Below are positions 1 to 64,000 of a stretch of 64,000 bases of DNA, piece by piece (the stretch's first letter is position 1; each line of letters starts with the position of its first letter). A model generated the notes under the pieces. That model was given only the letters and a program-made list of their open reading frames with translations, ran no database searches and was not told the origin of the DNA. The translations under genes and the position numbers were made by a program. The stretch comes from Paracoccaceae bacterium (lineage in GTDB: Bacteria > Pseudomonadota > Alphaproteobacteria > Rhodobacterales > Rhodobacteraceae), in the NCBI GenBank assembly GCA_004153385.1, contig SDAL01000001.1, positions 434,001 through 498,000 on the forward strand. The letters are read 5' to 3'.

Positions 1-148
1 GCGCGTAGAAATCGTCCATATAGCTTTGCATCCGAACCATGTCGCCATTGTTCACGGTGGCCACAGTGATGTTCGTCTCGGCGCTTGCAGCGGTTGCAAG
101 CGCGCCCAAAGCACAGGCCCCCATGAGGGCACGGATCGTCAAAGTCAT
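1..148 (-). CDS. Polyol/sugar ABC transporter substrate-binding protein, N-terminal part (runs off the window)
   Basis: Only the first 49 codons are present. They start at an ATG preceded by a strong GGGAGGAA ribosome binding site. The N-terminus has a classical signal peptide of about 23 residues ending in ASA, so the product would be periplasmic. The mature start (ETNITVATVNNGDMVRMQ) resembles the sorbitol/mannitol-binding SmoE family, which delivers polyols to an ABC permease. The SorC-type regulator and HAD phosphatase just upstream on the same strand fit a smo/mtl-type polyol cluster continuing to the left of the window. Family assignment rests on this short stretch and on context. Confidence 0.6.
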   Translation of the reverse strand, partial: MTLTIRALMGACALGALATAASAETNITVATVNNGDMVRMQSYMDDFYA

Positions 149-321
149 GAATTCCTCCCAAAATTCGACGGGCGAGCAAATACCCACCATACGGGCAAAT
201 GCTCATACTTTCGACAGAAAGTCAACTCGGAACTTTTTGTTAATCATCATCGCGGCGCAAAAAAGTATCTTTGCAGGCGGGCGCGAAGGCATGGTTGTAA
301 TCGGCAAGAGGCACGCAAACG

Positions 322-352
322 CCATGCGTGACGGGGGCGCCGTCACGCATGG
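322..352. other. Perfect 13-bp inverted repeat between the SorC regulator and the binding-protein gene
   Basis: CCATGCGTGACGG and its exact reverse complement flank a 5-base loop (GGGCG). No run of T follows on either strand, so it is not a classical intrinsic terminator. It lies about 85 bases beyond the regulator stop codon and about 170 bases before the binding-protein start. It could be a transcript-end or stabilising hairpin, or an operator for the SorC regulator. Confidence 0.5.
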
Positions 353-436
353 TAGGCTCGATAGAAACCCTAGATCATTAAGATTGCGAAAATATGGCCT
401 CGCACATCTTGGCAGACGCGCGGGGGCCAGAGGGCG

Positions 437-1399
437 TCAAAGGGCCAGAAGTGCGCGCGCCGTGTGTTCTTCGGTCATCAGGTGATCGATCAGATGTCCG
501 CGCAAGGCCGCGTGCAATGCGGGCAGTTTCTTAGTGCCAGCCCCCGCACAATAAAGCGGCATATTTGGGATGGGGACCCGGACCCCCACGATCCTGCGGC
601 TCATCTCGTGATCAAGATAGCGTCCGTTTTCGTCAAACGCATGGCCGCCGATCTCGCCCACCGCACCGGCGGCAACCCAGTCTTTATGCTCTTGCGGGGT
701 GATGAACCCGTCCACCAGCAAAGGCGCGTCTGCCCCCATCTGGCCAATGCCCACCACCGCCAGATCAGCGGATTCTGCCAAGGCGATCGACGCTTTCACA
801 TGGGTCAGGCTGCGATAGAGACCGCGCTCTTCCACGCTGGCGGCGACCACGGGGATGGCCATCGGAAAATGCGGCGCGGAAATCTTCTCGGCCAGCCGCA
901 CAATGACCTCGTAGAGCGAGGCCGACCCGTCAGGGGCAACATTGCCGATCAATGAAACCAGCTTGTGGCGGTTGCCCGCCACGCGTTGCATATGCTCCAC
1001 CATCATGCGCAGGGTCCGCCCTGTGCCAAGTGCGACCGTGCGCGGTGTCGGATCGGAAAAGATCTGCTCCAGAACCGGCGCGGCCACGGGGGCAAGGGCG
1101 GCATTGGGGTCGGTTCCCTCGGGCAGCGCAGGCGCCACCCGAACGCTTGCCAGACCGAAGCGGCTGGACAGCGCACGTTCCAGCTCCAGACAATCAGCGA
1201 TCGGATGATCGATGCGCACGCGGATCAACCCCTCGGCAGAGGCGCGCGCCACGAGGCGCTGTGCGCGCTGGCGCGATATGCCCAGCTCTTGGGCGATCTG
1301 GTCTTGGGTCAGGCCGCCCACGAAAGACAGCCACGCCGCGCGCGCCGACAGATCACGGGTCTGGGCCTCTGTTTCGTTCGTTCTGTCGTTGGGGGTCAT
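437..1399 (-). CDS. SorC/DeoR-type sugar-binding transcriptional regulator (SmoC-like)
   Basis: This 320-residue protein has the SorC-family layout. An N-terminal helix-turn-helix covers roughly residues 29-60 (LTQDQIAQELGISRQRAQRL), and a long C-terminal sugar-phosphate-binding domain follows, containing the GTGRT and GxGxM-type loops of the family (ALGTGRTLRMM, VVGIGQMG). Such proteins are usually controlled by a phosphorylated sugar or polyol and regulate the adjacent catabolic operon. Its ATG overlaps the stop codon of the upstream HAD gene (ATGA), so the two are translationally coupled. A polyol binding-protein gene lies downstream on the same strand, so a role in polyol uptake is likely. 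The exact inducer cannot be read from the sequence. Confidence 0.85.
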   Translation of the reverse strand: MTPNDRTNETEAQTRDLSARAAWLSFVGGLTQDQIAQELGISRQRAQRLVARASAEGLIRVRIDHPIADCLELERALSSRFGLASVRVAPALPEGTDPNAALAPVAAPVLEQIFSDPTPRTVALGTGRTLRMMVEHMQRVAGNRHKLVSLIGNVAPDGSASLYEVIVRLAEKISAPHFPMAIPVVAASVEERGLYRSLTHVKASIALAESADLAVVGIGQMGADAPLLVDGFITPQEHKDWVAAGAVGEIGGHAFDENGRYLDHEMSRRIVGVRVPIPNMPLYCAGAGTKKLPALHAALRGHLIDHLMTEEHTARALLAL

Positions 1400-2091
1400 C
1401 GGGCGCGGTCCTTGGTTTGGGCTGGCGGTGTTAGCCCGGCAAGACGCGCGGGGAAATCTGCGAAACTATCGAAACTGAGTGCCGCGCCCCCCGTACGGTC
1501 CGGCCCGTTTGTCAGTTGCGACAGATGGCTGCCGCCGGTGAAACGCCACACGGGCATGCCTGCAGCTTGCGCGGCCATGATGCCTGCGATGGAATCTTCG
1601 ATCACCAGACAATGCTGTGGCGGGATAGCGTATCGCGCGGCCACATGCAAAAACAGATCGGGGGCCGGCTTGCCTCTGGCCACTTCCGAGGCCGTCGAGG
1701 TGCGACCCGAAAACAGATCCGCGAGACCGGTGATGTCAAGCGAGCGGGCCAGCCGTGGCGGGCTTGACGATGTCGCAAGATGATAGGGCAGTTCAAGCGC
1801 CCCCAAAGCTGCGTGGATATGGGGCATGGGCCGCAGATCGGTTTGGAACGTATCTATCAGGCGGGTGCGATAGCTGTCTTCGAAACCGCGGGGAAGTTTC
1901 ACGCCGAAGGCCGTGCGAATATGGTCGCGCACCGTGGGAAACGAGCGGCCAAGGAAATGCTGCGCGACATAGCCGGCATCAATCGCCACATCATGCCGGG
2001 CCAGATCATCGATCAGTATTCGCGCTGAAATCACCTCGGAATCGATCAAGACCCCGTCGCAATCGAATATGACCAACCGCACCTGTGACAT
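1396..2091 (-). CDS. HAD-superfamily phosphatase, beta-phosphoglucomutase-like
   Basis: The 231-residue protein has all four HAD motifs. Motif I is DCDGVLIDSE near residues 10-18 with the nucleophilic Asp. Motif II is the TSSS segment. Motif III is the Lys in RGKPAPD. Motif IV is the acidic pair in VIEDSIAGIMAA. The helical cap between motifs I and II places it with small sugar-phosphate phosphatases and beta-phosphoglucomutases. It overlaps the SorC regulator by four bases and is the first gene of that unit, which suggests it dephosphorylates or scavenges a sugar/polyol phosphate. The substrate is unknown. The start is preceded by a GGGTGG-like ribosome binding site. Confidence 0.85.
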   Translation of the reverse strand: MSQVRLVIFDCDGVLIDSEVISARILIDDLARHDVAIDAGYVAQHFLGRSFPTVRDHIRTAFGVKLPRGFEDSYRTRLIDTFQTDLRPMPHIHAALGALELPYHLATSSSPPRLARSLDITGLADLFSGRTSTASEVARGKPAPDLFLHVAARYAIPPQHCLVIEDSIAGIMAAQAAGMPVWRFTGGSHLSQLTNGPDRTGGAALSFDSFADFPARLAGLTPPAQTKDRAR

Positions 2092-2127
2092 GAACCACCC
2101 CGCCCTTACCTGTCTTGCGCGGCGGGT

Positions 2128-2330
2128 TTAGCTGATTGTCGTTGGCGATGCCACATCATTGACCGGCGGCGCTAACGCCTCAAATGGCTTTGTGGCATAA
2201 TAAAAGCCGCCCCCCACCAGCGCTGCCAGACCCGCCGCCGCGAAGGCGGTATGTCACGTCATCGGCTAACGTGGCCAGATCCGCCATATGTAGGACCACC
2301 ACACCGTCTGGCGCGGGGCGTGGTGGTGGC
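2128..2330 (-). pseudogene. Possible frameshifted small membrane-protein gene
   Basis: Between the HAD gene and the first TRAP binding protein, the minus strand reads as two protein-like segments in different frames. One contains DGVVVLHMADLATLADDVT. The other, a hydrophobic tail AAGLAALVGGGFYYATKPFE, ends at a TAA at 2128-2130. Together they look like one small protein with a single membrane segment broken by a frameshift, but no family was recognised. It could equally be non-coding sequence with chance codon bias. Confidence 0.25.
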
Positions 2331-2363
2331 ACGATCCGTCATCGCGGTGGGGGTGTGATGGAT

Positions 2364-3539
<1,176 letters not shown>

Positions 3540-3613
3540 TTAGCGGGCAATCGGGTCCTGTCTAGCCTGAGAATGTTACGAGATTGCGTTTGTGATGCGC
3601 CAAGGGCAATAAA

Positions 3614-3639
3614 AAAACCGAGCCATGCGGCCCGGTTTT
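3614..3639 (-). terminator. Intrinsic terminator after TRAP binding-protein copy B
   Basis: On the minus strand a stem AAAACCGGGCC / GGCTCGGTTTT with a short CAT-type loop is followed by a T-rich tail (GGTTTTTTTATTG). It sits 38 bases past the stop codon of copy B and about 145 bases before the start of copy A, so the two paralogues are probably transcribed separately. Confidence 0.8.
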
Positions 3640-3676
3640 AATGGTTTGTTTATCTTTATGCCGAAGCCGGGTGAGC

Positions 3677-4801
<1,125 letters not shown>

Positions 4802-5006
4802 TTAAATTTCTGTCAGCGAACCTCGCAGGGTGTGCGTGGTCTGTCCAGCCCTTCGGGCGCAATTAAGTTGTGTGAGTTGTCTCTGGCGCGATATTTTCGA
4901 AGGAATTAAGAAAATTAATATACTGGATGTATTGCAAGCTTTGGCGGTCGGCCGCGCGTGTTCATGCGCTGACCCCGCAAGCGAGCGGCTGTTCGGTAAT
5001 TATGCG

Positions 5007-5837
5007 TCAGGTTTTGGTGTTATGGGGCAGATCGATCCGGGCCACCTGATCCGATATCGGATCGATCACCGGAGGGTGGCTTTCTTCGGCGTGATCTTCC
5101 GGATTGCCCAAATCCATCCACTCGCCATTTTTGAAAATTTCAAGCGCGCCGAATTTGGCCTTGTAGCCCATCTTTTTCGACCCCGGAACCCAATAGCCCA
5201 GATAGACATAAGGTAGCCCCGCTTTTCGGGCGATCTCGATATGATCGAGAATAAGGTAGGTGCCAAGGCTGTCTTTGATGCGGTCTGGGTCATAAAACGA
5301 GTAAACCATCGATAACCCGTCATCCAGAACATCTGTCAGGCATACGGCGGTCAGGTCCAGCCCTTGATCCATCGGCTTGGTTTCATCGCGATATTCGATC
5401 ACCCGCGATTTGATCGGGGTTTCTTCCACCATGGCTGCAAATTCGAAAATATCCATATCCGCCATGCCACCCGTGGCGTGACGGCTGTCCAGATAGCGGC
5501 GAAACAGGGTGAACTGTTCTTCGGTCGCCCACGGGCTGGTGGCTGTGCGTTGCAGCGACAGATTGCGCTTTTGAACCCGTTTTTGGGTGCGTGTAGGCGC
5601 AAAGTCGGCAACCCTGATACGGGCAGACAGGCACGCGCGGCATTCTGCACACGAGGGCCGGTAGAGCACATTTTGCGACCGCCTGAACCCCTGACGCGAC
5701 AGGGCGTTGTTCAACTTCTCCGCAGCGTCGCCTTGAAGGGCGGTGAACAGCTTACGTTCCGACCTGCCCTCCAGATAGGGGCAGGGCTGGGGCGCAGTCA
5801 CATAGAACTGTGGAGCGAGTGGAAGTGAATGACGCAT
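5007..5837 (-). CDS. bpt: Aspartate/glutamate leucyltransferase (bacterial protein transferase)
   Basis: The 276-residue product has the ATE N-terminal region ([23 protein letters not shown]), then the Cys-rich [14 protein letters not shown] segment and a C-terminal acyltransferase domain ending in the [18 protein letters not shown] block. Bpt moves leucine from Leu-tRNA to proteins with N-terminal Asp or Glu, marking them for ClpS/ClpAP degradation by the N-end rule. It is cytosolic. Length and motifs match full-length alphaproteobacterial homologues. It appears to be a single-gene unit. Confidence 0.93.
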
Positions 5838-5935
5838 GACGGTTCGTCTTTGCTGAGAGGACGCGAGGGGAGGCTAGCAAGTTCGGTCGGGCACGCCAAG
5901 GGCTGTTTAAGGCGGCATTGATTAAAAACATGTAA

Positions 5936-5965
5936 GCCCCCCGGCTTTTTTCAAGCCGAGGGGCG
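5936..5965. terminator. Hairpin terminator between the DUF2852 gene and bpt
   Basis: A GC-rich stem (GCCCCCCGGCTT paired with AAGCCGAGGGGC) is followed within a few bases by T-rich sequence on both strands (GTTTTT on plus, TGTTTTT on minus). It lies 38 bases beyond the DUF2852 stop codon, so it most likely ends that minus-strand transcript. Confidence 0.6.
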
Positions 5966-6003
5966 ATGTTTTTAGAAAACTTGTTGAATTGCGGATTTGC
6001 AGA

Positions 6004-6471
6004 TCAGTCTGCCTGCGGGCGGTGTTGTTGCGGCGCGTCGGTCTGGGATGCCTGCGTGTCGGCATCGTTTTCGGCCTCGGCACCGCGATCCTTCATGTAT
6101 TGATCGAACTCCGCCTTGTCGCGAGCGGCGCGCAAACGGTGCAGGAAGCTCTCGAAATCATCCTGCTCGCGCTCCAGACGCGCGATCGTATCCGCTTTAT
6201 ACGCATCAAAGGCCGAATTGCCTGACGAGCGCGTCATACGCATTCCGAAACGGGCGCCACATTTGCTGGTTTGCGCAAATGCGGGGCGGTTCTTGCGGAA
6301 GCGTTTTGTCACCAGCACAAACACAAGGGCTGCAAACCCTAACGGGCCTGCCACGAAAAAGCTGACGATAATCAGCGCGATCCACGAAATCGGGCCGCGC
6401 TCGTCCATCCAGTCAATCGCCCGGCGCACCGGGCCGGACTGAACGGGGGATTGGGCATCAATGAAGGACAT
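6004..6471 (-). CDS. DUF2852 domain-containing membrane protein
   Basis: The 155-residue protein has one strong hydrophobic segment at about residues 27-52 (ISWIALIIVSFFVAGPLGFAALVF), followed by a basic, then charged helical tail with a DUF2852-like pattern (FGMRMTRSSGNSAFDAYKADTIARLEREQ). It is probably anchored in the inner membrane with a cytosolic C-terminus. DUF2852 proteins are widespread in alphaproteobacteria and have no established function. The acidic, Gln-rich C-terminus looks disordered. It is probably monocistronic, since hairpins or spacers lie on both sides. Confidence 0.8.
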   Translation of the reverse strand: MSFIDAQSPVQSGPVRRAIDWMDERGPISWIALIIVSFFVAGPLGFAALVFVLVTKRFRKNRPAFAQTSKCGARFGMRMTRSSGNSAFDAYKADTIARLEREQDDFESFLHRLRAARDKAEFDQYMKDRGAEAENDADTQASQTDAPQQHRPQAD

Positions 6472-6643
6472 TCTGGTCTCCGGGGTTGGGTATGTTAACT
6501 TCTTTTACATACCAGATGTGGTCCTTGAAAGCGCACCTTGCAAGAGGTGATGTGACTCTTTTTTACATATAAATCTACCGTTCAATCTTCAGGCTTAAAA
6601 GTGAAGCGCAATCAACAGATTATAATATTTTGAAGCGTAAAAA

Positions 6644-6946
6644 TTATTTTCGCTTGCGCCGTCCGCCGCTGCTGCGGGCGTGAAACTCGGGCGGGCGTTT
6701 GGCGATCCATCCCAGAAACGGGGCCAGCGCGGGATGCGCGCGCAGGGCCTCGGGTGTATTCAGATCGCGCGCGAGTTCCGCCTCGCTAAAGGTCTTGTGG
6801 ATCTCGTTATGGCAAATCTGGTGCAATCGCACGGTGGCCCCGTGCTTGCCGCCTTTCAGCTTGGGGGTCAGATGATGCAGGCTTTGGCGTGCGTGCGACG
6901 GGATCGGGCGCAAACACAGCGGGCATATCGGATCATCGGTGCTCAT
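6644..6946 (-). CDS. Small HNH endonuclease-family protein
   Basis: From the ATG at 6944-6946 the product is 100 residues: MSTDDPICPLCLRPIP, then HHLTPKLKGGKHGATVRLHQICHNEIH, and a Lys/Arg-rich tail. Two Cys pairs (CPLC and the later IC) and the HH...N...H pattern fit a compact HNH (His-Me finger) nuclease with a structural zinc. Reading frames that extend further upstream run into the divergent glnE and lack HNH features. Such small HNH proteins are common beside glnE in relatives, but their physiological substrate is unknown. Confidence 0.75.
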   Translation of the reverse strand: MSTDDPICPLCLRPIPSHARQSLHHLTPKLKGGKHGATVRLHQICHNEIHKTFSEAELARDLNTPEALRAHPALAPFLGWIAKRPPEFHARSSGGRRKRK

Positions 6947-7074
6947 ACGCGATAAGACTGTGGCGCAAGCGGGCGTGGTCAAGTGGTGCCCCCCGAAATC
7001 AGGCATGCCGCAATCACGGCGCGGCGTGCAATTGTGGCGTTGACCTGAGAAGGGCGGGCGGTCATCTTCGGCGC

Positions 7075-9849
7075 ATGAAATTTGCATCCCGCCTGACCCG
7101 AAGCCCCCTTCCGTTTGACCGTGACCGTGGCGCTGAAATCGCAACCCTGTTTGACGACCAGCCCCCCGAACTGCGCACCCTTCTGGCGGGCACCGCCGGA
7201 TGCAGTCCCTATCTGGGCGGGTTGATCGTGCGGGAGCAGGACTGGCTGCGTGCTGCGGTTGATCAATCGCCCGAGGCGGCATTCGCACGCGAGATGGACC
7301 GGCTGCGCCCGTTGGAGCTTGGGGAACTGGCGGTGGAGTTGCGCCGTGCCAAACGGCGGGTTGCGCTACTTGCGGGGCTGGCTGATCTGGGTGGCGTGTG
7401 GCGGCTTGAGGACGTGACACGCGCGCTTAGCGATTTTGCCGATCTTGCGGTCGATCTGGCGGCCACGCGTCTGGTGGGCGATGAAATCCGCCGTGGCAAG
7501 ATCCCGGGCGCCCAACCGGAAGATGCTGAAACCGCCTGCGGGATGGTGGCCTTGGCGATGGGGAAAATGGGCGCGGGGGAGTTGAACTATTCGTCTGATA
7601 TCGACCTGATCTGCCTTTTCGACCAGTCGCGCTTTGATGCGGATGGCGCGATGGAGGCCCGCGTGGCCTTTGTCCGCGCGACGCGCAAAATGGCCCAGAT
7701 GTTGTCTGATATCACCGACGAGGGCTATGTATTCCGCACCGATCTGCGATTGCGCCCCGATGCGGCGGCCACGCCTGTGTGTATGTCGATGGCCTCGGCG
7801 GAGTTGTATTACGAGGCCGAGGGCCGCACCTGGGAACGCGCCGCCTACATCAAGGCACGGCCCGCTGGCGGGGACATTGCCGCCGGCGCGGCGTTTCTGG
7901 AACGCCTGCGCCCCTTCGTATGGCGCAGGCATCTGGATTTCGCAGCCATCGAGGATGCCTATGACATGCGGCTGAAAATCCGTGATCACAAGGGGCTGAA
8001 CGGACCGCTTAAAGTGCCCGGCCATAATATAAAGCTGGGTCCGGGGGGCATTCGCGAGATCGAGTTTTTCACCCAGACGCGTCAGTTGATTGCAGGGGGG
8101 CGCGATCCGGATTTACGTGACCCGACCACCGTGGGCGGGCTTGCAGCTTTGGCGCAAAAGGGCTGGATACCCGATGATGTCTCCACCTCGCTTGCCGAGC
8201 ATTACCGCGCCCACCGCGAGATCGAGCATCGCTTGCAGATGGTGAATGATACCCAGACCCAAAGCCTGCCTACCCAGAGCGAGGGGCTGGCGCGTATTGC
8301 TGCGATGATGGGCGAGGCTGACGCGACCGGTTGGGCTGACGCGCTCAAGGCCCGCCTGACAGAGGTTGAAACATTGACGGGGGCGTTTTTTGCCCCAAAC
8401 CCCGCGCAGCCCAGACCGCAGATATCACCCGAGGCCCAAGCAATCGTTGATCGCTGGACCAGCTATGCCTGCCTGAAATCGGATCGTGCACGGGTGATTT
8501 TTGCCCGTCTTGAACCCGATATCCTGCAGCGGTTCCAGCGCGCCGCCCATTTCGAGGAAGCCTTGACGCAATTTGACGGTTTCCTGCGCGGCCTTCCCGC
8601 AGGCGTACAGTTGTTTTCGCTCTTCGAGGCCAATCCGCAGCTTATTGATCTGATTGTAGATATTTGCGCCACATCGCCTGCGCTCGCCGCGCATCTATCG
8701 CAAAACTCCGCGGTTCTTGACGCCGTTCTGGGGGGCAGTTTCTTTGCCGTGTGGCCCGGCAGTGCGGCCTTGGCCGAAACGCTGGAAGAGGTGCTCGATG
8801 CCGCAGACGATTACGAGGCAAAGCTGGATGCGACGCGGGGCTGGGCGCGCGAGTGGCGTTTCCGCATCGGTGTGCATCACCTGCGCGGTTTGATCGATGC
8901 TGCAGAAGCCGGCAAATATTACGCCGAGGTGGCGAATGTCGCGGTGCGCGGGCTTTGGCCCTGTGTCACGCAGGAATTCGCGTTGAAATATGGCCCTATG
9001 CCGGGGCGCGGCGCCTGTGTGCTGGCGATGGGGTCGCTGGGGGCGCAGCAGTTGAATGCGGGATCGGATCTGGATTTGCTGGTGATCTACGATCCGCAGG
9101 GGCAGGAGTATTCCGAAGGCCGTAAATCTTTGGCCTCCCGCAGCTATTATGCGCGTCTGACACAGGCGCTGATCACCGCGATTTCGGCCCAGATGCCGCA
9201 AGGCCGCCTCTACGAGGTGGATATGCGGCTGCGCCCGTCGGGCCGCCAAGGCCCTGTGGCCACCGCGATCACCAGTTTCGAGAGCTACCAGATGGAAGAG
9301 GCCTGGACATGGGAGCATCTGGCCCTGACCCGCGCACGACCCTTGGCAGGCCCGGCAGAATTGGCCGATGACATCGAGGCGTTGCGTCGTGATGTACTGG
9401 CGACGCGGGGCGGGGACGCGCGCGTTCTGCCTGATCTGGCCGATATGCGTGCGCGGATCTTTACTGCCAAAGCCACCGATAACCGTTGGGAGACGAAAAT
9501 CGGTCCCGGACGGTTGCAAGATATCGAACTTTTCGCGCAAAGCCTTGCACTTCGTGCCAATTCGGGGGCGCGGGCCGTATCGGCGCAGTTGCAGGCAGGC
9601 GCGCGCGCAGGTTTGATCGAGAAGCCCGATGTCGATGTGCTCGCCAGCGCGTACCGGTTTTTATGGCGCCTTCATGCCGGCGGGCGGTTGCTCACGGAAA
9701 AAACCCTCGATATGGAGCAGATCGGCGAAGGTGGACGGGCGTTTTTGCTGCGTGAAACCGATCAGCCGGATATTGCCGCGCAGCAGATCCGGCTTGAGCA
9801 GCTAACCGGTCAGGCCGCCGCGGTGATCGCGCGTGCCGTGGAGGGGTAA
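7075..9849 (+). CDS. glnE: Bifunctional glutamine synthetase adenylyltransferase/deadenylyltransferase
   Basis: GlnE adds AMP to, and removes it from, a Tyr of glutamine synthetase in response to PII and glutamine. From the ATG at 7075 it is 924 residues, typical for the family. Two nucleotidyltransferase domains are visible. The N-terminal (deadenylylating) one has GKMGAGELNYSSDIDLICLF near residue 165. The C-terminal (adenylylating) one has MGSLGAQQLNAGSDLDLLVIYD near residue 650. Each has the G-x-LN-xx-SD-D-L metal-binding motif, and helical linkers lie between and after. Its target GlnA and regulator GlnB are encoded at about 57.3-59.1 kb. The stop codon overlaps the next gene by one base (TAATG). 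Confidence 0.95.
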   Translation: MKFASRLTRSPLPFDRDRGAEIATLFDDQPPELRTLLAGTAGCSPYLGGLIVREQDWLRAAVDQSPEAAFAREMDRLRPLELGELAVELRRAKRRVALLAGLADLGGVWRLEDVTRALSDFADLAVDLAATRLVGDEIRRGKIPGAQPEDAETACGMVALAMGKMGAGELNYSSDIDLICLFDQSRFDADGAMEARVAFVRATRKMAQMLSDITDEGYVFRTDLRLRPDAAATPVCMSMASAELYYEAEGRTWERAAYIKARPAGGDIAAGAAFLERLRPFVWRRHLDFAAIEDAYDMRLKIRDHKGLNGPLKVPGHNIKLGPGGIREIEFFTQTRQLIAGGRDPDLRDPTTVGGLAALAQKGWIPDDVSTSLAEHYRAHREIEHRLQMVNDTQTQSLPTQSEGLARIAAMMGEADATGWADALKARLTEVETLTGAFFAPNPAQPRPQISPEAQAIVDRWTSYACLKSDRARVIFARLEPDILQRFQRAAHFEEALTQFDGFLRGLPAGVQLFSLFEANPQLIDLIVDICATSPALAAHLSQNSAVLDAVLGGSFFAVWPGSAALAETLEEVLDAADDYEAKLDATRGWAREWRFRIGVHHLRGLIDAAEAGKYYAEVANVAVRGLWPCVTQEFALKYGPMPGRGACVLAMGSLGAQQLNAGSDLDLLVIYDPQGQEYSEGRKSLASRSYYARLTQALITAISAQMPQGRLYEVDMRLRPSGRQGPVATAITSFESYQMEEAWTWEHLALTRARPLAGPAELADDIEALRRDVLATRGGDARVLPDLADMRARIFTAKATDNRWETKIGPGRLQDIELFAQSLALRANSGARAVSAQLQAGARAGLIEKPDVDVLASAYRFLWRLHAGGRLLTEKTLDMEQIGEGGRAFLLRETDQPDIAAQQIRLEQLTGQAAAVIARAVEG

Positions 9850-10142
9850 TGGGACGGCGGATGATGAATTTAAGTGATGCAGATCCAAAGGGGCTGATGC
9901 GTGAGAGTTTCCGCATTGATGGTATCGGGATGGCGGAATGCCGGTCGATTTTCATGGATTGGGCATTAAGCCTCGCGCCCGGAACGGACGAGAGAGAGGC
10001 CATGCGCGTTGTCATGGCACAGTATCAGGGGCCCGAAGATCACCCGATGACCCTCGTGCTGAGCGAAGGGCTGACCCGCGAGCCAGCCCCCCGCAAGCGC
10101 GCAGGCCGCACCGCGCGGCGTGCGCCGCGCACTGACAACTGA
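9849..10142 (+). CDS. Conserved small hypothetical protein coupled to glnE
   Basis: A 97-residue protein whose ATG overlaps the glnE stop codon, so translation is coupled. The core (FRIDGIGMAECRSIFMDWALSL, then DEREAMRVVMAQY and DHPMTLVLSEGL) looks like a compact folded domain. The C-terminal 20 residues are very basic (RKRAGRTARRAPR). Methionines at codons 5 and 6 are alternative starts. I do not recognise the family. Its position suggests a link to nitrogen control or simply co-expression with glnE. Confidence 0.75.
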   Translation: MGRRMMNLSDADPKGLMRESFRIDGIGMAECRSIFMDWALSLAPGTDEREAMRVVMAQYQGPEDHPMTLVLSEGLTREPAPRKRAGRTARRAPRTDN

Positions 10143-10419
10143 TGGCCTGATTTGGAGGGTCTGCGGGGCTGCTGATCGGGAAAGGCAGGCCTGCTGAGGC
10201 GCGTCACAAGATCCCAACCGGGTGGCGTGGAATATCTATGCGGCGATCCGAAAGACCGCGATAGCTGAAATATTGTTTTTCACGGCCGAAAGCAGGCCGG
10301 ATATTCAGGCGTTTTAATAACGAACCGGCATTATTACTCAGCGGATGCAAGGCCGCATGCGGGTTTTGATCAAACATGCGCCAGACGGTACGGACACTGG
10401 TATCTGAAACCTGAATGCA
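10143..10419. other. Intergenic stretch with no recognised feature
   Basis: The 277 bases between the small gene after glnE and the eda terminator hold no convincing reading frame on either strand and no recognisable RNA gene. A moderately AT-rich patch around 10300-10340 is the only compositional change. Confidence 0.5.
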
Positions 10420-10453
10420 AAAACGGGGCAGGCCGCATAGGCCCGCCCCGTTT
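10420..10453 (-). terminator. Intrinsic terminator of edd-eda
   Basis: The sequence AAACGGGGC-A-GGCC, a GCATA loop, then GGCC-C-GCCCCGTTT forms a long stem with one mismatch. Read on the minus strand it ends in GTTTTTGCATTC. It lies 23 bases past the eda stop codon. Confidence 0.85.
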
Positions 10454-10475
10454 GTGGTTTACAAAGCCGCTGGTA

Positions 10476-11117
10476 TCAGCGCGGCAGGGCCGCGGCCTCG
10501 CGCGCCAAAGCCTCGATCCCTGCCCAGTCACCGGCTTGTACCAGATTATCGGGGGCCACCCACGATCCGCCCGCGCAGATCACATTTGGCAGGCTCAGGT
10601 AATCAACGGCATTTTTGATGTTGATGCCGCCTGTGGGGCAGAATTTCATTTGCGGCAGCGGCCCGGAGAAATTCTTCAGCGCAGGCGCCCCGCCATTGGT
10701 TTCGGCGGGGAAAAACTTGACCATATCATACCCCAGTTCCAAAAGGCGCATGACCTCCGACGGGGTTGCTGTGCCCGGCAAAAGGGGCAGTTCTTCATCT
10801 GCGCAGGCCTTGAGCAGATCGCCGGTCACGCCGGGGGACACGCCGAATTTCGCGCCAGCCGCTTTGGCTGCTTTCACATCCTTGGGGGTCAGCAATGTGC
10901 CTGCGCCCACCACGCCGCCTTCCACATCGGCCATTGCGCGGATCGCGTCCAGCGCACAGTCGGAGCGCAGCGTGACTTCAAGCGCGGGCAGGCCCCCCTT
11001 GATAAGCGCTGTGGCAAGCGGCACCGCATGGGCGATCTCCTTGACCACGATCACCGGCACGATGGGGGCAAGCTCGCAAATCGCGCGGGCGGCTTTGGAT
11101 TGCTCTGCTGGGGTCAT
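10476..11117 (-). CDS. eda: 2-dehydro-3-deoxy-phosphogluconate (KDPG) aldolase
   Basis: The enzyme splits KDPG into pyruvate and glyceraldehyde-3-phosphate, the last step of the Entner-Doudoroff pathway. From the ATG at 11115-11117 it is 213 residues, the normal size. The catalytic Glu lies in LPALEVTLR, the Schiff-base Lys in YDMVKFFPAE, and the phosphate-binding loop in CPTGGI. The longer upstream frame is not family sequence. It lies 160 bases downstream of edd on the same strand and very probably shares its transcript and the operator upstream of edd. Confidence 0.95.
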   Translation of the reverse strand: MTPAEQSKAARAICELAPIVPVIVVKEIAHAVPLATALIKGGLPALEVTLRSDCALDAIRAMADVEGGVVGAGTLLTPKDVKAAKAAGAKFGVSPGVTGDLLKACADEELPLLPGTATPSEVMRLLELGYDMVKFFPAETNGGAPALKNFSGPLPQMKFCPTGGINIKNAVDYLSLPNVICAGGSWVAPDNLVQAGDWAGIEALAREAAALPR

Positions 11118-11277
11118 AAGGGTCCCTTTATTTTCAAACGTTTGGCGCCTGTGGCGCGGGTGGCAGATGCCGGCATGCGGGAGAGTTTCAGGAGTGCGAG
11201 TTGCGCTTGGCACGATGGTATTGCGCCTTGCGCGGTATCTTTATCCTTAAACGCCCCCCGCGCCATCCGGCGAAAAC

Positions 11278-13098
11278 TTACACAATCACAGATGCACCGC
11301 TGGTGGACGGACCAACCTGATTGCGGAACGCCGTGAACAGCTCGCGTCCCATGCCACGATGGTGGGCGCTCAGGTCCTCGGTCACGGGTGTGCGTGTATC
11401 CAGATCAGCACTCGTGCAGCTCAACGTGCCATTCACCGCGTCCAGTCGCACAATATCGCCGTCTTGCAGTTTGGCAAGCGGGCCGCCGTTGGCCGCCTCG
11501 GGCGACACGTGGATCGCCGCCGGCACCTTGCCGCTGGCCCCCGACATCCGTCCGTCCGTCACAAGCGCCACCTTCAGGCCGCGCCCTTGGAGAACCGACA
11601 ACACAGGGGTGAGCGAATGCAGTTCCGGCATCCCGTTGGCCGACGGCCCTTGGAAACGCACCACAACGATCGTGTCCTCGGTAAACTCGTTGCGCTTGAA
11701 CGCCTCCTTGACCTCTTCTTGGTCCTTGAACACGCGGCACTTGGCCTCGATCAGACGATGCTCTTCGGCCACGGCCGAAATCTTGATCACGCCACGCCCC
11801 AAGTTGCCGTCAAGCTGCTTGAGCCCGCCGGTTTTGGCAAAGCCAGAACTGGCCGGGCGCAAGATACGATCATTCAGGCTTTCTTCGGCGCCGTCTTCCC
11901 AGACCAGTTCGCCATCACGCAGTTTCGGCTCTTTGGCATAAAGATCCAAGCCATCGCCTGCGACGGTTTTCGCATCCGAATTCAACAGACCTTCTTTCAG
12001 AAGATCGCGGATCATGAACTGCAGACCGCCTGCGGCGTGGAAATGGTTCACATCCGCCAGACCGTTGGGATAGACCTTGGCCATCAGCGGCACGACATCC
12101 GAGATCTCGTCGAAATCTTCCAGATCGATCATGATGCCCGCGGCTTTCGCCATGGCCGGCAGGTGCAACACAAGATTTGTCGACCCACCCGTGGCCATCA
12201 GCCCCACAAGCCCGTTGACAAAGGCGCGCTCGTCCAGAATTTCGCCCGCCGGACGGTAATCATTGCCCAATGCGGTGATTTCGGCGGCACGCTTGGCGCC
12301 TGCGGTGGTCAAGGCATCGCGCAGCGGCGTGTTCGGATTTACAAAACTCGCCCCCGGCAGATGCAGGCCCATGAATTCCATCAGCATCTGGTTGGTATTG
12401 GCCGTGCCGTAAAATGTGCAGGTGCCCGGCCCGTGATAGGAGGCCATCTCGGCACGCATCAATTCCTCGCGGCCCACTTCGCCGGTGGCAAACTGCTGGC
12501 GGACCTTGGACTTCTCGTCATTGGGCAGGCCGGAGGTCATCGGGCCGGCTGGCAGGAAGATCGCGGGCAGGTGGCCGAAGGTTGCCGCCGCCATAATCAG
12601 GCCGGGCACGATTTTATCGCACACGCCCAGGTAGATCGCGGAATCAAATGTGTTATGCGACAATGCCACCGCAGAGGCCATCGCGATGACATCCCGCGAA
12701 AACAGCGACAGCTCCATGCCCGGTTGGCCTTGGGTCACACCATCACACATCGCAGGCACGCCACCTGCCACCTGCGCGGTCGCACCGGCTGCGGCTGCGG
12801 CGTTCTTGATCAGCTGCGGAAATACCTCGTAGGGCTGGTGGGCCGACAGCATATCGTTATAGGCAGTCACGATGCCGATGTTGGGCGCGCGTCCGGTGGC
12901 CAATGCCTCCTTGGCGTCGCCCATTGCAGCATAGGCATGGGCTTGGTTGCCGCATGTCAGATGCGCGCGCGCGGGTCCCTGATCGGCGGCCTCGCGGATC
13001 TGTTGCAGGTAGTCGTCGCGCATTCCTTTGGAACGGTCGCGGATCCGTTCGGTGACACGCGCGATTGTGGAGTTGAGCGGAGCGGCTTGGTCTGACAT
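11278..13098 (-). CDS. edd: Phosphogluconate dehydratase
   Basis: The [4Fe-4S] dehydratase converts 6-phosphogluconate to KDPG. The 606-residue protein is full length and has the IlvD/Edd-family cluster region: CGNQAH near residue 49, [25 protein letters not shown] around residues 112-136, and [11 protein letters not shown]. The C-terminal swivelling domain has [20 protein letters not shown]. It is followed by eda and preceded by a 12-bp LacI-type palindrome about 70 bases upstream of the start, which is repeated before zwf. Cytosolic. Confidence 0.96.
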
Positions 13099-13167
13099 GG
13101 ACTGGCTTCCCTAATTTCATTCAGGCGGCTGCGCATCGGGCTACAGCGTTGTAAACAGTGTAATACG

Positions 13168-13179
13168 TTAGCGCTAACA
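13168..13179. promoter_or_regulatory. LacI-type operator upstream of edd
   Basis: GTTAGCGCTAAC is a perfect 12-bp palindrome with the central AGCGCT typical of LacI-family operators. It lies about 70 bases before the edd start. A one-mismatch copy (GATAGCGCTAAC) lies 17 bases before zwf. In Rhodobacter sphaeroides the LacI-family protein CceR controls Entner-Doudoroff genes in response to 6-phosphogluconate. A CceR-type repressor is the natural candidate here, by inference. Confidence 0.75.
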
Positions 13180-13342
13180 GCGCAACACCGGTTCCAGTTT
13201 CTTTATTTGCGCCCTACGAGGTGCATTGCAACCCCTCGCGGGCCGTCGGGGCCGCGCATTTGCACCGGCCAACGCAAGGCCGCGCTTTTCAAGTTGCGTT
13301 CTTGGCGCTAGGAGGAGGGGCAACCAGTCAGAGGATCTTGCC

Positions 13343-14536
13343 ATGACAGACCCCCGTCCCATCGTTCGCCTGCGCCCCAAAGCCGAAGCACGCGCCATCC
13401 GCCACGGCTTTCCATGGGTTTATGCCGACGAGCTGGTGGTGGACCGGCGTTCCAAAGCAATCGAGCCGGGCACTCTGGCCGTGCTGGAGGATGCAGAGCG
13501 CACCCCCATGGCCACGGTCACGGTCAATCCCAATTCCAAGATCATCTGCCGCGTCATGTCGCGTGACCCCGATGCGGTGATTGATCGCGCGTGGCTGGTG
13601 GCCAAGCTGCAGCGCGCGCTGGATCTGCGTGCCCGTCTTTATCCGCAGCCCTTCTATCGTCTGGTGCATGCCGAGGCCGACGGGCTGCCGGGGGTGATCA
13701 TCGACCGTTTCGGCGATGTGGCGGTGATCCAGCCCAACGCGGCATGGGCCAATGTGATGATCGATGATCTGGCAAGCGCCCTTGGCGAGGTGACCGGTGT
13801 CCAGACGATCATTATGAACGGATCGGGCCGTGCGCGCACGCTCGAAGGGCTGGATGAGGAAATGCGCGTTCTGACAGGTGGCATCGATGCGCCGGTCGAG
13901 GTTGCGATGAACGGTGCGACGTATCTGGCCGATGTCGTGGGCGGGCAGAAAACCGGCCTGTTTTATGACCAGCGTCCCAATCACGCCTTTGCAGCGGGGC
14001 TTTCGAAAGATGCCCGCGTGCTTGATGTGTTCAGCCATGTGGGCGGGTTCGGTCTGGCGGCCCTTGCGGGGGGCGCGGCCTCGGCCCTTGCGGTGGATGG
14101 ATCTGCGCCTGCGCTTGCACTGGCCGAGGGGGGCGCACGCGCCATGGGCGTGTCCGACCGGTTCTCCACGCGCAAGGGCGAGGCATTTGCCACCCTTGAG
14201 GCACTGGCAGGCGAGGGTGCCGAATTTGATGTGGTGATCTGTGATCCGCCTGCTTTTGCACCGGCCAAGCCAGCCCTTCAGGCCGGATTGCGCGCCTATG
14301 AGCGGATTGCACGCATGGCCGCGCCTTTGGTGGCCAAAGGCGGCTATCTGGTGCTGTGTTCGTGCAGCCATGCCGCCGATCTGTCCAGCTTCCGTGGCGC
14401 ATCGACGCGCGGGATCGGCAAGGCCGGACGTGCGGCCCAGTTGCTGCACACCGGATTTGCCGGGGCCGATCATCCGATGCTGCCGCAACTGGCGGAATCG
14501 GGCTATCTCAAAGCGCTGTTTTTCCGGCTGGATTGA
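13343..14536 (+). CDS. RlmI-like class I rRNA (cytosine-C5) methyltransferase
   Basis: The 397-residue protein starts with a PUA-like RNA-binding domain (RPIVRLRPKAEARAIRHGFPWVYADEL), continues through the EEHD-like central domain (PFYRLVHAEADGLPGVIIDRFGD) and ends in a SAM-dependent methyltransferase domain. That domain has the VLDVFSHVGGFGLAAL motif I and the catalytic-loop VICDPPAFAPAK. This is the RlmI/RlmK architecture that methylates 23S rRNA. The exact target base cannot be fixed from the sequence. The start at 13343 removes an N-terminal extension that is not family sequence. It overlaps the downstream PIN gene (TGATG). Confidence 0.88.
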   Translation: MTDPRPIVRLRPKAEARAIRHGFPWVYADELVVDRRSKAIEPGTLAVLEDAERTPMATVTVNPNSKIICRVMSRDPDAVIDRAWLVAKLQRALDLRARLYPQPFYRLVHAEADGLPGVIIDRFGDVAVIQPNAAWANVMIDDLASALGEVTGVQTIIMNGSGRARTLEGLDEEMRVLTGGIDAPVEVAMNGATYLADVVGGQKTGLFYDQRPNHAFAAGLSKDARVLDVFSHVGGFGLAALAGGAASALAVDGSAPALALAEGGARAMGVSDRFSTRKGEAFATLEALAGEGAEFDVVICDPPAFAPAKPALQAGLRAYERIARMAAPLVAKGGYLVLCSCSHAADLSSFRGASTRGIGKAGRAAQLLHTGFAGADHPMLPQLAESGYLKALFFRLD

Positions 14537-15075
14537 TGAAACTGGTTCTGGATGCCTGCGTGATCTACCCCACGGTCTTGCGCGAGATCCTTCTAGGTCT
14601 GGCCAAAGCGGGGCTGTATCAGCCGCTTTGGTCGGCGCGGATCCTGGAGGAATGGGCCCGCGCCGCCGCCCGTCGCAATCCGGGCGACGAAATCATCGCA
14701 CGCGGGGCGATTGCCATGATGCGTGCCGATTTTCCCGCAGCCGAGGTGGCCCGCCACACGGGGCTGGAGGCGCGGCTGCATCTGCCCGATGAAAACGACA
14801 TTCACGTGTTTGCCACGGCCATCGCAGGCGGTGCCGATGCGATTATCACTGTGAACGCGCAGGATTTTCCACGCGGTATTCTGGCGGGCGAGGGGCTGGA
14901 ACGGCGCGATCCGGACGGGCTGATCTGGGCGCTCTGGTCAGAGGCACCCGACACAGTCGCCGCCGTGATTGAAACCGTGCGCGCCGAGGCCGAACGCCTG
15001 TCGGGCACGCCCCAGCCGCTGCGCCCGCTTTTGAAACGCGTGCGGCTGCCACGGGTGGCCAAAGCGCTGGGTTGA
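14536..15075 (+). CDS. PIN-domain protein (RSP_2614-like)
   Basis: The 179-residue protein begins with the PIN nuclease signature MKLVLDACVIYP (Asp6). The other acidic residues expected in the active site follow at RILEEW, LPDENDIHVFATA and TVNAQDF. PIN domains are Mg-dependent ribonucleases and occur as VapC toxins or in RNA maturation. No antitoxin gene is adjacent; instead the start codon overlaps the stop codon of the RlmI-like rRNA methyltransferase. The coupling points to an RNA-related housekeeping role rather than a free toxin, but this is inference. Confidence 0.8.
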   Translation: MKLVLDACVIYPTVLREILLGLAKAGLYQPLWSARILEEWARAAARRNPGDEIIARGAIAMMRADFPAAEVARHTGLEARLHLPDENDIHVFATAIAGGADAIITVNAQDFPRGILAGEGLERRDPDGLIWALWSEAPDTVAAVIETVRAEAERLSGTPQPLRPLLKRVRLPRVAKALG

Positions 15076-15183
15076 ACGCAGGCGCGCGGATATTCAAACC
15101 CAAACACGCCGTCGGCCCGCCAAAGACGGGCCAGCCGGTACTATTGTTAATACCCTGTTCCGATCGGGTATCAGGAGGATCAA

Positions 15184-15840
15184 ATGGAAGACCTTGTCGT
15201 TGTCGGCAATATTCCGGTCTCAACTCTCGCGGTCGCCTTCGATCTGATCGGGACCTATGTTTTCGGCCTGTCAGGGGCGTTGCTGGCGGTGCGTCGGGGG
15301 CTGGATATCTTCGGGATTGCGGTCCTGTCGCTGGCAGCCGCCCTTGCGGGCGGGGTGTTTCGTGACATGATGCTTGGGGCGGTCCCGGTGGCGGCGCTGA
15401 TGGACAGCCGGTATCTGATCGCAGCCCTTGGTGCAGGGCTGACGGGCCTTTTCTTTCACGGCGCGTTGGACCGGCTTTATAAACCCGTGATGGTGCTGGA
15501 TGCGATGGGGCTTAGCCTGTTTGCGGTGACGGGATGCAACAAGGCGCTGGCCCACGGGCTGGGCCCGCTGCCGGCCATCATGCTGGGGGTGATCACGGCG
15601 ACGGGTGGCGGTGTGATCCGCGATGTTCTGGTGGCCGAAATCCCGCGCGTTCTACGCGAGGAGGTCTATGCTATGGCTGCGCTGATCGGCGGGGCGATCT
15701 ATGTTTGCGGCCGCATGCTGGAGCTGGCGCATTTGCAGGTGGCTCTTGTGGCGACCTGCGTCACCTTCCTGTTGCGGGTGGTGAGCGTTTGGCGCGGCTG
15801 GCAGGCACCGCGTGCGGTTGGCAGCGGCCCGCGCAAGTAA
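15184..15840 (+). CDS. Trimeric intracellular cation channel (TRIC/YicG, UPF0126) family membrane protein
   Basis: The 218-residue protein is built of two homologous three-helix halves plus a final helix, seven hydrophobic segments in all. Each half carries the glycine-rich motif of the family: AALAGGVFRDMMLG in the first and ITATGGGVIRDVLV in the second. Prokaryotic TRIC proteins form trimeric potassium-selective channels in the inner membrane. An AGGAGG ribosome binding site precedes the ATG. The gene follows the PIN gene after 108 bases and ends at a bidirectional terminator shared with pgi. Confidence 0.88.
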   Translation: MEDLVVVGNIPVSTLAVAFDLIGTYVFGLSGALLAVRRGLDIFGIAVLSLAAALAGGVFRDMMLGAVPVAALMDSRYLIAALGAGLTGLFFHGALDRLYKPVMVLDAMGLSLFAVTGCNKALAHGLGPLPAIMLGVITATGGGVIRDVLVAEIPRVLREEVYAMAALIGGAIYVCGRMLELAHLQVALVATCVTFLLRVVSVWRGWQAPRAVGSGPRK

Positions 15841-15884
15841 AAGCAGCCGTTCTCAAGCGTCATACATCCGGCCTTGGATTTGAA

Positions 15885-15918
15885 AAAAACGCCCCGCAAA
15901 CACGGGGCGATTTCTTTA
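15885..15918. terminator. Bidirectional terminator between the TRIC gene and pgi
   Basis: The stem CGCCCCG / CGGGGCG (15890-15896 and 15903-15909) is flanked by A7 on the left and a T-rich stretch (ATTTCTTT) on the right. It can stop the plus-strand TRIC transcript and the minus-strand zwf-pgl-pgi transcript. Confidence 0.85.
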
Positions 15919-15973
15919 TACGCTCAGATATGTATCCGGCCAGATCAAAGGGTATCGGAAGTGCCGATGGATA

Positions 15974-17587
15974 TCAGCCTTTCTGGGTCTGGGCCTTGCG
16001 CACCATCTCCGCCAGTTGTCGGGTAGAGCCGTCCTTGTCCTTGCCATCGGCCTCGCCCGTCAACACGGGTTGTAGCGCCAGCGCCAGCTCCTTGCCCAGC
16101 TCCACGCCCCATTGATCAAAGCTGTTGATGCCCAAGATCGCCCCTTCGACAAACACGCGATGTTCATAAAGCGCGACAATCGCACCGAATACATGCGGGG
16201 TAAGTTTCGGGTAGATAAGGGTGGTGGACGGGCGCGATCCGGGGAAAACGCGATGACGGGCCTGACGGTCCAGTTCCGCGCCCTCAAAGCCCTTGGCGCG
16301 CATCAATGCGGTGGCCTCCTCAAGGCTACGGCCCCGCATCAGGGCCTCCGACTGGGCCAGACAATTGGCGGCCAGCAGGATATGCTGATGGGCAAGATCG
16401 GGTTCGTGGCCTTGTGTGGCCAGCATGAATTCGCACGGCACAATGCGTGTGCCCTGATGGATCAGCTGGTAGAAGGCGTGCTGGCCGTTGGTGCCGGGCT
16501 CGCCCCAGACCACGGGGCCGGAATTGACCGTCAGATCAGCCCCGTCCATCGACACGCGCTTGCCGTTGGATTCCATTTCAAGCTGCTGAAGATATGCGGG
16601 AAGCCGCGACAGGCGCTGGTCATAGGGCAGTACGGCACGTGTGGCGTAATCGCAAAACTGGTTGTGCCACATGCCGACCAACGCCAGAAGCACGGGCAGG
16701 TTTTCCTCGAACGGGGCATCGCGGAAATGCGCATCCATATCCGCCGCGCCGTCGAGAAACGCCTGAAAGTTCTCCGGCCCGACCGCAATCATCAGCGACA
16801 GGCCAATTGGCCCCCACATCGAATAGCGCCCGCCCACCCAATCGGCAAATCCGAACACGCGGCTGGCATCAATCCCGAAGGCGGCCGTTTTTTCGGCCGA
16901 GGTCGACAGCGCCACGAACTGGGCTGCCGGATCGGCCACATCGCGCGCCATCCACCGCTTGGCGGTTTCGGCATTGGTCATGGTTTCGATCGTGGTGAAG
17001 GTTTTGGAGGCCACGATCACCAAGGTGGTCGCCGGATCCAGCGTGGCCAGCGTATCGTGGATATGCGCCCCGTCGACATTCGACACAAAATGGCAACGCG
17101 GCCCGTCGTGATAGGGCGCAAGCGCCAATGTCGCCATTGCCGGACCCAGATCAGAGCCACCTATGCCGATATTGACCACATCGGTGATCTTGCCGCCCTG
17201 CGCGGTATATCCGCCCGCACGCACGGCAGTGGCAAAATCTTCCATCCGCTGGTGGGTGTGGCGGACCTCTTCCATCACATCCTGGCCGTCCAGTTCGATC
17301 TTGGCACTCAGATCGCGCAGGGCGGTATGAAGCACGGCGCGGTCTTCGGTATCGTTGATCCGTGCGCCGGAAAACATCGCCTCACGCTTGTCGGCCACGC
17401 CTTTTTCATGCGCAAGCCCGATCAGCAGATCACGGGTTTGCGTATCGATATTGGTTTTGGAATAGTCGAACAGAAACGGGCCCGATTGCGCGCTGAAATC
17501 GGCGGCGCGGGCGTCATCGAACAGCTCGAGAATCGGGCGGTTGTGCGCATGTCGGGCACGCTCTAGAAGGTCGGTCCAGATGCTCAT
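15974..17587 (-). CDS. pgi: Glucose-6-phosphate isomerase
   Basis: The enzyme interconverts glucose-6-phosphate and fructose-6-phosphate. In a cell using the Entner-Doudoroff route it feeds fructose-derived carbon into Zwf. From the ATG at 17585-17587, with an AAGGAA ribosome binding site, it is 537 residues. The isomerase signature [16 protein letters not shown] and the GSRPSTTLI block, the substrate SIS region ([11 protein letters not shown]) and the C-terminal [14 protein letters not shown] block are present. It starts 11 bases after the pgl stop codon and is the last gene of the zwf-pgl-pgi operon. Confidence 0.96.
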
Positions 17588-17598
17588 CACAAAATTCC

Positions 17599-18270
17599 TT
17601 ACTGCGCCCAGTGCACGGTGGCGTTGGACAAAACGCATTTAACGGGCGCTTTTTCGACCGGCAGGCTTTGCGCAGCCTCGATCGCTTTGCGTTTCTCGTC
17701 ACCGGTGATCAGGATGTGCGTGTACATCGCATCCTTCAGCACCCGCGCTGTCATGGTGATGCGGGGCTCGCCTGCCGCCTCCGCGCGCAGGGCCATCAGT
17801 TCCGGCGCGTCATCAGACAGCGCTTCTGTCAGCTTGTCGGCACCGGGGAAAAGCGAGGCTGTATGCATATCCGTGCCCATCCCTAGCAACAAAACCGAGA
17901 TCGGCAGATTGGGTCGCAGGTTGTCCGATAGCGCATCCAGCCGCTCGTCGGGGTCGGGCGCGTTCACATAGAGCTGCAGCAGGCGTGCATCGGCGGCTTT
18001 GTTGATCAGCAGCCGCTCTTTGAGAAGGGCTGTGTTCGAGCGCGGGCTGCTAAGCGGCACCCAGCGTTCGTCGTTCAGGACCACGGCAATATTTTTCCAG
18101 TCCAGATCCAGATCGCTCAGGATATCGAAGACCGGTCCGGGCGTTGTGCCGCCGGGCACCGATAGGGTGGCCCGGCCTTCATGGCTTAATGTGGTGCGAA
18201 GTTGCGAGGCGATGCGATCGGCGAGCGCCATCATCATCATCTCTCTGTCAGGATAGGTTTTGAAATCCAT
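17599..18270 (-). CDS. pgl: 6-phosphogluconolactonase
   Basis: The enzyme hydrolyses 6-phosphogluconolactone to 6-phosphogluconate between Zwf and Edd. It is 223 residues, the NagB/DevB-type fold. Family motifs are [16 protein letters not shown], the catalytic-region [10 protein letters not shown] with [10 protein letters not shown], and [17 protein letters not shown]. Its ATG overlaps the zwf stop codon by one base, so translation is coupled, and pgi follows after 11 bases. Confidence 0.95.
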
Positions 18271-19742
18271 TATTTAATATGCCTCCACCTGCGCCCGTCG
18301 CGATGCATCAACATCAGCGCATCGTCCGGGCCACTTGTTCCGCTGTCATAGGGGCGGGGTTTGTCGCCCCGTGCATCCCAGTCCGCGATAATCGGATCGG
18401 TCCATGCCCATGCTGCCTCGACTTCGTCGCCGCGCATGAACAATGTCTGGTTGCCACGGATCACATCCATGATCAGCCGTTCGTAGGCGTCGGGCATATC
18501 CGCCCCGCCTTCGCCCAAAGCTTCGGCAAACGACATATCCAGCGGTACCTGAACCAGACGCATCCCGCCCGGACCGGGTTCCTTGATCATCATTTTCAGG
18601 TTCATACCCTCGTTGGGTTGCAACCGTATGACAAGCTGGTTGGGCTGCCATGTGCCTTCGGCTTCGTCAAAGATAGAGTGCGGCGGCTCTTTGAAGGTGA
18701 TCGCGATCTCGCTTGTGCGCGCGCGCAGACGTTTGCCGGTGCGCAGATAGAACGGTGTGTTCTTCCAGCGCCAGTTGGCAATGTTGACCCGCATGGCCAG
18801 ATAGGATTCCGTCAGGCTTTCGGGATTTTCGGAATCCTCGAGATACCCCGGCATCCGCTCTGTCTTGTCGTCGCGCGGCTCGCCCAGATATTGTCCCCGC
18901 ACGATATCGCCGGCGGGCACGGGCTGTAGCGCACGGATCACTTTCAGCTTTTCGTCACGCACTGCGTCGGGGTCAAAGTGATAGGGGGGTTCCATCGCGA
19001 TCATGCACAAAAGCTGCATCATATGGTTTTGCACCATATCGCGCATCGCACCCGATTTGTCGTAATAGCTGCCGCGGCCACCCACGCCCACGGTTTCGGC
19101 CACGGTGATTTGCACATGGTCGATATATTGTGAATTCCAGATCGGCTCGAACAGGATATTGGCAAACCGCACTGCCATCAGGTTTTGTACGGTTTCCTTG
19201 CCCAGATAGTGGTCGATCCGGTAAATCTGCTGTTCTTCGAAATATTCGGCAAGCGATTTGTTCAGGGCACGTGCCGAGGCCAGATCGCGACCGAATGGTT
19301 TTTCCACCACGATGCGGGCGTCGCTGCCCGCAATGGCGTGGGTCTTCAACCGCTCTGCCAGATCCCCGAACAGCGCAGGCGCCACAGAGAAATAGAACGC
19401 ATTGACCACGTCGGGGCGGATCAGCTCTTTCAGCTCCGGCCAGCCCGCATCGCCGCGCGCGTCGATGGCCACGTAATGCAGACAGTCGATGAAGGTTTCG
19501 ATCTGTTTGGCATCTTGCTTGTCGGGTTTTACAAACGTGCGGATGGCCTGACGGATCTGGTCCTGAAAGATCTCCCGGCTTTGTTCGGTGCGGGCAGCCC
19601 CGATCATGCGCGATCCGTCCGGGATCTGTCCGGACAGGAAGCGCCGGAAAAGACCCGGAAAAATCTTGCGATTGGCGAGGTCGCCCGTTGCCCCGAAGAT
19701 CACGAGATCAAAAGGCTCGACCGGAATGACGCGCGAAACCAT
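18270..19742 (-). CDS. zwf: Glucose-6-phosphate 1-dehydrogenase
   Basis: This is the entry enzyme to the Entner-Doudoroff and pentose phosphate pathways; it oxidises glucose-6-phosphate with NAD(P)+. From the ATG at 19740-19742, with a GGAGGAGC ribosome binding site, it is 490 residues. The dinucleotide fold has FGATGDLANRKIFPGLF, and the active-site signature RIDHYLGKETVQN follows. The upstream in-frame codons are not family sequence. The LacI-type palindrome just before the start (19759-19770) indicates repression shared with edd. It heads the operon zwf-pgl-pgi. Confidence 0.96.
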   Translation of the reverse strand: MVSRVIPVEPFDLVIFGATGDLANRKIFPGLFRRFLSGQIPDGSRMIGAARTEQSREIFQDQIRQAIRTFVKPDKQDAKQIETFIDCLHYVAIDARGDAGWPELKELIRPDVVNAFYFSVAPALFGDLAERLKTHAIAGSDARIVVEKPFGRDLASARALNKSLAEYFEEQQIYRIDHYLGKETVQNLMAVRFANILFEPIWNSQYIDHVQITVAETVGVGGRGSYYDKSGAMRDMVQNHMMQLLCMIAMEPPYHFDPDAVRDEKLKVIRALQPVPAGDIVRGQYLGEPRDDKTERMPGYLEDSENPESLTESYLAMRVNIANWRWKNTPFYLRTGKRLRARTSEIAITFKEPPHSIFDEAEGTWQPNQLVIRLQPNEGMNLKMMIKEPGPGGMRLVQVPLDMSFAEALGEGGADMPDAYERLIMDVIRGNQTLFMRGDEVEAAWAWTDPIIADWDARGDKPRPYDSGTSGPDDALMLMHRDGRRWRHIK

Positions 19743-19758
19743 GAGGCTCCTCCAATGT

Positions 19759-19770
19759 GATAGCGCTAAC
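19759..19770. promoter_or_regulatory. LacI-type operator upstream of zwf
   Basis: GATAGCGCTAAC matches the perfect palindrome upstream of edd at 11 of 12 positions, including the AGCGCTAAC half. It lies 17 bases before the zwf start codon, overlapping the likely transcription start or early leader, where a bound repressor would block transcription. Confidence 0.7.
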
Positions 19771-19844
19771 GGCCTGCAATTGGCCATAGTCCTTGTCAAA
19801 AGTCTAGTGCTGCACTGCAATCGGCGCAAATGCGACACCGGTTT

Positions 19845-20324
19845 TTATCTGCGGGTCACGTCGAGATAGTCCATAAGCGATTGAAAGTCAGGCAAAAGTT
19901 TCTGGCCTAAATCGGGTGCAAAGGCGTGGAATGCGGCATCTGTCGGGGCAGGGACGGCCAAAATCACCGGATGATCACGGCTTAACGCTTCGGCAATCAG
20001 GCTGCGTGCCCCGTGGCCTTCAGCTTCGCGCTTGCCGAATTTGTTCACGATCAGCGGCGTGCCTGCGGGGGCACGTTCGAGGGCGCGCTGCATTACCGCC
20101 ACGGCCTGTTCCAGCGCGCCTGCATCCAAGGTGCAGCCGGCCTGTGTCCCAAGGTTTTGCGAGATATCGACGCGGATGTTATCGGGCCATAGATGCAGCA
20201 TCAGCCCGTTATCGGCATCCGGCGCTGTCATGGAAATCACGCTTGGGCGCAGGGCCGTGGCAAGGTGATGCAAGATCCGGTCGCTTTGCCCGCGATCCGC
20301 GCATTGGATATAGCCAAGTTTCAC
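19845..20324 (-). CDS. DUF2478 domain-containing protein
   Basis: The most plausible start is a GTG at 20322-20324, preceded by AGGAGA; this gives 159 residues starting KLGYIQCADRGQSDR. The sequence has the DUF2478 pattern, including DISQNLGTQAGCTLD, PLIVNKFGKREAEGHGARSLI and PVILAVPAPTDAAF. DUF2478 proteins resemble nucleotide-binding proteins and are often found with molybdate transport genes. Here it overlaps the stop codon of an MFS gene by four bases (GTGA) and follows it in one unit. No molybdate gene is close. Function is unknown. Confidence 0.75.
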   Translation of the reverse strand: MKLGYIQCADRGQSDRILHHLATALRPSVISMTAPDADNGLMLHLWPDNIRVDISQNLGTQAGCTLDAGALEQAVAVMQRALERAPAGTPLIVNKFGKREAEGHGARSLIAEALSRDHPVILAVPAPTDAAFHAFAPDLGQKLLPDFQSLMDYLDVTRR

Positions 20325-21553
20325 AATATCTCCTTTTGACGTTTGCCCAGCCACCACAGCGCACCAGCCGCCAGAACGATAAACGGCAGCATTGCCAGAT
20401 TGACCGCCTGCCATCCGGCCTGCGGATCACCCGCGGCTGTGCAATTCATCAATCCGCCGGAGCTGAGCGAGGCCAGAAATACGCCGCCGAACACCACAAA
20501 ATCATTGATTCCCTGCACATGACCACGCTCTTGCGGGCTATGGGCCTGCGTCAGCATCGCTGTGGCGCCGATAAATCCGAAGTTCCAGCCCAGCCCCAGT
20601 AAAACCAGCGTCATGAAAAACTGCTCGAGCGCGATGCCCGACAGTGCCACCAGCCCTGCGCATGTCAAGATCACAAGGCCCAAGCCCACAATCCTGCGCG
20701 CACCAAACCGCGCAATCAGGTGGCCTGTGAAAAACGATGGCAGATACATCGCCACGACATGGGCCGAGACGATATCGGCCGCATCTGCGGGGTGATAGCC
20801 GCAGCCCACCACCGCAAGCGGCGTTGACGTCATGACAAGGTTCATCAGCGCGTAGGCCACCATTGCGCAGATCATCGCCACCACGATATGCGGATCGCGC
20901 AGCAATGCCCCACGGCTGCGTCCGGCGTGGCGCGTGCCTTTGGCCCGACCGCCGGGGGCAGGGATGTCGAGGAAGGCAAAAAGCACCGGCCCCAGCGCAT
21001 TTAACGCGATAATCACCAGATATGTCGCCAGAAATGGCACGGCGGTGATCGTGGCCGTCATTTTGACCAGTTGCGGGCCGACGAGCGCGGCCACAAGCCC
21101 ACCGGCCATCACATAGCTGATGGCTTTGGGGGCAAAGTCAGGCCCCGCCGTATCGGTTGCGGCAAAGCGGAAAAACCCTTGGGCAGACATATAAACGCCG
21201 GTGAAAAGCGAACCGAACACGAATAACGGGAAACTGCCGAGATAAAGGGCGATTGATGCAATCGCCGCGCCAAGCGCGCCTGCCCCATTGGCCAGTATGA
21301 ATCCGGTGCGGCGGCCATGGCGGGCCATCAGTTCCGAAAGTGGCTGTGCCGACAGAACTGAGCCCAGAACGATAAAAGACAGGGGCAGGGTGGCAAAACA
21401 CGGATTGCCGGCCAGCGACTGCCCCGCCAGCCCGCCGATGATGAAAATCATCGGCATTTGCGCCCCGAGGATTGCCTGCGCGATCACCAAAACGGTGGTA
21501 TTGCGCCGCGCGCGCGTGCGTAACATTGCAGGAGGTCGCAGAATCTGTGTCAT
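20321..21553 (-). CDS. MFS-family membrane transporter
   Basis: The 410-residue protein has twelve predicted membrane segments in two halves, with an MFS-like loop between helices 2 and 3 (PLSELMARHGRRTGFILANG) and a matching one in the second half (LIARFGARRIVGLGLVIL). The second half carries the QAHSPQERGHVQGINDF loop, which resembles multidrug/sugar-efflux MFS proteins. The substrate is unknown. It is translationally coupled to the downstream DUF2478 gene and divergent from the AlkA-like glycosylase gene, with about 56 bases between their starts. Confidence 0.85.
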   Translation of the reverse strand: MTQILRPPAMLRTRARRNTTVLVIAQAILGAQMPMIFIIGGLAGQSLAGNPCFATLPLSFIVLGSVLSAQPLSELMARHGRRTGFILANGAGALGAAIASIALYLGSFPLFVFGSLFTGVYMSAQGFFRFAATDTAGPDFAPKAISYVMAGGLVAALVGPQLVKMTATITAVPFLATYLVIIALNALGPVLFAFLDIPAPGGRAKGTRHAGRSRGALLRDPHIVVAMICAMVAYALMNLVMTSTPLAVVGCGYHPADAADIVSAHVVAMYLPSFFTGHLIARFGARRIVGLGLVILTCAGLVALSGIALEQFFMTLVLLGLGWNFGFIGATAMLTQAHSPQERGHVQGINDFVVFGGVFLASLSSGGLMNCTAAGDPQAGWQAVNLAMLPFIVLAAGALWWLGKRQKEIL

Positions 21554-21609
21554 ATAAAAGCGTTAGCGGCGTCGTCGGGGGGTGGCAAGTGGCCATTGCA
21601 TGAGGCAGG

Positions 21610-22251
21610 ATGGGCTGCATGAACGAACGGATCATCACCACGCAGGCCGATGTCGATGAGGGCGCGCAGTGGCTGGCACAGACCGAACCCCGGTTCGCGG
21701 ATGTGCTGGCGGCCACCGGCCCGTGGCCGCTCCGGCGGCGGGCGGACGGGTTTGGGGCGTTACGCGACGCGATTCTGGGCCAGCAGGTGTCGGTGGCCTC
21801 TGCCACAGCCATTATCGCGCGCCTTGACGCAGCAGGCCTTGATACCCGCATGGCGATCGCCCAAGCCCGGCCCGAGGAGTTGCGCGCCTGTGGCCTTTCG
21901 CGCCAGAAAATCCGCTATGTTCAGGCGCTGGCGCAATCGGCCATCCGTTTCGAGGATTTGCGCGATATGACGCAAGCCGGGGTGTATGAAACGCTTTTGC
22001 CGGTTCCGGGGATCGGGCGTTGGACGGTTGAAATGTATATGATGTTCGCGCTGGGGCGGGCGGATGTTTTCGCGGTTGATGATCTGGCACTGGCCGAAGG
22101 TGCGCGTATCCTGTTCGATCTGGACGCGCGCCCCAAAGGCCGTGCATTCACCGAAATGGCCACGGCTTGGGCGCCTTGGCGTGCGGTTGCCGCACGCGGG
22201 CTCTGGGCGTGGTATGCCTATTGTAAGAAAAGAGAAGGGGTTGCGCCATGA
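21610..22251 (+). CDS. DNA-3-methyladenine glycosylase II (AlkA-like, HhH-GPD)
   Basis: The 213-residue protein is a compact AlkA without the N-terminal beta domain. It removes alkylated purines from DNA in base excision repair. The helix-hairpin-helix and catalytic loop are clear: LLPVPGIGRWTVEMYMMFA followed by ADVFAVDDLAL with the catalytic Asp, and the GQQVSVASA helix that inserts into DNA lies near residue 58. Two ATGs (21610 and 21619) are possible; the first is closest to the GAGGCAGGA site. It overlaps the next gene by four bases (ATGA). Confidence 0.88.
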   Translation: MGCMNERIITTQADVDEGAQWLAQTEPRFADVLAATGPWPLRRRADGFGALRDAILGQQVSVASATAIIARLDAAGLDTRMAIAQARPEELRACGLSRQKIRYVQALAQSAIRFEDLRDMTQAGVYETLLPVPGIGRWTVEMYMMFALGRADVFAVDDLALAEGARILFDLDARPKGRAFTEMATAWAPWRAVAARGLWAWYAYCKKREGVAP

Positions 22252-22910
22252 CGCGACAATTAGACATGCGCCAGCAGGGCCCGGCATCGGGCAGCCTGAA
22301 ATCGGTTGTGATTTTCCTGCACGGTTACGGCGCCGATGGTGCGGATCTGTTGGGGCTTGCCGATCCGCTGGCAGAGCATCTGCCCGACACGCTGTTTATC
22401 GCCCCCGATGCGCCCGATCCTGCGCAGGGATCGGGCATGGGGCGCCAATGGTTCCCGCTGCCGTGGATCGATGGCTCATCAGAGGCAGAAGCCGCCGCCG
22501 GTCTTGAGCAGGCCTCAAGCGATCTGAACGCGTTCCTTGATAAGGTGATGGAGGATAACGACGTCTCCGCAGACGAGATTGCGATTGTCGGCTTCTCGCA
22601 AGGGTCGATGATGGCGCTGGATGTTGTGCCGCGGCGCAAAACAGCCCCTGCCGCGATTGTTGCATTTTCGGGCCGGCTGCTGCGCCCCGAGGCGCTCGAG
22701 GCCGATGCGGTATCAAAACCACCGATCCTGCTGTGCCACGGTGATGCCGACGAGGTCGTGCCGTTTCAGGAAATGGGCATCGCGGGTGAAACGCTCGTAG
22801 ATGCGGGGTTCGATGTCTATGCGCATGTGATGCAAGGCACCGCTCACGGAATTTCGCCCGATGGCCTGTCAGCTGCCTTGGGGTTCCTGCACGAACATCT
22901 GCCGAAATAA
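22248..22910 (+). CDS. Phospholipase/carboxylesterase family alpha/beta hydrolase
   Basis: The 220-residue cytosolic protein is a YpfH/EstB-type serine esterase. It has the oxyanion region FLHGYGADGADL, the nucleophile elbow GFSQGSMMAL (Ser), the acid in CHGDADEVVP and the His in GTAHGISPDGL. The catalytic triad is therefore complete. Its physiological ester is unknown. Its ATG overlaps the stop codon of the AlkA-like gene, so the two are co-translated, an arrangement common in Rhodobacteraceae. Confidence 0.88.
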   Translation: MTRQLDMRQQGPASGSLKSVVIFLHGYGADGADLLGLADPLAEHLPDTLFIAPDAPDPAQGSGMGRQWFPLPWIDGSSEAEAAAGLEQASSDLNAFLDKVMEDNDVSADEIAIVGFSQGSMMALDVVPRRKTAPAAIVAFSGRLLRPEALEADAVSKPPILLCHGDADEVVPFQEMGIAGETLVDAGFDVYAHVMQGTAHGISPDGLSAALGFLHEHLPK

Positions 22911-23198
22911 CCGCGCGTCCGGCCCGGGGCACAGTCTGGTACCGGGGTACATCATGTAGCCCGCGCCCGTGCCTCGGGCCATTTTCCGACACACTCCATC
23001 CGCGACAAAGCCCCGCTTTTTTGACCATTTGTCATACCCGTGTCGCGTGGCCTTGCTAGCACGCCTGCATCGAGGGGCACCCCCGTAGAGCAAGGGGCTT
23101 GCCAGATAGCGAACGCCAGATATAGTTCAATTGCGGCAGGGGCGGACCCCGCGCCCTGAGGGCGTATCACGCGCGGCCGGGCGAGGATGGAGTGACCA
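22911..23198. other. GC-rich leader region upstream of the HNH gene
   Basis: The 288 bases upstream of the HNH nuclease gene hold no convincing gene. Candidate promoter elements are a TTGACC box near 23021 and a GCTAGC-like box further right, but the spacing is too long to be persuasive. The segment 23070-23165 has several complementary GC tracts (GGGGCACCCCC, GGGGCGGACCCC, GCGCCCTGAGGGCG) and could fold as a structured 5' leader. Confidence 0.35.
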
Positions 23199-23798
23199 AT
23201 GCTGGATCATGCACATAGAACCGATTTCAGGCAACATTTCACGCGGGAGCCTGCTGCATTGCGCAAGCATCCCGCCTTGGTGCTGAACGCCGATTTCCGG
23301 CCACTAAGCTACTACCCTTTGTCGCTGTGGCCTTGGCAAGAAGCGATCAAGGCGGTCTGGCTGGATCGGGTCACGATACTGGCCGAATATGACGAGGTTG
23401 TGCGAAGTCAGCGTTCGACCCTCAGGATCCCCTCGGTCGTTGTGCTCAAAGATTATGTGAAACCTCAAAAGCGCGTGGCCTTCACGCGCTTTAATCTTTT
23501 TTTACGCGACAGTTTCAGTTGCCAGTATTGCGGATCGAAGGGAGAATTGACTTTCGATCACGTGATCCCGCGCTCGCGCGGGGGAATAACCAGCTGGCAA
23601 AACGTTGTGGCCGCGTGTTCACCGTGCAACCTGCGCAAAGCCAACAAACCGCTGTCGCGTTCGGGCATGCGCCTGCGCCAACCCGCGCGCCAACCCACCG
23701 CAGCCGATCTGCAATCCATGGGCCGCCGCTTTCCGCCGGGCTATTTGCACGAGAGCTGGATGGACTTCCTGTATTGGGATACAGAGCTTGATGCGTGA
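23199..23798 (+). CDS. HNH endonuclease-family protein
   Basis: The 199-residue protein has the widespread HNH layout of about 190 residues. The N-terminal part is ALVLNADFRPLSYYPLSLWPWQEAIKAV. The zinc/HNH core is FSCQYCG ... ELTFDHVIPRSRGGITSWQNVVAACSPCN, with two Cys pairs and the DHV...N...C pattern. The family is near universal in Rhodobacteraceae; it probably cuts DNA or RNA in a housekeeping setting, but its substrate is not established. An AGGATGGAG ribosome binding site precedes the ATG. Confidence 0.9.
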   Translation: MLDHAHRTDFRQHFTREPAALRKHPALVLNADFRPLSYYPLSLWPWQEAIKAVWLDRVTILAEYDEVVRSQRSTLRIPSVVVLKDYVKPQKRVAFTRFNLFLRDSFSCQYCGSKGELTFDHVIPRSRGGITSWQNVVAACSPCNLRKANKPLSRSGMRLRQPARQPTAADLQSMGRRFPPGYLHESWMDFLYWDTELDA

Positions 23799-24384
23799 TA
23801 TTGCGCATCCGCTGACCCCCTTTGCTGTATCAGGTTTGCAAGTTTTTCCATTGCGCCGGTATGCGGACTGGAAAACACGAAAAAATCCGCAGGGCGCATA
23901 AATCACGCACCACAACCAGCAGGCTGAGTGCCGATCACAGGCGTGCTGGATCTATCGCAAGGGGCGGGGCGCCTTTCAGGTGTTCCCGTGCCAAAAGCTC
24001 TGCGCAAGACGGGGACCGCGCAGAGCTTTACGCCTCGTGGGCTTTGGTACGCGCCCAAGATCATGCGCCACCCGCAGACACGCTGTGAGGCTGCGCGTCC
24101 TCGTATGTTCGTGATCGGGTAGATTTGGGGCCGACGCGCCGCTTGCAAAGCACGTGGCCATGATTGCGCCAGCAGATCTGGCCGCGTGGCGCGGCAGATG
24201 GGAGAAGGCTCTGTCACCGGCTTCGGCGCGGCGTATCCCGTCACGCACTCTCGCATTCTGACAGTCTGTGGTGCGGCCGTAAGTTCTGAAGTCTGAATAT
24301 GATCGACGACGGTGGCGAGTGTCTTGCGGCGGCCGTCGACACGTCTCTGGTGGCGTAGAGGGTCTGGTGGCGTGGAGGGTCTGC
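23799..24384. other. Non-coding or decayed accessory stretch left of the IS3 remnant
   Basis: No intact gene is supported on either strand. A short perfect hairpin-like pair around 23998-24030 (AAAGCTCTGCGCAAGACGGG, then CCGCGCAGAGCTTT) looks like a terminator remnant. A 17-base string CTGACAGTCTGTGGTGC at 24258-24274 recurs at 50926-50942 in the other accessory zone. Codon-like patches suggest decayed mobile DNA. Confidence 0.4.
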
Positions 24385-24645
24385 AAAACAATGCAGGCAT
24401 ACCTGAAGGCCCTTGGACGGTGGTCAGCGATACTGGAACCGAGTTGAGGTCGAATATAACTCTGAAATGGTTGGAAAATCACAAAGCCCATTGGCATTTC
24501 ACGGCCCCAAGCAAACCGATGCATACCGGCTTCGTCGCGAGGTTCAGTCGGCATTTGTGGGATACTAGTGGGATAAGTGTCTGAACGCATACCTGTTCGA
24601 CGGCCTGAGATATAAGGGTCAAAGGCGTTGCAGCACGGCGTGAAA
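24385..24645 (+). pseudogene. Remnant of an IS3-family transposase (OrfB integrase core)
   Basis: The plus strand encodes WTVVSDTGTELRSN, ITLKWLENHKAHWHFTAPSKP and MHTGFVARFS, which match the second half of the IS3 OrfB DDE domain (SDNGTEF ... W.YIAPGKPMQNGFVESFN). After a frameshift, DKCLNAYLFDGLRYKG matches the following block (RDECLNEHLF). The catalytic Glu of the NGFVE motif is Ala here, the reading frame is broken, and the N-terminal part and OrfA are absent. It is a dead transposase fragment. Confidence 0.8.
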
Positions 24646-24789
24646 CCTCTGGATGGCGGTATTTAAAGCAATCCCGGCATGCTTTTATCGGATGGCTATT
24701 GTAACACATAAAAAAAATTGAATAAGTCGGATATCCATGAAGTCGGGAGCGTTTTATAAAGGGTCATAAATTAGGTTGGTTTCCACTGC

Positions 24790-26988
24790 ATGCCAAAACC
24801 GATGATAGGAAAAGAATTGCCGACGCCTTACCCGACTCCGGTCAATGAAGAGGACCGCCTCAGGGCACTCGCAGAGTATCATCTGATGGATACTCCGCCA
24901 GAAGAAGATTTCAACCGTCTGGCTGGATTGGCGGCACGCCTGTTTGACGTTCCGATCACGCTGGTTTCATTCCTTGATCACGATCGGCAGTTCTTTAAGG
25001 CGAATGTCGGATTTGACGTATGTGGTACGAGCCGGGAGGTATCGTTTTGTACCCATGCCATCATGGGCGACGACGTCCTTGTCATTCCCGACGCGGCCAA
25101 AGATCCTCGGTTCTCATCAAATCCTCTGGTATTGGGCCCTCCCTTTATCCGGTTTTATGCGGGCAAGCCCCTTAAGACGCCGAATGGCCATAAGATCGGC
25201 ACTGTCTGCCTTATCGATACCAAGCCCCGGGACGTATTCACATCTGAAGACCGAAAAATCCTATCCGATCTGGCGGCCCTGATCATGGATCGGATGGAGG
25301 TCCGGCGGCTGGAATATGTAAGGTCGGTCAGCCAGGACCGCTTCGAGAATATCGCGGGAACCTCCCCGGATGCGATCATCTGTTCGAATCTGAAATCCAA
25401 GATCACCTTCTGGAATAGATCGGCCGAGCGCCTTTTCGGATATACAAGCCAAGAGGCCCTTGGCCGGAGTGCCGAGATTATCGTGCCAGACAGCTGGCGC
25501 AAAATTTATGACGCGGAACTCCATCATTTGTGCAACGACGAGGAACTGGAGCTTGCGGATCAGACGATCGAGCTTTCGGGTCTGCGAAAAGACGGGAGCG
25601 AATTTCCCGCAGAGTTTTCGCTGTCGACTTGGCAGGAAGGCAATACCACCAGCGTTGGCGCCATCGTCCGCGATATTACGGAGCGCCGGAAAAACGAAGA
25701 ACATCTGTTCAGGCTTGCGTCGCTCGACGCGCTGACAGGGTTGGCAAATCGCTCCGCGTGGCGCGAGTGTCTGGATGAGACCACGCAGGCACAATCCCCT
25801 TGCACGGTCATTTTGCTGGATCTCGACGGCTTCAAGAGTGTGAACGACAGACTGGGCCATTCGGCAGGCGACGCCATTCTGAAGGAGGTCGCTGCGCGGT
25901 TGGACGCTGTTTGTAAAATGGCAACGATGGTCGCGCGACTTGGCGGGGACGAGTTTGTGGCGCTTTTGCCGGGCAATGACGAGCGATTGGCCAAAGTGAT
26001 CGCATCACAGCTGGTTTCCACCATCTCAGCCCCCTACAGCTTTGCAGGTCTCAAATGCGAAATCGGCGTTAGTATCGGCGTGGCACTTGGGCCCCAGCAC
26101 AGCCCCCGACCCGAAGAGTTGCTGTCCGCGGCCGATCTGGCGCTTTATCGTGCCAAGGCCCTTGGCAAAGGTCGTTTCGAGCTGTTCGAGCCTGCACTGC
26201 GTGAGGTGGCGATTGCGCGCCGCTCTTTTGAAAAAGAACTACGCCTGGCCTTCGAACATGGTGAATTTGAAATCTTTTACCAACCTCAGGTTTCGACCAT
26301 CGACCAGCGTGTGGTTGGCGCCGAAGCCTTGATGCGATGGAATCACCCGAAACGCGGGCTGCTGTCTCCAGTGTCTTTCATGGATGTTCTTAGCCAAAAA
26401 CCGACCGCGGGGGATGTTGGAGACTGGGTGCTGCGCACAGCTTGCACGCAAGCCGCGCAGTGGCGGGCTGTGATCCCTGATTTCCGTATTGGCGTAAACC
26501 TGTTTGAAGCGCAGTTCCACTCTGGTAGCCTTTTGTTGTCGGTCCGGGATATTCTTGAAAAAACAAAGCTTCCAGCCCAAGCACTTGAGCTGGAGATAGT
26601 GGAGAACGTCTTACTCAAGGATAATGCCTACACTCTGAAACTGTTGCAAAATTTGCACGATCTGGGGGTTGGACTTGCCTTTGATGACTACGGCACTGGC
26701 TTCGCCTCGCTTAGTCTGCTCAAGCGCTATCCTGTCACGCGATTGAAAATCGACCGTTCGTTCATGCGCAGCGTCAATACTGATCCGGAAAACGCGGCTA
26801 TCGTTCAGGTCGTGATACATCTCGGGCGTATTTTTGGCATGGAGGTGATCGCGGAAGGTGTGGAAACGACGGCACAGCTTGAATTTCTTCAGCAAAATGA
26901 CTGCGCGGAGGCGCAGGGATATCTATTCGGCAAACCGATGACCGCAGCAGAGTTCCAAGAGAAATTCATCAAAGCCACACCTGTCTGA
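24790..26988 (+). CDS. GAF-PAS-GGDEF-EAL protein (cyclic-di-GMP cyclase/phosphodiesterase)
   Basis: The 732-residue soluble protein has a GAF domain (about residues 25-175), a PAS domain (about 185-300, NRSAERLFGYTSQEALGRS), a GGDEF domain and an EAL domain. The GGDEF motif is intact (RLGGDEFVAL near residue 385). The EAL motif (GAEALMRW near 512) and further catalytic residues (ELEIVEN, FDDYGTGFASL, LKIDRSF, IAEGVET) are also kept, so both making and breaking c-di-GMP are possible. There are no membrane segments, so it probably senses a cytosolic signal. No clear ribosome binding site precedes the ATG. It stands alone in an accessory zone next to IS debris. Confidence 0.93.
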   Translation: MPKPMIGKELPTPYPTPVNEEDRLRALAEYHLMDTPPEEDFNRLAGLAARLFDVPITLVSFLDHDRQFFKANVGFDVCGTSREVSFCTHAIMGDDVLVIPDAAKDPRFSSNPLVLGPPFIRFYAGKPLKTPNGHKIGTVCLIDTKPRDVFTSEDRKILSDLAALIMDRMEVRRLEYVRSVSQDRFENIAGTSPDAIICSNLKSKITFWNRSAERLFGYTSQEALGRSAEIIVPDSWRKIYDAELHHLCNDEELELADQTIELSGLRKDGSEFPAEFSLSTWQEGNTTSVGAIVRDITERRKNEEHLFRLASLDALTGLANRSAWRECLDETTQAQSPCTVILLDLDGFKSVNDRLGHSAGDAILKEVAARLDAVCKMATMVARLGGDEFVALLPGNDERLAKVIASQLVSTISAPYSFAGLKCEIGVSIGVALGPQHSPRPEELLSAADLALYRAKALGKGRFELFEPALREVAIARRSFEKELRLAFEHGEFEIFYQPQVSTIDQRVVGAEALMRWNHPKRGLLSPVSFMDVLSQKPTAGDVGDWVLRTACTQAAQWRAVIPDFRIGVNLFEAQFHSGSLLLSVRDILEKTKLPAQALELEIVENVLLKDNAYTLKLLQNLHDLGVGLAFDDYGTGFASLSLLKRYPVTRLKIDRSFMRSVNTDPENAAIVQVVIHLGRIFGMEVIAEGVETTAQLEFLQQNDCAEAQGYLFGKPMTAAEFQEKFIKATPV

Positions 26989-27606
26989 AAGGATGGGTTC
27001 CATTTGCTTGTCTTGCCACTATGGCCCCGGAGACGTTCGGTTTGTTTTGCTGAAAACCGTTTCTTGAGCGATGCCTGAACGGCTGGTTACAATTCCCCGC
27101 CTCGCGGCAGATGTCCGACACTGGCGTGCCTTCCACGCCTCCGTGAACTTCGACGTGTTCCTGCGTTTTCGCGCCGCTCCCAGCGAAGAAAAACCGAGCC
27201 GATTTCGACCTTTCTGACCTCTTTGTAAGATGTCTTGCTTTTCCTTGAGGATAGGGGGCTCGTGCCGACGCTGGTCATTCGGCCGCACACTGGTCATTCG
27301 GCCGCACAGGCGCACGATCCCGGGCGAGACTACATTCGTGTCGCGATGCGCCTTTCCCCACTCGCTAAGTGTCGGAAGGCCAGCACCCACAGGTTGCGCA
27401 GCTTGTCACCGTGCCAGCCTGCTGGCCGGCGCGATCCATCCGTTCTGGCCGTGCCCATAGTTCGTTTCCATTGCTACACAGTATGCTACCAAAGGCGCGG
27501 CACAAAACCGCGACAGGCCCAAGACAGCCGATAGCGTCACGCAAGGCAAACCTTTGTCTTCGCGCTAATCCGCGATTTTTTTGCCGGAACGAAGGAGGAG
27601 AACCAG
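26989..27606. other. Gene-free accessory stretch
   Basis: No convincing reading frame was found on either strand. It contains a 19-bp exact tandem duplication (27271-27308). The last part (27560-27606) is the leader of the secreted hydrolase, with a strong AAGGAGGAG ribosome binding site. Confidence 0.45.
27271..27308. repeat. Exact 19-bp tandem duplication
   Basis: The unit CTGGTCATTCGGCCGCACA occurs twice back to back (27271-27289 and 27290-27308). Only two copies are present. Confidence 0.9.
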
Positions 27607-28929
27607 ATGAAGCCCATATTGCCACTGGCGCTAATTGCGGGCGCGATTGCGCTGCCCGCCCATGCCGAGAACCGGATCGACAGAATTCGCTCTGATGCGC
27701 CGGAACTCGCGGCCTATGGTGAGTACACCGTGGGCGTTCGCGAGATCAGGCTCGACCATGAAAACCAGATCGATATCGTCAACGTCACCGACGACATGAA
27801 AAGCCCCGAAGAGATGCCCCGCTACGACCGACCGCTGCCTGTTCAGGTTTGGTACCCCGCCGCGAGTGATGCCGAGGGTAGCCAGATCGTCAAAGCCTAC
27901 ATGCGCGATGGCGAAACTGTGGTGGAACTTCATGGCCAAGGCATCGTGGATGCCGAGCCTCTGGATTCGGGCGAAAGTTTCCCTTTGGTCATCGTCTCGC
28001 ACGGATATCCGGGTAACCGTTTCCTGATGTCGCCCATTGCCGAAAATCTGGCATCAAAAGGCTACGTGGTCGCCGCCATTGATCACACTGACTCGACCTA
28101 CAGCACGAAAAAGCCGATCCAGTCCTCGGTGGTCAACCGGTCCGACGACCAGCTTTTCGTGCTTGATCGGATCGCGGCGATGGGTGAGGAAGACGGGTTC
28201 CTGAGCGGCCTTGTGGACGCCGATAATGCGGCGATCATCGGATATTCCATGGGCGGATATGGCGCTGTGATCTCTGCCGGTGGCGGGGTGAACACTGCCG
28301 CCGTTGCTACAACCGATGGTTTTTTCTCGGCCCCACCCGGAACGCTCGAGCGGTATCGCGCGGGCAGCGAGGTCTACAAGAACCGCTTCGACCCCAGATT
28401 GAAGACGATCATCGCCTTTGCGCCGGCAGGGTCCAAGGTCGGGTTCTTCGACGAAAGCACGCTTGCAGACGTGCGCGTTCCCGCACTCTACATCGCCGGC
28501 TCGCGCGATGACACGGTTGGCTACACGGATGGGGTGCGCGAAACATGGAGGCAAAGCGTCAATGTCGAGCGCGCTTTATTGACCTTCGAGAACGCCAATC
28601 ACAATGTCGGCGCGCCGATGCCGCCACCCGAAGAGGCGTGGGGCTACGACGAAAACCTCGGATTTGATCCGGCGATGCATTATCTCGATTTCGTGTGGGA
28701 CAACGTGCGGATGAACAACATCTCGCAACATTTCATCACGGCATGGCTCGGCGTGCAGCTGAAGGGCGACGAGAATATGTCGAGGTATCTCGACCTGGTG
28801 GCACATTCCAATGACGGGGTAGCCGGTACAAGCGACGACGGGGCCGCGACTGAGGGTACCTACTGGGCAGGCTTTCCCGCTCGCAGCGCGCAAGGGCTGC
28901 GCTTCGAAGTGCTTTCTGCAGCGAAATGA
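27607..28929 (+). CDS. Secreted alpha/beta hydrolase (dienelactone/PAF-acetylhydrolase-like)
   Basis: The 440-residue protein has a Sec signal peptide (MKPILPLALIAGAIALPAHA, cleavage after residue 20) and so acts in the periplasm or outside the cell. The core is an alpha/beta hydrolase. The oxyanion strand is FPLVIVSHGYPGNR, the nucleophile elbow is IIGYSMGGYGA with Ser near residue 214, an acid lies at YIAGSRDDTVG and a His at NANHNVG. Long insertions and the C-terminal lid resemble the PAF-acetylhydrolase/dienelactone hydrolase group. The substrate is unknown. A very strong ribosome binding site (AAGGAGGAG) precedes the start. The neighbours are IS debris and gene-poor DNA, which suggests horizontal gain. 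Confidence 0.85.
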   Translation: MKPILPLALIAGAIALPAHAENRIDRIRSDAPELAAYGEYTVGVREIRLDHENQIDIVNVTDDMKSPEEMPRYDRPLPVQVWYPAASDAEGSQIVKAYMRDGETVVELHGQGIVDAEPLDSGESFPLVIVSHGYPGNRFLMSPIAENLASKGYVVAAIDHTDSTYSTKKPIQSSVVNRSDDQLFVLDRIAAMGEEDGFLSGLVDADNAAIIGYSMGGYGAVISAGGGVNTAAVATTDGFFSAPPGTLERYRAGSEVYKNRFDPRLKTIIAFAPAGSKVGFFDESTLADVRVPALYIAGSRDDTVGYTDGVRETWRQSVNVERALLTFENANHNVGAPMPPPEEAWGYDENLGFDPAMHYLDFVWDNVRMNNISQHFITAWLGVQLKGDENMSRYLDLVAHSNDGVAGTSDDGAATEGTYWAGFPARSAQGLRFEVLSAAK

Positions 28930-28935
28930 TACCTC

Positions 28936-28953
28936 TGGCCCAGAAATGGGCCA
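28936..28953. terminator. Short hairpin after the secreted hydrolase gene
   Basis: TGGCCCA, a GAAA tetraloop and TGGGCCA form a perfect 7-bp stem six bases after the stop codon. No T-run follows, so it may stabilise the transcript end rather than terminate on its own. Confidence 0.45.
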
Positions 28954-29297
28954 CAAGAGAAAACTCTACGCAGCTTCCCTGTTCTGTCGATCGTCCTGAG
29001 ATCAAAATCGTCTTCGTACTGTACGCAGGCGTCCCATAGCAGTTTGCCTTTTGGCCACTTAAAGGGCGCGCATTGCTGCTTTCTCTCATCGATGACCGTT
29101 TCGGGGACGCTGCGCGATGTACCTGTGCTTCCGGTGAAGCTTAGCTGTGGGTCTAAAGTGTCCGGCGCAGGCGTGAATTCAAAAAAATGATATCAAAGGT
29201 GCCCTGATCTGGAAGCATCTACAAATTTTTTCAATGAGGGGAGCAGGGGCATGCAGCACGCAGATAGACCGTGCTGGCCGCCTCTTTTCTGGGGACG
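28954..29297. other. Gene-free stretch before the DUF1638 gene
   Basis: The 344 bases hold no supported gene. Base composition is lower in GC around 29185-29235 (AAAAAAATGATATC, AAATTTTTTCAATG). This is downstream of DUF1638 on the minus strand and may contain its transcript end. Confidence 0.4.
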
Positions 29298-29927
29298 TTA
29301 TTGTTCACCCAAAACATGTGCCAGATCGCCGTATCCTGTCCATCTGCGTTCATAGGCAAGGCCTAGTTTTTCGGCGCAACTCCGCGCCTTTTGATCGAGG
29401 AGATGATCGTCGGTCTGTGCTTGGTACACCAGCTTGGTGTAATGGCCGAAATACATATCACGCAGTTCGGTAAAACGATCCAGCCCGAGCGGGCGCCAGA
29501 CAAAGGCATCAAACTGGCGCACTAGAAAATCGGTGAGGTAGAAGGCCGTGAATTCGTCTTCCGCCTTTGCAATAAACCGGTCCACACCTTCAAAAAAAGC
29601 ATAGCAATGTGGGCCGCGTATCATCTCGACCCCCAGCGCCGCGCATGTTGCCTGCAACTGTCCGCCAGTCCCGCAATCCGCGTATGCTACGAATACCTTT
29701 TGATACCGCGTCGCATTTTCCTGCACCGCAGCCCGAACCGCCTCCGGAATTTTCTCGGGATGATTGTGTAAAATAGCCGGCAGGCATGCCAGATCCAGAT
29801 GGTCCCAGCCATTTTGCCGCTTGAGCGCCAGTATCTCATGCGCAAGTGCACCACAGGCAATAATCAGAACGCGGCCGCGCCCATGTGGGACCAATCCGTC
29901 TTTGGTCAGTTGCGCATCGTTAAGCAC
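29298..29927 (-). CDS. DUF1638 domain-containing protein, probable part of the split methionine synthase system
   Basis: The best start is a GTG at 29925-29927, two bases after the upstream small gene; it gives 209 residues. The DUF1638 body has IIACGALAHEILALK near the start, then YADCGTGGQLQATCAALGVEMIRGPHCYAFFEG with conserved Cys/His, and a C-terminal aromatic block (FGHYTKLVYQAQT). The several Cys/His/Asp residues suggest metal or cofactor binding. DUF1638 genes recur beside the B12-binding and homocysteine-methyltransferase parts of split MetH in roseobacters, and from memory genetic data in a relative link one to methionine synthesis. The biochemical role is unknown. Confidence 0.8.
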   Translation of the reverse strand: MLNDAQLTKDGLVPHGRGRVLIIACGALAHEILALKRQNGWDHLDLACLPAILHNHPEKIPEAVRAAVQENATRYQKVFVAYADCGTGGQLQATCAALGVEMIRGPHCYAFFEGVDRFIAKAEDEFTAFYLTDFLVRQFDAFVWRPLGLDRFTELRDMYFGHYTKLVYQAQTDDHLLDQKARSCAEKLGLAYERRWTGYGDLAHVLGEQ

Positions 29928-29929
29928 GG

Positions 29930-30088
29930 TTATTCGACGCGTTGCATCAGCTTCAGGACTGCGGCCCCCAAAAGCGCCAGCATTGCCACCACCGCGAAGG
30001 GCAGTCCGGCAGTGAAAACAACCCATAGCGTCAGGCCCGCCGCGACTATCACCGAGATGATCAAAACAAGAAAGTGGGGCAATGGCAT
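29930..30088 (-). CDS. 52-residue membrane miniprotein upstream of DUF1638
   Basis: An ATG six bases after a GAGGAG ribosome binding site opens a 52-codon frame. It is almost entirely hydrophobic with two membrane segments (HFLVLIISVIVAAGLTLWVV and LPFAVVAMLALLGAAVL) and a short polar end (MQRVE). Its TAA is two bases before the GTG of the DUF1638 gene, so the two are co-translated. I do not recognise the family. The tight coupling suggests a membrane partner or anchor for DUF1638. Confidence 0.7.
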   Translation of the reverse strand: MPLPHFLVLIISVIVAAGLTLWVVFTAGLPFAVVAMLALLGAAVLKLMQRVE

Positions 30089-30131
30089 GTGTAATCTCCT
30101 CATGCCCTAGTATGACGTGCAAAGGTAAATG

Positions 30132-30162
30132 AAAAAAGGCCCCGCATCTGGATGGGGGCCTT
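30132..30162 (-). terminator. Intrinsic terminator after the corrinoid-protein gene
   Basis: On the minus strand, AAGGCCCC and GGGGCCTT enclose a loop of about 11 bases, and the stem runs into TTTTTTCATT. It lies 44 bases past the corrinoid-protein stop codon and 44 bases before the start of the miniprotein, so DUF1638 depends on readthrough or its own promoter. Confidence 0.8.
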
Positions 30163-30205
30163 AAAGGGGTCACGATTTTGACAGCGGCCCTGCCGGCCTG
30201 TGCCC

Positions 30206-30907
30206 TCAGGCTTGTGCGCTGTTATGTTTGCGCAACATAAGCGCTTTTGCGGTTTCCACAGCCACGGCTGCATCGCCGCAATAGGCATCCGCTCCGATGG
30301 CACGGCCGAATTCCTCGTTAAGCGGGGCGCCGCCGACCATAACGATATAGTCTTCGCGCAGGCCTTTTTCCTTCAACGTGTCGATCACGACCTTCATATA
30401 GGGCATGGTCGTGGTCAGAAGCGCAGACATCCCGATGATGTCCGCCTCTTCGGCCAGCGCTGTGTCGATATAGGCATCAACGGCGTTGTTAATGCCCAGA
30501 TCAACCACCTCGAAACCGGCCCCTTCCATCATCATCGCGACCAGATTCTTGCCGATGTCATGGATGTCGCCCTTGACCGTGCCGATGACCATCTTGCCCA
30601 TCTTGGGGGCGCCGGTTTCGACCAGAAGCGGTTTGAGGATGCTCATCCCGCCCTTCATCGCGTTGGCCGCCATCAGCACTTCCGGCACAAACAAGATCCC
30701 GTCGCGGAAGTCGTCGCCCACAACGGTCATGCCGGAGACAAGCGCGATGGTCAGAATGTCATAAGGCTGCCAGCCGCGCTCCAGCAGAATGTTGACGCCT
30801 TCTTCGATCTCTTCTTTCAGCCCGTCATAAAGGTCGTCTTGCATTTGCAAGGTGAGGTCCTCATCGCTGAGCTCTGACAAGATGATCTCTTGGTCGTCTT
30901 CCGACAT
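30206..30907 (-). CDS. Corrinoid (B12-binding) protein, cobalamin subunit of split methionine synthase
   Basis: The 233-residue protein has an N-terminal four-helix cap (LQMQDDLYDGLKEEIEEGVNILLERGWQPYDI) and a C-terminal B12-binding fold. The lower-ligand motif is GTVKGDIHDIGKNLV (D-x-H-x-x-G). The further cobalamin-contact blocks are IIGMSALLTTT and VMVGGAPLNEEF. It is the size of MtbC/MetH middle-domain proteins that shuttle a methyl group between a donor and an acceptor enzyme. With a homocysteine methyltransferase upstream and DUF1638 downstream on the same strand, it most likely serves as the cobalamin module of a MetH broken into separate proteins. A pterin-domain gene is not in this window. 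Confidence 0.88.
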   Translation of the reverse strand: MSEDDQEIILSELSDEDLTLQMQDDLYDGLKEEIEEGVNILLERGWQPYDILTIALVSGMTVVGDDFRDGILFVPEVLMAANAMKGGMSILKPLLVETGAPKMGKMVIGTVKGDIHDIGKNLVAMMMEGAGFEVVDLGINNAVDAYIDTALAEEADIIGMSALLTTTMPYMKVVIDTLKEKGLREDYIVMVGGAPLNEEFGRAIGADAYCGDAAVAVETAKALMLRKHNSAQA

Positions 30908-31063
30908 GGCATGTTCCTTGCAAAAGGGGGCGTGGTGCGCGCCGTGAAAGGTAGATCCCTATCGAGATTCGGTTTGGCCGACGCAGGGTTTGTTGATGAA
31001 TATAGACGGAGTTTGGCGAAGGGGGATTGAAAAACGCACCTTCGGTCTGTCGATGTGCCTGCG

Positions 31064-32077
31064 TCAGCTGCGGCGTCGACCACGACGTTCGCGACGCGGA
31101 CCCGCATCGGGGTTTGTTCCGTCATCGTCTGAGGAAAATCCGCCCAACCGCGCCGAAATCTCATCCAGCGTCGGGCGCGGGCCGCGCGGGCGGGTTTCCA
31201 GCGCCTCGCGCATTGCGCGCAGGTGCTCGGCCATTGTGCCGCAGCAACCGCCGATCAGGGTTGCACCGCAATCGCGTGCCATCACGGCGTAATCCGCCAT
31301 CAATTCGGGGGTGCCATCGTAATGGATATGCCCGTCCACATATTTCGGAATGCCTGCGTTCCCTTTGGCAATGATCGGACGCTCCACGCCGGTGGCTGCG
31401 AACCCCAGAACGGTGCGCAACAGATCGGATGCGCCGACACCACAATTTGCGCCAAAACCGATCGGCGGATTTGGCAGCTTTTCTACCATTGCCGACATTT
31501 TCGCCGCCGTCAGGCCCATCATTGTGCGCCCGGCGGTGTCAAAGCTCATGGTGCCGCAATACTCCATACCCGCCAAGCCGCATGCTTCTGCCGCAGCCTT
31601 GTATTCCTCGGGCGCAGAGATTGTTTCGATCCACACGATATCGGCGCCGCCTTCTTTCAGCCCCTCCGCCTGTTCATGGAACATTTCCACCGCGACGGAA
31701 TGTGTCATTGTGCCCATCGGCTCGAAAATCTCGCCGGTGGGGCCCATGGAGCCTGCAACGACGACGGTATGATTTTTTGCATCGGCGACATCGCGACCGA
31801 TTTCCGCAGCGATACGGTTGAGCTCCCGCACCCTGTTTTGGGCGTTGTGCAGCTTCAGCCGCGACGCATTGCCGCCAAAGCTGTTGGTCAGGAACAGATC
31901 GGAACCGGCATCCACCGCAAGGCGATACAGCTCCTTGATCTTGGCCGGCTCGTCGGTGTTCCACAGTTCCGGCGCATCGCCCGAACTAAGCCCCATATTA
32001 AACAGATTGGTGCCGGTCGCACCATCTGTCATCAGCCAGTCACGGGTTTCGAGAAGGCGGCTGAGCGCATTGGTCAT
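31064..32077 (-). CDS. Homocysteine S-methyltransferase, MetH N-terminal-domain type (split methionine synthase; often named betaine-homocysteine methyltransferase)
   Basis: From the ATG at 32075-32077 it is 337 residues. The zinc-dependent homocysteine-binding barrel is complete: LMTDGATGTNLFNMG at the start, the first zinc Cys in GFGANCGVGASD and the Cys pair in LIGGCCGTMAEHL. The C-terminal 30 residues are charged and disordered. Alone such proteins are annotated as betaine-homocysteine methyltransferases, but the adjacent corrinoid protein suggests it takes the methyl group from methylcobalamin, i.e. acts as the homocysteine module of MetH. The spacer to the corrinoid gene is 156 bases. 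Confidence 0.88.
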   Translation of the reverse strand: MTNALSRLLETRDWLMTDGATGTNLFNMGLSSGDAPELWNTDEPAKIKELYRLAVDAGSDLFLTNSFGGNASRLKLHNAQNRVRELNRIAAEIGRDVADAKNHTVVVAGSMGPTGEIFEPMGTMTHSVAVEMFHEQAEGLKEGGADIVWIETISAPEEYKAAAEACGLAGMEYCGTMSFDTAGRTMMGLTAAKMSAMVEKLPNPPIGFGANCGVGASDLLRTVLGFAATGVERPIIAKGNAGIPKYVDGHIHYDGTPELMADYAVMARDCGATLIGGCCGTMAEHLRAMREALETRPRGPRPTLDEISARLGGFSSDDDGTNPDAGPRRERRGRRRS

Positions 32078-32171
32078 AAAAGGGCCTTTCAGATCGACAG
32101 AGGCGGCGCGTTTGGCGCGCTGTTGCGTCATCTCCTGCCACGGACGGAACGTTTTGGCAATTTCCTTCTGC

Positions 32172-34235
32172 TCAACTCCAACGTGAGCCAGATTTGTATG
32201 CGCGCGGGCGGGACGTCGTGTCGGTCGGGTCGGGGGAGGCGGCGCAGAGCGCCGGAGGGGTGCGGATGGCGCGCGCGATATCTGCCCCCGCCAGCCCCAG
32301 CGACCAACGCGACGGCGCGGCCAGATAAAGCGGGCTGAGACGCGGCGCAAACCCCATTTTGAACTGGCGAAGCCCTGTGCTGGACGGTTCCTTCTCGGCG
32401 CGTCGCCAGACCAGCGCGGCAATGGCACGGCTGTCTTGCGCGCGGGGTGGCAGGGCCGCGAGCGACAAGCGTGGACAGCCTTCGGCTTGTGCGGCGAGGA
32501 TGGCTGTGTGAATCAAGGCTTGCATCGTGCCATCGGGTGCATCGCAGGAGGGGCGCATGAGATCCAGCGCCCATTCCTGTGGGTTGGTGTGGAAGGTGGC
32601 AAACCCGATCAGGGTCGTATCGCGCCACGCAAGACAGATGGTTTGTCCTGCGACATATTCGGGAGTGTAGCGCCCCATGGAAAAGCCCCGCTCGCCGCCA
32701 CGCAGGCTTTTCCAGTCCTGCGCGATCCGCGCCATCTCGGTAAAAGGTGGGTCGGATAGACATATTTCACATCTGACACCGGCCTTTTGGGCCTTTCTCA
32801 GCTTTCTGCGCAATCCCGCGCGTCGTGGCGTTTCCATTGAAAAATCGTGAAGCGGCAACCAGCATTCTTCGGCAATGGGCAAGACGTGCCATCCTTGGCC
32901 ACGCGCGTGCGCGGCCGTCCGTGCCGAAACTTTGTAAAGGCATGGCAGACGTCCTTCGATCCGTGCCTCTGCGCGCAAATCGCGTAGCAAAAGATCAATT
33001 TCTTGTTTCCTGCCTGCCGGATCGCGCAACGCAACCAGAGATTGTGACGTCGTTCCCAGCATCCAGCCGCTTTGTGCTGTCTGACTGAGCAAGACAGCAT
33101 GCTCTCCCTGCCGCAAAAGCGTAAATTCTGCCAGCGGACTTTGATCGGCAAGCTGTGCAAGCCGCGGGGTCAGCTCTGGTGCCGGTGGTGCGATATGCCC
33201 GCGCGGGGCAGGGGTGGGAGCGGGCGCGCCCAAAACCAGTGCCCCCATGGCCAGAATTGCCGGCAGTGCGTAATAGACAATACGCCATGCAAGGATGGCC
33301 CCAAGTAATGCATGTGTGTCAGTATCGGGGACCAATGCCACAAGCGCGACTTCAAACGGGCCTACACCCCCAGGTGTGCCCGAGATCAGACCCGCGCCCA
33401 AAGCCAACAAAAACGCCGGATATAGGTCGATAAACGGATATTGGGTCTCTGCGGGCAGCAGCAGCCACAATGCGCAGGCGGCAAGCACGGTGTCCAAGAT
33501 GGTCAACCCGAAAACCCGTCCCAAGGTCGCGATCGGGGGGAGGCGCAGCGTCCAGCGACCGAAGCGGAACTGGTACCCCCATAGGCTTGCGCCCATAAGG
33601 CAGCACCCCGCCAGCACTACGCAGGCGGCACATACCACAACGAGGGGCGCTATAATCCACGGGATGGATGTAGGAAACATAAGAAGAACAGATGCCGTCA
33701 CCATAACCCAGCCAAGCAAAAAGCTTGCAGTCACCACCGCCGTCAGCCGCGATGCCTCGATCAGGGAAAAGCCGGGCAACATGCGCCACCGTACAAGCGC
33801 GCCCGATATCAGCCCAAAGCCAAGCGTTTGCGACAGAGCGATCGCGATCCATCCGCTGCGTCGCGCTTGTGTCGGGTTCTGGCCTGTTTTCATGGCTCGG
33901 TGAACAAGCGCGTCGTAATTGGCAAGGGCTGCAAATGAGCCTGCGCTTGCGATCAAGGCCCCGACCCATTGCCATGTGGCAATGCCTGCCACCGCGCGCC
34001 ATATGGCATCCACATCAAGGGTCAGAACCTGTTCGCGTATCACCCATAAAAACAACACAAGGATGGCAAGCGTTGCCCCCTGACGTACCCCGAACCGCGC
34101 CCATGTGGCAGGGATGGGGGCGGTCACGTCCGATCCTTTGCCGGACCACGCCGGAAAGGCTGCGCCCAAGGCGATTGTCTGTGCCGTCCGGGCATCATTT
34201 TTTTTTCGCTTCATACCCGCTAACGGCCACGCCAT
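32172..34235 (-). CDS. MprF-like protein: flippase-type membrane domain plus DUF2156 aminoacyltransferase
   Basis: The ATG at 34233-34235 has a GGGAGG ribosome binding site and gives 687 residues. About eight to ten membrane segments fill residues 40-340 (UPF0104/flippase-like, with GLISGTPGGVGPFEVALVAL). The C-terminal half (about 360-640) is a GNAT-like DUF2156 domain (GWMLGTTSQSLVALRDP, HDFSMETPRRAGLRRKLRKAQKAG, WALDLMRP, LSLAALPPRA). MprF proteins attach lysine or alanine from aminoacyl-tRNA to phosphatidylglycerol and flip the lipid outward, lowering surface charge and sensitivity to cationic peptides. The amino acid used here cannot be told. It is divergent from purC. Confidence 0.85.
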   Translation of the reverse strand: MAWPLAGMKRKKNDARTAQTIALGAAFPAWSGKGSDVTAPIPATWARFGVRQGATLAILVLFLWVIREQVLTLDVDAIWRAVAGIATWQWVGALIASAGSFAALANYDALVHRAMKTGQNPTQARRSGWIAIALSQTLGFGLISGALVRWRMLPGFSLIEASRLTAVVTASFLLGWVMVTASVLLMFPTSIPWIIAPLVVVCAACVVLAGCCLMGASLWGYQFRFGRWTLRLPPIATLGRVFGLTILDTVLAACALWLLLPAETQYPFIDLYPAFLLALGAGLISGTPGGVGPFEVALVALVPDTDTHALLGAILAWRIVYYALPAILAMGALVLGAPAPTPAPRGHIAPPAPELTPRLAQLADQSPLAEFTLLRQGEHAVLLSQTAQSGWMLGTTSQSLVALRDPAGRKQEIDLLLRDLRAEARIEGRLPCLYKVSARTAAHARGQGWHVLPIAEECWLPLHDFSMETPRRAGLRRKLRKAQKAGVRCEICLSDPPFTEMARIAQDWKSLRGGERGFSMGRYTPEYVAGQTICLAWRDTTLIGFATFHTNPQEWALDLMRPSCDAPDGTMQALIHTAILAAQAEGCPRLSLAALPPRAQDSRAIAALVWRRAEKEPSSTGLRQFKMGFAPRLSPLYLAAPSRWSLGLAGADIARAIRTPPALCAASPDPTDTTSRPRAYKSGSRWS

Positions 34236-34527
34236 TGCGTCCCTCCCCGTAGACCTACCCAAATCCCATCGTGATCTGACCCCAAACTTCCTTACGCCAG
34301 CTTAACGCAGACAAATTTGCGCCAAAGGCGCCGGCAATCGGCTATGGTGCCGGACGGCGACAGGCGATATCTGGCGGCAGCTTTCCCATCGACACGCAGA
34401 TCCGCGCGCGTGGACCTTGCGGCGCAAGCGGGCTTGGCCTATAGGGGCGAAAAGGGCATGATACCGCCCATTGCCCGCAGGCGCGCATGGGGCGTGTTGG
34501 CGGGTCCTCATTCCGAGTGGAGAGCAC

Positions 34528-35289
34528 ATGGCACCCCGGCGCAAAAAAATTTACGAAGGAAAAGCGAAAATCCTGTTCGAAGGCCCCGAGCCAGGGACCT
34601 TGGTGCAGTATTTCAAAGATGACGCCACTGCGTTCAATGCGCAGAAAAAGGACGTGATCGAGGGAAAAGGTGTTCTTAACAACCGTTTGTCGGAATTCTT
34701 CATGAACGGTTTGACGAATGTGGGTGTGCCGACCCATTTCATCAAACGCCTCAATATGCGCGAGCAGTTGATCCGTCAGGTAGAGGTCGTGCCTCTTGAA
34801 GTGATCGTGCGCAACTTTGCCGCCGGTTCGATGGCCAAGCGTCTGGGGCTGGAAGAGGGCACACCACTGCCGCGCCCCATTGTTGAATACAGCTACAAAA
34901 ACGACGAGCTGGGCGATCCGCTGGTTCCCGAGGAATATATCATCGCGTTCGGCTGGGCCAACCAGCAGGATCTGGACGATATTCTGGCGTTGGCGCTTAG
35001 GGTCAACGATTTTCTGGCCGGTGTGTTCTACGGCGTCGGTATCAAGCTGATCGATTTCAAGATCGAAATCGGTCGTGTGTGGGAAGGCGATTTCATGCGC
35101 CTGATCGTGGCCGACGAAATCAGCCCCGACAGCTGCCGCCTGTGGGATATGAAGACCGGGGCGCATCTGGACAAGGATGTGTTCCGCCGCGATCTGGGCA
35201 GCCTGACGGATGCCTATTCCGAGGTGGCCAAGCGTCTGGGCGTCCTGCCCGAGCAAGGCACGCCGGAAAAGCCCACGCTGATCAACTGA
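34528..35289 (+). CDS. purC: Phosphoribosylaminoimidazole-succinocarboxamide synthase
   Basis: The enzyme joins aspartate to CAIR in purine synthesis, using ATP. From the ATG at 34528 it is 253 residues, the usual size. Typical motifs are [14 protein letters not shown] at the start, the [20 protein letters not shown] block, and [10 protein letters not shown] ... [13 protein letters not shown], the family signature. It heads purC-purS-purQ, spaced by about 130-150 bases each. The ribosome binding site is GTGGAGAG. Confidence 0.96.
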
Positions 35290-35442
35290 GCGCGCGCCGC
35301 GCGTTGGTCCGAAGCTAAGGCGCGGCGCCCCTACAGACGCCAAAAGGATCGTGGCCCTCGCGATAGAGGGCCGGATTGCCACCAACCGATATAATGACGA
35401 ACGTCCAGCGCGGACGGTCTTTGCGAGATAAAGGATGACAGG

Positions 35443-35682
35443 ATGAAAGCCCGCGTTCATGTGATGCTGAAAGATGGGGTCCTCGACCCGCAAGGGGAGG
35501 CCATTCGCCACGCGCTGGGCGCGCTTGGGTTTGCCGGTGTGAACGGTGTGCGCCAAGGGAAGGTGATCGAACTGGATCTGGCTGCAAGCGACACGGCCGC
35601 AGCCGAGGCCGAGGTCAGCCAGATGTGTGAAAAGCTCCTCGCCAATATGGTGATCGAGAAATACACGGTCGAGTTCATCTGA
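35443..35682 (+). CDS. purS: Phosphoribosylformylglycinamidine synthase subunit PurS
   Basis: This 79-residue protein is a full-length PurS: MKARVHVMLKDGVLDPQGEAI, then a helix and LANMVIEKYTVEF. It bridges PurL and PurQ in the three-part FGAM synthase, which moves ammonia from glutamine to FGAR. Its neighbours purC and purQ confirm the assignment; purL is not in the window. Confidence 0.96.
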   Translation: MKARVHVMLKDGVLDPQGEAIRHALGALGFAGVNGVRQGKVIELDLAASDTAAAEAEVSQMCEKLLANMVIEKYTVEFI

Positions 35683-35810
35683 GACTTTCGGAAAATGGGT
35701 TGACGCCGCACGGGCTTGTGCGCTGCGGCCGATGTCCAAGGCTCCTTGGTATGGGCGCACTCTCGCGGCCATGCGGTTAGGTTCAGCAGTTTGAAGGCAA
35801 GGGTTTGGTC

Positions 35811-36479
35811 ATGAAGGCAGCCGTTATCACATTTCCGGGGTCCAATTGTGACCGCGATCTGATTGTAGGATTTGAAAACGCCGGGGCCGAAGTGGTCAAG
35901 GTCTGGCACAAGGAAACCGAGCTGCCTGCCGGCATTGATGTCGTGGGTGTGCCGGGCGGGTTTTCCTATGGCGATTACCTGCGATGCGGTGCGATCGCGT
36001 CGCAATCACCGATCGGGCGGGCGCTTGTGGCATTCGCACAAAAAGGCGGCTATGTCATCGGGATTTGTAACGGGTTTCAGGTGCTTGCGGAAATGCGGCT
36101 GTTGCCCGGCGCGCTGATGCGCAATGGCGGATTGAAATATATCTCCAAGCCCGTGCCGCTGGTTGTCACCACAACCGACAGTGCCTTTACCGAAGGCTAC
36201 AGCGCGGGACAGACGATCACCATCCCGATTGCACACCACGATGGCAATTACCAGATCGACCCAGAGGGGCTGAAAATGCTCAACGATCAGGATCGCGTGG
36301 CATTCCGGTATGCGCAAAATCCGAACGGTTCGGTGGATGATATCGCGGGCGTTCTGTCCGAAAACCGCCGTGTCTTGGGGATGATGCCGCACCCCGAACG
36401 GGCCGTGGATGCGACCCATGGCGGAACAGACGGGGTGGCGCTTTTCCGCTCGATTCTGGGGCGTCTGGTCGCGGCCTGA
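35811..36479 (+). CDS. purQ: Phosphoribosylformylglycinamidine synthase, glutaminase subunit PurQ
   Basis: PurQ is the class I glutaminase that releases ammonia for FGAM synthase. The ATG at 35811 follows an AAGGG site and gives 222 residues; an in-frame TTG two codons earlier is less likely. The catalytic Cys lies in YVIGICNGFQVL, the His-x-Glu pair is in MMPHPERAVD, and the FPGSNCDRD and VPGGFSYGDYLRCG blocks are typical. Confidence 0.96.
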   Translation: MKAAVITFPGSNCDRDLIVGFENAGAEVVKVWHKETELPAGIDVVGVPGGFSYGDYLRCGAIASQSPIGRALVAFAQKGGYVIGICNGFQVLAEMRLLPGALMRNGGLKYISKPVPLVVTTTDSAFTEGYSAGQTITIPIAHHDGNYQIDPEGLKMLNDQDRVAFRYAQNPNGSVDDIAGVLSENRRVLGMMPHPERAVDATHGGTDGVALFRSILGRLVAA

Positions 36480-36525
36480 AGGTTTCGATCTTGTTGGGTT
36501 CCGACCCATGGCATAGTTTCGCGCT

Positions 36526-38316
36526 ATGGCAGATATGCTGAGTATGACCGAACCTCACTCTGTGCGTGACAGAGAACGCCCCCGCGACAGACGGGGGCGT
36601 CTTCTGGCGCGGATTGCGGTTGTGGGTATTTTGCTGCTGGCGGCGGCGGCCATGTGGTTTACCAATGCATGGCTGACCCAGCGGTTTACCGAAACCACTC
36701 GTGTGCGCACCGAATTGCGGCTGGCGCTTTACAACGGGAACCTGATTTCCGAACTGCAGCGTACCTCGATTGTGCCGCTTCTGCTGGCACGCGATCCCGC
36801 GCTGACGCGCTCGCTGGAAAGCAACGACTATTCCGAAACCTCAGGCGCACTGATCACTGTGCGCGATGATGTGTCGGCCGCCTCGATCCGGCTTCTGGAT
36901 ATGGGCGGGCGGGTCGTGGCCGCCACCAACCGCAACCTGATCGGCACAAGCTATGCCCAAGCCCCGTTTTTCGTGGAGGCGCAGCGCTCCGGCAGCACCG
37001 TGTTCACCACCGAGGCGCAAGAAAGCACCGGAACAGAGTTCAACTACTCGCGCATCCTTTTGGTGCAGGGCCAGCCGGTCGGTGTGATCGTCGTCGAGGC
37101 GGACCTGTCGAAATTCGAGCGCGCCTGGGCGGGCATTTCCGATGCGGTTGCCGTAACCGATAGCGAAGACAAAATCATCCTGACGACCGAGCCGCGCTGG
37201 CGGGGCCTGACCATGACCCAGGCGCTCGAGGCGCGCTCGGCCCCGACCGCGATCGAGCGTGCCTTGCAGGCGACAGCCGATCTGGCCAACGAGCCGCCCG
37301 ATGCCTATCTGGGCGGGGCTGGCGTGATGCAGACCGAAACCCGTATCCCGTTCCGCGGCTGGAAGATGATCGCTTTTACATCCTATGATTCGGTGCGCGA
37401 AAAGGTAAACGCGGTGTTGGCGCTCGAAATCATGGGCTTCGCGATTATTCTTGCGCTGTCGTTTTACTGGCTATCGCGCCGCGCACGGCGCCAGTCTTTG
37501 GCGTTGCGTCAGGAATCGCGCGAGCTGCGCGCGCTCAATGCCCGCCTGTCGCGCGAAATCGCACAGCGCGAACGGGCGCAAAAGGAACTGGCCGTGGCCG
37601 AACAGACTTTGGCCCAATCGTCGAAACTGGCGGCATTGGGGGAAATGTCTGCCTCTGTCAGTCATGAGTTGAACCAGCCTCTGGCGGCGATGAAAACCTA
37701 TCTTGCCGGTGCGCGTTTGCTGCTGCAACGCCGCCGTGGCGAGGAAGCTTTAGCAAGTTTTCAACGCATTGACGATCTGATCGAGCGGATGGGTGCGATC
37801 ACGCGGCAGCTGAAATCCTATGCCCGCAAGGGCGGTACGGCGTTCGAGCCGGTGGACCTGCGCGCGGCCATCTCGTCTGCGCTTTCGATGATGGAACCGC
37901 AGCTGAAGGCGCGCACGGTGCAGATCATCCAGACCCTGCCGCGTACACCCGTTATGGTGATGGCCGACCGGATCCGTCTTGAACAAGTGATCATCAACCT
38001 GTTGCGAAATGCGCTGGATGCGACCAAAGGGGGGATCGACCCCAAGATCGAGATCCTGTTGACCGAAGGAGAGACAACGGTTCTAAGTCTGCGCGACAAC
38101 GGGCCCGGACTGGAAAACCTCGATAAATTGTTCGAGCCTTTCTGGACCACGAAGAAACCGGGGGAGGGTACGGGCTTGGGCCTTGCGATATCTTCCTCGA
38201 TTGTAAGCGATCTTGGTGGGCGGCTTACAGCCCATAACGCGGAATCAGGCGGGGCTGTGTTCGAGCTTAGGCTGCCCCTGATTTCGGATAATGCGAATGA
38301 AGAGCGCACGGAATGA
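36526..38316 (+). CDS. dctB: C4-dicarboxylate sensor histidine kinase
   Basis: DctB senses dicarboxylates in the periplasm and phosphorylates DctD. The 596-residue protein has two membrane segments (about 28-50 and 292-315) around a PAS-like periplasmic sensor domain with the family motif NRNLIGTSYAQAPFF. A coiled-coil linker (residues 320-365) follows, then the dimerisation/phosphoacceptor helix SVSHELNQPLAAMKTYL with His380, and an ATPase domain with N (INLLRNALDA), G1 (LRDNGPGL), F (FEPFWTTK) and G2 (EGTGLGLAI) boxes. dctD follows after 19 bases. No dctPQM transporter genes lie nearby. Confidence 0.93.
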   Translation: MADMLSMTEPHSVRDRERPRDRRGRLLARIAVVGILLLAAAAMWFTNAWLTQRFTETTRVRTELRLALYNGNLISELQRTSIVPLLLARDPALTRSLESNDYSETSGALITVRDDVSAASIRLLDMGGRVVAATNRNLIGTSYAQAPFFVEAQRSGSTVFTTEAQESTGTEFNYSRILLVQGQPVGVIVVEADLSKFERAWAGISDAVAVTDSEDKIILTTEPRWRGLTMTQALEARSAPTAIERALQATADLANEPPDAYLGGAGVMQTETRIPFRGWKMIAFTSYDSVREKVNAVLALEIMGFAIILALSFYWLSRRARRQSLALRQESRELRALNARLSREIAQRERAQKELAVAEQTLAQSSKLAALGEMSASVSHELNQPLAAMKTYLAGARLLLQRRRGEEALASFQRIDDLIERMGAITRQLKSYARKGGTAFEPVDLRAAISSALSMMEPQLKARTVQIIQTLPRTPVMVMADRIRLEQVIINLLRNALDATKGGIDPKIEILLTEGETTVLSLRDNGPGLENLDKLFEPFWTTKKPGEGTGLGLAISSSIVSDLGGRLTAHNAESGGAVFELRLPLISDNANEERTE

Positions 38317-38335
38317 AAGCGCCACGGAGTAATGA

Positions 38336-39667
38336 ATGGCACGGATGATGAAGGTTGCGATCGTCGATGACGAAGAGGATATGCGCCAGTCAGTCAGCCA
38401 ATGGCTGGCCCTGTCGGGCTTTGACACCGAAACCTACGATTGCGCGGAAAGCGCGCTGAAAGATATCGGCGCGGATTGGCCCGGCGTGGTGATTTCCGAT
38501 ATCCGCATGCCTGGCATGGACGGAATGGAATTCCTCAAGCGGTTGATGAGCATCGACAGCGGTCTGCCGGTGATTATGATCACGGGCCATGGCGACGTGC
38601 CGATGGCGGTCGAGGCGATGCGGATGGGGGCCATGGATTTCATGGAAAAACCGTTCAACCCTGACAGGATGACCGAACTGGCCAAACGCGCGACCCAAGC
38701 GCGGCGTCAAACGCTGGAAAGCCGCGCGATCCGCAAGGATCTGGCATCCGGCGAGCAGATCATGGGCCGTTTGATCGGCACCTCAGAACCGATGGAACGC
38801 CTGCGCGAGGATATTCTGGATCTGAGCCAAGCCGACGGCCATGTGCTGATCGACGGCGAGACAGGCACGGGCAAGACGCTGGTCGCCCATGCGCTGCATG
38901 CGACGGGTTCGCGTGCGGGCAAGGCCTTGGTCAGCCTGTCGTGCGCGGCCTACGGCGAGGAGGATCTGGCCGCAAAGCTGTTCGGCCCCGTGGCAGATAG
39001 CGGTCTGCCTTTGGTGGAAAAGGCGCGGGGCGGCACCCTGTGTCTGGAAGATATCGAGGCGCTGTCGCCCGGTTTGCAGGCGCGGCTTTTGACCTTTATC
39101 AGCGAGCAGGGCAGCCCCGCCGAGACACGGATCATCGCCATCTGCAACCAGCATGGTGAGGGACAGACCCTTGAGGACGCGTTGCGTCCTGATCTTTATT
39201 TCCGGCTGGCGGCGTTGAAAATCACCTTGCCGCCGCTGCGAAACCGCGGCGAGGATGTGCTGACGTTGTTTTCACGTATGGCGGAGGAGTTCTCCGATGA
39301 ATACGGCTGCGAGCCACCGGAGCTGACCGCGCAAGAGGCCGCGCAGCTGCTTCAGGCGCCGTGGCCGGGCAATGTGCGCCAGCTGATCAACGTGGCAGAG
39401 CGCGCGGTTTTGCAGGCGCGTCGGGGGTCTGGCTCCATTGCGTCATTGCTCATGACCGATGACGACGACAGTTCTACGCCTGCGATCACCACCGAAGGCA
39501 AGCCGCTCAAGGAATATGTCGAGAATTTCGAGAAAATGCTGATCGACAATACCATGCGCCGGCACAAGGGCTCTATTTCGAGCGTGATGGACGAGCTTTG
39601 TCTGCCGCGCCGTACCCTGAATGAAAAAATGGCCAAATATGGTCTGAGCCGGCAAGATTATCTGTAA
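38336..39667 (+). CDS. dctD: DctD-type response regulator with a degenerate sigma-54 contact region
   Basis: The 443-residue protein has a receiver domain (phosphoacceptor Asp55 in VVISDIRMPGMDG), an AAA+ domain (Walker A GETGTGKT near residue 174; arginine-finger region DLYFRLAALKITLPPLRNR) and a C-terminal Fis-type helix-turn-helix (KGSISSVMDELCLPRRTLNEKM). The loop that should read GAFTGA is missing: after KLFG the sequence is PVADSGLPLVEKARGGT. The Walker B region reads LCLEDIEAL instead of LFLDEI. Such an AAA+ protein should not be able to remodel sigma-54 holoenzyme and may act with sigma-70, as described for NtrC of Rhodobacter capsulatus. It is the partner of dctB just upstream. Confidence 0.9.
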   Translation: MARMMKVAIVDDEEDMRQSVSQWLALSGFDTETYDCAESALKDIGADWPGVVISDIRMPGMDGMEFLKRLMSIDSGLPVIMITGHGDVPMAVEAMRMGAMDFMEKPFNPDRMTELAKRATQARRQTLESRAIRKDLASGEQIMGRLIGTSEPMERLREDILDLSQADGHVLIDGETGTGKTLVAHALHATGSRAGKALVSLSCAAYGEEDLAAKLFGPVADSGLPLVEKARGGTLCLEDIEALSPGLQARLLTFISEQGSPAETRIIAICNQHGEGQTLEDALRPDLYFRLAALKITLPPLRNRGEDVLTLFSRMAEEFSDEYGCEPPELTAQEAAQLLQAPWPGNVRQLINVAERAVLQARRGSGSIASLLMTDDDDSSTPAITTEGKPLKEYVENFEKMLIDNTMRRHKGSISSVMDELCLPRRTLNEKMAKYGLSRQDYL

Positions 39668-39683
39668 TATCCATACTGTTTGA

Positions 39684-39712
39684 AAAAAGGGGGGCATTGC
39701 CTCCCTTTTTAT
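39684..39712 (+). terminator. Intrinsic terminator of dctB-dctD
   Basis: AAAAAGGG-G-GGC, an ATT loop and GCC-T-CCCTTTTT form a stem with a final T-run, 16 bases after the dctD stop codon. The A-run on the left side would also allow it to act on the minus strand. Confidence 0.85.
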
Positions 39713-40259
39713 CAGCTGTCTCTGTGGGGGGATGTTCGCGGGCATGCGGCCTTCATATCCTTGATATCCGACAGGCGGACGGGGCAAGGCGGGCGCGGGT
39801 ATACGGCTTGATATGACAGTCAATCTGGGCCGTTAACCGAAGCTTGACGAAAAACAGATTGTATTTTCTCCATTCCCGAGGCTATTGTCGTCATTATGTT
39901 GGCAATCCGTTACGAATGACGGTTATAGCCCACCGATTTCGCTGATTACCGGCCTGTTGGTCTGCGCAGTTCCTGCGCGGTGGCACGCCGGATCAACCGA
40001 TTGGCCGAAAGGCCGTGTGTACACCTGCGGCCCCATATCTAGGGTTGGCAGGTCTTAATTGGGCGGCACGGGACAGATCCCGACCGCTTGGGACGAACCG
40101 CGATGACGCGTATGAGCATAGCACCGGAGAAGACGGGCAGGCCAACCGCCGCCGCCTCCATTGTGCGTCCTCTGCGCGATCTCGCCCTCAGATCAGACCT
40201 CGCACACCGTTGCCGGACGCTATGTCCGCAGCGCGGTGCTGCGCGGAGAAATAGGACCA
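39713..40259 (+). promoter_or_regulatory. Long upstream region of rne
   Basis: The 547 bases before the RNase E start hold no gene on either strand. The left part (39830-39925) is AT-richer and probably carries the promoter. The right part (about 39950-40259) would be a 5' leader of 250-300 bases with many complementary GC tracts. RNase E controls its own mRNA through its 5' UTR in Escherichia coli; a similar use here is inference. Confidence 0.4.
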
Positions 40260-43115
40260 ATGGCGAAGAAGATGCTTATCGATGCCACCCATGCGGAAGA
40301 GACCCGCATCGTGGTGGTCGACGGGAACAAAGTAGAAGAATTTGACTTTGAGACCATAAACAAACGGCAACTGGCCGGAAATATCTACCTTGCGAAAGTG
40401 ACGCGGGTGGAGCCGTCCTTGCAGGCGGCCTTTGTGGATTATGGCGGAAACCGGCATGGTTTTCTTGCCTTTGCCGAGATCCACCCCGATTATTATCAAA
40501 TTCCGATGGCCGACCGTCAGGCATTGCTGGAAGAAGAGCAAGCGCTTGCAAAAGCCGAGGAAGAAGAGGAAGAGAAACCGGCCCGTCAAGCACGCCGCCG
40601 TCGTCGCAGCCCGCGTAAAGAGGGCGAGGCCAAGGCGGAGCAATCGGCCGATCACGATGATGTCGTGCGTTCGGAAGATATCCCCGGTATGGGCGTGGCA
40701 GATTCCGATGACACTTCCGATCAAGACGACAGCGATGCCATCGACAGCTCCGATGACGGTGCGATGGACGATGACCGCTCGACCGGCCCGTCGGACGCCC
40801 GCGCCAGCGAGGAGGGTATTGAATCGGTTGCTGATGAAGATGTGACCGAAGAAATCCAGCGCCCGCGCAAGCCGCGCCCACGCCGGTTTAAAATCCAGGA
40901 AGTGATCAAGGTCCGCCAGATCATGCTGGTTCAGGTGGTCAAGGAAGAACGCGGCAACAAAGGCGCCGCGCTGACAACCTATTTGTCGCTTGCCGGGCGG
41001 TATTGCGTTTTGATGCCGAACACCGCGCGTGGCGGTGGTATTTCGCGCAAAATCACCAATGCGGCTGATCGCAAGAAGCTCAAGGAAATCGCGCAGGAAC
41101 TTTTGGTGCCGCAAGGCGCGGGCCTGATTATCCGTACGGCAGGCGCACAGCGCACCAAGACCGAGATCCGTCGCGACTACGAATATCTGATGCGTTTGTG
41201 GGAACAGATCCGTGCGCTGACCATGCGCTCGGTCGCGCCTGCGCCGATCTATGAAGAAGGCGATCTGATCAAACGCTCGATCCGTGATCTGTATTCGCGC
41301 GATATCGACGAGGTTCTGGTCGAGGGCGAGCGTGGCTACCGCGCGGCCAAAGACTTCATGAAGATGATCATGCCCTCGCACGCCAAGAACGTGAAGCACT
41401 ACACCGAGGCGCTGCCGCTTTATGCGCGCTATCAGGTGGAAGGCTATTTGGGTGGCATGTTCAACCCTGTCGTCCAGCTGAAATCGGGCGGCTATATCGT
41501 GATTGGCGTGACAGAGGCGCTGGTTGCGATCGACGTCAACTCGGGACGGGCCACGAAAGAAGGCTCGATCGAGGATACGGCCACCAAAACCAACCTTGAG
41601 GCCGCCGAAGAGATCGCCCGCCAGTTGCGTCTGCGCGATCTGGCAGGTCTGATCGTGATCGACTTCATCGATATGGACGAGCGTAAGAACAACGCCGCCG
41701 TCGAGAAGAAGATGAAAGACAATCTCAAAACCGACCGTGCGCGCATTCAGGTCGGGCGGATTTCGGGCTTTGGGCTTTTGGAAATGTCGCGCCAGCGCTT
41801 GCGCCCTGGTATGCTGGAGTCCACCACGCAACCTTGCGCACATTGCCATGGCACGGGGTTGATCCGCTCGGATGATAGCCTTGCCTTGCAGGTGTTGCGC
41901 GAGATCGAGGAAGAAGCGACACGCAAACGCGCCCGTGAACTGTTGGTGCGCGTGCCTGTCGCCGTGGCAAACTACCTGATGAACGCCAAGCGCGAACATG
42001 TGGCGTTGATTGAAGGTCGCTACGGGATCTCCATTCGTGTGGAATCCGATCCGGCGCTTGTATCGCCCGATTTCTCGATCGAAAAGTTCAAGACGGCGAC
42101 GCGCGTCGTACCGGATGTTGTCCTTGATGTGGTGCAGGCCTCTGCGCAGTTGATGTCGGATATCGACGATGCGGATGTCGCCGAGGACGAGCCCGAGCTG
42201 GATGAGCCGACTGAGCAGTCCCGCCCGCCCGAGCCTGATGCCGAAGGCGACGATCAGCCCAAGAAAAAGAAGCGCCGTCGTCGTCGCCGGAAGAAGACAA
42301 ACGGGGATGAGGCACAATCGAACGCGACCGAGGATAACCAGTCTCAGGATGAGGATGGTGAGGCGGCCCAGAGCAGCGAAGAGGCTACTGCCGAGAGCGA
42401 TGAGGACACAGGACGGCCCGCAAGACGCCGCACGCGTGTCCGGTCCAACAAATCGGTGCCTGCATCTTCCGAGGCAGCGCCGGCGGTGCAAACGGCTGAG
42501 GCTGGCACAGACGAGGCAGCCCCTGCGGCCAAACCGGCTCGGGCCCGCCGCTCGCGGTCGCGCAAACCTGCGGCGGCCCAAAGCTCTGCGGCAACCGAGA
42601 CAGTCGAGGCCGCGACCACATCGCCTGAGGCGATAGCGCCCGAGACTACGGTGCCCGAGGCAGAACCCGTCCCTGCGGCGGTCACTGCACCGATGCCGGA
42701 AGCCGCGCCCGCAGCAACTGGGAACGAGGGGCAAACCGCGCCGGTGTCGACCCCTGCCAAGGCCGAGGATCAACCGGCGGCCATTGCGCCCGAGCAAAGG
42801 ACGCAGGCTCCGGTCGCTGATGTGGTGGCAGATGCGGCCCCCACGCCGGCAAAGCCTGTGTCATCAGACCCGACCCAAACGGGGGCAGAGGCCGCAGCCG
42901 TGGCATCGGAGGCACCTGCGCCGGTTGTGTCGCAGCCTGAAGCGCCTGAACCTGAGGCGCCCGAGCCTGAGGCCGCGCGCCCTGCGGATCTGCCCGCCAC
43001 AGATGCGCCGCAGCCTTCCGCGCAGGTCGAGGCTGTTACTGCGCAGGCCGCACCAGCGGTGGCAGATACGGCCCCTGCCAAGCCGAAACGGCGCGGCTGG
43101 TGGAACGCTGGCTGA
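40260..43115 (+). CDS. rne: Ribonuclease E
   Basis: RNase E is the main endonuclease of mRNA decay and of rRNA/tRNA processing, and it scaffolds the degradosome. From the ATG at 40260 (MAKKMLIDATHAEETRI) it is 951 residues. The S1 domain is split by an acidic, Ser/Asp-rich insertion of about 120 residues (about 88-210), a known alphaproteobacterial feature. The catalytic Asp residues lie in ALVAIDVNSGR and IVIDFIDMDER, and the zinc-link Cys pair in QPCAHCHGTG. The C-terminal 270 residues are low-complexity, first basic (KKKKRRRRRRKK) and then Ala/Pro/Glu-rich, the disordered scaffold arm. Confidence 0.95.
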   Translation: MAKKMLIDATHAEETRIVVVDGNKVEEFDFETINKRQLAGNIYLAKVTRVEPSLQAAFVDYGGNRHGFLAFAEIHPDYYQIPMADRQALLEEEQALAKAEEEEEEKPARQARRRRRSPRKEGEAKAEQSADHDDVVRSEDIPGMGVADSDDTSDQDDSDAIDSSDDGAMDDDRSTGPSDARASEEGIESVADEDVTEEIQRPRKPRPRRFKIQEVIKVRQIMLVQVVKEERGNKGAALTTYLSLAGRYCVLMPNTARGGGISRKITNAADRKKLKEIAQELLVPQGAGLIIRTAGAQRTKTEIRRDYEYLMRLWEQIRALTMRSVAPAPIYEEGDLIKRSIRDLYSRDIDEVLVEGERGYRAAKDFMKMIMPSHAKNVKHYTEALPLYARYQVEGYLGGMFNPVVQLKSGGYIVIGVTEALVAIDVNSGRATKEGSIEDTATKTNLEAAEEIARQLRLRDLAGLIVIDFIDMDERKNNAAVEKKMKDNLKTDRARIQVGRISGFGLLEMSRQRLRPGMLESTTQPCAHCHGTGLIRSDDSLALQVLREIEEEATRKRARELLVRVPVAVANYLMNAKREHVALIEGRYGISIRVESDPALVSPDFSIEKFKTATRVVPDVVLDVVQASAQLMSDIDDADVAEDEPELDEPTEQSRPPEPDAEGDDQPKKKKRRRRRRKKTNGDEAQSNATEDNQSQDEDGEAAQSSEEATAESDEDTGRPARRRTRVRSNKSVPASSEAAPAVQTAEAGTDEAAPAAKPARARRSRSRKPAAAQSSAATETVEAATTSPEAIAPETTVPEAEPVPAAVTAPMPEAAPAATGNEGQTAPVSTPAKAEDQPAAIAPEQRTQAPVADVVADAAPTPAKPVSSDPTQTGAEAAAVASEAPAPVVSQPEAPEPEAPEPEAARPADLPATDAPQPSAQVEAVTAQAAPAVADTAPAKPKRRGWWNAG

Positions 43116-43166
43116 TTTGCAGCCCGGCAGGCCCAAGATAACTGGCCTTAGATAAGAGCATTGAAG

Positions 43167-43197
43167 AAGCCTCGGTCATGGCACCGGGGCTTTTTTT
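43167..43197 (+). terminator. Intrinsic terminator of rne
   Basis: AAGCC-T-CGGT, a CATGGC loop and ACCG-G-GGCTT are followed by seven T. It lies 51 bases after the rne stop codon. Confidence 0.9.
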
Positions 43198-43291
43198 ATT
43201 CTGCTCTGGTGGGGGCAAGGGACAGGTGCCGCCAGAGCAAGACGCACCGGCCCGCGCGCGCATTTATCTGTGAGGTTCGTGGTCTATCAGG

Positions 43292-43564
43292 TTATTTCCG
43301 GCGTACCAGATACACCAGAACGGTGTCACGGACGTGCGCCGATATCAGCTCGTGGCCTGAGTGTTCGCAAAAATGCGCCACATCCACCCAAGAGGCTTTG
43401 TCGGTGGCCTCCAGTTGGGCCACCGCACCTTGGGGCAGCCCTTCGAGCACCTTTCGCAGGCGCAAAACGGGCAGGGGGCACAAAAGCCCCTTGGCATCTA
43501 TCCATGTGGTATCGTCTGTATCGTTCATCGCGACATTGTGCGCAGCCAGCGACGAATTGTCCAT
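43292..43564 (-). CDS. TusA-family sulfur carrier protein
   Basis: The 90-residue frame (78 residues if the second ATG at 43526-43528 is used) has the TusA signature WIDAKGLLCPLPVLRLRKVL, with the persulfide-carrying Cys in the CPxP motif at residue 29 (17 from the second ATG). A typical beta-alpha-beta pattern follows. TusA-like proteins relay sulfur for tRNA thiolation, molybdenum cofactor or sulfur oxidation. The specific pathway is unclear. Neither start has a good ribosome binding site. It is divergent from a CcdA-type gene, 57 bases apart. Confidence 0.88.
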   Translation of the reverse strand: MDNSSLAAHNVAMNDTDDTTWIDAKGLLCPLPVLRLRKVLEGLPQGAVAQLEATDKASWVDVAHFCEHSGHELISAHVRDTVLVYLVRRK

Positions 43565-43621
43565 TCCGAAGCGGCAAAAAGGGGCATGACGCTGACTGTC
43601 TGATCGCGTATGACTTGGCCC

Positions 43622-44380
43622 ATGTTTGATGCACAGCTCGTTTTGGATGCAGGTTTCCTACCTGCCTTGTTTGTCGCGGCTCTGGCCGGGTTTCTATCAT
43701 TTCTCAGCCCTTGCGTTTTGCCGATTGTGCCGCCCTATCTGGCCTATATGGGCGGGGTATCGGTTGCCGATATGCATGGCGGGCAGGGCAAGGCCCGCGG
43801 CAAAGTGTTTCTGGCAGCGGTGTTTTTTGTGCTGGGGCTTTCCACTGTTTTTCTCCTGATGGGGATAAGCGCCTCTGCATTGGGGCGTGCGCTGGGGCCT
43901 TATCAAGGCGTGCTCAACCAGATTGCTGCCGTGGTCATCATGCTGTTTGGCGCGCATTTTATCGGTATCTATCGCTTCGGCTTCATGGACCGCGAGGCGC
44001 GGATCGAGGCCTCCGCCTCGGGGGGATCGGCCATGGGGGCCTATGTGTTGGGGCTGGCCTTCGCGTTCGGTTGGACGCCGTGTCTGGGGCCGATACTGGG
44101 CGCGATCTTGGGTGTGGCCGCGTCCGGTTCGGATGTGTCGCGCGGGGTGGGCTTGCTTGCGGCCTATGCCCTTGGGCTTGGTGTGCCGTTTTTGCTCGTG
44201 GCCGCGTTCTTTCCCCGCCTCGAGGGAGCGATGCGCTGGATGAGGCGTCATATGGGCCGGATCGAGAAAATCTCGGGCCTGATGCTATGGACCGTGGGGT
44301 TGATGATGCTCACAGGCCAGTTCACCGATTTCAGTTTCTGGCTGCTGGAAACATTCCCCTTCCTAGCCACAATCGGATAA
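43622..44380 (+). CDS. CcdA-type cytochrome c biogenesis/thiol-disulfide transmembrane protein
   Basis: From the ATG at 43622 it is 252 residues with six membrane segments. The two redox Cys lie in FLSFLSPCVLPIVPPY (helix 1) and AFGWTPCLGPILGAIL (helix 4), the CcdA/DsbD-beta pair that passes electrons from cytosolic thioredoxin to the periplasm for haem attachment or thiol repair. It is preceded by a divergent tusA-like gene, suggesting a shared sulfur/thiol theme. An upstream in-frame ATG at 43610 is possible. Confidence 0.9.
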   Translation: MFDAQLVLDAGFLPALFVAALAGFLSFLSPCVLPIVPPYLAYMGGVSVADMHGGQGKARGKVFLAAVFFVLGLSTVFLLMGISASALGRALGPYQGVLNQIAAVVIMLFGAHFIGIYRFGFMDREARIEASASGGSAMGAYVLGLAFAFGWTPCLGPILGAILGVAASGSDVSRGVGLLAAYALGLGVPFLLVAAFFPRLEGAMRWMRRHMGRIEKISGLMLWTVGLMMLTGQFTDFSFWLLETFPFLATIG

Positions 44381-44546
44381 TTTCTGGCAACCGCGCCCCG
44401 CAAAGGGGCGGCAGGCAGGGCAGAGCCCTATCGCATTCGCGCGCAGGGTATGGCGAGCGGCTGCATATAGCCCGCGATTACAGACCCCGTTAAGGCTGAC
44501 AGCCTGCCCTTGACATACAGGGCAGGCCGCTAGGCTTGCGCAGGGG

Positions 44547-45089
44547 CTAGGTTTTTAGAAATGCATCCGTGTCGATGACGTCACCATATGCGAAGGCAAG
44601 CGCCCCCATGATCGCCACCTGCACTTGGTCCGCCGGCGTTGTCTCGGTGCCAAACTCGATATCACGGGTTGCGCAGGCATCGTGGAGTGTTGTGGTTTCA
44701 TAGCCAAGGTCATTTGCGGCCCGCGTGGTCGCATCGATACACATGTGGCTCATGGCACCGATCACCACGACATTTGTGATGCCATGCTGATCGAGGAGTT
44801 CCTTGAGGCCGGTATCGCGGAACGCATTGGGAAACGCCTTGGTTATGACGGCCTCGTCCTCTCGCGGGGCGACGGTTTTATTGATCTCGGCCCCGTCGCT
44901 GCCCGGAACGAATATCGGGCCATCTGGCGACTCGTGGCGGATATTCACCACCAGATCCCCGACGGTGCGGGCATGTTGCACAACCTTGGCCGCATTTGCG
45001 GCGGCCTGTTCGATCCCGTGAAGCGGAAGTTTGCCTGTGGGCCAGTATTCATTTTGTAGATCAACGACAAGAATAGCGCGTCTGGGCAT
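44547..45089 (-). CDS. Isochorismatase-family cysteine hydrolase
   Basis: The 180-residue protein has the catalytic triad of the family: Asp in AILVVDLQNEYW near residue 10, Lys in AVITKAFPNAF, and Cys in VIGAMSHMCIDATTRAA near residue 117, plus the cis-peptide region before it. Members hydrolyse amides such as nicotinamide or N-carbamoyl compounds; the substrate here is not clear. It is divergent from a GlxA-type regulator, a frequent pairing in which the regulator controls the hydrolase gene. Confidence 0.88.
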   Translation of the reverse strand: MPRRAILVVDLQNEYWPTGKLPLHGIEQAAANAAKVVQHARTVGDLVVNIRHESPDGPIFVPGSDGAEINKTVAPREDEAVITKAFPNAFRDTGLKELLDQHGITNVVVIGAMSHMCIDATTRAANDLGYETTTLHDACATRDIEFGTETTPADQVQVAIMGALAFAYGDVIDTDAFLKT

Positions 45090-45187
45090 TGAGTGCTCCT
45101 TTGGTGCGGTTGGTGTTGCACAAGATATCGTGGCGGGGCAAAAACAGACCAGTGGCGATATCGAAATAACAAAGGGCTATAACGACA

Positions 45188-46156
45188 ATGGCACAGGTGG
45201 ACATAGGGATCGTGCTATATCCGGGGGTGCAGATGTCTGCCGTTCTGGGGTTGAGCGATCTGTTCGCCATTGCCGCGCGTTCAGCCACGCGCAGCCAGAC
45301 CGCAGTGCCAGATATTGGCGTCCACCAGCTTCATCTGGACTGCGCCGCATCGGGGCAGTTGGTCGCGACGCCGCCCGCTGAGGGACCGCCGGTTGCGGCC
45401 AGCCGGTATGATGTGCTGCTTCTACCGCCCTCGCTCCAGCCGCCGATCAGCCCGGCCGAGGCAGAGCCTTTTGCACGGTGTCTTCGCGATCATCATGCCC
45501 AGGGTGCGGTGCTTGCGGCCGTGTGCGGTGGGGCGTTTGTCCTTGCACAGACAGGGCTGATGCACGGCCGTGCGATGACGACGCACTGGACCTATGCGCA
45601 AACGCTGCAAAACCGCCATCGCGATGTTCACGTGGACACCGACAGGCTGGTGATTGACGGCGGCGATATCATTTCGGCCGGTGGCCTGATGGCGTGGATC
45701 GATCTTGGCCTGATCCTTGTGAACCGTTTCCTCGGGCCGGTTGCAATGGCTGACACCGCGCGCATGATGCTTGTCGATCTGCCCGGGCGTGAGCAACGCT
45801 ACTACAGTGGCTTTCTGCCGCGCCTGTCTCATGGTGATACAGCGATACTGAAGGCACAGCATCACCTGCAGGCAAGCGAAGGCAGGGACGCCCGCCTTGA
45901 TGTGCTGGCAAAGCAGGCGGGGCTGGAGCCACGCACCTTCCTACGCCGTTTCGCGAAAGCGACCGGACTGACTGCCACCGATTACGCACAGCGGCTGCGG
46001 GTTGCCAAAGCGCAAGAGCTGCTCCAGTTCAGCCAGCAACCGATCGAGCGGGTGGCATGGCAGGTGGGCTATAGCGATCCGGGTGCGTTCAGAAAGGTCT
46101 TCCACCGTATCGTCGGACTGACACCGGGGGAGTACCGGCAGCGGTTCCATGCTTGA
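45188..46156 (+). CDS. GlxA-family AraC-type transcriptional regulator with DJ-1/PfpI domain
   Basis: The 322-residue protein has an N-terminal DJ-1/PfpI-like domain (VDIGIVLYPGVQMSAVLGLSD ... AAVCGGAFVLAQTGLMHGR, with a Cys at the nucleophile elbow) and a C-terminal AraC DNA-binding domain with two helix-turn-helix motifs (RLDVLAKQAGLEPRTFLRRF and ERVAWQVGYSDPGAFRKVFHRI). It probably senses a small amide or amine and regulates the divergent isochorismatase-family gene 98 bases away. Confidence 0.88.
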   Translation: MAQVDIGIVLYPGVQMSAVLGLSDLFAIAARSATRSQTAVPDIGVHQLHLDCAASGQLVATPPAEGPPVAASRYDVLLLPPSLQPPISPAEAEPFARCLRDHHAQGAVLAAVCGGAFVLAQTGLMHGRAMTTHWTYAQTLQNRHRDVHVDTDRLVIDGGDIISAGGLMAWIDLGLILVNRFLGPVAMADTARMMLVDLPGREQRYYSGFLPRLSHGDTAILKAQHHLQASEGRDARLDVLAKQAGLEPRTFLRRFAKATGLTATDYAQRLRVAKAQELLQFSQQPIERVAWQVGYSDPGAFRKVFHRIVGLTPGEYRQRFHA

Positions 46157-46400
46157 ACGGCTCTGGCCGCGCTGCAAGACCGCCCCGATACCGTGCGCCC
46201 GCCTTACGCCAGTTGGCGTTTCCATCAGGCCGATCAAAGGGCCGTGGGACGCGCCAGGTAAAGGACCGTCGGGCGCGTCAGGTATTGGAATGCCGCTATG
46301 GTATATCCGGTCACCTGCCATCGGGCTGCGTGGTTTGCGCGAAACAAAAAGGCTGGTCTTGTCGGCTATTGTCTTGCCGGACCGCAACCGTGACACCGGC
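46157..46400. other. Intergenic region after the GlxA-type gene
   Basis: No supported gene lies in the 244 bases between the GlxA-type regulator and the MarR remnant. No terminator-like hairpin stands out. Confidence 0.4.
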
Positions 46401-46605
46401 TCAGTCCTGTGTCATTTCTGCGTTCAGGTCATCTACAAACTGCCGCATCAACTTTGCCGGTTGTGCGAAGTCCGTATGGGACCAACGTGTGAGAAGCGGT
46501 GAAATTATGCGTTCGCGAGCTGTGTGAAGTACAATGGCAAGATCCTTGCCTGCATCGGTCAGGGTGACCACCCTGACGCGCCGGTTCGCCGATCATGCGG
46601 CCTGA
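46401..46605 (-). pseudogene. C-terminal remnant of a MarR-family regulator
   Basis: On the minus strand one frame reads RRVRVVTLTDAGKDLAIVL, HTARERIISPLLTRWS and HTDFAQPAKLMRQFVDDL and ends in MTQD-stop at 46401-46403. This matches the wing and the C-terminal dimerisation helix of MarR proteins. Upstream codons are interrupted by a stop, and the helix-turn-helix is absent or frameshifted, so the gene is broken. Confidence 0.6.
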
Positions 46606-46625
46606 AACCAGTCGCTGGTACCGGT

Positions 46626-46643
46626 GACGGGCGAACGCCCGTC
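46626..46643. other. Perfect 7-bp hairpin downstream of the DUF3429 gene
   Basis: GACGGGC, a four-base GAAC loop and GCCCGTC lie about 50 bases after the DUF3429 stop codon. There is no T-run. It may mark the 3' end of that transcript. Confidence 0.4.
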
Positions 46644-46691
46644 GTCCGTCGCTCGTCGCATAGCCTACACCAGCGAAGTCTTGTCGGCGCA

Positions 46692-47165
46692 TCAGCTGAA
46701 CGACGCCAAACAGGCCCCCGTCAGCATCATCAACGCTGCACACCCCATCTGTACCGGACGCAGGTGGGCAAAATAAAGCGGTGCCTCCTCGCGGCGCGCT
46801 GCAATCGGGTCGATCACCGCGATCACGCCGTAGCCTACCGCAAGAAACCAAAGCGCGGGAACAGGGGGCAGCACAAGGGCAACCAGCCCCCACAAAAAGA
46901 ACCCCATCATCGTCACCAGCTGGATGGCGCGTGGTCCACCCGGTGTCCGAAAGCTCAGGCCGCGCCGGACGCCTGCCAGAAACAGGATGATCACACTGCC
47001 CCAAAGGGCCATCGCAGCCGCAATAAACCCTGTGATTTCAGTTGGAAGCACCATAAGGCAGGCGCCCGCAACCATCGGCAGGATTGGTAGCCAACCGAAG
47101 ATCTTGCCATCCAACGGGATGCGCCAGCGTTCGGTAATCCTGAAACTCCGGCTTTGATGCGCCAT
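46692..47165 (-). CDS. DUF3429 domain-containing membrane protein
   Basis: From the ATG at 47163-47165, with an AGGGGG ribosome binding site, the protein is 157 residues with five hydrophobic segments (GWLPILPMVAGACLMVL, TGFIAAAMALWGSVIILFLAGV, LVTMMGFFLWGLVALVL, LWFLAVGYGVIAVI, GCAALMMLTGACLASF). The GVRRGLSF loop after helix 2 fits DUF3429 (TMEM69-like), inner-membrane proteins of unknown function. The longer upstream extension is not family sequence. A MarR remnant lies just downstream. Confidence 0.75.
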   Translation of the reverse strand: MAHQSRSFRITERWRIPLDGKIFGWLPILPMVAGACLMVLPTEITGFIAAAMALWGSVIILFLAGVRRGLSFRTPGGPRAIQLVTMMGFFLWGLVALVLPPVPALWFLAVGYGVIAVIDPIAARREEAPLYFAHLRPVQMGCAALMMLTGACLASFS

Positions 47166-47833
47166 GCAACCCCCTGACATCTCGTGCGAAAGACAAACTG
47201 CCCCTGTCGTGAAATGTTCCCCGATAGATACCATGCCACACCACCGCGCGATCAGATAGACGAACCGGATCAGTGCTGCATCCAGACCAACGGCCCGAAA
47301 CGGCGCGGCAGAAAAAAGCGATTTCACGCAAGGTCGGCGCGATATTGCATCGGTGCTGTGGCGATAGGTGCGCTTTGTCCCGGGGGGGGCGCGCCTTCGA
47401 TCTGGAGGCGCCTTGTCAAAATGCGCCCTGTCCAGAGTGTTTCGCGCGTTTATGCAGGCTTAGCCCTGCGGCTTTCGAAATATCGATCAAGATATGATTG
47501 CCCCAAGACATCACGGGCCCTGTGGTGCAACGGGGCTTCACCCTGATCGGCCATCCGGTGTTCTCGTCCGGAGCGAACGAACGGATGCAATGGGGCGATC
47601 GAAAACCCGATCCATACCCTTTGATGCCTCATGTCTGTAGATGCCGGATGTTGGCGAGCACGATACATATGTGTTGGCGGCGCGAGGCATCGTCAGGTTT
47701 GCCCAAGGGTGCGTGGCATGTAAGGGCTACCATGAACGTGGCCCAAAGGGCGACGGTGTAGAGGTGTTCTATCCAGTTTACATCACAGGGCAGGGGCGTC
47801 GCCTTCGGGCCATGATGCAACGATGCGAAGGGC
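47166..47833. other. Gene-free stretch between the DUF3429 and MFS genes
   Basis: The 668 bases carry no gene I can support. A minus-strand patch at 47629-47820 encodes a hydrophobic stretch (LYTVALWATFMVALTCHA) but has no ribosome binding site and no recognisable family. Confidence 0.4.
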
Positions 47834-48970
47834 TTATGCCGTGACCTGCGGGCGTTTGGCAGGCGTGTGCAGCAGGCTCGTCACCACCGAAACGGTTGCG
47901 AATATAACGACGGCGGCGTTTGCGCCAAGCGCCCCCAAAAGAAGGCCGAAGGCCGGCGCCCCCGCTGTTTGACCGATAGCGAGGCTGACAAAACCTATCG
48001 TCAGGCCGGTGGCGGGGCGGTCCGGTACCGCACGCAGCCCCCAGATCAGGTAGACGCCGCTCAGGATCACATAAGCGGCCCCGAAAATTGCCCCCCCAAC
48101 CAGCACCATTACGGGTGTCGCGCTCCCCGCGCCGACCATCAGAATGGCAAGCGCCAATAGAACAAGGAAGATCCGGTGAACGTGCGACAGACCGAAGCGG
48201 GCAACAAGGCCACCGGTCCCAACGCCCGCGATCCCGCCCGCACCGATAAGGCTCCATAATAGGCCGGTGCCTGTTGCCCCCCATCCGAGGCGCTGCGATA
48301 CCAGCTGACTGCCGAAAGACCAGATCGCCGTGCTGGCGACACCCATCAGAACGGATGCCGCGATCAGGCGCAGGAGGGCGCGGCTAAGGCGCGGACGGCT
48401 GCCCGGAGGCGTGCCGCCCGTGGCTGTCGGCAGGGCAAAGGCTGCCGTCACCGCAAGCAAGGCCGCCGTGGCGGCAAAGGTCGCGAAAGCAAGCCGCCAC
48501 TGTCCGGTCATCGCCAGCGCGATCGGCCCGCAAAGCGCGACCCCTGCGCCCGTGCCTGCATTGATTGCGGTGTTTGTCGTGTCTTGCTGTTTTTGCCGTA
48601 CTGCGGCTGCGACGGCAGCTGCCATCGGAGGAGAGGCAAGACCGGTGCTCGATCCCGCCACAAGCACAGAAACAGCCAGCCATGTGGCCGACGGTGCAAG
48701 AGCAATTCCGGCCATGCCGACAGCGGCAACAACGCCCGCCGCAGTGCCCACCGCCCGTGCCCCCACGCGTTCTGTCATGATTGCAGAGGCGATGATCGCG
48801 ATGCAGTAGCCCAGAAACGATCCGCCGGAGATCACGCCGCTTAACGTCGGGCCAAGATGCAGATCCGCGTCGATCTGGGGCAGGAACAATCCGAACGCGA
48901 AACGTGCGAAGCCGTAGCAGACGGCGATCAGGCCAAAGCCCGTCGCGCCGATACGCAGGGCGGGGCTCAT
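47834..48970 (-). CDS. YbfB/YjiJ-family MFS transporter
   Basis: The 378-residue protein has about twelve membrane segments and the YbfB/YjiJ-type start (GLIAVCYGFARFAFGLFLPQIDADL), with SGGSFLGYCIAIIAS in helix 2 and GLASPPMAAAVAAAVR. These are putative exporters with no settled substrate. Its start overlaps the stop codon of a tetR-type gene by four bases (ATGA), so the pair form one operon. The TetR protein probably represses it through the palindrome at 49529-49546. Confidence 0.88.
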   Translation of the reverse strand: MSPALRIGATGFGLIAVCYGFARFAFGLFLPQIDADLHLGPTLSGVISGGSFLGYCIAIIASAIMTERVGARAVGTAAGVVAAVGMAGIALAPSATWLAVSVLVAGSSTGLASPPMAAAVAAAVRQKQQDTTNTAINAGTGAGVALCGPIALAMTGQWRLAFATFAATAALLAVTAAFALPTATGGTPPGSRPRLSRALLRLIAASVLMGVASTAIWSFGSQLVSQRLGWGATGTGLLWSLIGAGGIAGVGTGGLVARFGLSHVHRIFLVLLALAILMVGAGSATPVMVLVGGAIFGAAYVILSGVYLIWGLRAVPDRPATGLTIGFVSLAIGQTAGAPAFGLLLGALGANAAVVIFATVSVVTSLLHTPAKRPQVTA

Positions 48971-49494
48971 GATCTTGCCCCCTCAACGAGGGCTGCGGCC
49001 GCTGCCCGCGCCGAGATGATTGCGCCCACGCCACGATAAACGGCGGCTTGGGTTGCCCCTTCGACCAACACCAGAATTTGTTCGGCCAGATCGGGAGGAC
49101 CGCCACCGCCGATATCGGTTGCGACGATGTCTACGATCCGGGCGTGGAAGGCGGCCTTGTGCGCCCTGACCGCTGCGGCGATCTCGGGCGTCTCGCCACC
49201 GGTTTCGGCCAGCGTGCGCAGGAACAGACAGCCGCGCATCCCCTCGACCCGGGACCAGTCCTCAAGCGCGGCGAACAGCCCGTCCACAGTGCGCACATCG
49301 ATCCGGCGCATGAACCGGCGATCACGGTCGCTCAGAACCATCGCCATAAGCGCTGCCTTGCTGCCAGTGTGTTTGTAAAGCGTCCGGCTGGACATATCGG
49401 CGGCTTCGGTCAGCCGGTCCACACCAGTGGCCATATACCCATGCCTGTCGAACAACTGCTCGGCGGCGGCAATGATCTTGGTTTTCAAATCCAT
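48967..49494 (-). CDS. TetR/AcrR-family transcriptional repressor
   Basis: The 175-residue protein has the TetR DNA-binding domain at residues 1-50 (IIAAAEQLFDRHGYMATGVDRLTEAADMSSRTLYKHTGSKAAL) followed by a TetR_C-type ligand domain (EGMRGCLFLRTLAE). The gene is upstream of and overlaps the MFS transporter, a common repressor/efflux arrangement. A near-perfect 18-bp palindrome lies 35 bases upstream of its start, pointing to autoregulation. Confidence 0.9.
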   Translation of the reverse strand: MDLKTKIIAAAEQLFDRHGYMATGVDRLTEAADMSSRTLYKHTGSKAALMAMVLSDRDRRFMRRIDVRTVDGLFAALEDWSRVEGMRGCLFLRTLAETGGETPEIAAAVRAHKAAFHARIVDIVATDIGGGGPPDLAEQILVLVEGATQAAVYRGVGAIISARAAAAALVEGARS

Positions 49495-49528
49495 AGTGGA
49501 CCTCCGTTCGCGTTTCTCGAAAGAAGGT

Positions 49529-49546
49529 GTAAACCGTACGTTTTAC
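49529..49546. promoter_or_regulatory. Probable TetR operator
   Basis: GTAAACCGTACGTTTTAC is an 18-bp inverted repeat with only one mismatched pair, centred on CGTACG. It lies 35-52 bases before the tetR-type start codon, where the promoter is expected. Size and symmetry match operators of TetR dimers. Confidence 0.65.
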
Positions 49547-49715
49547 ATTGCAAGCCCCCTCGTGATCAAATCCCGCCGGTCCGGGGCCTTGCCGCATGCA
49601 CGAAGTGCCAAGGCTGTCGCCACGATGCGGCAGTGTCAGGGCTGGGGCGTGTGGACCAACGGCGCTGATATCCCGTAGCCAAAGCCAGATGTCGTTGAGT
49701 ATTTCGCGAGGGGCC

Positions 49716-49727
49716 AAGTATATACTT
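49716..49727. promoter_or_regulatory. AT-rich palindrome upstream of the DUF892 gene
   Basis: AAGTATATACTT is a perfect 12-bp palindrome; a related AGTATATAAAT string follows seven bases later. The patch is much more AT-rich than its surroundings. It may be an operator or a promoter element. Confidence 0.35.
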
Positions 49728-49882
49728 TGCGATTTAGTATATAAATATCATAATGATACAGGGTCTTTACACCTCAGGGAACCGAGGGCGGTCCCGCCAC
49801 CAAATTCCCCGCAATGCACGTGGCACAACAGGGGCACGGACCTTTGGAATGTCCTGCACGCAACCACGCGCAGCATTCCAGA

Positions 49883-49907
49883 GGAACTTTCCGTGATGCT
49901 GCTCGTT
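49883..49907 (+). promoter_or_regulatory. EcfG (general stress response) type promoter
   Basis: GGAAC at 49883-49887 and CGTT at 49904-49907 are separated by exactly 16 bases. This is the alphaproteobacterial EcfG consensus (GGAAC-N16/17-CGTT). The DUF892 start codon is 30 bases downstream with an AAGGAG ribosome binding site between, so the spacing suits a functional promoter. Confidence 0.75.
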
Positions 49908-49937
49908 GAGGCAGTAACCGGAATGAAGGAGACCGAC

Positions 49938-50438
49938 ATGGCTATGAATTCGCTCAAAGACATCTACCTCGACCAATTGCAGGACATCTGGAGCGCAAAT
50001 ACCCAATCACTGCCCGTCGTGACCGAACTGGGTCGCGCCGCTCAAGACGAAGACTTGTCCGAGGCGCTGATTGCAGGCGGCAACGGCATCGCCGACGGCA
50101 TTGCCGAGCTGGAGAAACTTTGCAGCGACCACGGCATCAAGCCCAATGCAGAGCATTGCAAGGGCATGGAAGGTCTGGTGAAAGAGGCCCGCGCCCACGG
50201 TCTGTCCGAAGACATCACGGACGCAGATGTGCGCGACGCCGCGATCATTCCACAGTACCAGCGCATGGTACATTACGCGATCGCAGGCTATGGCACGCTG
50301 GCTGCCTTCGCGAACCGTCTGGGCCTGGACAGTGACGCGGCCGTTTTGAAAAAATGCCTCGACCATACATATGACGGTGATCGCCGTATGACCGAGATCG
50401 CCATGAAGGGCGGGGTCAACAAGGACGCCGTTTCCTAA
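49938..50438 (+). CDS. DUF892 (YciE/YciF-like) ferritin-like stress protein
   Basis: From the ATG at 49938, with AAGGAG just upstream, it is 166 residues. The four-helix ferritin-like fold of DUF892 is recognised from LKDIYLDQLQDIWSAN at the N-terminus, EHCKGMEGLVKEA in the middle and AAIIPQYQRMVHYAIAGYGTL with carboxylate/His ligands. YciF-type proteins are di-iron proteins induced by osmotic, oxidative and general stress. The EcfG-type promoter directly upstream fits this. The gene stands alone between a tetR/MFS operon and decayed DNA. Confidence 0.9.
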   Translation: MAMNSLKDIYLDQLQDIWSANTQSLPVVTELGRAAQDEDLSEALIAGGNGIADGIAELEKLCSDHGIKPNAEHCKGMEGLVKEARAHGLSEDITDADVRDAAIIPQYQRMVHYAIAGYGTLAAFANRLGLDSDAAVLKKCLDHTYDGDRRMTEIAMKGGVNKDAVS

Positions 50439-52020
50439 ATACCTCCGTGACCAGAGTAAATTTCTAACCAACAGTCGGGGCTGTGCGAGAGATCGCGCGG
50501 CCCTGATTTTTGCTGTGGACATGCCCCGAGCGGGGTTTTGTTGGGTGGCATTGAGGCCTTTGATCGGTCTGCCAGCCGAAAGGTTTGATCCCTCGGGCCG
50601 TCAGCGACCCTTCCACCGCACGAGCGCCTCGATACCACTGAATTGAGTATTGAAGGACGCGACACCCAACCCGACACATGTAGTTTTCGGGCGGGCTACG
50701 GATGAGCCCTGTGGCCTGCGGTTGGCTCAAGACGCAGGTCGGGGTCCTCCCATGGTGGCTATGGTCGCAGGTGATTTTGGTCGTGAAGTCGAGCGACGGC
50801 TTTCGCAATGCTCTGCGGCAGATATTGCCTCCTGCCAAGGGCAACAAATGACGAAAATGTTCGGAGGGTTTCAAGGAACGGATGCGACGTTCTGTAGATC
50901 CGTGTGCCTGCCGCGCGATGCGAACCTGACAGTCTGTGGTGCCGGACCCATACCATCCATCCCGAAAAGTAAGGCAAAGCGCCATAACCCATTGTCACCG
51001 CGACAATAGGCCTAGGGTTGATCATGCGGGACATGTTGGGAGCACACGCCGGATAGGATCAAGGCACCAGATATCGGCCGATGTGATCGGGAAACTACCT
51101 ATCCAGATAACGAAGGCCATCCACTACCGCTTTGGTTGAGCGGATGGCGATAGATCGGTTGTTGAAACCACATATTTGTCGCCTTGAACTGGCGATCCCA
51201 AGGGGCGGGGAATGTGATCTGCGAGGTCCGCATGTGCCATGCACCGGCTGCTTAAGAGGCGCGCCACCACCCCAAGGTCGGCCTGCGATGCAAACCTCCG
51301 GAGGATGTTGGACGCCTTGCCTTCCACACGTGCAAATATCAGCGTGAAAACGGTGGACGTTCGATTGTGATGCGGCGAGCAGAATGCCCTGTGCAAGCTT
51401 CTCGTCTTCTGGCTCGGATACGGGATCGGTTTGGCGATGAAGGATCGGAGTGCCGTGGGACTATGCCAGATCCGCCCTTTCTGGCCCGACGCCTTGATGG
51501 TGCGGATGAATGTGCGATATGCGCCCAGTGATCCTGTAAATCCGGCTTTTCCAGATGCCCCACGCCTGATTGCATCAGGGCATCGCGGGGTTGGGGGCGT
51601 CATTGGCCGGCCGTCTCGGAACGCATTGCTCATATACTCGGCGTGCACTCCGGATAACAGCATGATCGCACGGGCCGAGCTGTCTGCCCACGAGAAGGCG
51701 CAGCTCCCGCGCATGTTTTCTGAACTGGACGCGGACAATCTGATTGCGCGGACGCGTTTGATGAATGATCGCTGAATTGCGAACAGCGCTTACAGAGCGT
51801 CAAACATGGCAAGGCTTATGGTGAAAAACATCATCGGTTCTTGACTTTTCGCCTAAACAGGGCCGAATTCCGGTTGTTCTGGTCTTTCGTCACAGCAGAC
51901 GTAAACGGTCTTGCCTATGTGTCAAATGACGGGGCAGGAGATGCGGCTTTGCCACGTCGGGAGCACTCCTGACCGTCAGTCGGGGCCATATCATCGTCTG
52001 AGGTTGTTTTCAGGTTGCAC
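50439..52020. other. Decayed accessory DNA without an intact gene
   Basis: Across 1.58 kb no reading frame resembles a complete protein on either strand. The 17-base string shared with the other accessory zone lies at 50926-50942. Long shadow frames on the minus strand (50464-50985, 51124-51738) lack recognisable domains. The composition and fragments suggest mobile or island DNA that has decayed. Confidence 0.5.
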
Positions 52021-52049
52021 TTGACCGACCATAAAATAAGCGATTAAAG
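52021..52049 (+). promoter_or_regulatory. Candidate sigma-70 promoter of the ABC exporter leader
   Basis: TTGACC (52021-52026) and TTAAAG (52044-52049) are 17 bases apart in an AT-rich patch. Transcription would start near 52056 and give a leader of about 190 bases before the exporter gene. Confidence 0.5.
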
Positions 52050-52069
52050 ATCCCTCAATCACACCTTGC

Positions 52070-52142
52070 AAGGAGGACGCACATGATCACTGTTTATCGC
52101 CTCCTCCCGGGCCTCTCCGGTTTCGGAGCCCCCCTTATCTGA
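52070..52142 (+). promoter_or_regulatory. Leader with 19-codon ORF and a Shine-Dalgarno-masking hairpin
   Basis: A perfect AAGGAGG site precedes an ATG at 52083, opening a 19-codon frame that stops at 52140-52142. AGGAGG-A-CG of the ribosome binding site can pair with CG-CCTCCT at 52099-52106, hiding the site. A second hairpin (CTCCG, GTTT, CGGAG) follows inside the frame. The exporter start is about 105 bases further on. It looks like a translated regulatory leader. Confidence 0.45.
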
Positions 52143-52246
52143 CGCTTTGCTAGCGCTTGCGCCCCCAAAGTGCAGATTTATTGGTCCACGCGGGCCTGAT
52201 TCCCAAAATATTCGCAAGGCACAGCCAGTCCGGTTGTGAAACGGTC

Positions 52247-54004
52247 ATGTTCCATTTTTCTGCACACGGCGCCTTTGCGCGTGTTTTTTCGTTCACTTTC
52301 CGTCTTTGGATGCGCCAAAGGGGAAAGATCGCAACCATTCTGGCATTGGTTCTTATTTCTGCGGCCGCAGACCTGTCGATGCCTGTGTTTACGGGCATAC
52401 TCGTTGATGCTGTGGCCGCATCCGAAACGCCTTGGCCTGCCTTCGGGGCTCTTTTGATGTTTGGTATCTTGTCTGTTTTTGCCAAGATTTTAAGCTATTT
52501 TTCTATCATCGACCTGACTATCCCCTCCATGCGCGCGGCCGAATCCGAAGCCTTCGCCCATGTTCAACGGCTTCCCGCCGACTGGCACGCAAACGCGTTT
52601 GCAGGCTCCACGGTGCGTAAAATCACGCGGGGGGCTTGGGCTTTGGATGAAATGGCCGACCTGCTGTTGTTGGCACTGTTGCCGTCGGTGTTGATCCTTC
52701 TGGGCACCATTGTAACGCTCACGGCGTTTCGATGGGAGGTCGGACTTGTCGCCGGGATCGGCGCGGTGGTGTTTCTGACGCTCTCCATGATGTTGACGCT
52801 GTTCTGGGTGGCGCCTGCGGCCCGTTTGGCCAATGCACAAGACAGCCGCGTCTCCGGCGCGCTGGCCGATGCGATAACCTCTAACGGGGTTGTGCGCGCC
52901 CATGCAGGCGAGCTGCGTGAAGATACCCGGCTGGGCCTTGTGCTGGACAAATGGGCGCATCGCACCCGGCGCACGTGGCGGCGCGGCACGGTGTCCGGCC
53001 TCTCTCAGGATATGACGATCTGGGGGCTGCGGACCGCCGTTCTGGGCGGGGCGCTTTTCGCGTATACACGCGGTCTGGCCAATGCGGGCGAGATCGCCTT
53101 CGTGGTCTCGGCGCTGGGGATGCTGGATGGCTATCTGCGCCAGATGGGAAACCATGTGCGCGGCTTGCAAAAGGCCGTGAATGATGCCGAGGAACTGGTG
53201 GCGCTGATGGTGGCCATTCCCGAAACCTCTGTCGCAAAACCGCCTGAAACCACCTTGCCGCCGCGTGCGGCGTCACTGGCGTTCAACCATGTGAATTATG
53301 GCTACGACGGAGCTGCAACACCGCTTTTTGTCAATCTCGATGTGGCCATTCCACAGGGCCAGAAAGTGGGGCTGGTCGGGCGGTCCGGCTCAGGCAAGAC
53401 CACTTTCGTGAAGCTGATCCAGCGGATTCACGAGGTTAATGACGGCACAATCACTTTGGGCGGCGTCGATGTCGCGCGCGTCCCCTTGGAGGTGTTGCGC
53501 CAGCATATCGCGCTTGTGCCGCAAGATCCCGTCCTGTTCCACCGCTCTTTGGCTGAAAACATTGCCTATGCCCGTCCAGGCGCGTCGATGCAGGATGTCA
53601 GGGACGCCGCCGAGCGTGCCGGTGCGCTCGGGTTTATTGAGCGGCTGCCGAAAGGGTTTGGCACAGAGGTCGGCGAGCGTGGGGTTAAGCTGTCTGGCGG
53701 TGAGCGGCAACGGGTGGCCATTGCGCGCGCCTTTCTGTCGAACGCGCCGGTTCTGGTCATGGACGAGGCGACATCATCGCTTGATTCAGAGGCCGAGGCG
53801 CTGGTGGCTCAGGCCGCAGAGCGGCTGATGCAGGGGCGTACAACGCTGGTGATCGCGCACCGTTTGGCCACTGTCGAGCGGATGGACCGCATACTGGTGT
53901 TTGATCGCGGGCGGATCGTTGAAGACGGCACTCCGGCCCAGCTTATGGCACGCGAGGACGGCCTCTATCGTGCCCTGCGCGCCCGGCAAACTTTGATGGG
54001 CTGA
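52247..54004 (+). CDS. ABC exporter (fused transmembrane and ATPase domains)
   Basis: The 585-residue half-transporter has a six-helix membrane domain (residues 20-300) and an ATPase domain (330-585). The nucleotide domain is complete: Walker A VGRSGSGKTTF near 376, Q-loop ALVPQDPVLFHRSL, signature VKLSGGERQR, Walker B VLVMDEATSSLD and H-loop VIAHRLAT. It resembles MsbA/multidrug-type exporters and would work as a homodimer; the substrate is unknown. The chosen ATG matches the family start; upstream in-frame codons would overlap the leader. It is the only intact gene in the island next to tRNA-Leu and is preceded by a structured leader. Confidence 0.9.
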   Translation: MFHFSAHGAFARVFSFTFRLWMRQRGKIATILALVLISAAADLSMPVFTGILVDAVAASETPWPAFGALLMFGILSVFAKILSYFSIIDLTIPSMRAAESEAFAHVQRLPADWHANAFAGSTVRKITRGAWALDEMADLLLLALLPSVLILLGTIVTLTAFRWEVGLVAGIGAVVFLTLSMMLTLFWVAPAARLANAQDSRVSGALADAITSNGVVRAHAGELREDTRLGLVLDKWAHRTRRTWRRGTVSGLSQDMTIWGLRTAVLGGALFAYTRGLANAGEIAFVVSALGMLDGYLRQMGNHVRGLQKAVNDAEELVALMVAIPETSVAKPPETTLPPRAASLAFNHVNYGYDGAATPLFVNLDVAIPQGQKVGLVGRSGSGKTTFVKLIQRIHEVNDGTITLGGVDVARVPLEVLRQHIALVPQDPVLFHRSLAENIAYARPGASMQDVRDAAERAGALGFIERLPKGFGTEVGERGVKLSGGERQRVAIARAFLSNAPVLVMDEATSSLDSEAEALVAQAAERLMQGRTTLVIAHRLATVERMDRILVFDRGRIVEDGTPAQLMAREDGLYRALRARQTLMG

Positions 54005-54009
54005 TGCAT

Positions 54010-54042
54010 CTGCGCGCCCGAATACCCATATCGGGCGCGCAG
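54010..54042 (+). terminator. Strong hairpin after the ABC exporter
   Basis: CTGCGCGCCCGA and its exact complement enclose a 9-base loop, starting six bases past the stop codon. No T-run follows, so termination would depend on the stem or on Rho. Confidence 0.6.
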
Positions 54043-54591
54043 ACCCTGTGCGGTGTTAAGATCATCAAAGCGGCACGCCTACCTGTAGGGGGATGTGCGG
54101 CAGAATGCGTCCAGCCTATGACTGATGCGGTTGGAGCGGCGCAAACCCGGTGCAGACATGGCGGATGGTCAGATGCAAAATCACTTCCCCTGAAGACCTG
54201 CCATTCATGAAATGCGCGATGACGGTCTGCTTTGTCGTCGCACCACCACCGCGCAAGGCCGCGCCAGACCGGCGGGCAGATGGGCCGTTCGCACCGTTCA
54301 ACACCGATGGGCGGGCCGTGATGAAAAAGTGCGTTGACGGCCTGCGTGCCGCGGCGCCCGGCATTCTGTTCATGGATGATGGTCGAGAGCTGTTGCCATC
54401 ACTGCCATCACTGCCATCACTGCCATACAGCGTTGTTTCACTGGACCACAGGCTCTCGGCGCGTGGCCCCAAAACGAGATCGCACAGATGGCGCTGAGGC
54501 GACACCAGTCCCAAGCAAGTGACGCAAGGGCAACGCCGCCAACGGCAGGTTTTACAGCACAGCACATCACGAGACGACTGGTCTAAAGGAT
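54043..54591. other. Decayed island DNA
   Basis: No intact gene is supported. A protein-like fragment on the plus strand (54300-54390, DGRAVMKKCVDGLRAAAPG) runs into a short tandem repeat. Base composition and broken frames fit a degenerated genomic island. Confidence 0.45.
54392..54427. repeat. Short tandem repeat, 9-bp unit
   Basis: The unit ACTGCCATC is present twice exactly (54401-54418), flanked by a 5' degenerate copy (GTTGCCATC) and a 3' near-copy (ACTGCCATA). Confidence 0.85.
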
Positions 54592-54727
54592 TTCCGCGCT
54601 TTCAGGCGAAAGCCGGCCATTGCCGTGCTCTCGACCCACATGCGTCACGCCGTGGACCGCGAATGGATCGATTCCAACCTGATCGTGGACGTCGAGAAAC
54701 CTTCGGGCGGTGAAGGCGAACGATGGC
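54592..54727 (+). pseudogene. Remnant of a tyrosine recombinase (phage-type integrase)
   Basis: The plus strand reads AIAVLSTHMRHAVDREWIDS and NLIVDVEKPSGGEGERW. This is the end of the core-binding domain of phage-type integrases (VLSTAMRHAVDREWI ... P...V.KP.. ..RW), where the catalytic domain should begin. The frame is lost after that, and no R-H-R-Y residues can be found. It lies about 600 bases from the 3' end of tRNA-Leu, the usual integration site of such islands. Confidence 0.65.
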
Positions 54728-55324
54728 CCGAAGGCATGTTTTTTGCATTCGGGACGGCGTGCAGGGCGTATTGGATATGGGCTGGCTACCCGAACTTACC
54801 GGCGGCGTGGTGAGTGCATCTCGATGAGATGGGGCATTTTTGACGGCGAATATAGGCAGGTCGTTTAGGAAAGGACCTTGGCCAAGATCGAGGTCTACTG
54901 CCCCACGCGTTTTCAGCGATTTCTGGAAACTGTTATCGGGAACGGGGCGCATAGTCTCGCGAGGAATACGACGCAGCACATTGGTAGACGCCAGTTCCAG
55001 ACCACGATCGCAGATGTTCAAGACGTGATCGGCGTCGTGTCGGGTGAGGGGCGACTTGTGTTCCATGGGGGCGGCACACCGCAGCGACCCAGCCGGTGGA
55101 CGCCGCCGTTGATATGCGCGACATCCAGACAGCAGCTGGCCACAGACACTCTTGATGGATCGAAATACACGGTCCACGCCCGTCAGAAGACGTCTTCCAA
55201 AAGGGCGCAGATGACACGAGAACACAAAGGAGATGAAACGGGACAGCACCAAACAGTGCCAAATTCGTGTTTCGCATCGCTTTGGAGCGCCGTATGCAAG
55301 CGAAGTTCCGCTATACATTCAAAG
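54728..55324. other. Decayed island DNA between the integrase remnant and tRNA-Leu
   Basis: No intact gene or recognisable domain. Frames on both strands (for example 54878-55336 plus) have no ribosome binding site and no family resemblance. No direct repeat of the tRNA 3' end could be found by eye. Confidence 0.4.
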
Positions 55325-55408
55325 TGGTGCGGGTGAAGGGACTCGAACCCCCACGCCATAGGCGCCAGAACCTAAATCTGGTGCGTCTACCAATTCCGCC
55401 ACACCCGC
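55325..55408 (-). tRNA. tRNA-Leu (anticodon UAG)
   Basis: On the minus strand the acceptor GCGGGTG pairs with CACCCGC, followed by A and an encoded CCA. The anticodon stem CCAGA / TCTGG holds the loop TTTAGGT with anticodon TAG (reads CUA/CUN). The long variable arm (CGCCTATGGCG) and the D-loop GGTAGACGC are typical of tRNA-Leu. The T-arm reads GGGTTCGAGTCCC. Its 3' end faces the decayed island with an integrase remnant. Confidence 0.97.
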
Positions 55409-55510
55409 ACTGCCCACGGCTTTTAGCGATTTGGGGCATATGTGCAAGTGTAATTTACGCCTCGATTGCACTTGCCGTAGCGTTGCGGGCCGGTGGTTCG
55501 AGGGGGGCGG

Positions 55511-57133
55511 CTACAGCCCCAGTTTCTGGAACAGCGCGGGCAGGGTGTCTGCGATATCCTCGGCGATCAGGCCCGCACCGAAATGGCGGGCGGCCTCCAC
55601 ATGCAACCATGTGGCCAGTTCTGCCGCGCCCATGATGTCGCGGTCTTGCGGGTCCTGGCTGGCCAGAAGGCCGGTGATCATACCGCCCAAGACATCGCCC
55701 GCACCCGCGGTGCCCAGCCACGGCATCTTGCGTGCGCGCAAGGCCGGGTGAATACTGCAGGCGCCATCGGGGCGGGCAATCACCGTGGCCGGCCCTTTCA
55801 AAAGCACGCAGCAGCCCGCCCGCGCGGCGGCGTGGCGCGTTACCTCCACCAGCCCAAGATCGTCTATCCGGTCATGCAGATCGGGGAAAAGCGCCCTGAA
55901 TTCGCCCAAATGCGGGGTCAGGATACAGTCAGCGTGCAGCTGCGAAAACAGGTGGTCGGGATCTTCGCGGTAGGCGCCAAGCGCATCGGCATCCAGAACC
56001 GTGGCGCGTTTGCCCCATAGCACTGCAGGCACCATTTCCTGAGCGCGGCGCAGCCCCAGCCCCGGACCCACGCAAAATGCACGCAGTCGCGTGTCCGACA
56101 TCCAGCCGCGCAGGCTGTAGCTGTCGGGCAGGGGCCGTAGCATGACCGCGTTAAGCTGGGCTGCATGTTCGGCCATCGCAGCTTGCGGCGCGGCCAGGGT
56201 CACCAGCCCTGCACCCACCCTCAGGGCCGCACGCGCGCACATTCTGGCCGCCCCGCCTTGGCCTGCGCCACCTGACAGAACCATGGCATGGCCCCGCGCG
56301 TATTTGTGGCTGTGGCTGTTCAGGCGGGTCATGTGCTGGTACCACGCCGGAAATCCTGTGTCAGGATCGGCGCTGGGATCAGGGTCGATCAGGCGGATAT
56401 GGTCGAGGCGTTTGGGGGTCTTGGCGATGTCTGCGGCCCGCGCGGCATAAGGGGCGGGCAGGCCGATATCCACGACCTCCAGCAACAGGCCCGCATCTGT
56501 ACCCAGCACATGGCCCGGTTTGGGGCAGTGAAAGGTGACACACAGATCGCAATGCAGGTTTTGAGTGCCGGTGTCGGGGTGCAGAAACAGCCCGCGATCC
56601 ACATCGAATCCCGACGGGCAATCCACAGCCACGAATTTCGGCACATTCCCGTTTCCATCGGGTGTACGGAGCTTGCTCAGGGTTGCGTAAAGATCCGGCG
56701 CAAGCGGGCGCGACACGCCGATGCCGAACAGGGCATCAATCACCACGTCGGGGCGCACATGCGCCGGATCATCCAGATGGTCCAGATCATGCACAGGGTT
56801 GTCCGCGCGCCACAGGGCGCAGGCGCGCGCGGCATTTTCGGGTAAATTCGCGACAGTGCCCGCCAGAACCACCTCGACCATCCACCCGCGCGCGCGAAGC
56901 GCGACCGCCGCCAGAAACCCGTCGCCGCCATTATGGCCGGGCCCGCACAGCACAAGCGCCCGTGCGGCCGTGCCGTTTCGGGTGGCAATATCCAGATCCG
57001 GCCAGCAGCTGCAGATTTTTTCAGCCACGCCATGGCCTGCCATTTGCATCATCGTCCATGCCGAGGTCGATTTAGAGGCGATTGCGGCCTGTTCTGTGGC
57101 GCGCATTTGAGCAGATGTAAGAATTTCGATCAT
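55511..57133 (-). CDS. nnr: Bifunctional NAD(P)H-hydrate epimerase and ADP-dependent NAD(P)H-hydrate dehydratase
   Basis: The 540-residue fusion repairs hydrated NADH/NADPH. The N-terminal epimerase half (YjeF_N, about 1-220) has LVLCGPGHNGGDGFLAAVALR and VVIDALFGIGVSRPL. The C-terminal dehydratase half (about 260-540) has the ribokinase-like LTPHLGEFRALFPD, LLKGPATVIARPDG and GTAGAGDVLGGMITGLLASQ with the catalytic Asp. The fusion order matches bacterial Nnr. It is divergent from glnB. Confidence 0.94.
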   Translation of the reverse strand: MIEILTSAQMRATEQAAIASKSTSAWTMMQMAGHGVAEKICSCWPDLDIATRNGTAARALVLCGPGHNGGDGFLAAVALRARGWMVEVVLAGTVANLPENAARACALWRADNPVHDLDHLDDPAHVRPDVVIDALFGIGVSRPLAPDLYATLSKLRTPDGNGNVPKFVAVDCPSGFDVDRGLFLHPDTGTQNLHCDLCVTFHCPKPGHVLGTDAGLLLEVVDIGLPAPYAARAADIAKTPKRLDHIRLIDPDPSADPDTGFPAWYQHMTRLNSHSHKYARGHAMVLSGGAGQGGAARMCARAALRVGAGLVTLAAPQAAMAEHAAQLNAVMLRPLPDSYSLRGWMSDTRLRAFCVGPGLGLRRAQEMVPAVLWGKRATVLDADALGAYREDPDHLFSQLHADCILTPHLGEFRALFPDLHDRIDDLGLVEVTRHAAARAGCCVLLKGPATVIARPDGACSIHPALRARKMPWLGTAGAGDVLGGMITGLLASQDPQDRDIMGAAELATWLHVEAARHFGAGLIAEDIADTLPALFQKLGL

Positions 57134-57233
57134 TTTAACCGCCTTTGGTTTTAATATCGATTGTTAATTGTGCTTAACGCCTAATATTTAATCGCTGGAT
57201 GCGGAATTCAGCCGATGGAGCCGCTCAGGCTAG

Positions 57234-57647
<414 letters not shown>

Positions 57648-57720
57648 GTTTCCCACCCTGTGACCTTGGCGCGATCTCAACGCCCCAGGCCAACCTTGCT
57701 TAACGAAAGGGTCCCTACTG

Positions 57721-59130
57721 ATGAGCACCGTTAAAGACGCCATCAAGCTGATGAAGGACGAAGAAGTCGAATACGTAGATGTTCGCTTCACCGATCCGCG
57801 CGGCAAACTGCAACACGTGACGCTGGTCAATGACGAAGTCGATGAAGATTTCTTCGAAGAAGGTTTCATGTTCGACGGCTCCTCGATTGCGGGCTGGAAG
57901 TCGATTGACAAGTCCGACATGAAGCTGATCCCCGATCCGGCATCTGTCTATATCGACCCCTTCTACGCTGAAAAAACCATGTGCGTGCACTGCACCGTGG
58001 TCGAGCCCGACACCGGCGAGAAATATGACCGCGATCCGCGCGGCACAGCCGAGCGCGCAGAATCCTACCTCAAATCGTCGGGTATCGGTGATACGGCGTT
58101 TTTCGGCCCCGAGGCAGAGTTCTTCGTCTTTGACGACGTACGCTTCCAGGTCGGCATGAACAAAGTGTCCTTCGAGGTCGATGCCATTGATGCGTCATGG
58201 AACTCGGACACGAAATACGAGATGGGCAACACCGGCCACCGTCCGGGTGTGAAGGGCGGGTATTTCCCGGTCAACCCGATCGACGATGCGCAAGATCTGC
58301 GTGGCGAAATGCTTTCGACCATGAAGCGCATGGGCATGAAAGTGGACAAACACCACCACGAGGTTGCATCGTGCCAGCACGAGCTGGGTCTGATTTTCGG
58401 CACGCTGACCAAACAGGCCGACGAAATCCAGAAATACAAATACATCGTGCATAACGTGGCGCATGCCTATGGCAAATCGGCAACCTTCATGCCGAAACCC
58501 ATCGCGGGCGACAACGGCACCGGCATGCACGTGAACATGTCGATCTGGAAAGACGGCAAGCCGTTGTTTGCAGGTGATAAATATGCCGACCTCAGCCAAG
58601 AGGCGCTGTATTTCATCGGTGGTATCCTCAAGCACGCGAAAGCATTGAACGCGATCACCAACCCGTCCACCAACTCCTACAAACGCCTGATTCCGGGGTT
58701 TGAGGCACCGGTTCTGCGCGCCTATTCGGCGTCCAACCGTTCGGGCTGTGTGCGTATTCCGTTCGCTGAATCGCCCAAGGCAAAACGTGTCGAGGCGCGC
58801 TTCCCCGATCCGTCCGCCAACCCCTATCTGTGTTTTGCTGCACTGATGATGGCCGGCCTTGACGGCATCAAGAACAAGATCGATCCGGGTCCGGCATCCG
58901 ACAAGGATCTGTATGATCTGCCGCCCGAAGAGCTGGCCGAAATCCCGACCGTTTGCGGCAGCCTGCGCGAAGCGCTGACGGAACTGGAAGCGGATATGGA
59001 CTTCCTGTTGGCGGGTGACGTGTTCACCAAAGGACAGCTTGAAGGCTATATGGCGCTGAAATGGGAAGAGGTCTATGCCTACGAGCACACACCCCACCCG
59101 ATCGAATACAAATTGTATTACAGCTGCTGA
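57721..59130 (+). CDS. glnA: Glutamine synthetase type I
   Basis: The enzyme makes glutamine from glutamate and ammonia and is the target of GlnE. At 469 residues it is a GSI-beta dodecamer subunit. Visible motifs are [12 protein letters not shown] at the N-terminus, [12 protein letters not shown] (metal ligands), [19 protein letters not shown] (ammonia/ATP site), [18 protein letters not shown], and the adenylylation loop [10 protein letters not shown] with Tyr398. It is cotranscribed with glnB and followed by a terminator. Confidence 0.97.
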
Positions 59131-59158
59131 TCGCCTCGACGATCCGGTTTGCAAAACA

Positions 59159-59188
59159 AAAGGGCGCCCCGCAAGGCGCCCTTTTTTC
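59159..59188 (+). terminator. Intrinsic terminator of glnB-glnA
   Basis: AAAAGGGCGCC, a CCGCAA loop and GGCGCCCTTTTTT form a strong stem with a T-run, about 30 bases after the glnA stop codon. Confidence 0.92.
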
Positions 59189-59312
59189 ATCACGATGTTG
59201 CGTTGCGCGTGCCCGCACAGATTTTGTTTACAGTTACGTAATTGTGGCGTCATCATTTGATGATAGGGTGTCTTCAGCGAACATTTGTTCTGACAACTTA
59301 CGGAGTTTCTTT

Positions 59313-59894
59313 ATGAAAACGATGATCCTGGCCGCAGGTCTTGCTGCTGCATTCGCGACCACCGCCGTTGCCGATACCGAGACCTACACCCTTGATCCGA
59401 GCCACAGCCAGATCGTGTTCGATTATAACCACTTGGGTTTTTCGACCACCACCGGCATGTTTTCGGGCTTTGAAGGGACCATCGAATTCGACGCGGAAAA
59501 CCCCGCCGATTCTTCGGTAGAGGTTGATTTCCCCACCGATAGCCTGATCACTGGCTGGGATGGCCGCACCAAGCACTTCCTGACCGACGATTTCTTCGGC
59601 GCAGAAGAAAATCCGGAAATCAGCTTCAAATCGACCTCGATCGAAGTGACGGGCGATGATACGGGCGAGATCACCGGTGATCTGACGATCAACGGCATCA
59701 CCAAACCGATCACCATTGATGCGACCATGACACAGATGGGCGAGCATCCGATGGAGAAAAAACCGTGGGTCGGCTTTGATGGCACCACGACGATCGTGCG
59801 CTCCGACTTTGATATGGGCCAGTTCGCGCCCTATGTTTCGGATGAGGTGCAGGTGCGCATCTCGATCGAGGCGATGAAAGCCGACGCAGAGTAA
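59313..59894 (+). CDS. Periplasmic YceI-family protein
   Basis: From the ATG at 59313 it is 193 residues with a Sec signal peptide (MKTMILAAGLAAAFATTAVA, cut before DTE). The mature part is the YceI lipocalin-like barrel that binds isoprenoid chains: YTLDPSHSQIVFDYNHLGFSTTTGMF at the start, PEISFKSTSIEV, and LTINGITKPITIDATM. The gene has its own terminator. A second YceI domain fused to cytochrome b561 is encoded about 0.9 kb downstream on the other strand, so the two may work in the same redox/quinone-related process. Confidence 0.92.
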   Translation: MKTMILAAGLAAAFATTAVADTETYTLDPSHSQIVFDYNHLGFSTTTGMFSGFEGTIEFDAENPADSSVEVDFPTDSLITGWDGRTKHFLTDDFFGAEENPEISFKSTSIEVTGDDTGEITGDLTINGITKPITIDATMTQMGEHPMEKKPWVGFDGTTTIVRSDFDMGQFAPYVSDEVQVRISIEAMKADAE

Positions 59895-59945
59895 TTGCTC
59901 GATATTCGGCGGTGGCGCGAACACACGCGCCCCGCCGGTTTTGAG

Positions 59946-59981
59946 AAAACACCCGTCGCAGTTCTCTGCGGCGGGTGTTTT
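59946..59981 (+). terminator. Bidirectional terminator between yceI and tag
   Basis: AAAACACCCG-T-CGCAG, a TTCT loop and CTGCG-G-CGGGTGTTTT form a long stem flanked by A4 and T4. It can end the plus-strand yceI and the minus-strand tag transcripts. Confidence 0.88.
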
Positions 59982-60010
59982 CTATCGCGTTCTCACAAAG
60001 GTGGCATGCA

Positions 60011-60622
60011 TCACTGCGGGGGTGTGAAGGCCTCGCGCATTGCGGCGATTTTTGCACGCCTTTCGCATCCCACTGCATGGTCATTGATCAATCCCATGGC
60101 CTGCATGAATGCATAAACCGTTGTAGGCCCCACAAATTTCCACCCGCGTTTTTTCAGATCTTTCGATATCCGGATCGAGGTGGGCGAGGTCGAGGCCGTC
60201 ATCGGCTCGGACAGTTCGGCGGCAGGGGGCTCTTGTTGCCAGAAATATCGCGCCAATGTACCGAACTCGGCGCGCAACTCTTGAGCGCGGGCGGCATTGT
60301 TGATCGTGGCCTCGATCTTGCCACGATGGCGGATGATGCTGGCGTCCTTGACCAGTCGTGCCACATCTGCCGCCGTAAAGCGGGCCACGCGGTCAATTTC
60401 GAAATTCTCGAAGGCGGCGCGGAAATTTTCGCGTTTCGCAAGGATGGTGCGCCAGCTCAAACCGCTTTGGAAGCCTTCAAGGCACAGCTTTTCAAACAGG
60501 CGACGATCGTCGCTGACCGGCACACCCCATTCCTCGTCATGATAGCGCAGATAGAACTCCGGCGCCGCGTCGCACCAGCCGCAGCGGGGCACATGGTCGT
60601 CTGAATGAACGATAATTTTCAT
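60011..60622 (-). CDS. tag: DNA-3-methyladenine glycosylase I
   Basis: Tag removes 3-methyladenine from DNA. From the ATG at 60620-60622 it is 203 residues. The zinc-binding start CGWCD, the EWGVPVSDDRRLFEKLCLEGFQSGLSW block with the catalytic Glu, and the helix-hairpin-helix tail KKRGWKFVGPTTVYAFMQAMGLINDH match the family. A five-codon upstream extension has no ribosome binding site. It is the second alkylation-repair glycosylase in the window, unrelated in fold to the AlkA-like one. Confidence 0.95.
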   Translation of the reverse strand: MKIIVHSDDHVPRCGWCDAAPEFYLRYHDEEWGVPVSDDRRLFEKLCLEGFQSGLSWRTILAKRENFRAAFENFEIDRVARFTAADVARLVKDASIIRHRGKIEATINNAARAQELRAEFGTLARYFWQQEPPAAELSEPMTASTSPTSIRISKDLKKRGWKFVGPTTVYAFMQAMGLINDHAVGCERRAKIAAMREAFTPPQ

Positions 60623-60688
60623 CGGCACGCTCCACAAACAGGATCAGGAATGCCCTTTTATATCCTGTGCGCCGCAGTGGTGGGCAAG

Positions 60689-60715
60689 CGAAAAGGGGCC
60701 CGAATGGGCCCCTTT
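60689..60715 (-). terminator. Terminator of the cytochrome b561-YceI gene
   Basis: AAAAGGGGCCC, a GAAT loop and GGGCCCCTTT lie about 40 bases after the stop codon of the fusion gene. On the minus strand the stem ends in CCCCTTTTCGC. Confidence 0.75.
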
Positions 60716-60755
60716 GGTGGCGTGGCGCAGGGTGCAGGTGCCGTGCGGGGACCCA

Positions 60756-61967
60756 TCAGTCCTGCGCTTGGGCTGTCAGGTCGACCGTGACACTGACCGG
60801 ATAGCCGACCGTCCCCTCGTCTTCGTAGGTCGCGCCCATATCCCAGTCGCGCCGGTCAAGAGTTGCCTTGCCTTGCATATGCGCGGTGTCGCCATCGATA
60901 TCGAGCGTGAAATCAAGCGTGACCGGCGCTGTGGCCCCGATCATGGTCAGCTGGCCTTCTGCGGTGTGTTCGGGGCCGTTGCCCACGCGGGTGATGGGCG
61001 CTGTGAAACGGGCCGTTTTATAGGTGTCTGTGTCGAAAAATTCGGGGCCCTTGGCCTGATCGGTGACTGCCGCAAGCGACAGGCTTGTGGTGTCGATATC
61101 GACGGACACATCGCCGGTGCCGGTCTCTTTGTCATAGGTGATCTGCGCCTGCCATGCGCCAAAGCTGCCGCTGACGGGCGACCCCATCTGGATCACCGAA
61201 AACTCGAGCGTGCCGTTTTGTACAACCCAGTTGCCTGCGCTGGCCTGCGCTTGGCCTTGGGGTGCGGGGCCGGGTGTGGTCGCGGCCTGTCGCGTGTTGG
61301 TGCTGTCGGCAAACCCCAGAAGCCCTGCCAGAATAACACCTGCCCAGACGCTCAACGCCAGAAGGGCCGCCCCGCCATGCGCATGCCCCGCGGCCTCGCC
61401 TGCGCCCGCCGCGCGGCCCGAAACCATCCGCCCCAGCGTGCCGTCGCGATCAATGACCATATGTTTGAACGCGCCCAGCACATGCAGACCCAGCGCGATA
61501 TAGAGCACCGATGCAGACATCTTATGCACCGACTCCGCGGCCCCTGCCACCGCTTCGGATTTGGGAACGAAGGGAAGGTTCTGCCCGATAGGATAAAGGA
61601 TCGGCGCGAACCCGTCATGTGCGGCATGGCTGATCCAGCCCGACACCGGCATCACGATCATCGCCCCGTAAAGGGCGTAATGCATTGCCTCCGCGACAAA
61701 GGTTTCGGCCCGGCGTTCCGGGTGCAGGGGTGTGGGTTTGGTCTGGCCCAAGCGCCACAGGATACGGATGACGGCCAGCACCAACACGCTGACGCCAATG
61801 GTTTTGTGCAAGGAAAACACGGTTTGCAGCGTGGCAGTGGTCTGGGCATTTCGCGGCAGGCTCTCCCCATAAAGCCCGAGCGCGATGGCGGTCACGATCA
61901 GCAGGGCAATGGCCCAGTGAAGCCCGCGCGCAAGGCTGCCATAACTGTGGTTGGTGTTGCTCAACAT
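60756..61967 (-). CDS. Cytochrome b561-YceI fusion protein
   Basis: The 403-residue protein joins two domains. Residues 1-225 are a four-helix cytochrome b561/b6-type domain with haem-ligand His residues in ARGLHWAIALLIV, FSLHKTIGVSV, SVHKMSASVL and LGLHVLGAFKHM. After a linker helix, residues about 245-403 are a YceI barrel (NWVVQNGTLEFSVIQMGSPVSGSFG, TLDRRDWDMGATYEDEGTVGYPVSVTV). The YceI domain would face the periplasm next to haem b, suggesting quinone or isoprenoid redox chemistry. The fusion is known in proteobacteria, but its function is not established. Confidence 0.92.
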   Translation of the reverse strand: MLSNTNHSYGSLARGLHWAIALLIVTAIALGLYGESLPRNAQTTATLQTVFSLHKTIGVSVLVLAVIRILWRLGQTKPTPLHPERRAETFVAEAMHYALYGAMIVMPVSGWISHAAHDGFAPILYPIGQNLPFVPKSEAVAGAAESVHKMSASVLYIALGLHVLGAFKHMVIDRDGTLGRMVSGRAAGAGEAAGHAHGGAALLALSVWAGVILAGLLGFADSTNTRQAATTPGPAPQGQAQASAGNWVVQNGTLEFSVIQMGSPVSGSFGAWQAQITYDKETGTGDVSVDIDTTSLSLAAVTDQAKGPEFFDTDTYKTARFTAPITRVGNGPEHTAEGQLTMIGATAPVTLDFTLDIDGDTAHMQGKATLDRRDWDMGATYEDEGTVGYPVSVTVDLTAQAQD

Positions 61968-62146
61968 AGATCTACCGGCTTTCTTGCTATCGGAAATTCA
62001 GGGGCCAAAGGGCATTGCGGTAATAGTATCCGCACATCTTGTTTTGCGCCAATGTAAATGGCTGCACAGCGTCTGTGCAGGGGTTGCTTGCCCCGAACGG
62101 CCGCCCACGATAGACATCTAGGCATAGTTTTAAAGAGAAAGCCGCA

Positions 62147-63082
62147 ATGAGCACAGCATTCGTATTTCCCGGGCAAGGGGCCCAGACAATCGGTATGGGG
62201 CGTGATCTTGCCCAGAACTATCCCGCCGCGCGTGCGGTTTTCGAGGAGGTCGACGCGGCCTTGGGCGAAAACCTGTCGCACCTGATCTGGGAGGGCAGCG
62301 CTGAGGATCTGACCCTGACCGCCAATGCCCAGCCTGCGCTGATGGCCACATCCATTGCGGCACTGCGGGCGCTGGAGGCCGAAGGGCACAATGTGACGGA
62401 TGCGGCCTTCGTGGCGGGCCATTCGCTGGGGGAGTATTCCGCGCTATGTGCCGCAGGCGCATTGAGTGTGTCGGATACCGCACGGCTTTTGCGCAAACGG
62501 GGCGCGGCCATGCAATCTGCCGTGCCGGTGGGCGTGGGGGCAATGGCCGCGATTCTGGGTCTTGATTTCGAAACGGTCACCGGCATTGCGCAAGAGGCCG
62601 CAGGCGATCAGGTCTGTCAGGCTGCCAATGATAATGATCCCGCTCAGGTGGTGGTGTCGGGCCATCTGGAGGCGGTCGAGCGTGCTGTGACGCTTGCCAA
62701 GCAAAAGGGCGCCAAGCGCGCCTTGATGCTGCCGGTATCGGCGCCATTCCACTGTACATTGATGCAGCCCGCGGCAGATGCGATGGCCGATGCGCTCAGC
62801 GGCGTTACAATCGCGGCCCCGTCCGTGCCGCTGGTGGCCAATGTGCGCGCATGTGCCGTGAGCGATCCAGAAGAGATTCGTGCGCTTTTGATCAAGCAGG
62901 TCACCGGATCTGTGCGCTGGCGGGAAAGTGTCACGTGGATGGCTGATCAAGGTGTTGATACATTTTGGGAAATCGGCGCGGGCAAAGCGCTATGCGGCAT
63001 GATCAAACGTATTGCCAAAGGGTCCGGGACGCTTGCCATCGGCACCCCCGGCGATATCGAACAGCTGAAAAACAACGCATGA
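62147..63082 (+). CDS. fabD: Malonyl-CoA:acyl carrier protein transacylase
   Basis: FabD loads malonate onto ACP for fatty-acid synthesis. The 311-residue protein has the start FVFPGQGAQTIGMG, the nucleophile FVAGHSLGEYSALCAAG (Ser93), the Arg-containing LRKRGAAMQ, and the catalytic-His region MLPVSAPFHCTLMQPA. fabG follows after 87 bases, the usual order. Confidence 0.96.
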   Translation: MSTAFVFPGQGAQTIGMGRDLAQNYPAARAVFEEVDAALGENLSHLIWEGSAEDLTLTANAQPALMATSIAALRALEAEGHNVTDAAFVAGHSLGEYSALCAAGALSVSDTARLLRKRGAAMQSAVPVGVGAMAAILGLDFETVTGIAQEAAGDQVCQAANDNDPAQVVVSGHLEAVERAVTLAKQKGAKRALMLPVSAPFHCTLMQPAADAMADALSGVTIAAPSVPLVANVRACAVSDPEEIRALLIKQVTGSVRWRESVTWMADQGVDTFWEIGAGKALCGMIKRIAKGSGTLAIGTPGDIEQLKNNA

Positions 63083-63169
63083 AAGCGCCGTTCGCCTTTG
63101 CGACCCTCACCGGTCGGGGGCGGGTCCGGTATGCGCGATGCCAATTCGCGCAAGATTTAGGAGAGAGAC

Positions 63170-63907
63170 ATGTTTGATCTAACGGGTAAATCGGCACTGG
63201 TAACGGGCGCCTCCGGCGGGATCGGCGGCGAGATCGCGCGCAACCTGTATGCCGCTGGCGCGAAAGTGGCGCTGTCAGGCACGCGGGTTGAACCGCTTGA
63301 GGCGTTGGCCGCAGAACTGGGTGAGAACGCTTTCGTTTGCCCCGCCAACCTTGGCGATGCGGAATCGGTCGAGGCCCTGCCCAAAGCGGCGCAGGCGGCC
63401 ATGGGCAGCCTTGATATCCTGGTCAATAACGCTGGCATCACACGTGACAATCTGTTCATGCGGATGTCGGACGAGGAATGGCAGTCGGTTCTGGATGTGA
63501 ATCTTACCTCTGCCATGCGCCTGATGCGCGGAAGTTTGCGCGCAATGATGAAGGCGCGCTGGGGCCGGATCATCAATATCACCTCCATCGTGGGGGCCAC
63601 CGGCAATCCGGGCCAAGGCAATTATGCCGCTGCCAAGGCAGGGCTTGTGGGCATGTCCAAATCGTTGGCCTACGAGGTCGCGACCCGCGGGATTACGGTC
63701 AATTGCGTGGCGCCCGGCTTCATCCAGACAGCGATGACCGACAAACTGAATGACGAGCAAAAGAAGGCGATTTTGAGCCAGATCCCGTCTAACCGGATGG
63801 GCACGCCAGAAGAAATCGCCGCCGCGGTCCTGTATCTGGCCAGCCCCGAGGCGGGCTATGTCACCGGCGCCACCTTGCACGTGAACGGTGGCATGGCGAT
63901 GTTGTGA
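63170..63907 (+). CDS. fabG: 3-oxoacyl-[acyl carrier protein] reductase
   Basis: FabG reduces 3-oxoacyl-ACP with NADPH. The 245-residue short-chain dehydrogenase has the TGASGGIGGEIA cofactor loop, LVNNAGITRDNLFMRM, the Ser of NITSIVGATGNPGQGNYAAAKAG with Tyr-xxx-Lys, and the C-terminal VTGATLHVNGGMAML. A TTAGGAGAGA ribosome binding site precedes it. The 93 bases after it hold no feature before the window ends. Confidence 0.97.
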   Translation: MFDLTGKSALVTGASGGIGGEIARNLYAAGAKVALSGTRVEPLEALAAELGENAFVCPANLGDAESVEALPKAAQAAMGSLDILVNNAGITRDNLFMRMSDEEWQSVLDVNLTSAMRLMRGSLRAMMKARWGRIINITSIVGATGNPGQGNYAAAKAGLVGMSKSLAYEVATRGITVNCVAPGFIQTAMTDKLNDEQKKAILSQIPSNRMGTPEEIAAAVLYLASPEAGYVTGATLHVNGGMAML

Positions 63908-64000
63908 TCACTTTGTGCGCAGCTACGAGTTTGATCTTGCTTTTGTGATGGCGGGGCGACAGGCTGCGCTTTGTCGTGAAAGAATGAACGTATGGCGGGT

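Follow-up and report, generated by a model that had tools for sequence, protein, structure and literature searches.

A modular B12 methyl-transfer locus in a Paracoccaceae bacterium, with DUF1638 as a probable helper of the corrinoid protein

Three minus-strand genes in a 64,000-nucleotide stretch of Paracoccaceae DNA (the window, meaning the whole stretch analysed) probably encode three components of a modular system for B12-dependent methyl transfer, namely the homocysteine methyltransferase Bmt/MtgE, MtgC as the shared corrinoid protein, and DUF1638 as a helper of MtgC that would act in reactivation through a centre held by cysteines. They are read in the order Bmt, MtgC, DUF1638. The features of the region are listed below.

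31064..32077, minus strand: bmt/mtgE, zinc homocysteine S-methyltransferase of 337 aa (PF02574, E 4.4e-58)
30206..30907, minus strand: mtgC, stand-alone corrinoid protein of 233 aa (PF02607, E 7.7e-17; PF02310, E 2.8e-26)
30132..30160, minus strand: terminator-like hairpin GGCCCC...GGGGCC followed by T6, between mtgC and the small ORF, read by eye
29930..30088, minus strand: small ORF of 52 aa, hydrophobic and membrane-protein-like, upstream of DUF1638, with a Shine-Dalgarno-like AGGAG
29298..29927, minus strand: DUF1638 protein (type A) of 209 aa, proposed GTG start at 29927 (PF07796, E 8.1e-30)

An earlier note on this DNA had read a homocysteine methyltransferase, a B12-binding protein and DUF1638 in a minus-strand row, and their domains confirm all three (PF02574; PF02607 with PF02310; PF07796). 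Bmt contains PF02574 only and is thus a separate homocysteine-binding protein; it scores 599 bits against the curated family NF005718 (betaine--homocysteine S-methyltransferase; cut-off 338). Residues C212, C278 and C279, the presumed zinc ligands by their motif, are invariant in nine aligned sequences, that of the window included. The best solved relative is 1q7m (7.3e-33), a MetH fragment of T. maritima, and the best BHMT chain is 1umy (1e-10). MtgC carries the D-x-H-x-x-G motif within GDIHDIGKNLV. It scores better against models of methylamine- and MtgC-type corrinoid proteins than against MetH, all of these scores lying below cut-off (191.6 bits for NF047996, MtgC; 151.3 bits for TIGR02082, MetH), and among solved structures it is matched best by 1y80 and by 7xcn, the trimethylamine corrinoid protein, ahead of MetH 1bmt. 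MtgC is likewise described as phylogenetically distinct from MetH by Mausz 2025 (PMC12478193).

The arrangement of Bmt, MtgC and DUF1638 is not due to chance. Among 80 related loci, nearly all from Rhodobacteraceae, a corrinoid gene was found in 72 and Bmt in 58 of the fetched stretches (some contigs are too short to include them). In 60 of those 72, DUF1638 and the corrinoid gene are no more than 800 bases apart. In the window 156 bases and no gene separate Bmt from MtgC; a gap of less than 400 bases is seen in 7 of 58 relatives. An ORF with a radical-SAM-like Cys motif lies between the two genes, on the opposite strand, in five of seven relatives read. A promoter scan of the window was at chance level (1 found, 1.1 expected), terminator-like sites numbered 7 against 3.5 expected, and Rfam at gathering thresholds gave only one tRNA. 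The hairpin listed above is absent from the terminator scan because its loop of 11 exceeds the limit of that scan.

The DUF1638 protein scores 104.3 bits against Pfam PF07796 (cut-off 27), and its start is most likely GTG 29927, two bases past the stop of the 52-aa ORF. Sequences resembling this ORF were found upstream of DUF1638 in 34 of the 80 related loci (E <= 0.01, composition correction off; 14 loci with the default correction) and nowhere else in those loci, and 33 of the 34 begin with ATG. The ORF itself matched no Pfam family above cut-off. DUF1638 frames of 300-383 aa occur among the relatives; these are stop-to-stop lengths, and the additional N-terminus was noise-like in both that were read (L014, L029).

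The remaining modules lie elsewhere in the genome. Profile searches bore out the expectation of the earlier note that a lone pterin-binding protein and a RamA-like reactivase would be found there, and MetH would not. The pterin-binding methyltransferase is at G000:C1:948796-949506 (NF005719, 395.6 bits, cut-off 259), the second PF00809 protein of the genome being dihydropteroate synthase, and the RACo/RamA-type reactivase has the RACo linker, middle and C-terminal domains. The genome has no match to the MetH reactivation domain PF02965, hence no canonical MetH in the sense of a single polypeptide with that domain, and its single PF02607 match (E 1.2e-16) is attributed by its E-value to the window gene. 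One MTTB-type gene (PF06253) was located at C1:751490-752983, which completes the MtgBCD-type set of MTTB, MtgC and MtgD. The MTTB family spans several methylated amines, and betaine is here a putative substrate. A MesD-like gene (NF006589, 690.3 bits, cut-off 392) and MesX (PF08908, 577.1 bits) stand side by side; this pair is probably a second methionine route, and could mask a methionine requirement upon loss of the split synthase.

A split methionine synthase is already known (Phaeobacter 2018; Ruegeria MtgBCDE 2025), and the present locus adds one more genome. As the earlier note stated, it had been inferred from genetics in roseobacter relatives, namely from the mutant phenotypes of P. 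inhibens in Price 2018 (PMC5764234). According to the same source, methionine rescues mutants in the genes for the homocysteine-binding, corrinoid and pterin-binding proteins, all of which have similar fitness patterns, and it also rescues mutants in PGA1_c13340 (DUF1638), the gene at the operon end. The description of the locus as MetH cut into pieces holds in that the separate modules are present, but it is too narrow, because MtgC and MtgD serve methionine synthesis and betaine demethylation alike in relatives, as reported by Mausz 2025 (PMC12478193), where N-osmolytes also raise DUF1638 abundance.

DUF1638 follows the reactivase and MTTB across genomes. Among 240 alphaproteobacteria, DUF1638 was detected in 43, RACo_C_ter in 55 and MTTB in 51; 42 of the 43 DUF1638-positive genomes have RACo and 42 have MTTB. 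In 14 control genomes each of the three was matched only in Methanosarcina acetivorans. A MetH-length ORF, defined as a PF02607 match in an ORF of at least 892 aa, is by our reading present in 19 of the 43, and DUF1638 as a marker of MetH loss is thus unsupported. The proposal that DUF1638 is an extra part of MetH did not stand, since the protein tracks MTTB and RACo, coexists with these MetH-length ORFs, and has distant relatives in UroD systems and in kinases. DUF1638 was not matched in 13 of the 55 RACo genomes and 9 of the 51 MTTB genomes. The former group includes three with RACo fragments (G007, G077, G228), four in which the sole RACo type scores more weakly (G081, G187, G224, G229) and four at most 82% complete (G071, G074, G193, G226). 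Two are real exceptions: G109 (99% complete) possesses MtgC, MtgD, RACo and MTTB without DUF1638, and G176 (93%) has RACo, MtgD and MTTB with neither DUF1638 nor a stand-alone corrinoid protein, from which we conclude that DUF1638 is not strictly required. All eight RACo N-termini that were read retain C-x5-C-x2-C and, 29 to 45 residues later, one more Cys, the pattern of a [2Fe-2S] site; this rules out DUF1638 as a stand-in for a lost Fe-S domain of RACo.

The earlier note had weighed the chance that DUF1638 occurs mostly without the corrinoid protein; a corrinoid gene was found within 1.5 kb of it in 49 of 56 loci. Ten of these 49 are type B loci, in which DUF1638 adjoins a UroD-type methyltransferase, and both of those examined over a longer stretch (L160, L167) also have a RACo-type gene. 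In L167 a hybrid kinase follows DUF1638; in L160 it is followed by a PAS/GAF protein with no detected kinase domain, the next detected kinase being two ORFs on. A DUF1638-like domain also forms the N-terminus of histidine kinases, with HATPase_c over cut-off in nine of ten scanned and HisKA in eight. Homology between the kinase type and other DUF1638 extends over 177-188 columns (hhalign E 2.2e-6, 5.6e-19 and 4.7e-14, against 0.13-0.47 for unrelated comparisons). Pfam DUF1638 is over cut-off in only four of the ten kinases, the others resting on a custom profile. Ten strong matches of the kinase type were obtained in a search, six being the loci from which the profile was made and four new. 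A corrinoid protein and a UroD-type enzyme are encoded upstream in 9 of 12 kinase-type loci, including Azoarcus sp. KH32C, where the kinase is WP_015451906.1 and the corrinoid protein WP_015451904.1; two of the four new loci are without both neighbours (neither gene lies within 1.5 kb in L196 and L197). The kinase type was not found in the 240 alphaproteobacteria, a set with no positive control for it, and our literature search found no paper on a DUF1638-like domain as histidine kinase input. That such fusions stand next to corrinoid genes suggests that the corrinoid protein is recognised directly.

Residues C16, C39, H45, C76, H98 and C99 (numbered on window:29301-29900) are invariant in 81 of 81 rows of close relatives; across 29 diverse members only the columns of C16, C76 and C99 remain so. 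Position 45 or thereabouts is His in types A and B, with Cys one column off in the kinase type. In the structure model (mean pLDDT 91.3) the three cysteines may lie near one another, as judged solely from their placement on or past beta1, beta3 and the short strand beta4, and their conservation would also fit a zinc site or thiol chemistry. A Foldseek search of the PDB and viral models gave nothing at E <= 0.001 (best E 2.5e-3, TM 0.3), so that no function can be derived from the fold. No relative of solved structure was found, and no remote Pfam relative was matched by more than one of 30 members.

In the mechanism that we propose, a methyl group would pass to the cobalamin on MtgC either from methyl-tetrahydrofolate, by way of the methyl-tetrahydrofolate:corrinoid methyltransferase MtgD, or from glycine betaine or another quaternary amine, by way of the MTTB-type methyltransferase, and Bmt would then transfer it to homocysteine. 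These steps have genetic support in relatives (Price 2018; Mausz 2025) and are put forward here from gene content. MtgC that has lapsed to the inactive cob(II)alamin form would be reduced by the RACo/RamA-type reactivase encoded elsewhere in the genome. Docked on the corrinoid protein, DUF1638 would use a metal or Fe-S centre formed by C16, C76 and C99, to which a residue near position 45 may add a fourth ligand, and would together with RACo recognise the inactive corrinoid form or help to reduce it. Fused to a kinase, the domain would report the state of the corrinoid protein to a phosphorelay.

An alternative that we regard as rather unlikely places DUF1638 outside reductive reactivation, in the loading or maturation of the corrinoid protein (cobalamin insertion or setting of the lower ligand). 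The corrinoid gene is indeed its tightest neighbourhood partner across differing methyltransferase systems (49 of 56 loci), its Cys and His could bind cobalt or corrinoid, and G109 has RACo without it; but the corrinoid protein of G109 likewise does without DUF1638, and a kinase fusion is better suited to a reader of state. DUF1638 moreover follows RACo in 42 of 43 genomes, as was reported earlier for 158 alphaproteobacteria (PMC5764234). That kinase-fused form, accompanied in 9 of 12 loci by corrinoid and UroD genes, is also an argument for a purely regulatory DUF1638, which in all its forms would sense the methylation or redox state of the corrinoid and steer expression or activity without any reactivation chemistry, as are the hybrid kinase after type B DUF1638 in L167 and the PAS/GAF protein in L160. 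We consider this distinctly improbable, for no kinase-like match was obtained near type A in 46 loci with 1.5-kb flanks (tblastn, one kinase as query), and the methionine requirement of the type A knockout is stronger than expected from the loss of a sensor (PMC5764234).

It is also rather unlikely that Bmt is mainly a solo betaine or DMSP:homocysteine methyltransferase, with the three genes merely neighbours at a methyl-donor locus and not one enzyme. Its score over the NF005718 cut-off agrees with such a role, as does the cobalamin-free formation of methionine from betaine or DMSP by purified P. inhibens Bmt (PMC12366255). Against it stand the report in the same source that in vivo, under standard conditions, Bmt is no substitute for DmdA, the methionine rescue and similar fitness patterns of all three P. 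inhibens module mutants (PMC5764234), and the closer relation to the homocysteine domain of MetH (7.3e-33) than to BHMT chains (1e-10 at best). The solo and split-synthase roles are not mutually exclusive. Finally, DUF1638 could be related to HgdB, the 2-hydroxyacyl-CoA dehydratase subunit to which an ASKHA ATPase passes electrons. Three Cys of HgdB coordinate a [4Fe-4S] cluster, and the argument is one of analogy only, RACo and the HgdC activator both being ASKHA ATPases. We hold this to be hardly credible, since profile comparison of DUF1638 with the HgdB family (PF06050; 11 HGD-D sequences) gave E 0.13 and 0.47, and unrelated families gave 0.24 and 0.38.

Beyond the preferred reading of DUF1638 as a reactivation helper, we tentatively raise a broader possibility, namely that it is a three-cysteine corrinoid-state module. 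In systems of the MTTB and UroD kinds, the free form might couple the ASKHA reactivase to a corrinoid protein that is inactive. The kinase-fused form, served by a corrinoid protein and a UroD methyltransferase dedicated to it, might be an undescribed class of two-component sensor that reads whether cobalamin is methylated or what its redox state is; the methylotrophy region on plasmid pAZKH of Azoarcus sp. KH32C would offer an example. What is new here is the RACo/MTTB association, the three invariant cysteines, the kinase-fused form and the 52-aa ORF before DUF1638. The protein has had a clear phenotype since 2018 without a specific proposed function, and the invariant cysteines name the residues to mutate. 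If true, the proposal would help to explain how active corrinoid methyltransferases are kept up in aerobic bacteria, and would reveal bacterial sensing of one-carbon supply through B12.

The locus is closely comparable to that of Phaeobacter inhibens (PGA1_c13370, c13350, c16040, c15200 and c13340; PMC5764234), where the same three catalytic modules are described on separate genes, the corrinoid gene is followed by DUF1638, a RamA-like reactivase is encoded elsewhere, and PF02965 is absent. In that organism the gene numbering places a radical-SAM gene, PGA1_c13360, between the Bmt and MtgC genes, whereas none lies between them here. Ruegeria pomeroyi MtgBCDE (PMC12478193) has MtgC-, MtgD-, MtgE- and MTTB-type genes that are dispersed as in the present genome; there is one MTTB gene here, against two in the R. 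pomeroyi proteome data. On Sinorhizobium meliloti pSymB and Paracoccus aminovorans plasmid IV, a corrinoid protein gene is followed by DUF1638 and accompanied by MTTB, MtgD and an ASKHA protein, with bmt in the same stretch of pSymB too; these modules lie within about 20 kb, whereas here they are scattered over the chromosome. Canonical MetH would carry out the same reactions as are expected from the modules, but in one polypeptide; here RACo takes the place of PF02965, and MtgC is nearer to the methylamine-type corrinoid proteins. Sensor kinases of the MsmS type, which act on methyltransferase genes in Methanosarcina, have a haem-binding GAF domain as input. The kinases described here are likewise tied to corrinoid methyltransferase systems, with a DUF1638-like input domain instead.

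The minus strand of the window carries Bmt (an MtgE-type homocysteine methyltransferase), a corrinoid protein (MtgC) and a DUF1638 (PF07796) protein, in that order, and domain matches bear out the earlier note, which had described a three-gene row of methyltransferase, B12-binding protein and DUF1638.

32172-34262, minus strand, protein resembling MprF, with LPG_synthase_C and LPG_synthase_TM matches, immediately upstream of Bmt
32077-31064, minus strand, Bmt homocysteine methyltransferase, 337 aa (Pfam)
30907-30206, minus strand, corrinoid protein, 233 aa (Pfam)
Between the corrinoid gene and the 52-aa ORF, minus strand, hairpin followed by six T, spotted by eye
30088-29930, minus strand, hydrophobic 52-aa ORF that has a Shine-Dalgarno-like stretch and stops just ahead of DUF1638

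Bmt is assigned by NCBIfam to betaine--homocysteine S-methyltransferase (599 bits vs. a cut-off of 338), and its sequence is closer to the MetH fragment 1q7m (7.3e-33) than to any BHMT chain (best 1e-10). The corrinoid protein scores higher with the MtgC model (191.6 bits) than with MetH (151.3 bits), neither reaching its curated cut-off; its nearest solved relatives are 1y80, a stand-alone cobalamin-binding protein, and 7xcn, a trimethylamine corrinoid protein, with MetH behind. It is very likely that this locus belongs to an MtgCDE-type split system. The Bmt-MtgC interval is at least 1 kb in 50 of 58 relatives. Those compared for its content include loci L039, L048, L062, L089 and L116, and an opposite-strand ORF with a radical-SAM-like Cys motif lies inside it in five of seven relatives read; the window interval (30907-31064) is without this ORF.

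DUF1638 likely starts at a GTG at 29927, two bases past the 52-aa ORF, which looks like a small membrane protein and matched no Pfam family over the cut-off. Of 80 related loci, 34 have a similar sequence 5′ of DUF1638 (E ≤ 0.01, composition correction off), and 14 still do under the default correction. All but one of the 34 matches (33/34) begin with ATG, many having a purine-rich stretch upstream, and there are none elsewhere in those 80 loci at E ≤ 0.01.

The genome of the window (3.77 Mb, 9 contigs, 99.99% complete) holds both of the modules for which the earlier note had proposed looking, a lone pterin-binding protein and a RamA-like reactivase. The former is the single methyl-THF:corrinoid-type pterin-binding methyltransferase (395.6 bits, cut-off 259), the remaining PF00809 protein being a dihydropteroate synthase; the latter is one RACo/RamA-type protein, in which the linker, the middle and the C-terminal domain are all found. 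Directly upstream of the methyltransferase lies an ORF of 305 aa whose MetF-like match is weak (E 2e-4, far under cut-off). No MetH was found either, since the B12-cap domain PF02607 matches once, with a score agreeing with the window corrinoid gene, and the MetH reactivation domain PF02965 has no match in this genome. One MTTB-type methyltransferase is present, and a second PF02574 protein (300 aa) falls under all curated NCBIfam cut-offs. Genes for a MesD-like protein (690.3 bits; cut-off, 392) and for MesX (PF08908, 577.1 bits) are adjacent at L123:7586-9676 and probably encode a B12- and folate-independent methionine synthase; MesD/MesX is known for aerobic methionine synthesis without need of methyl folate or B12 (PMC7857596).

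Among 240 alphaproteobacterial genomes, DUF1638 is found in 43, RACo_C_ter in 55 and MTTB in 51. RACo accompanies DUF1638 in 42/43, the lone exception (G127) being 74% complete, and MTTB does so in 42/43, the exception being G125 (98% complete), which has a RACo of a weaker-scoring type; Fisher values for these co-occurrences ignore the relatedness of the genomes. RACo lies within 15 kb of DUF1638 in 22 of the 43, and in 14 control genomes DUF1638, RACo and MTTB were each matched in Methanosarcina acetivorans only. Nine of the 51 MTTB genomes and 13 of the 55 RACo genomes are without DUF1638. The 13 comprise RACo fragments (G007, G077, G228), genomes with the weaker-scoring type alone (G081, G187, G224, G229), genomes at most 82% complete (G071, G074, G193, G226), and G109 and G176, which are exceptions to the pairing. 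G109 (99% complete) has MTTB and no DUF1638, and its gene run corrinoid (MtgC), MetF-like, MtgD, RACo (L125:8955-14082) is without a DUF1638 match; G176 (93%) has RACo, MtgD and MTTB at L127 and lacks both DUF1638 and a stand-alone corrinoid protein. The weaker-scoring RACo type of G229 and G125 (L128:7381-12286 and L130) stands beside corrinoid, UroD-type methyltransferase and MtgD-like proteins, with no DUF1638 in either locus. DUF1638 as a sign of MetH loss is not supported, because 19 of the 43 genomes also hold, by our reading of the match rows, PF02607 in an ORF of at least 892 aa.

Across the phylum, DUF1638 was matched in 44 of 299 genomes, as the window form (type A), a second stand-alone form (type B) and weak matches in long ORFs. 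These ORFs are kinases with an N-terminal DUF1638-like domain (type K). Profile-profile comparisons over 177-188 columns link A to K (2.2e-6), A to B (5.6e-19) and B to K (4.7e-14), vs. 0.13-0.47 for unrelated families. The 12 type K loci (L159, L161-L166, L194-L197, L203) consist of seven used for profile building, Azoarcus, and four that were new, found in the class to which genome G269 belongs. In that class the K profile matches 13 of 48 genomes, with ten strong matches, of which six had gone into the profile; it has no match in the 240 alphaproteobacteria. In ten type K kinases scanned with Pfam, HATPase_c is over the cut-off in nine (the tenth, L194, ends at the locus edge) and HisKA in eight, being undetected in L159 and slightly under in Azoarcus. 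DUF1638 is over the cut-off in four (L159, L161, L162, L164), slightly under in L163, L194 and Azoarcus, and not reported in L195-L197, for which the homology comes from profile A3.

Only C16, C76 and C99 (numbered on window:29301-29900) are invariant across 29 type A, B and K members; position 22 is E or D in all 29. H45 is constant in types A and B (22/22), with a Cys one column away in type K (7/7), while C39 (13/14) and H98 are type A features. A confident AlphaFold2 model (mean pLDDT 91.3, pTM 0.84) places the cysteines at the end of strand β1, after β3 and after the short β4; if the sheet is parallel α/β, these places would put all three on one edge. The fold has no good match among solved and viral structures, and there are no solved structures among the sequence relatives.

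The corrinoid protein is the steadiest partner of DUF1638; the kind of methyltransferase (MTTB or UroD) and the presence of RACo vary. The earlier note had considered that DUF1638 might occur mostly without the corrinoid protein, and this is not so: the corrinoid gene lies within 1.5 kb in 49 of 56 type A and B loci (not in L015, L022, L133, L140, L142, L146 and L150). A UroD-type methyltransferase adjoins in all 10 type B loci of that set. The type B loci L167:118-7331 and L160:3925-13472 have the gene run RACo-type (with Fer2, middle and C-terminal domains), corrinoid, UroD, DUF1638, followed directly by a hybrid histidine kinase in L167, and by a PAS/GAF protein (no kinase domain detected), a small ORF and then a hybrid kinase in L160. 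In 9/12 type K loci a corrinoid gene and a UroD gene both lie upstream; L164 begins where its contig does, and neither gene occurs within 1.5 kb in L196 or L197. The four K corrinoid proteins read keep D-x-H-x-x-G. On plasmid pAZKH of Azoarcus sp. KH32C these genes encode WP_015451904.1 (cobalamin-dependent), WP_015451905.1 (UroD family) and WP_015451906.1 (ATP-binding protein, the kinase). The distance is approximately 7.5 kb to a PQQ methanol/ethanol dehydrogenase and approximately 5 kb to formylmethanofuran dehydrogenase genes. A type A locus, accompanied by genes for glycine betaine transport, is on this plasmid too.

From this steadiest partnership we propose that the corrinoid protein is what DUF1638 acts on, via a cysteine-held centre. 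In types A and B it would serve with RACo in corrinoid protein reactivation, a role to which we give an even chance; in type K the DUF1638-like domain might read the state of the corrinoid protein for the kinase, which is more tentative. The proposal as a whole (split-system locus, DUF1638 in reactivation, kinase state reader) seems reasonably probable.

In the literature searched, the name DUF1638 occurs in just three papers, in one of them as a single protein-table row, and PF07796 in one; among the papers listed for DUF1638-type kinase sensors, none points to them by title or abstract. In view of earlier reports on Phaeobacter inhibens, the window locus is a further member of an already known system. 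Price and co-workers (2018; PMC5764234) described its split methionine synthase, to which they added a RamA-like protein and a DUF1638 protein; methionine rescues the DUF1638 mutants. According to Narvaez-Barragan and co-workers (PMC12366255), P. inhibens Bmt is no substitute for DmdA in vivo under standard conditions, and the purified enzyme uses betaine or DMSP to form methionine with no need of cobalamin.
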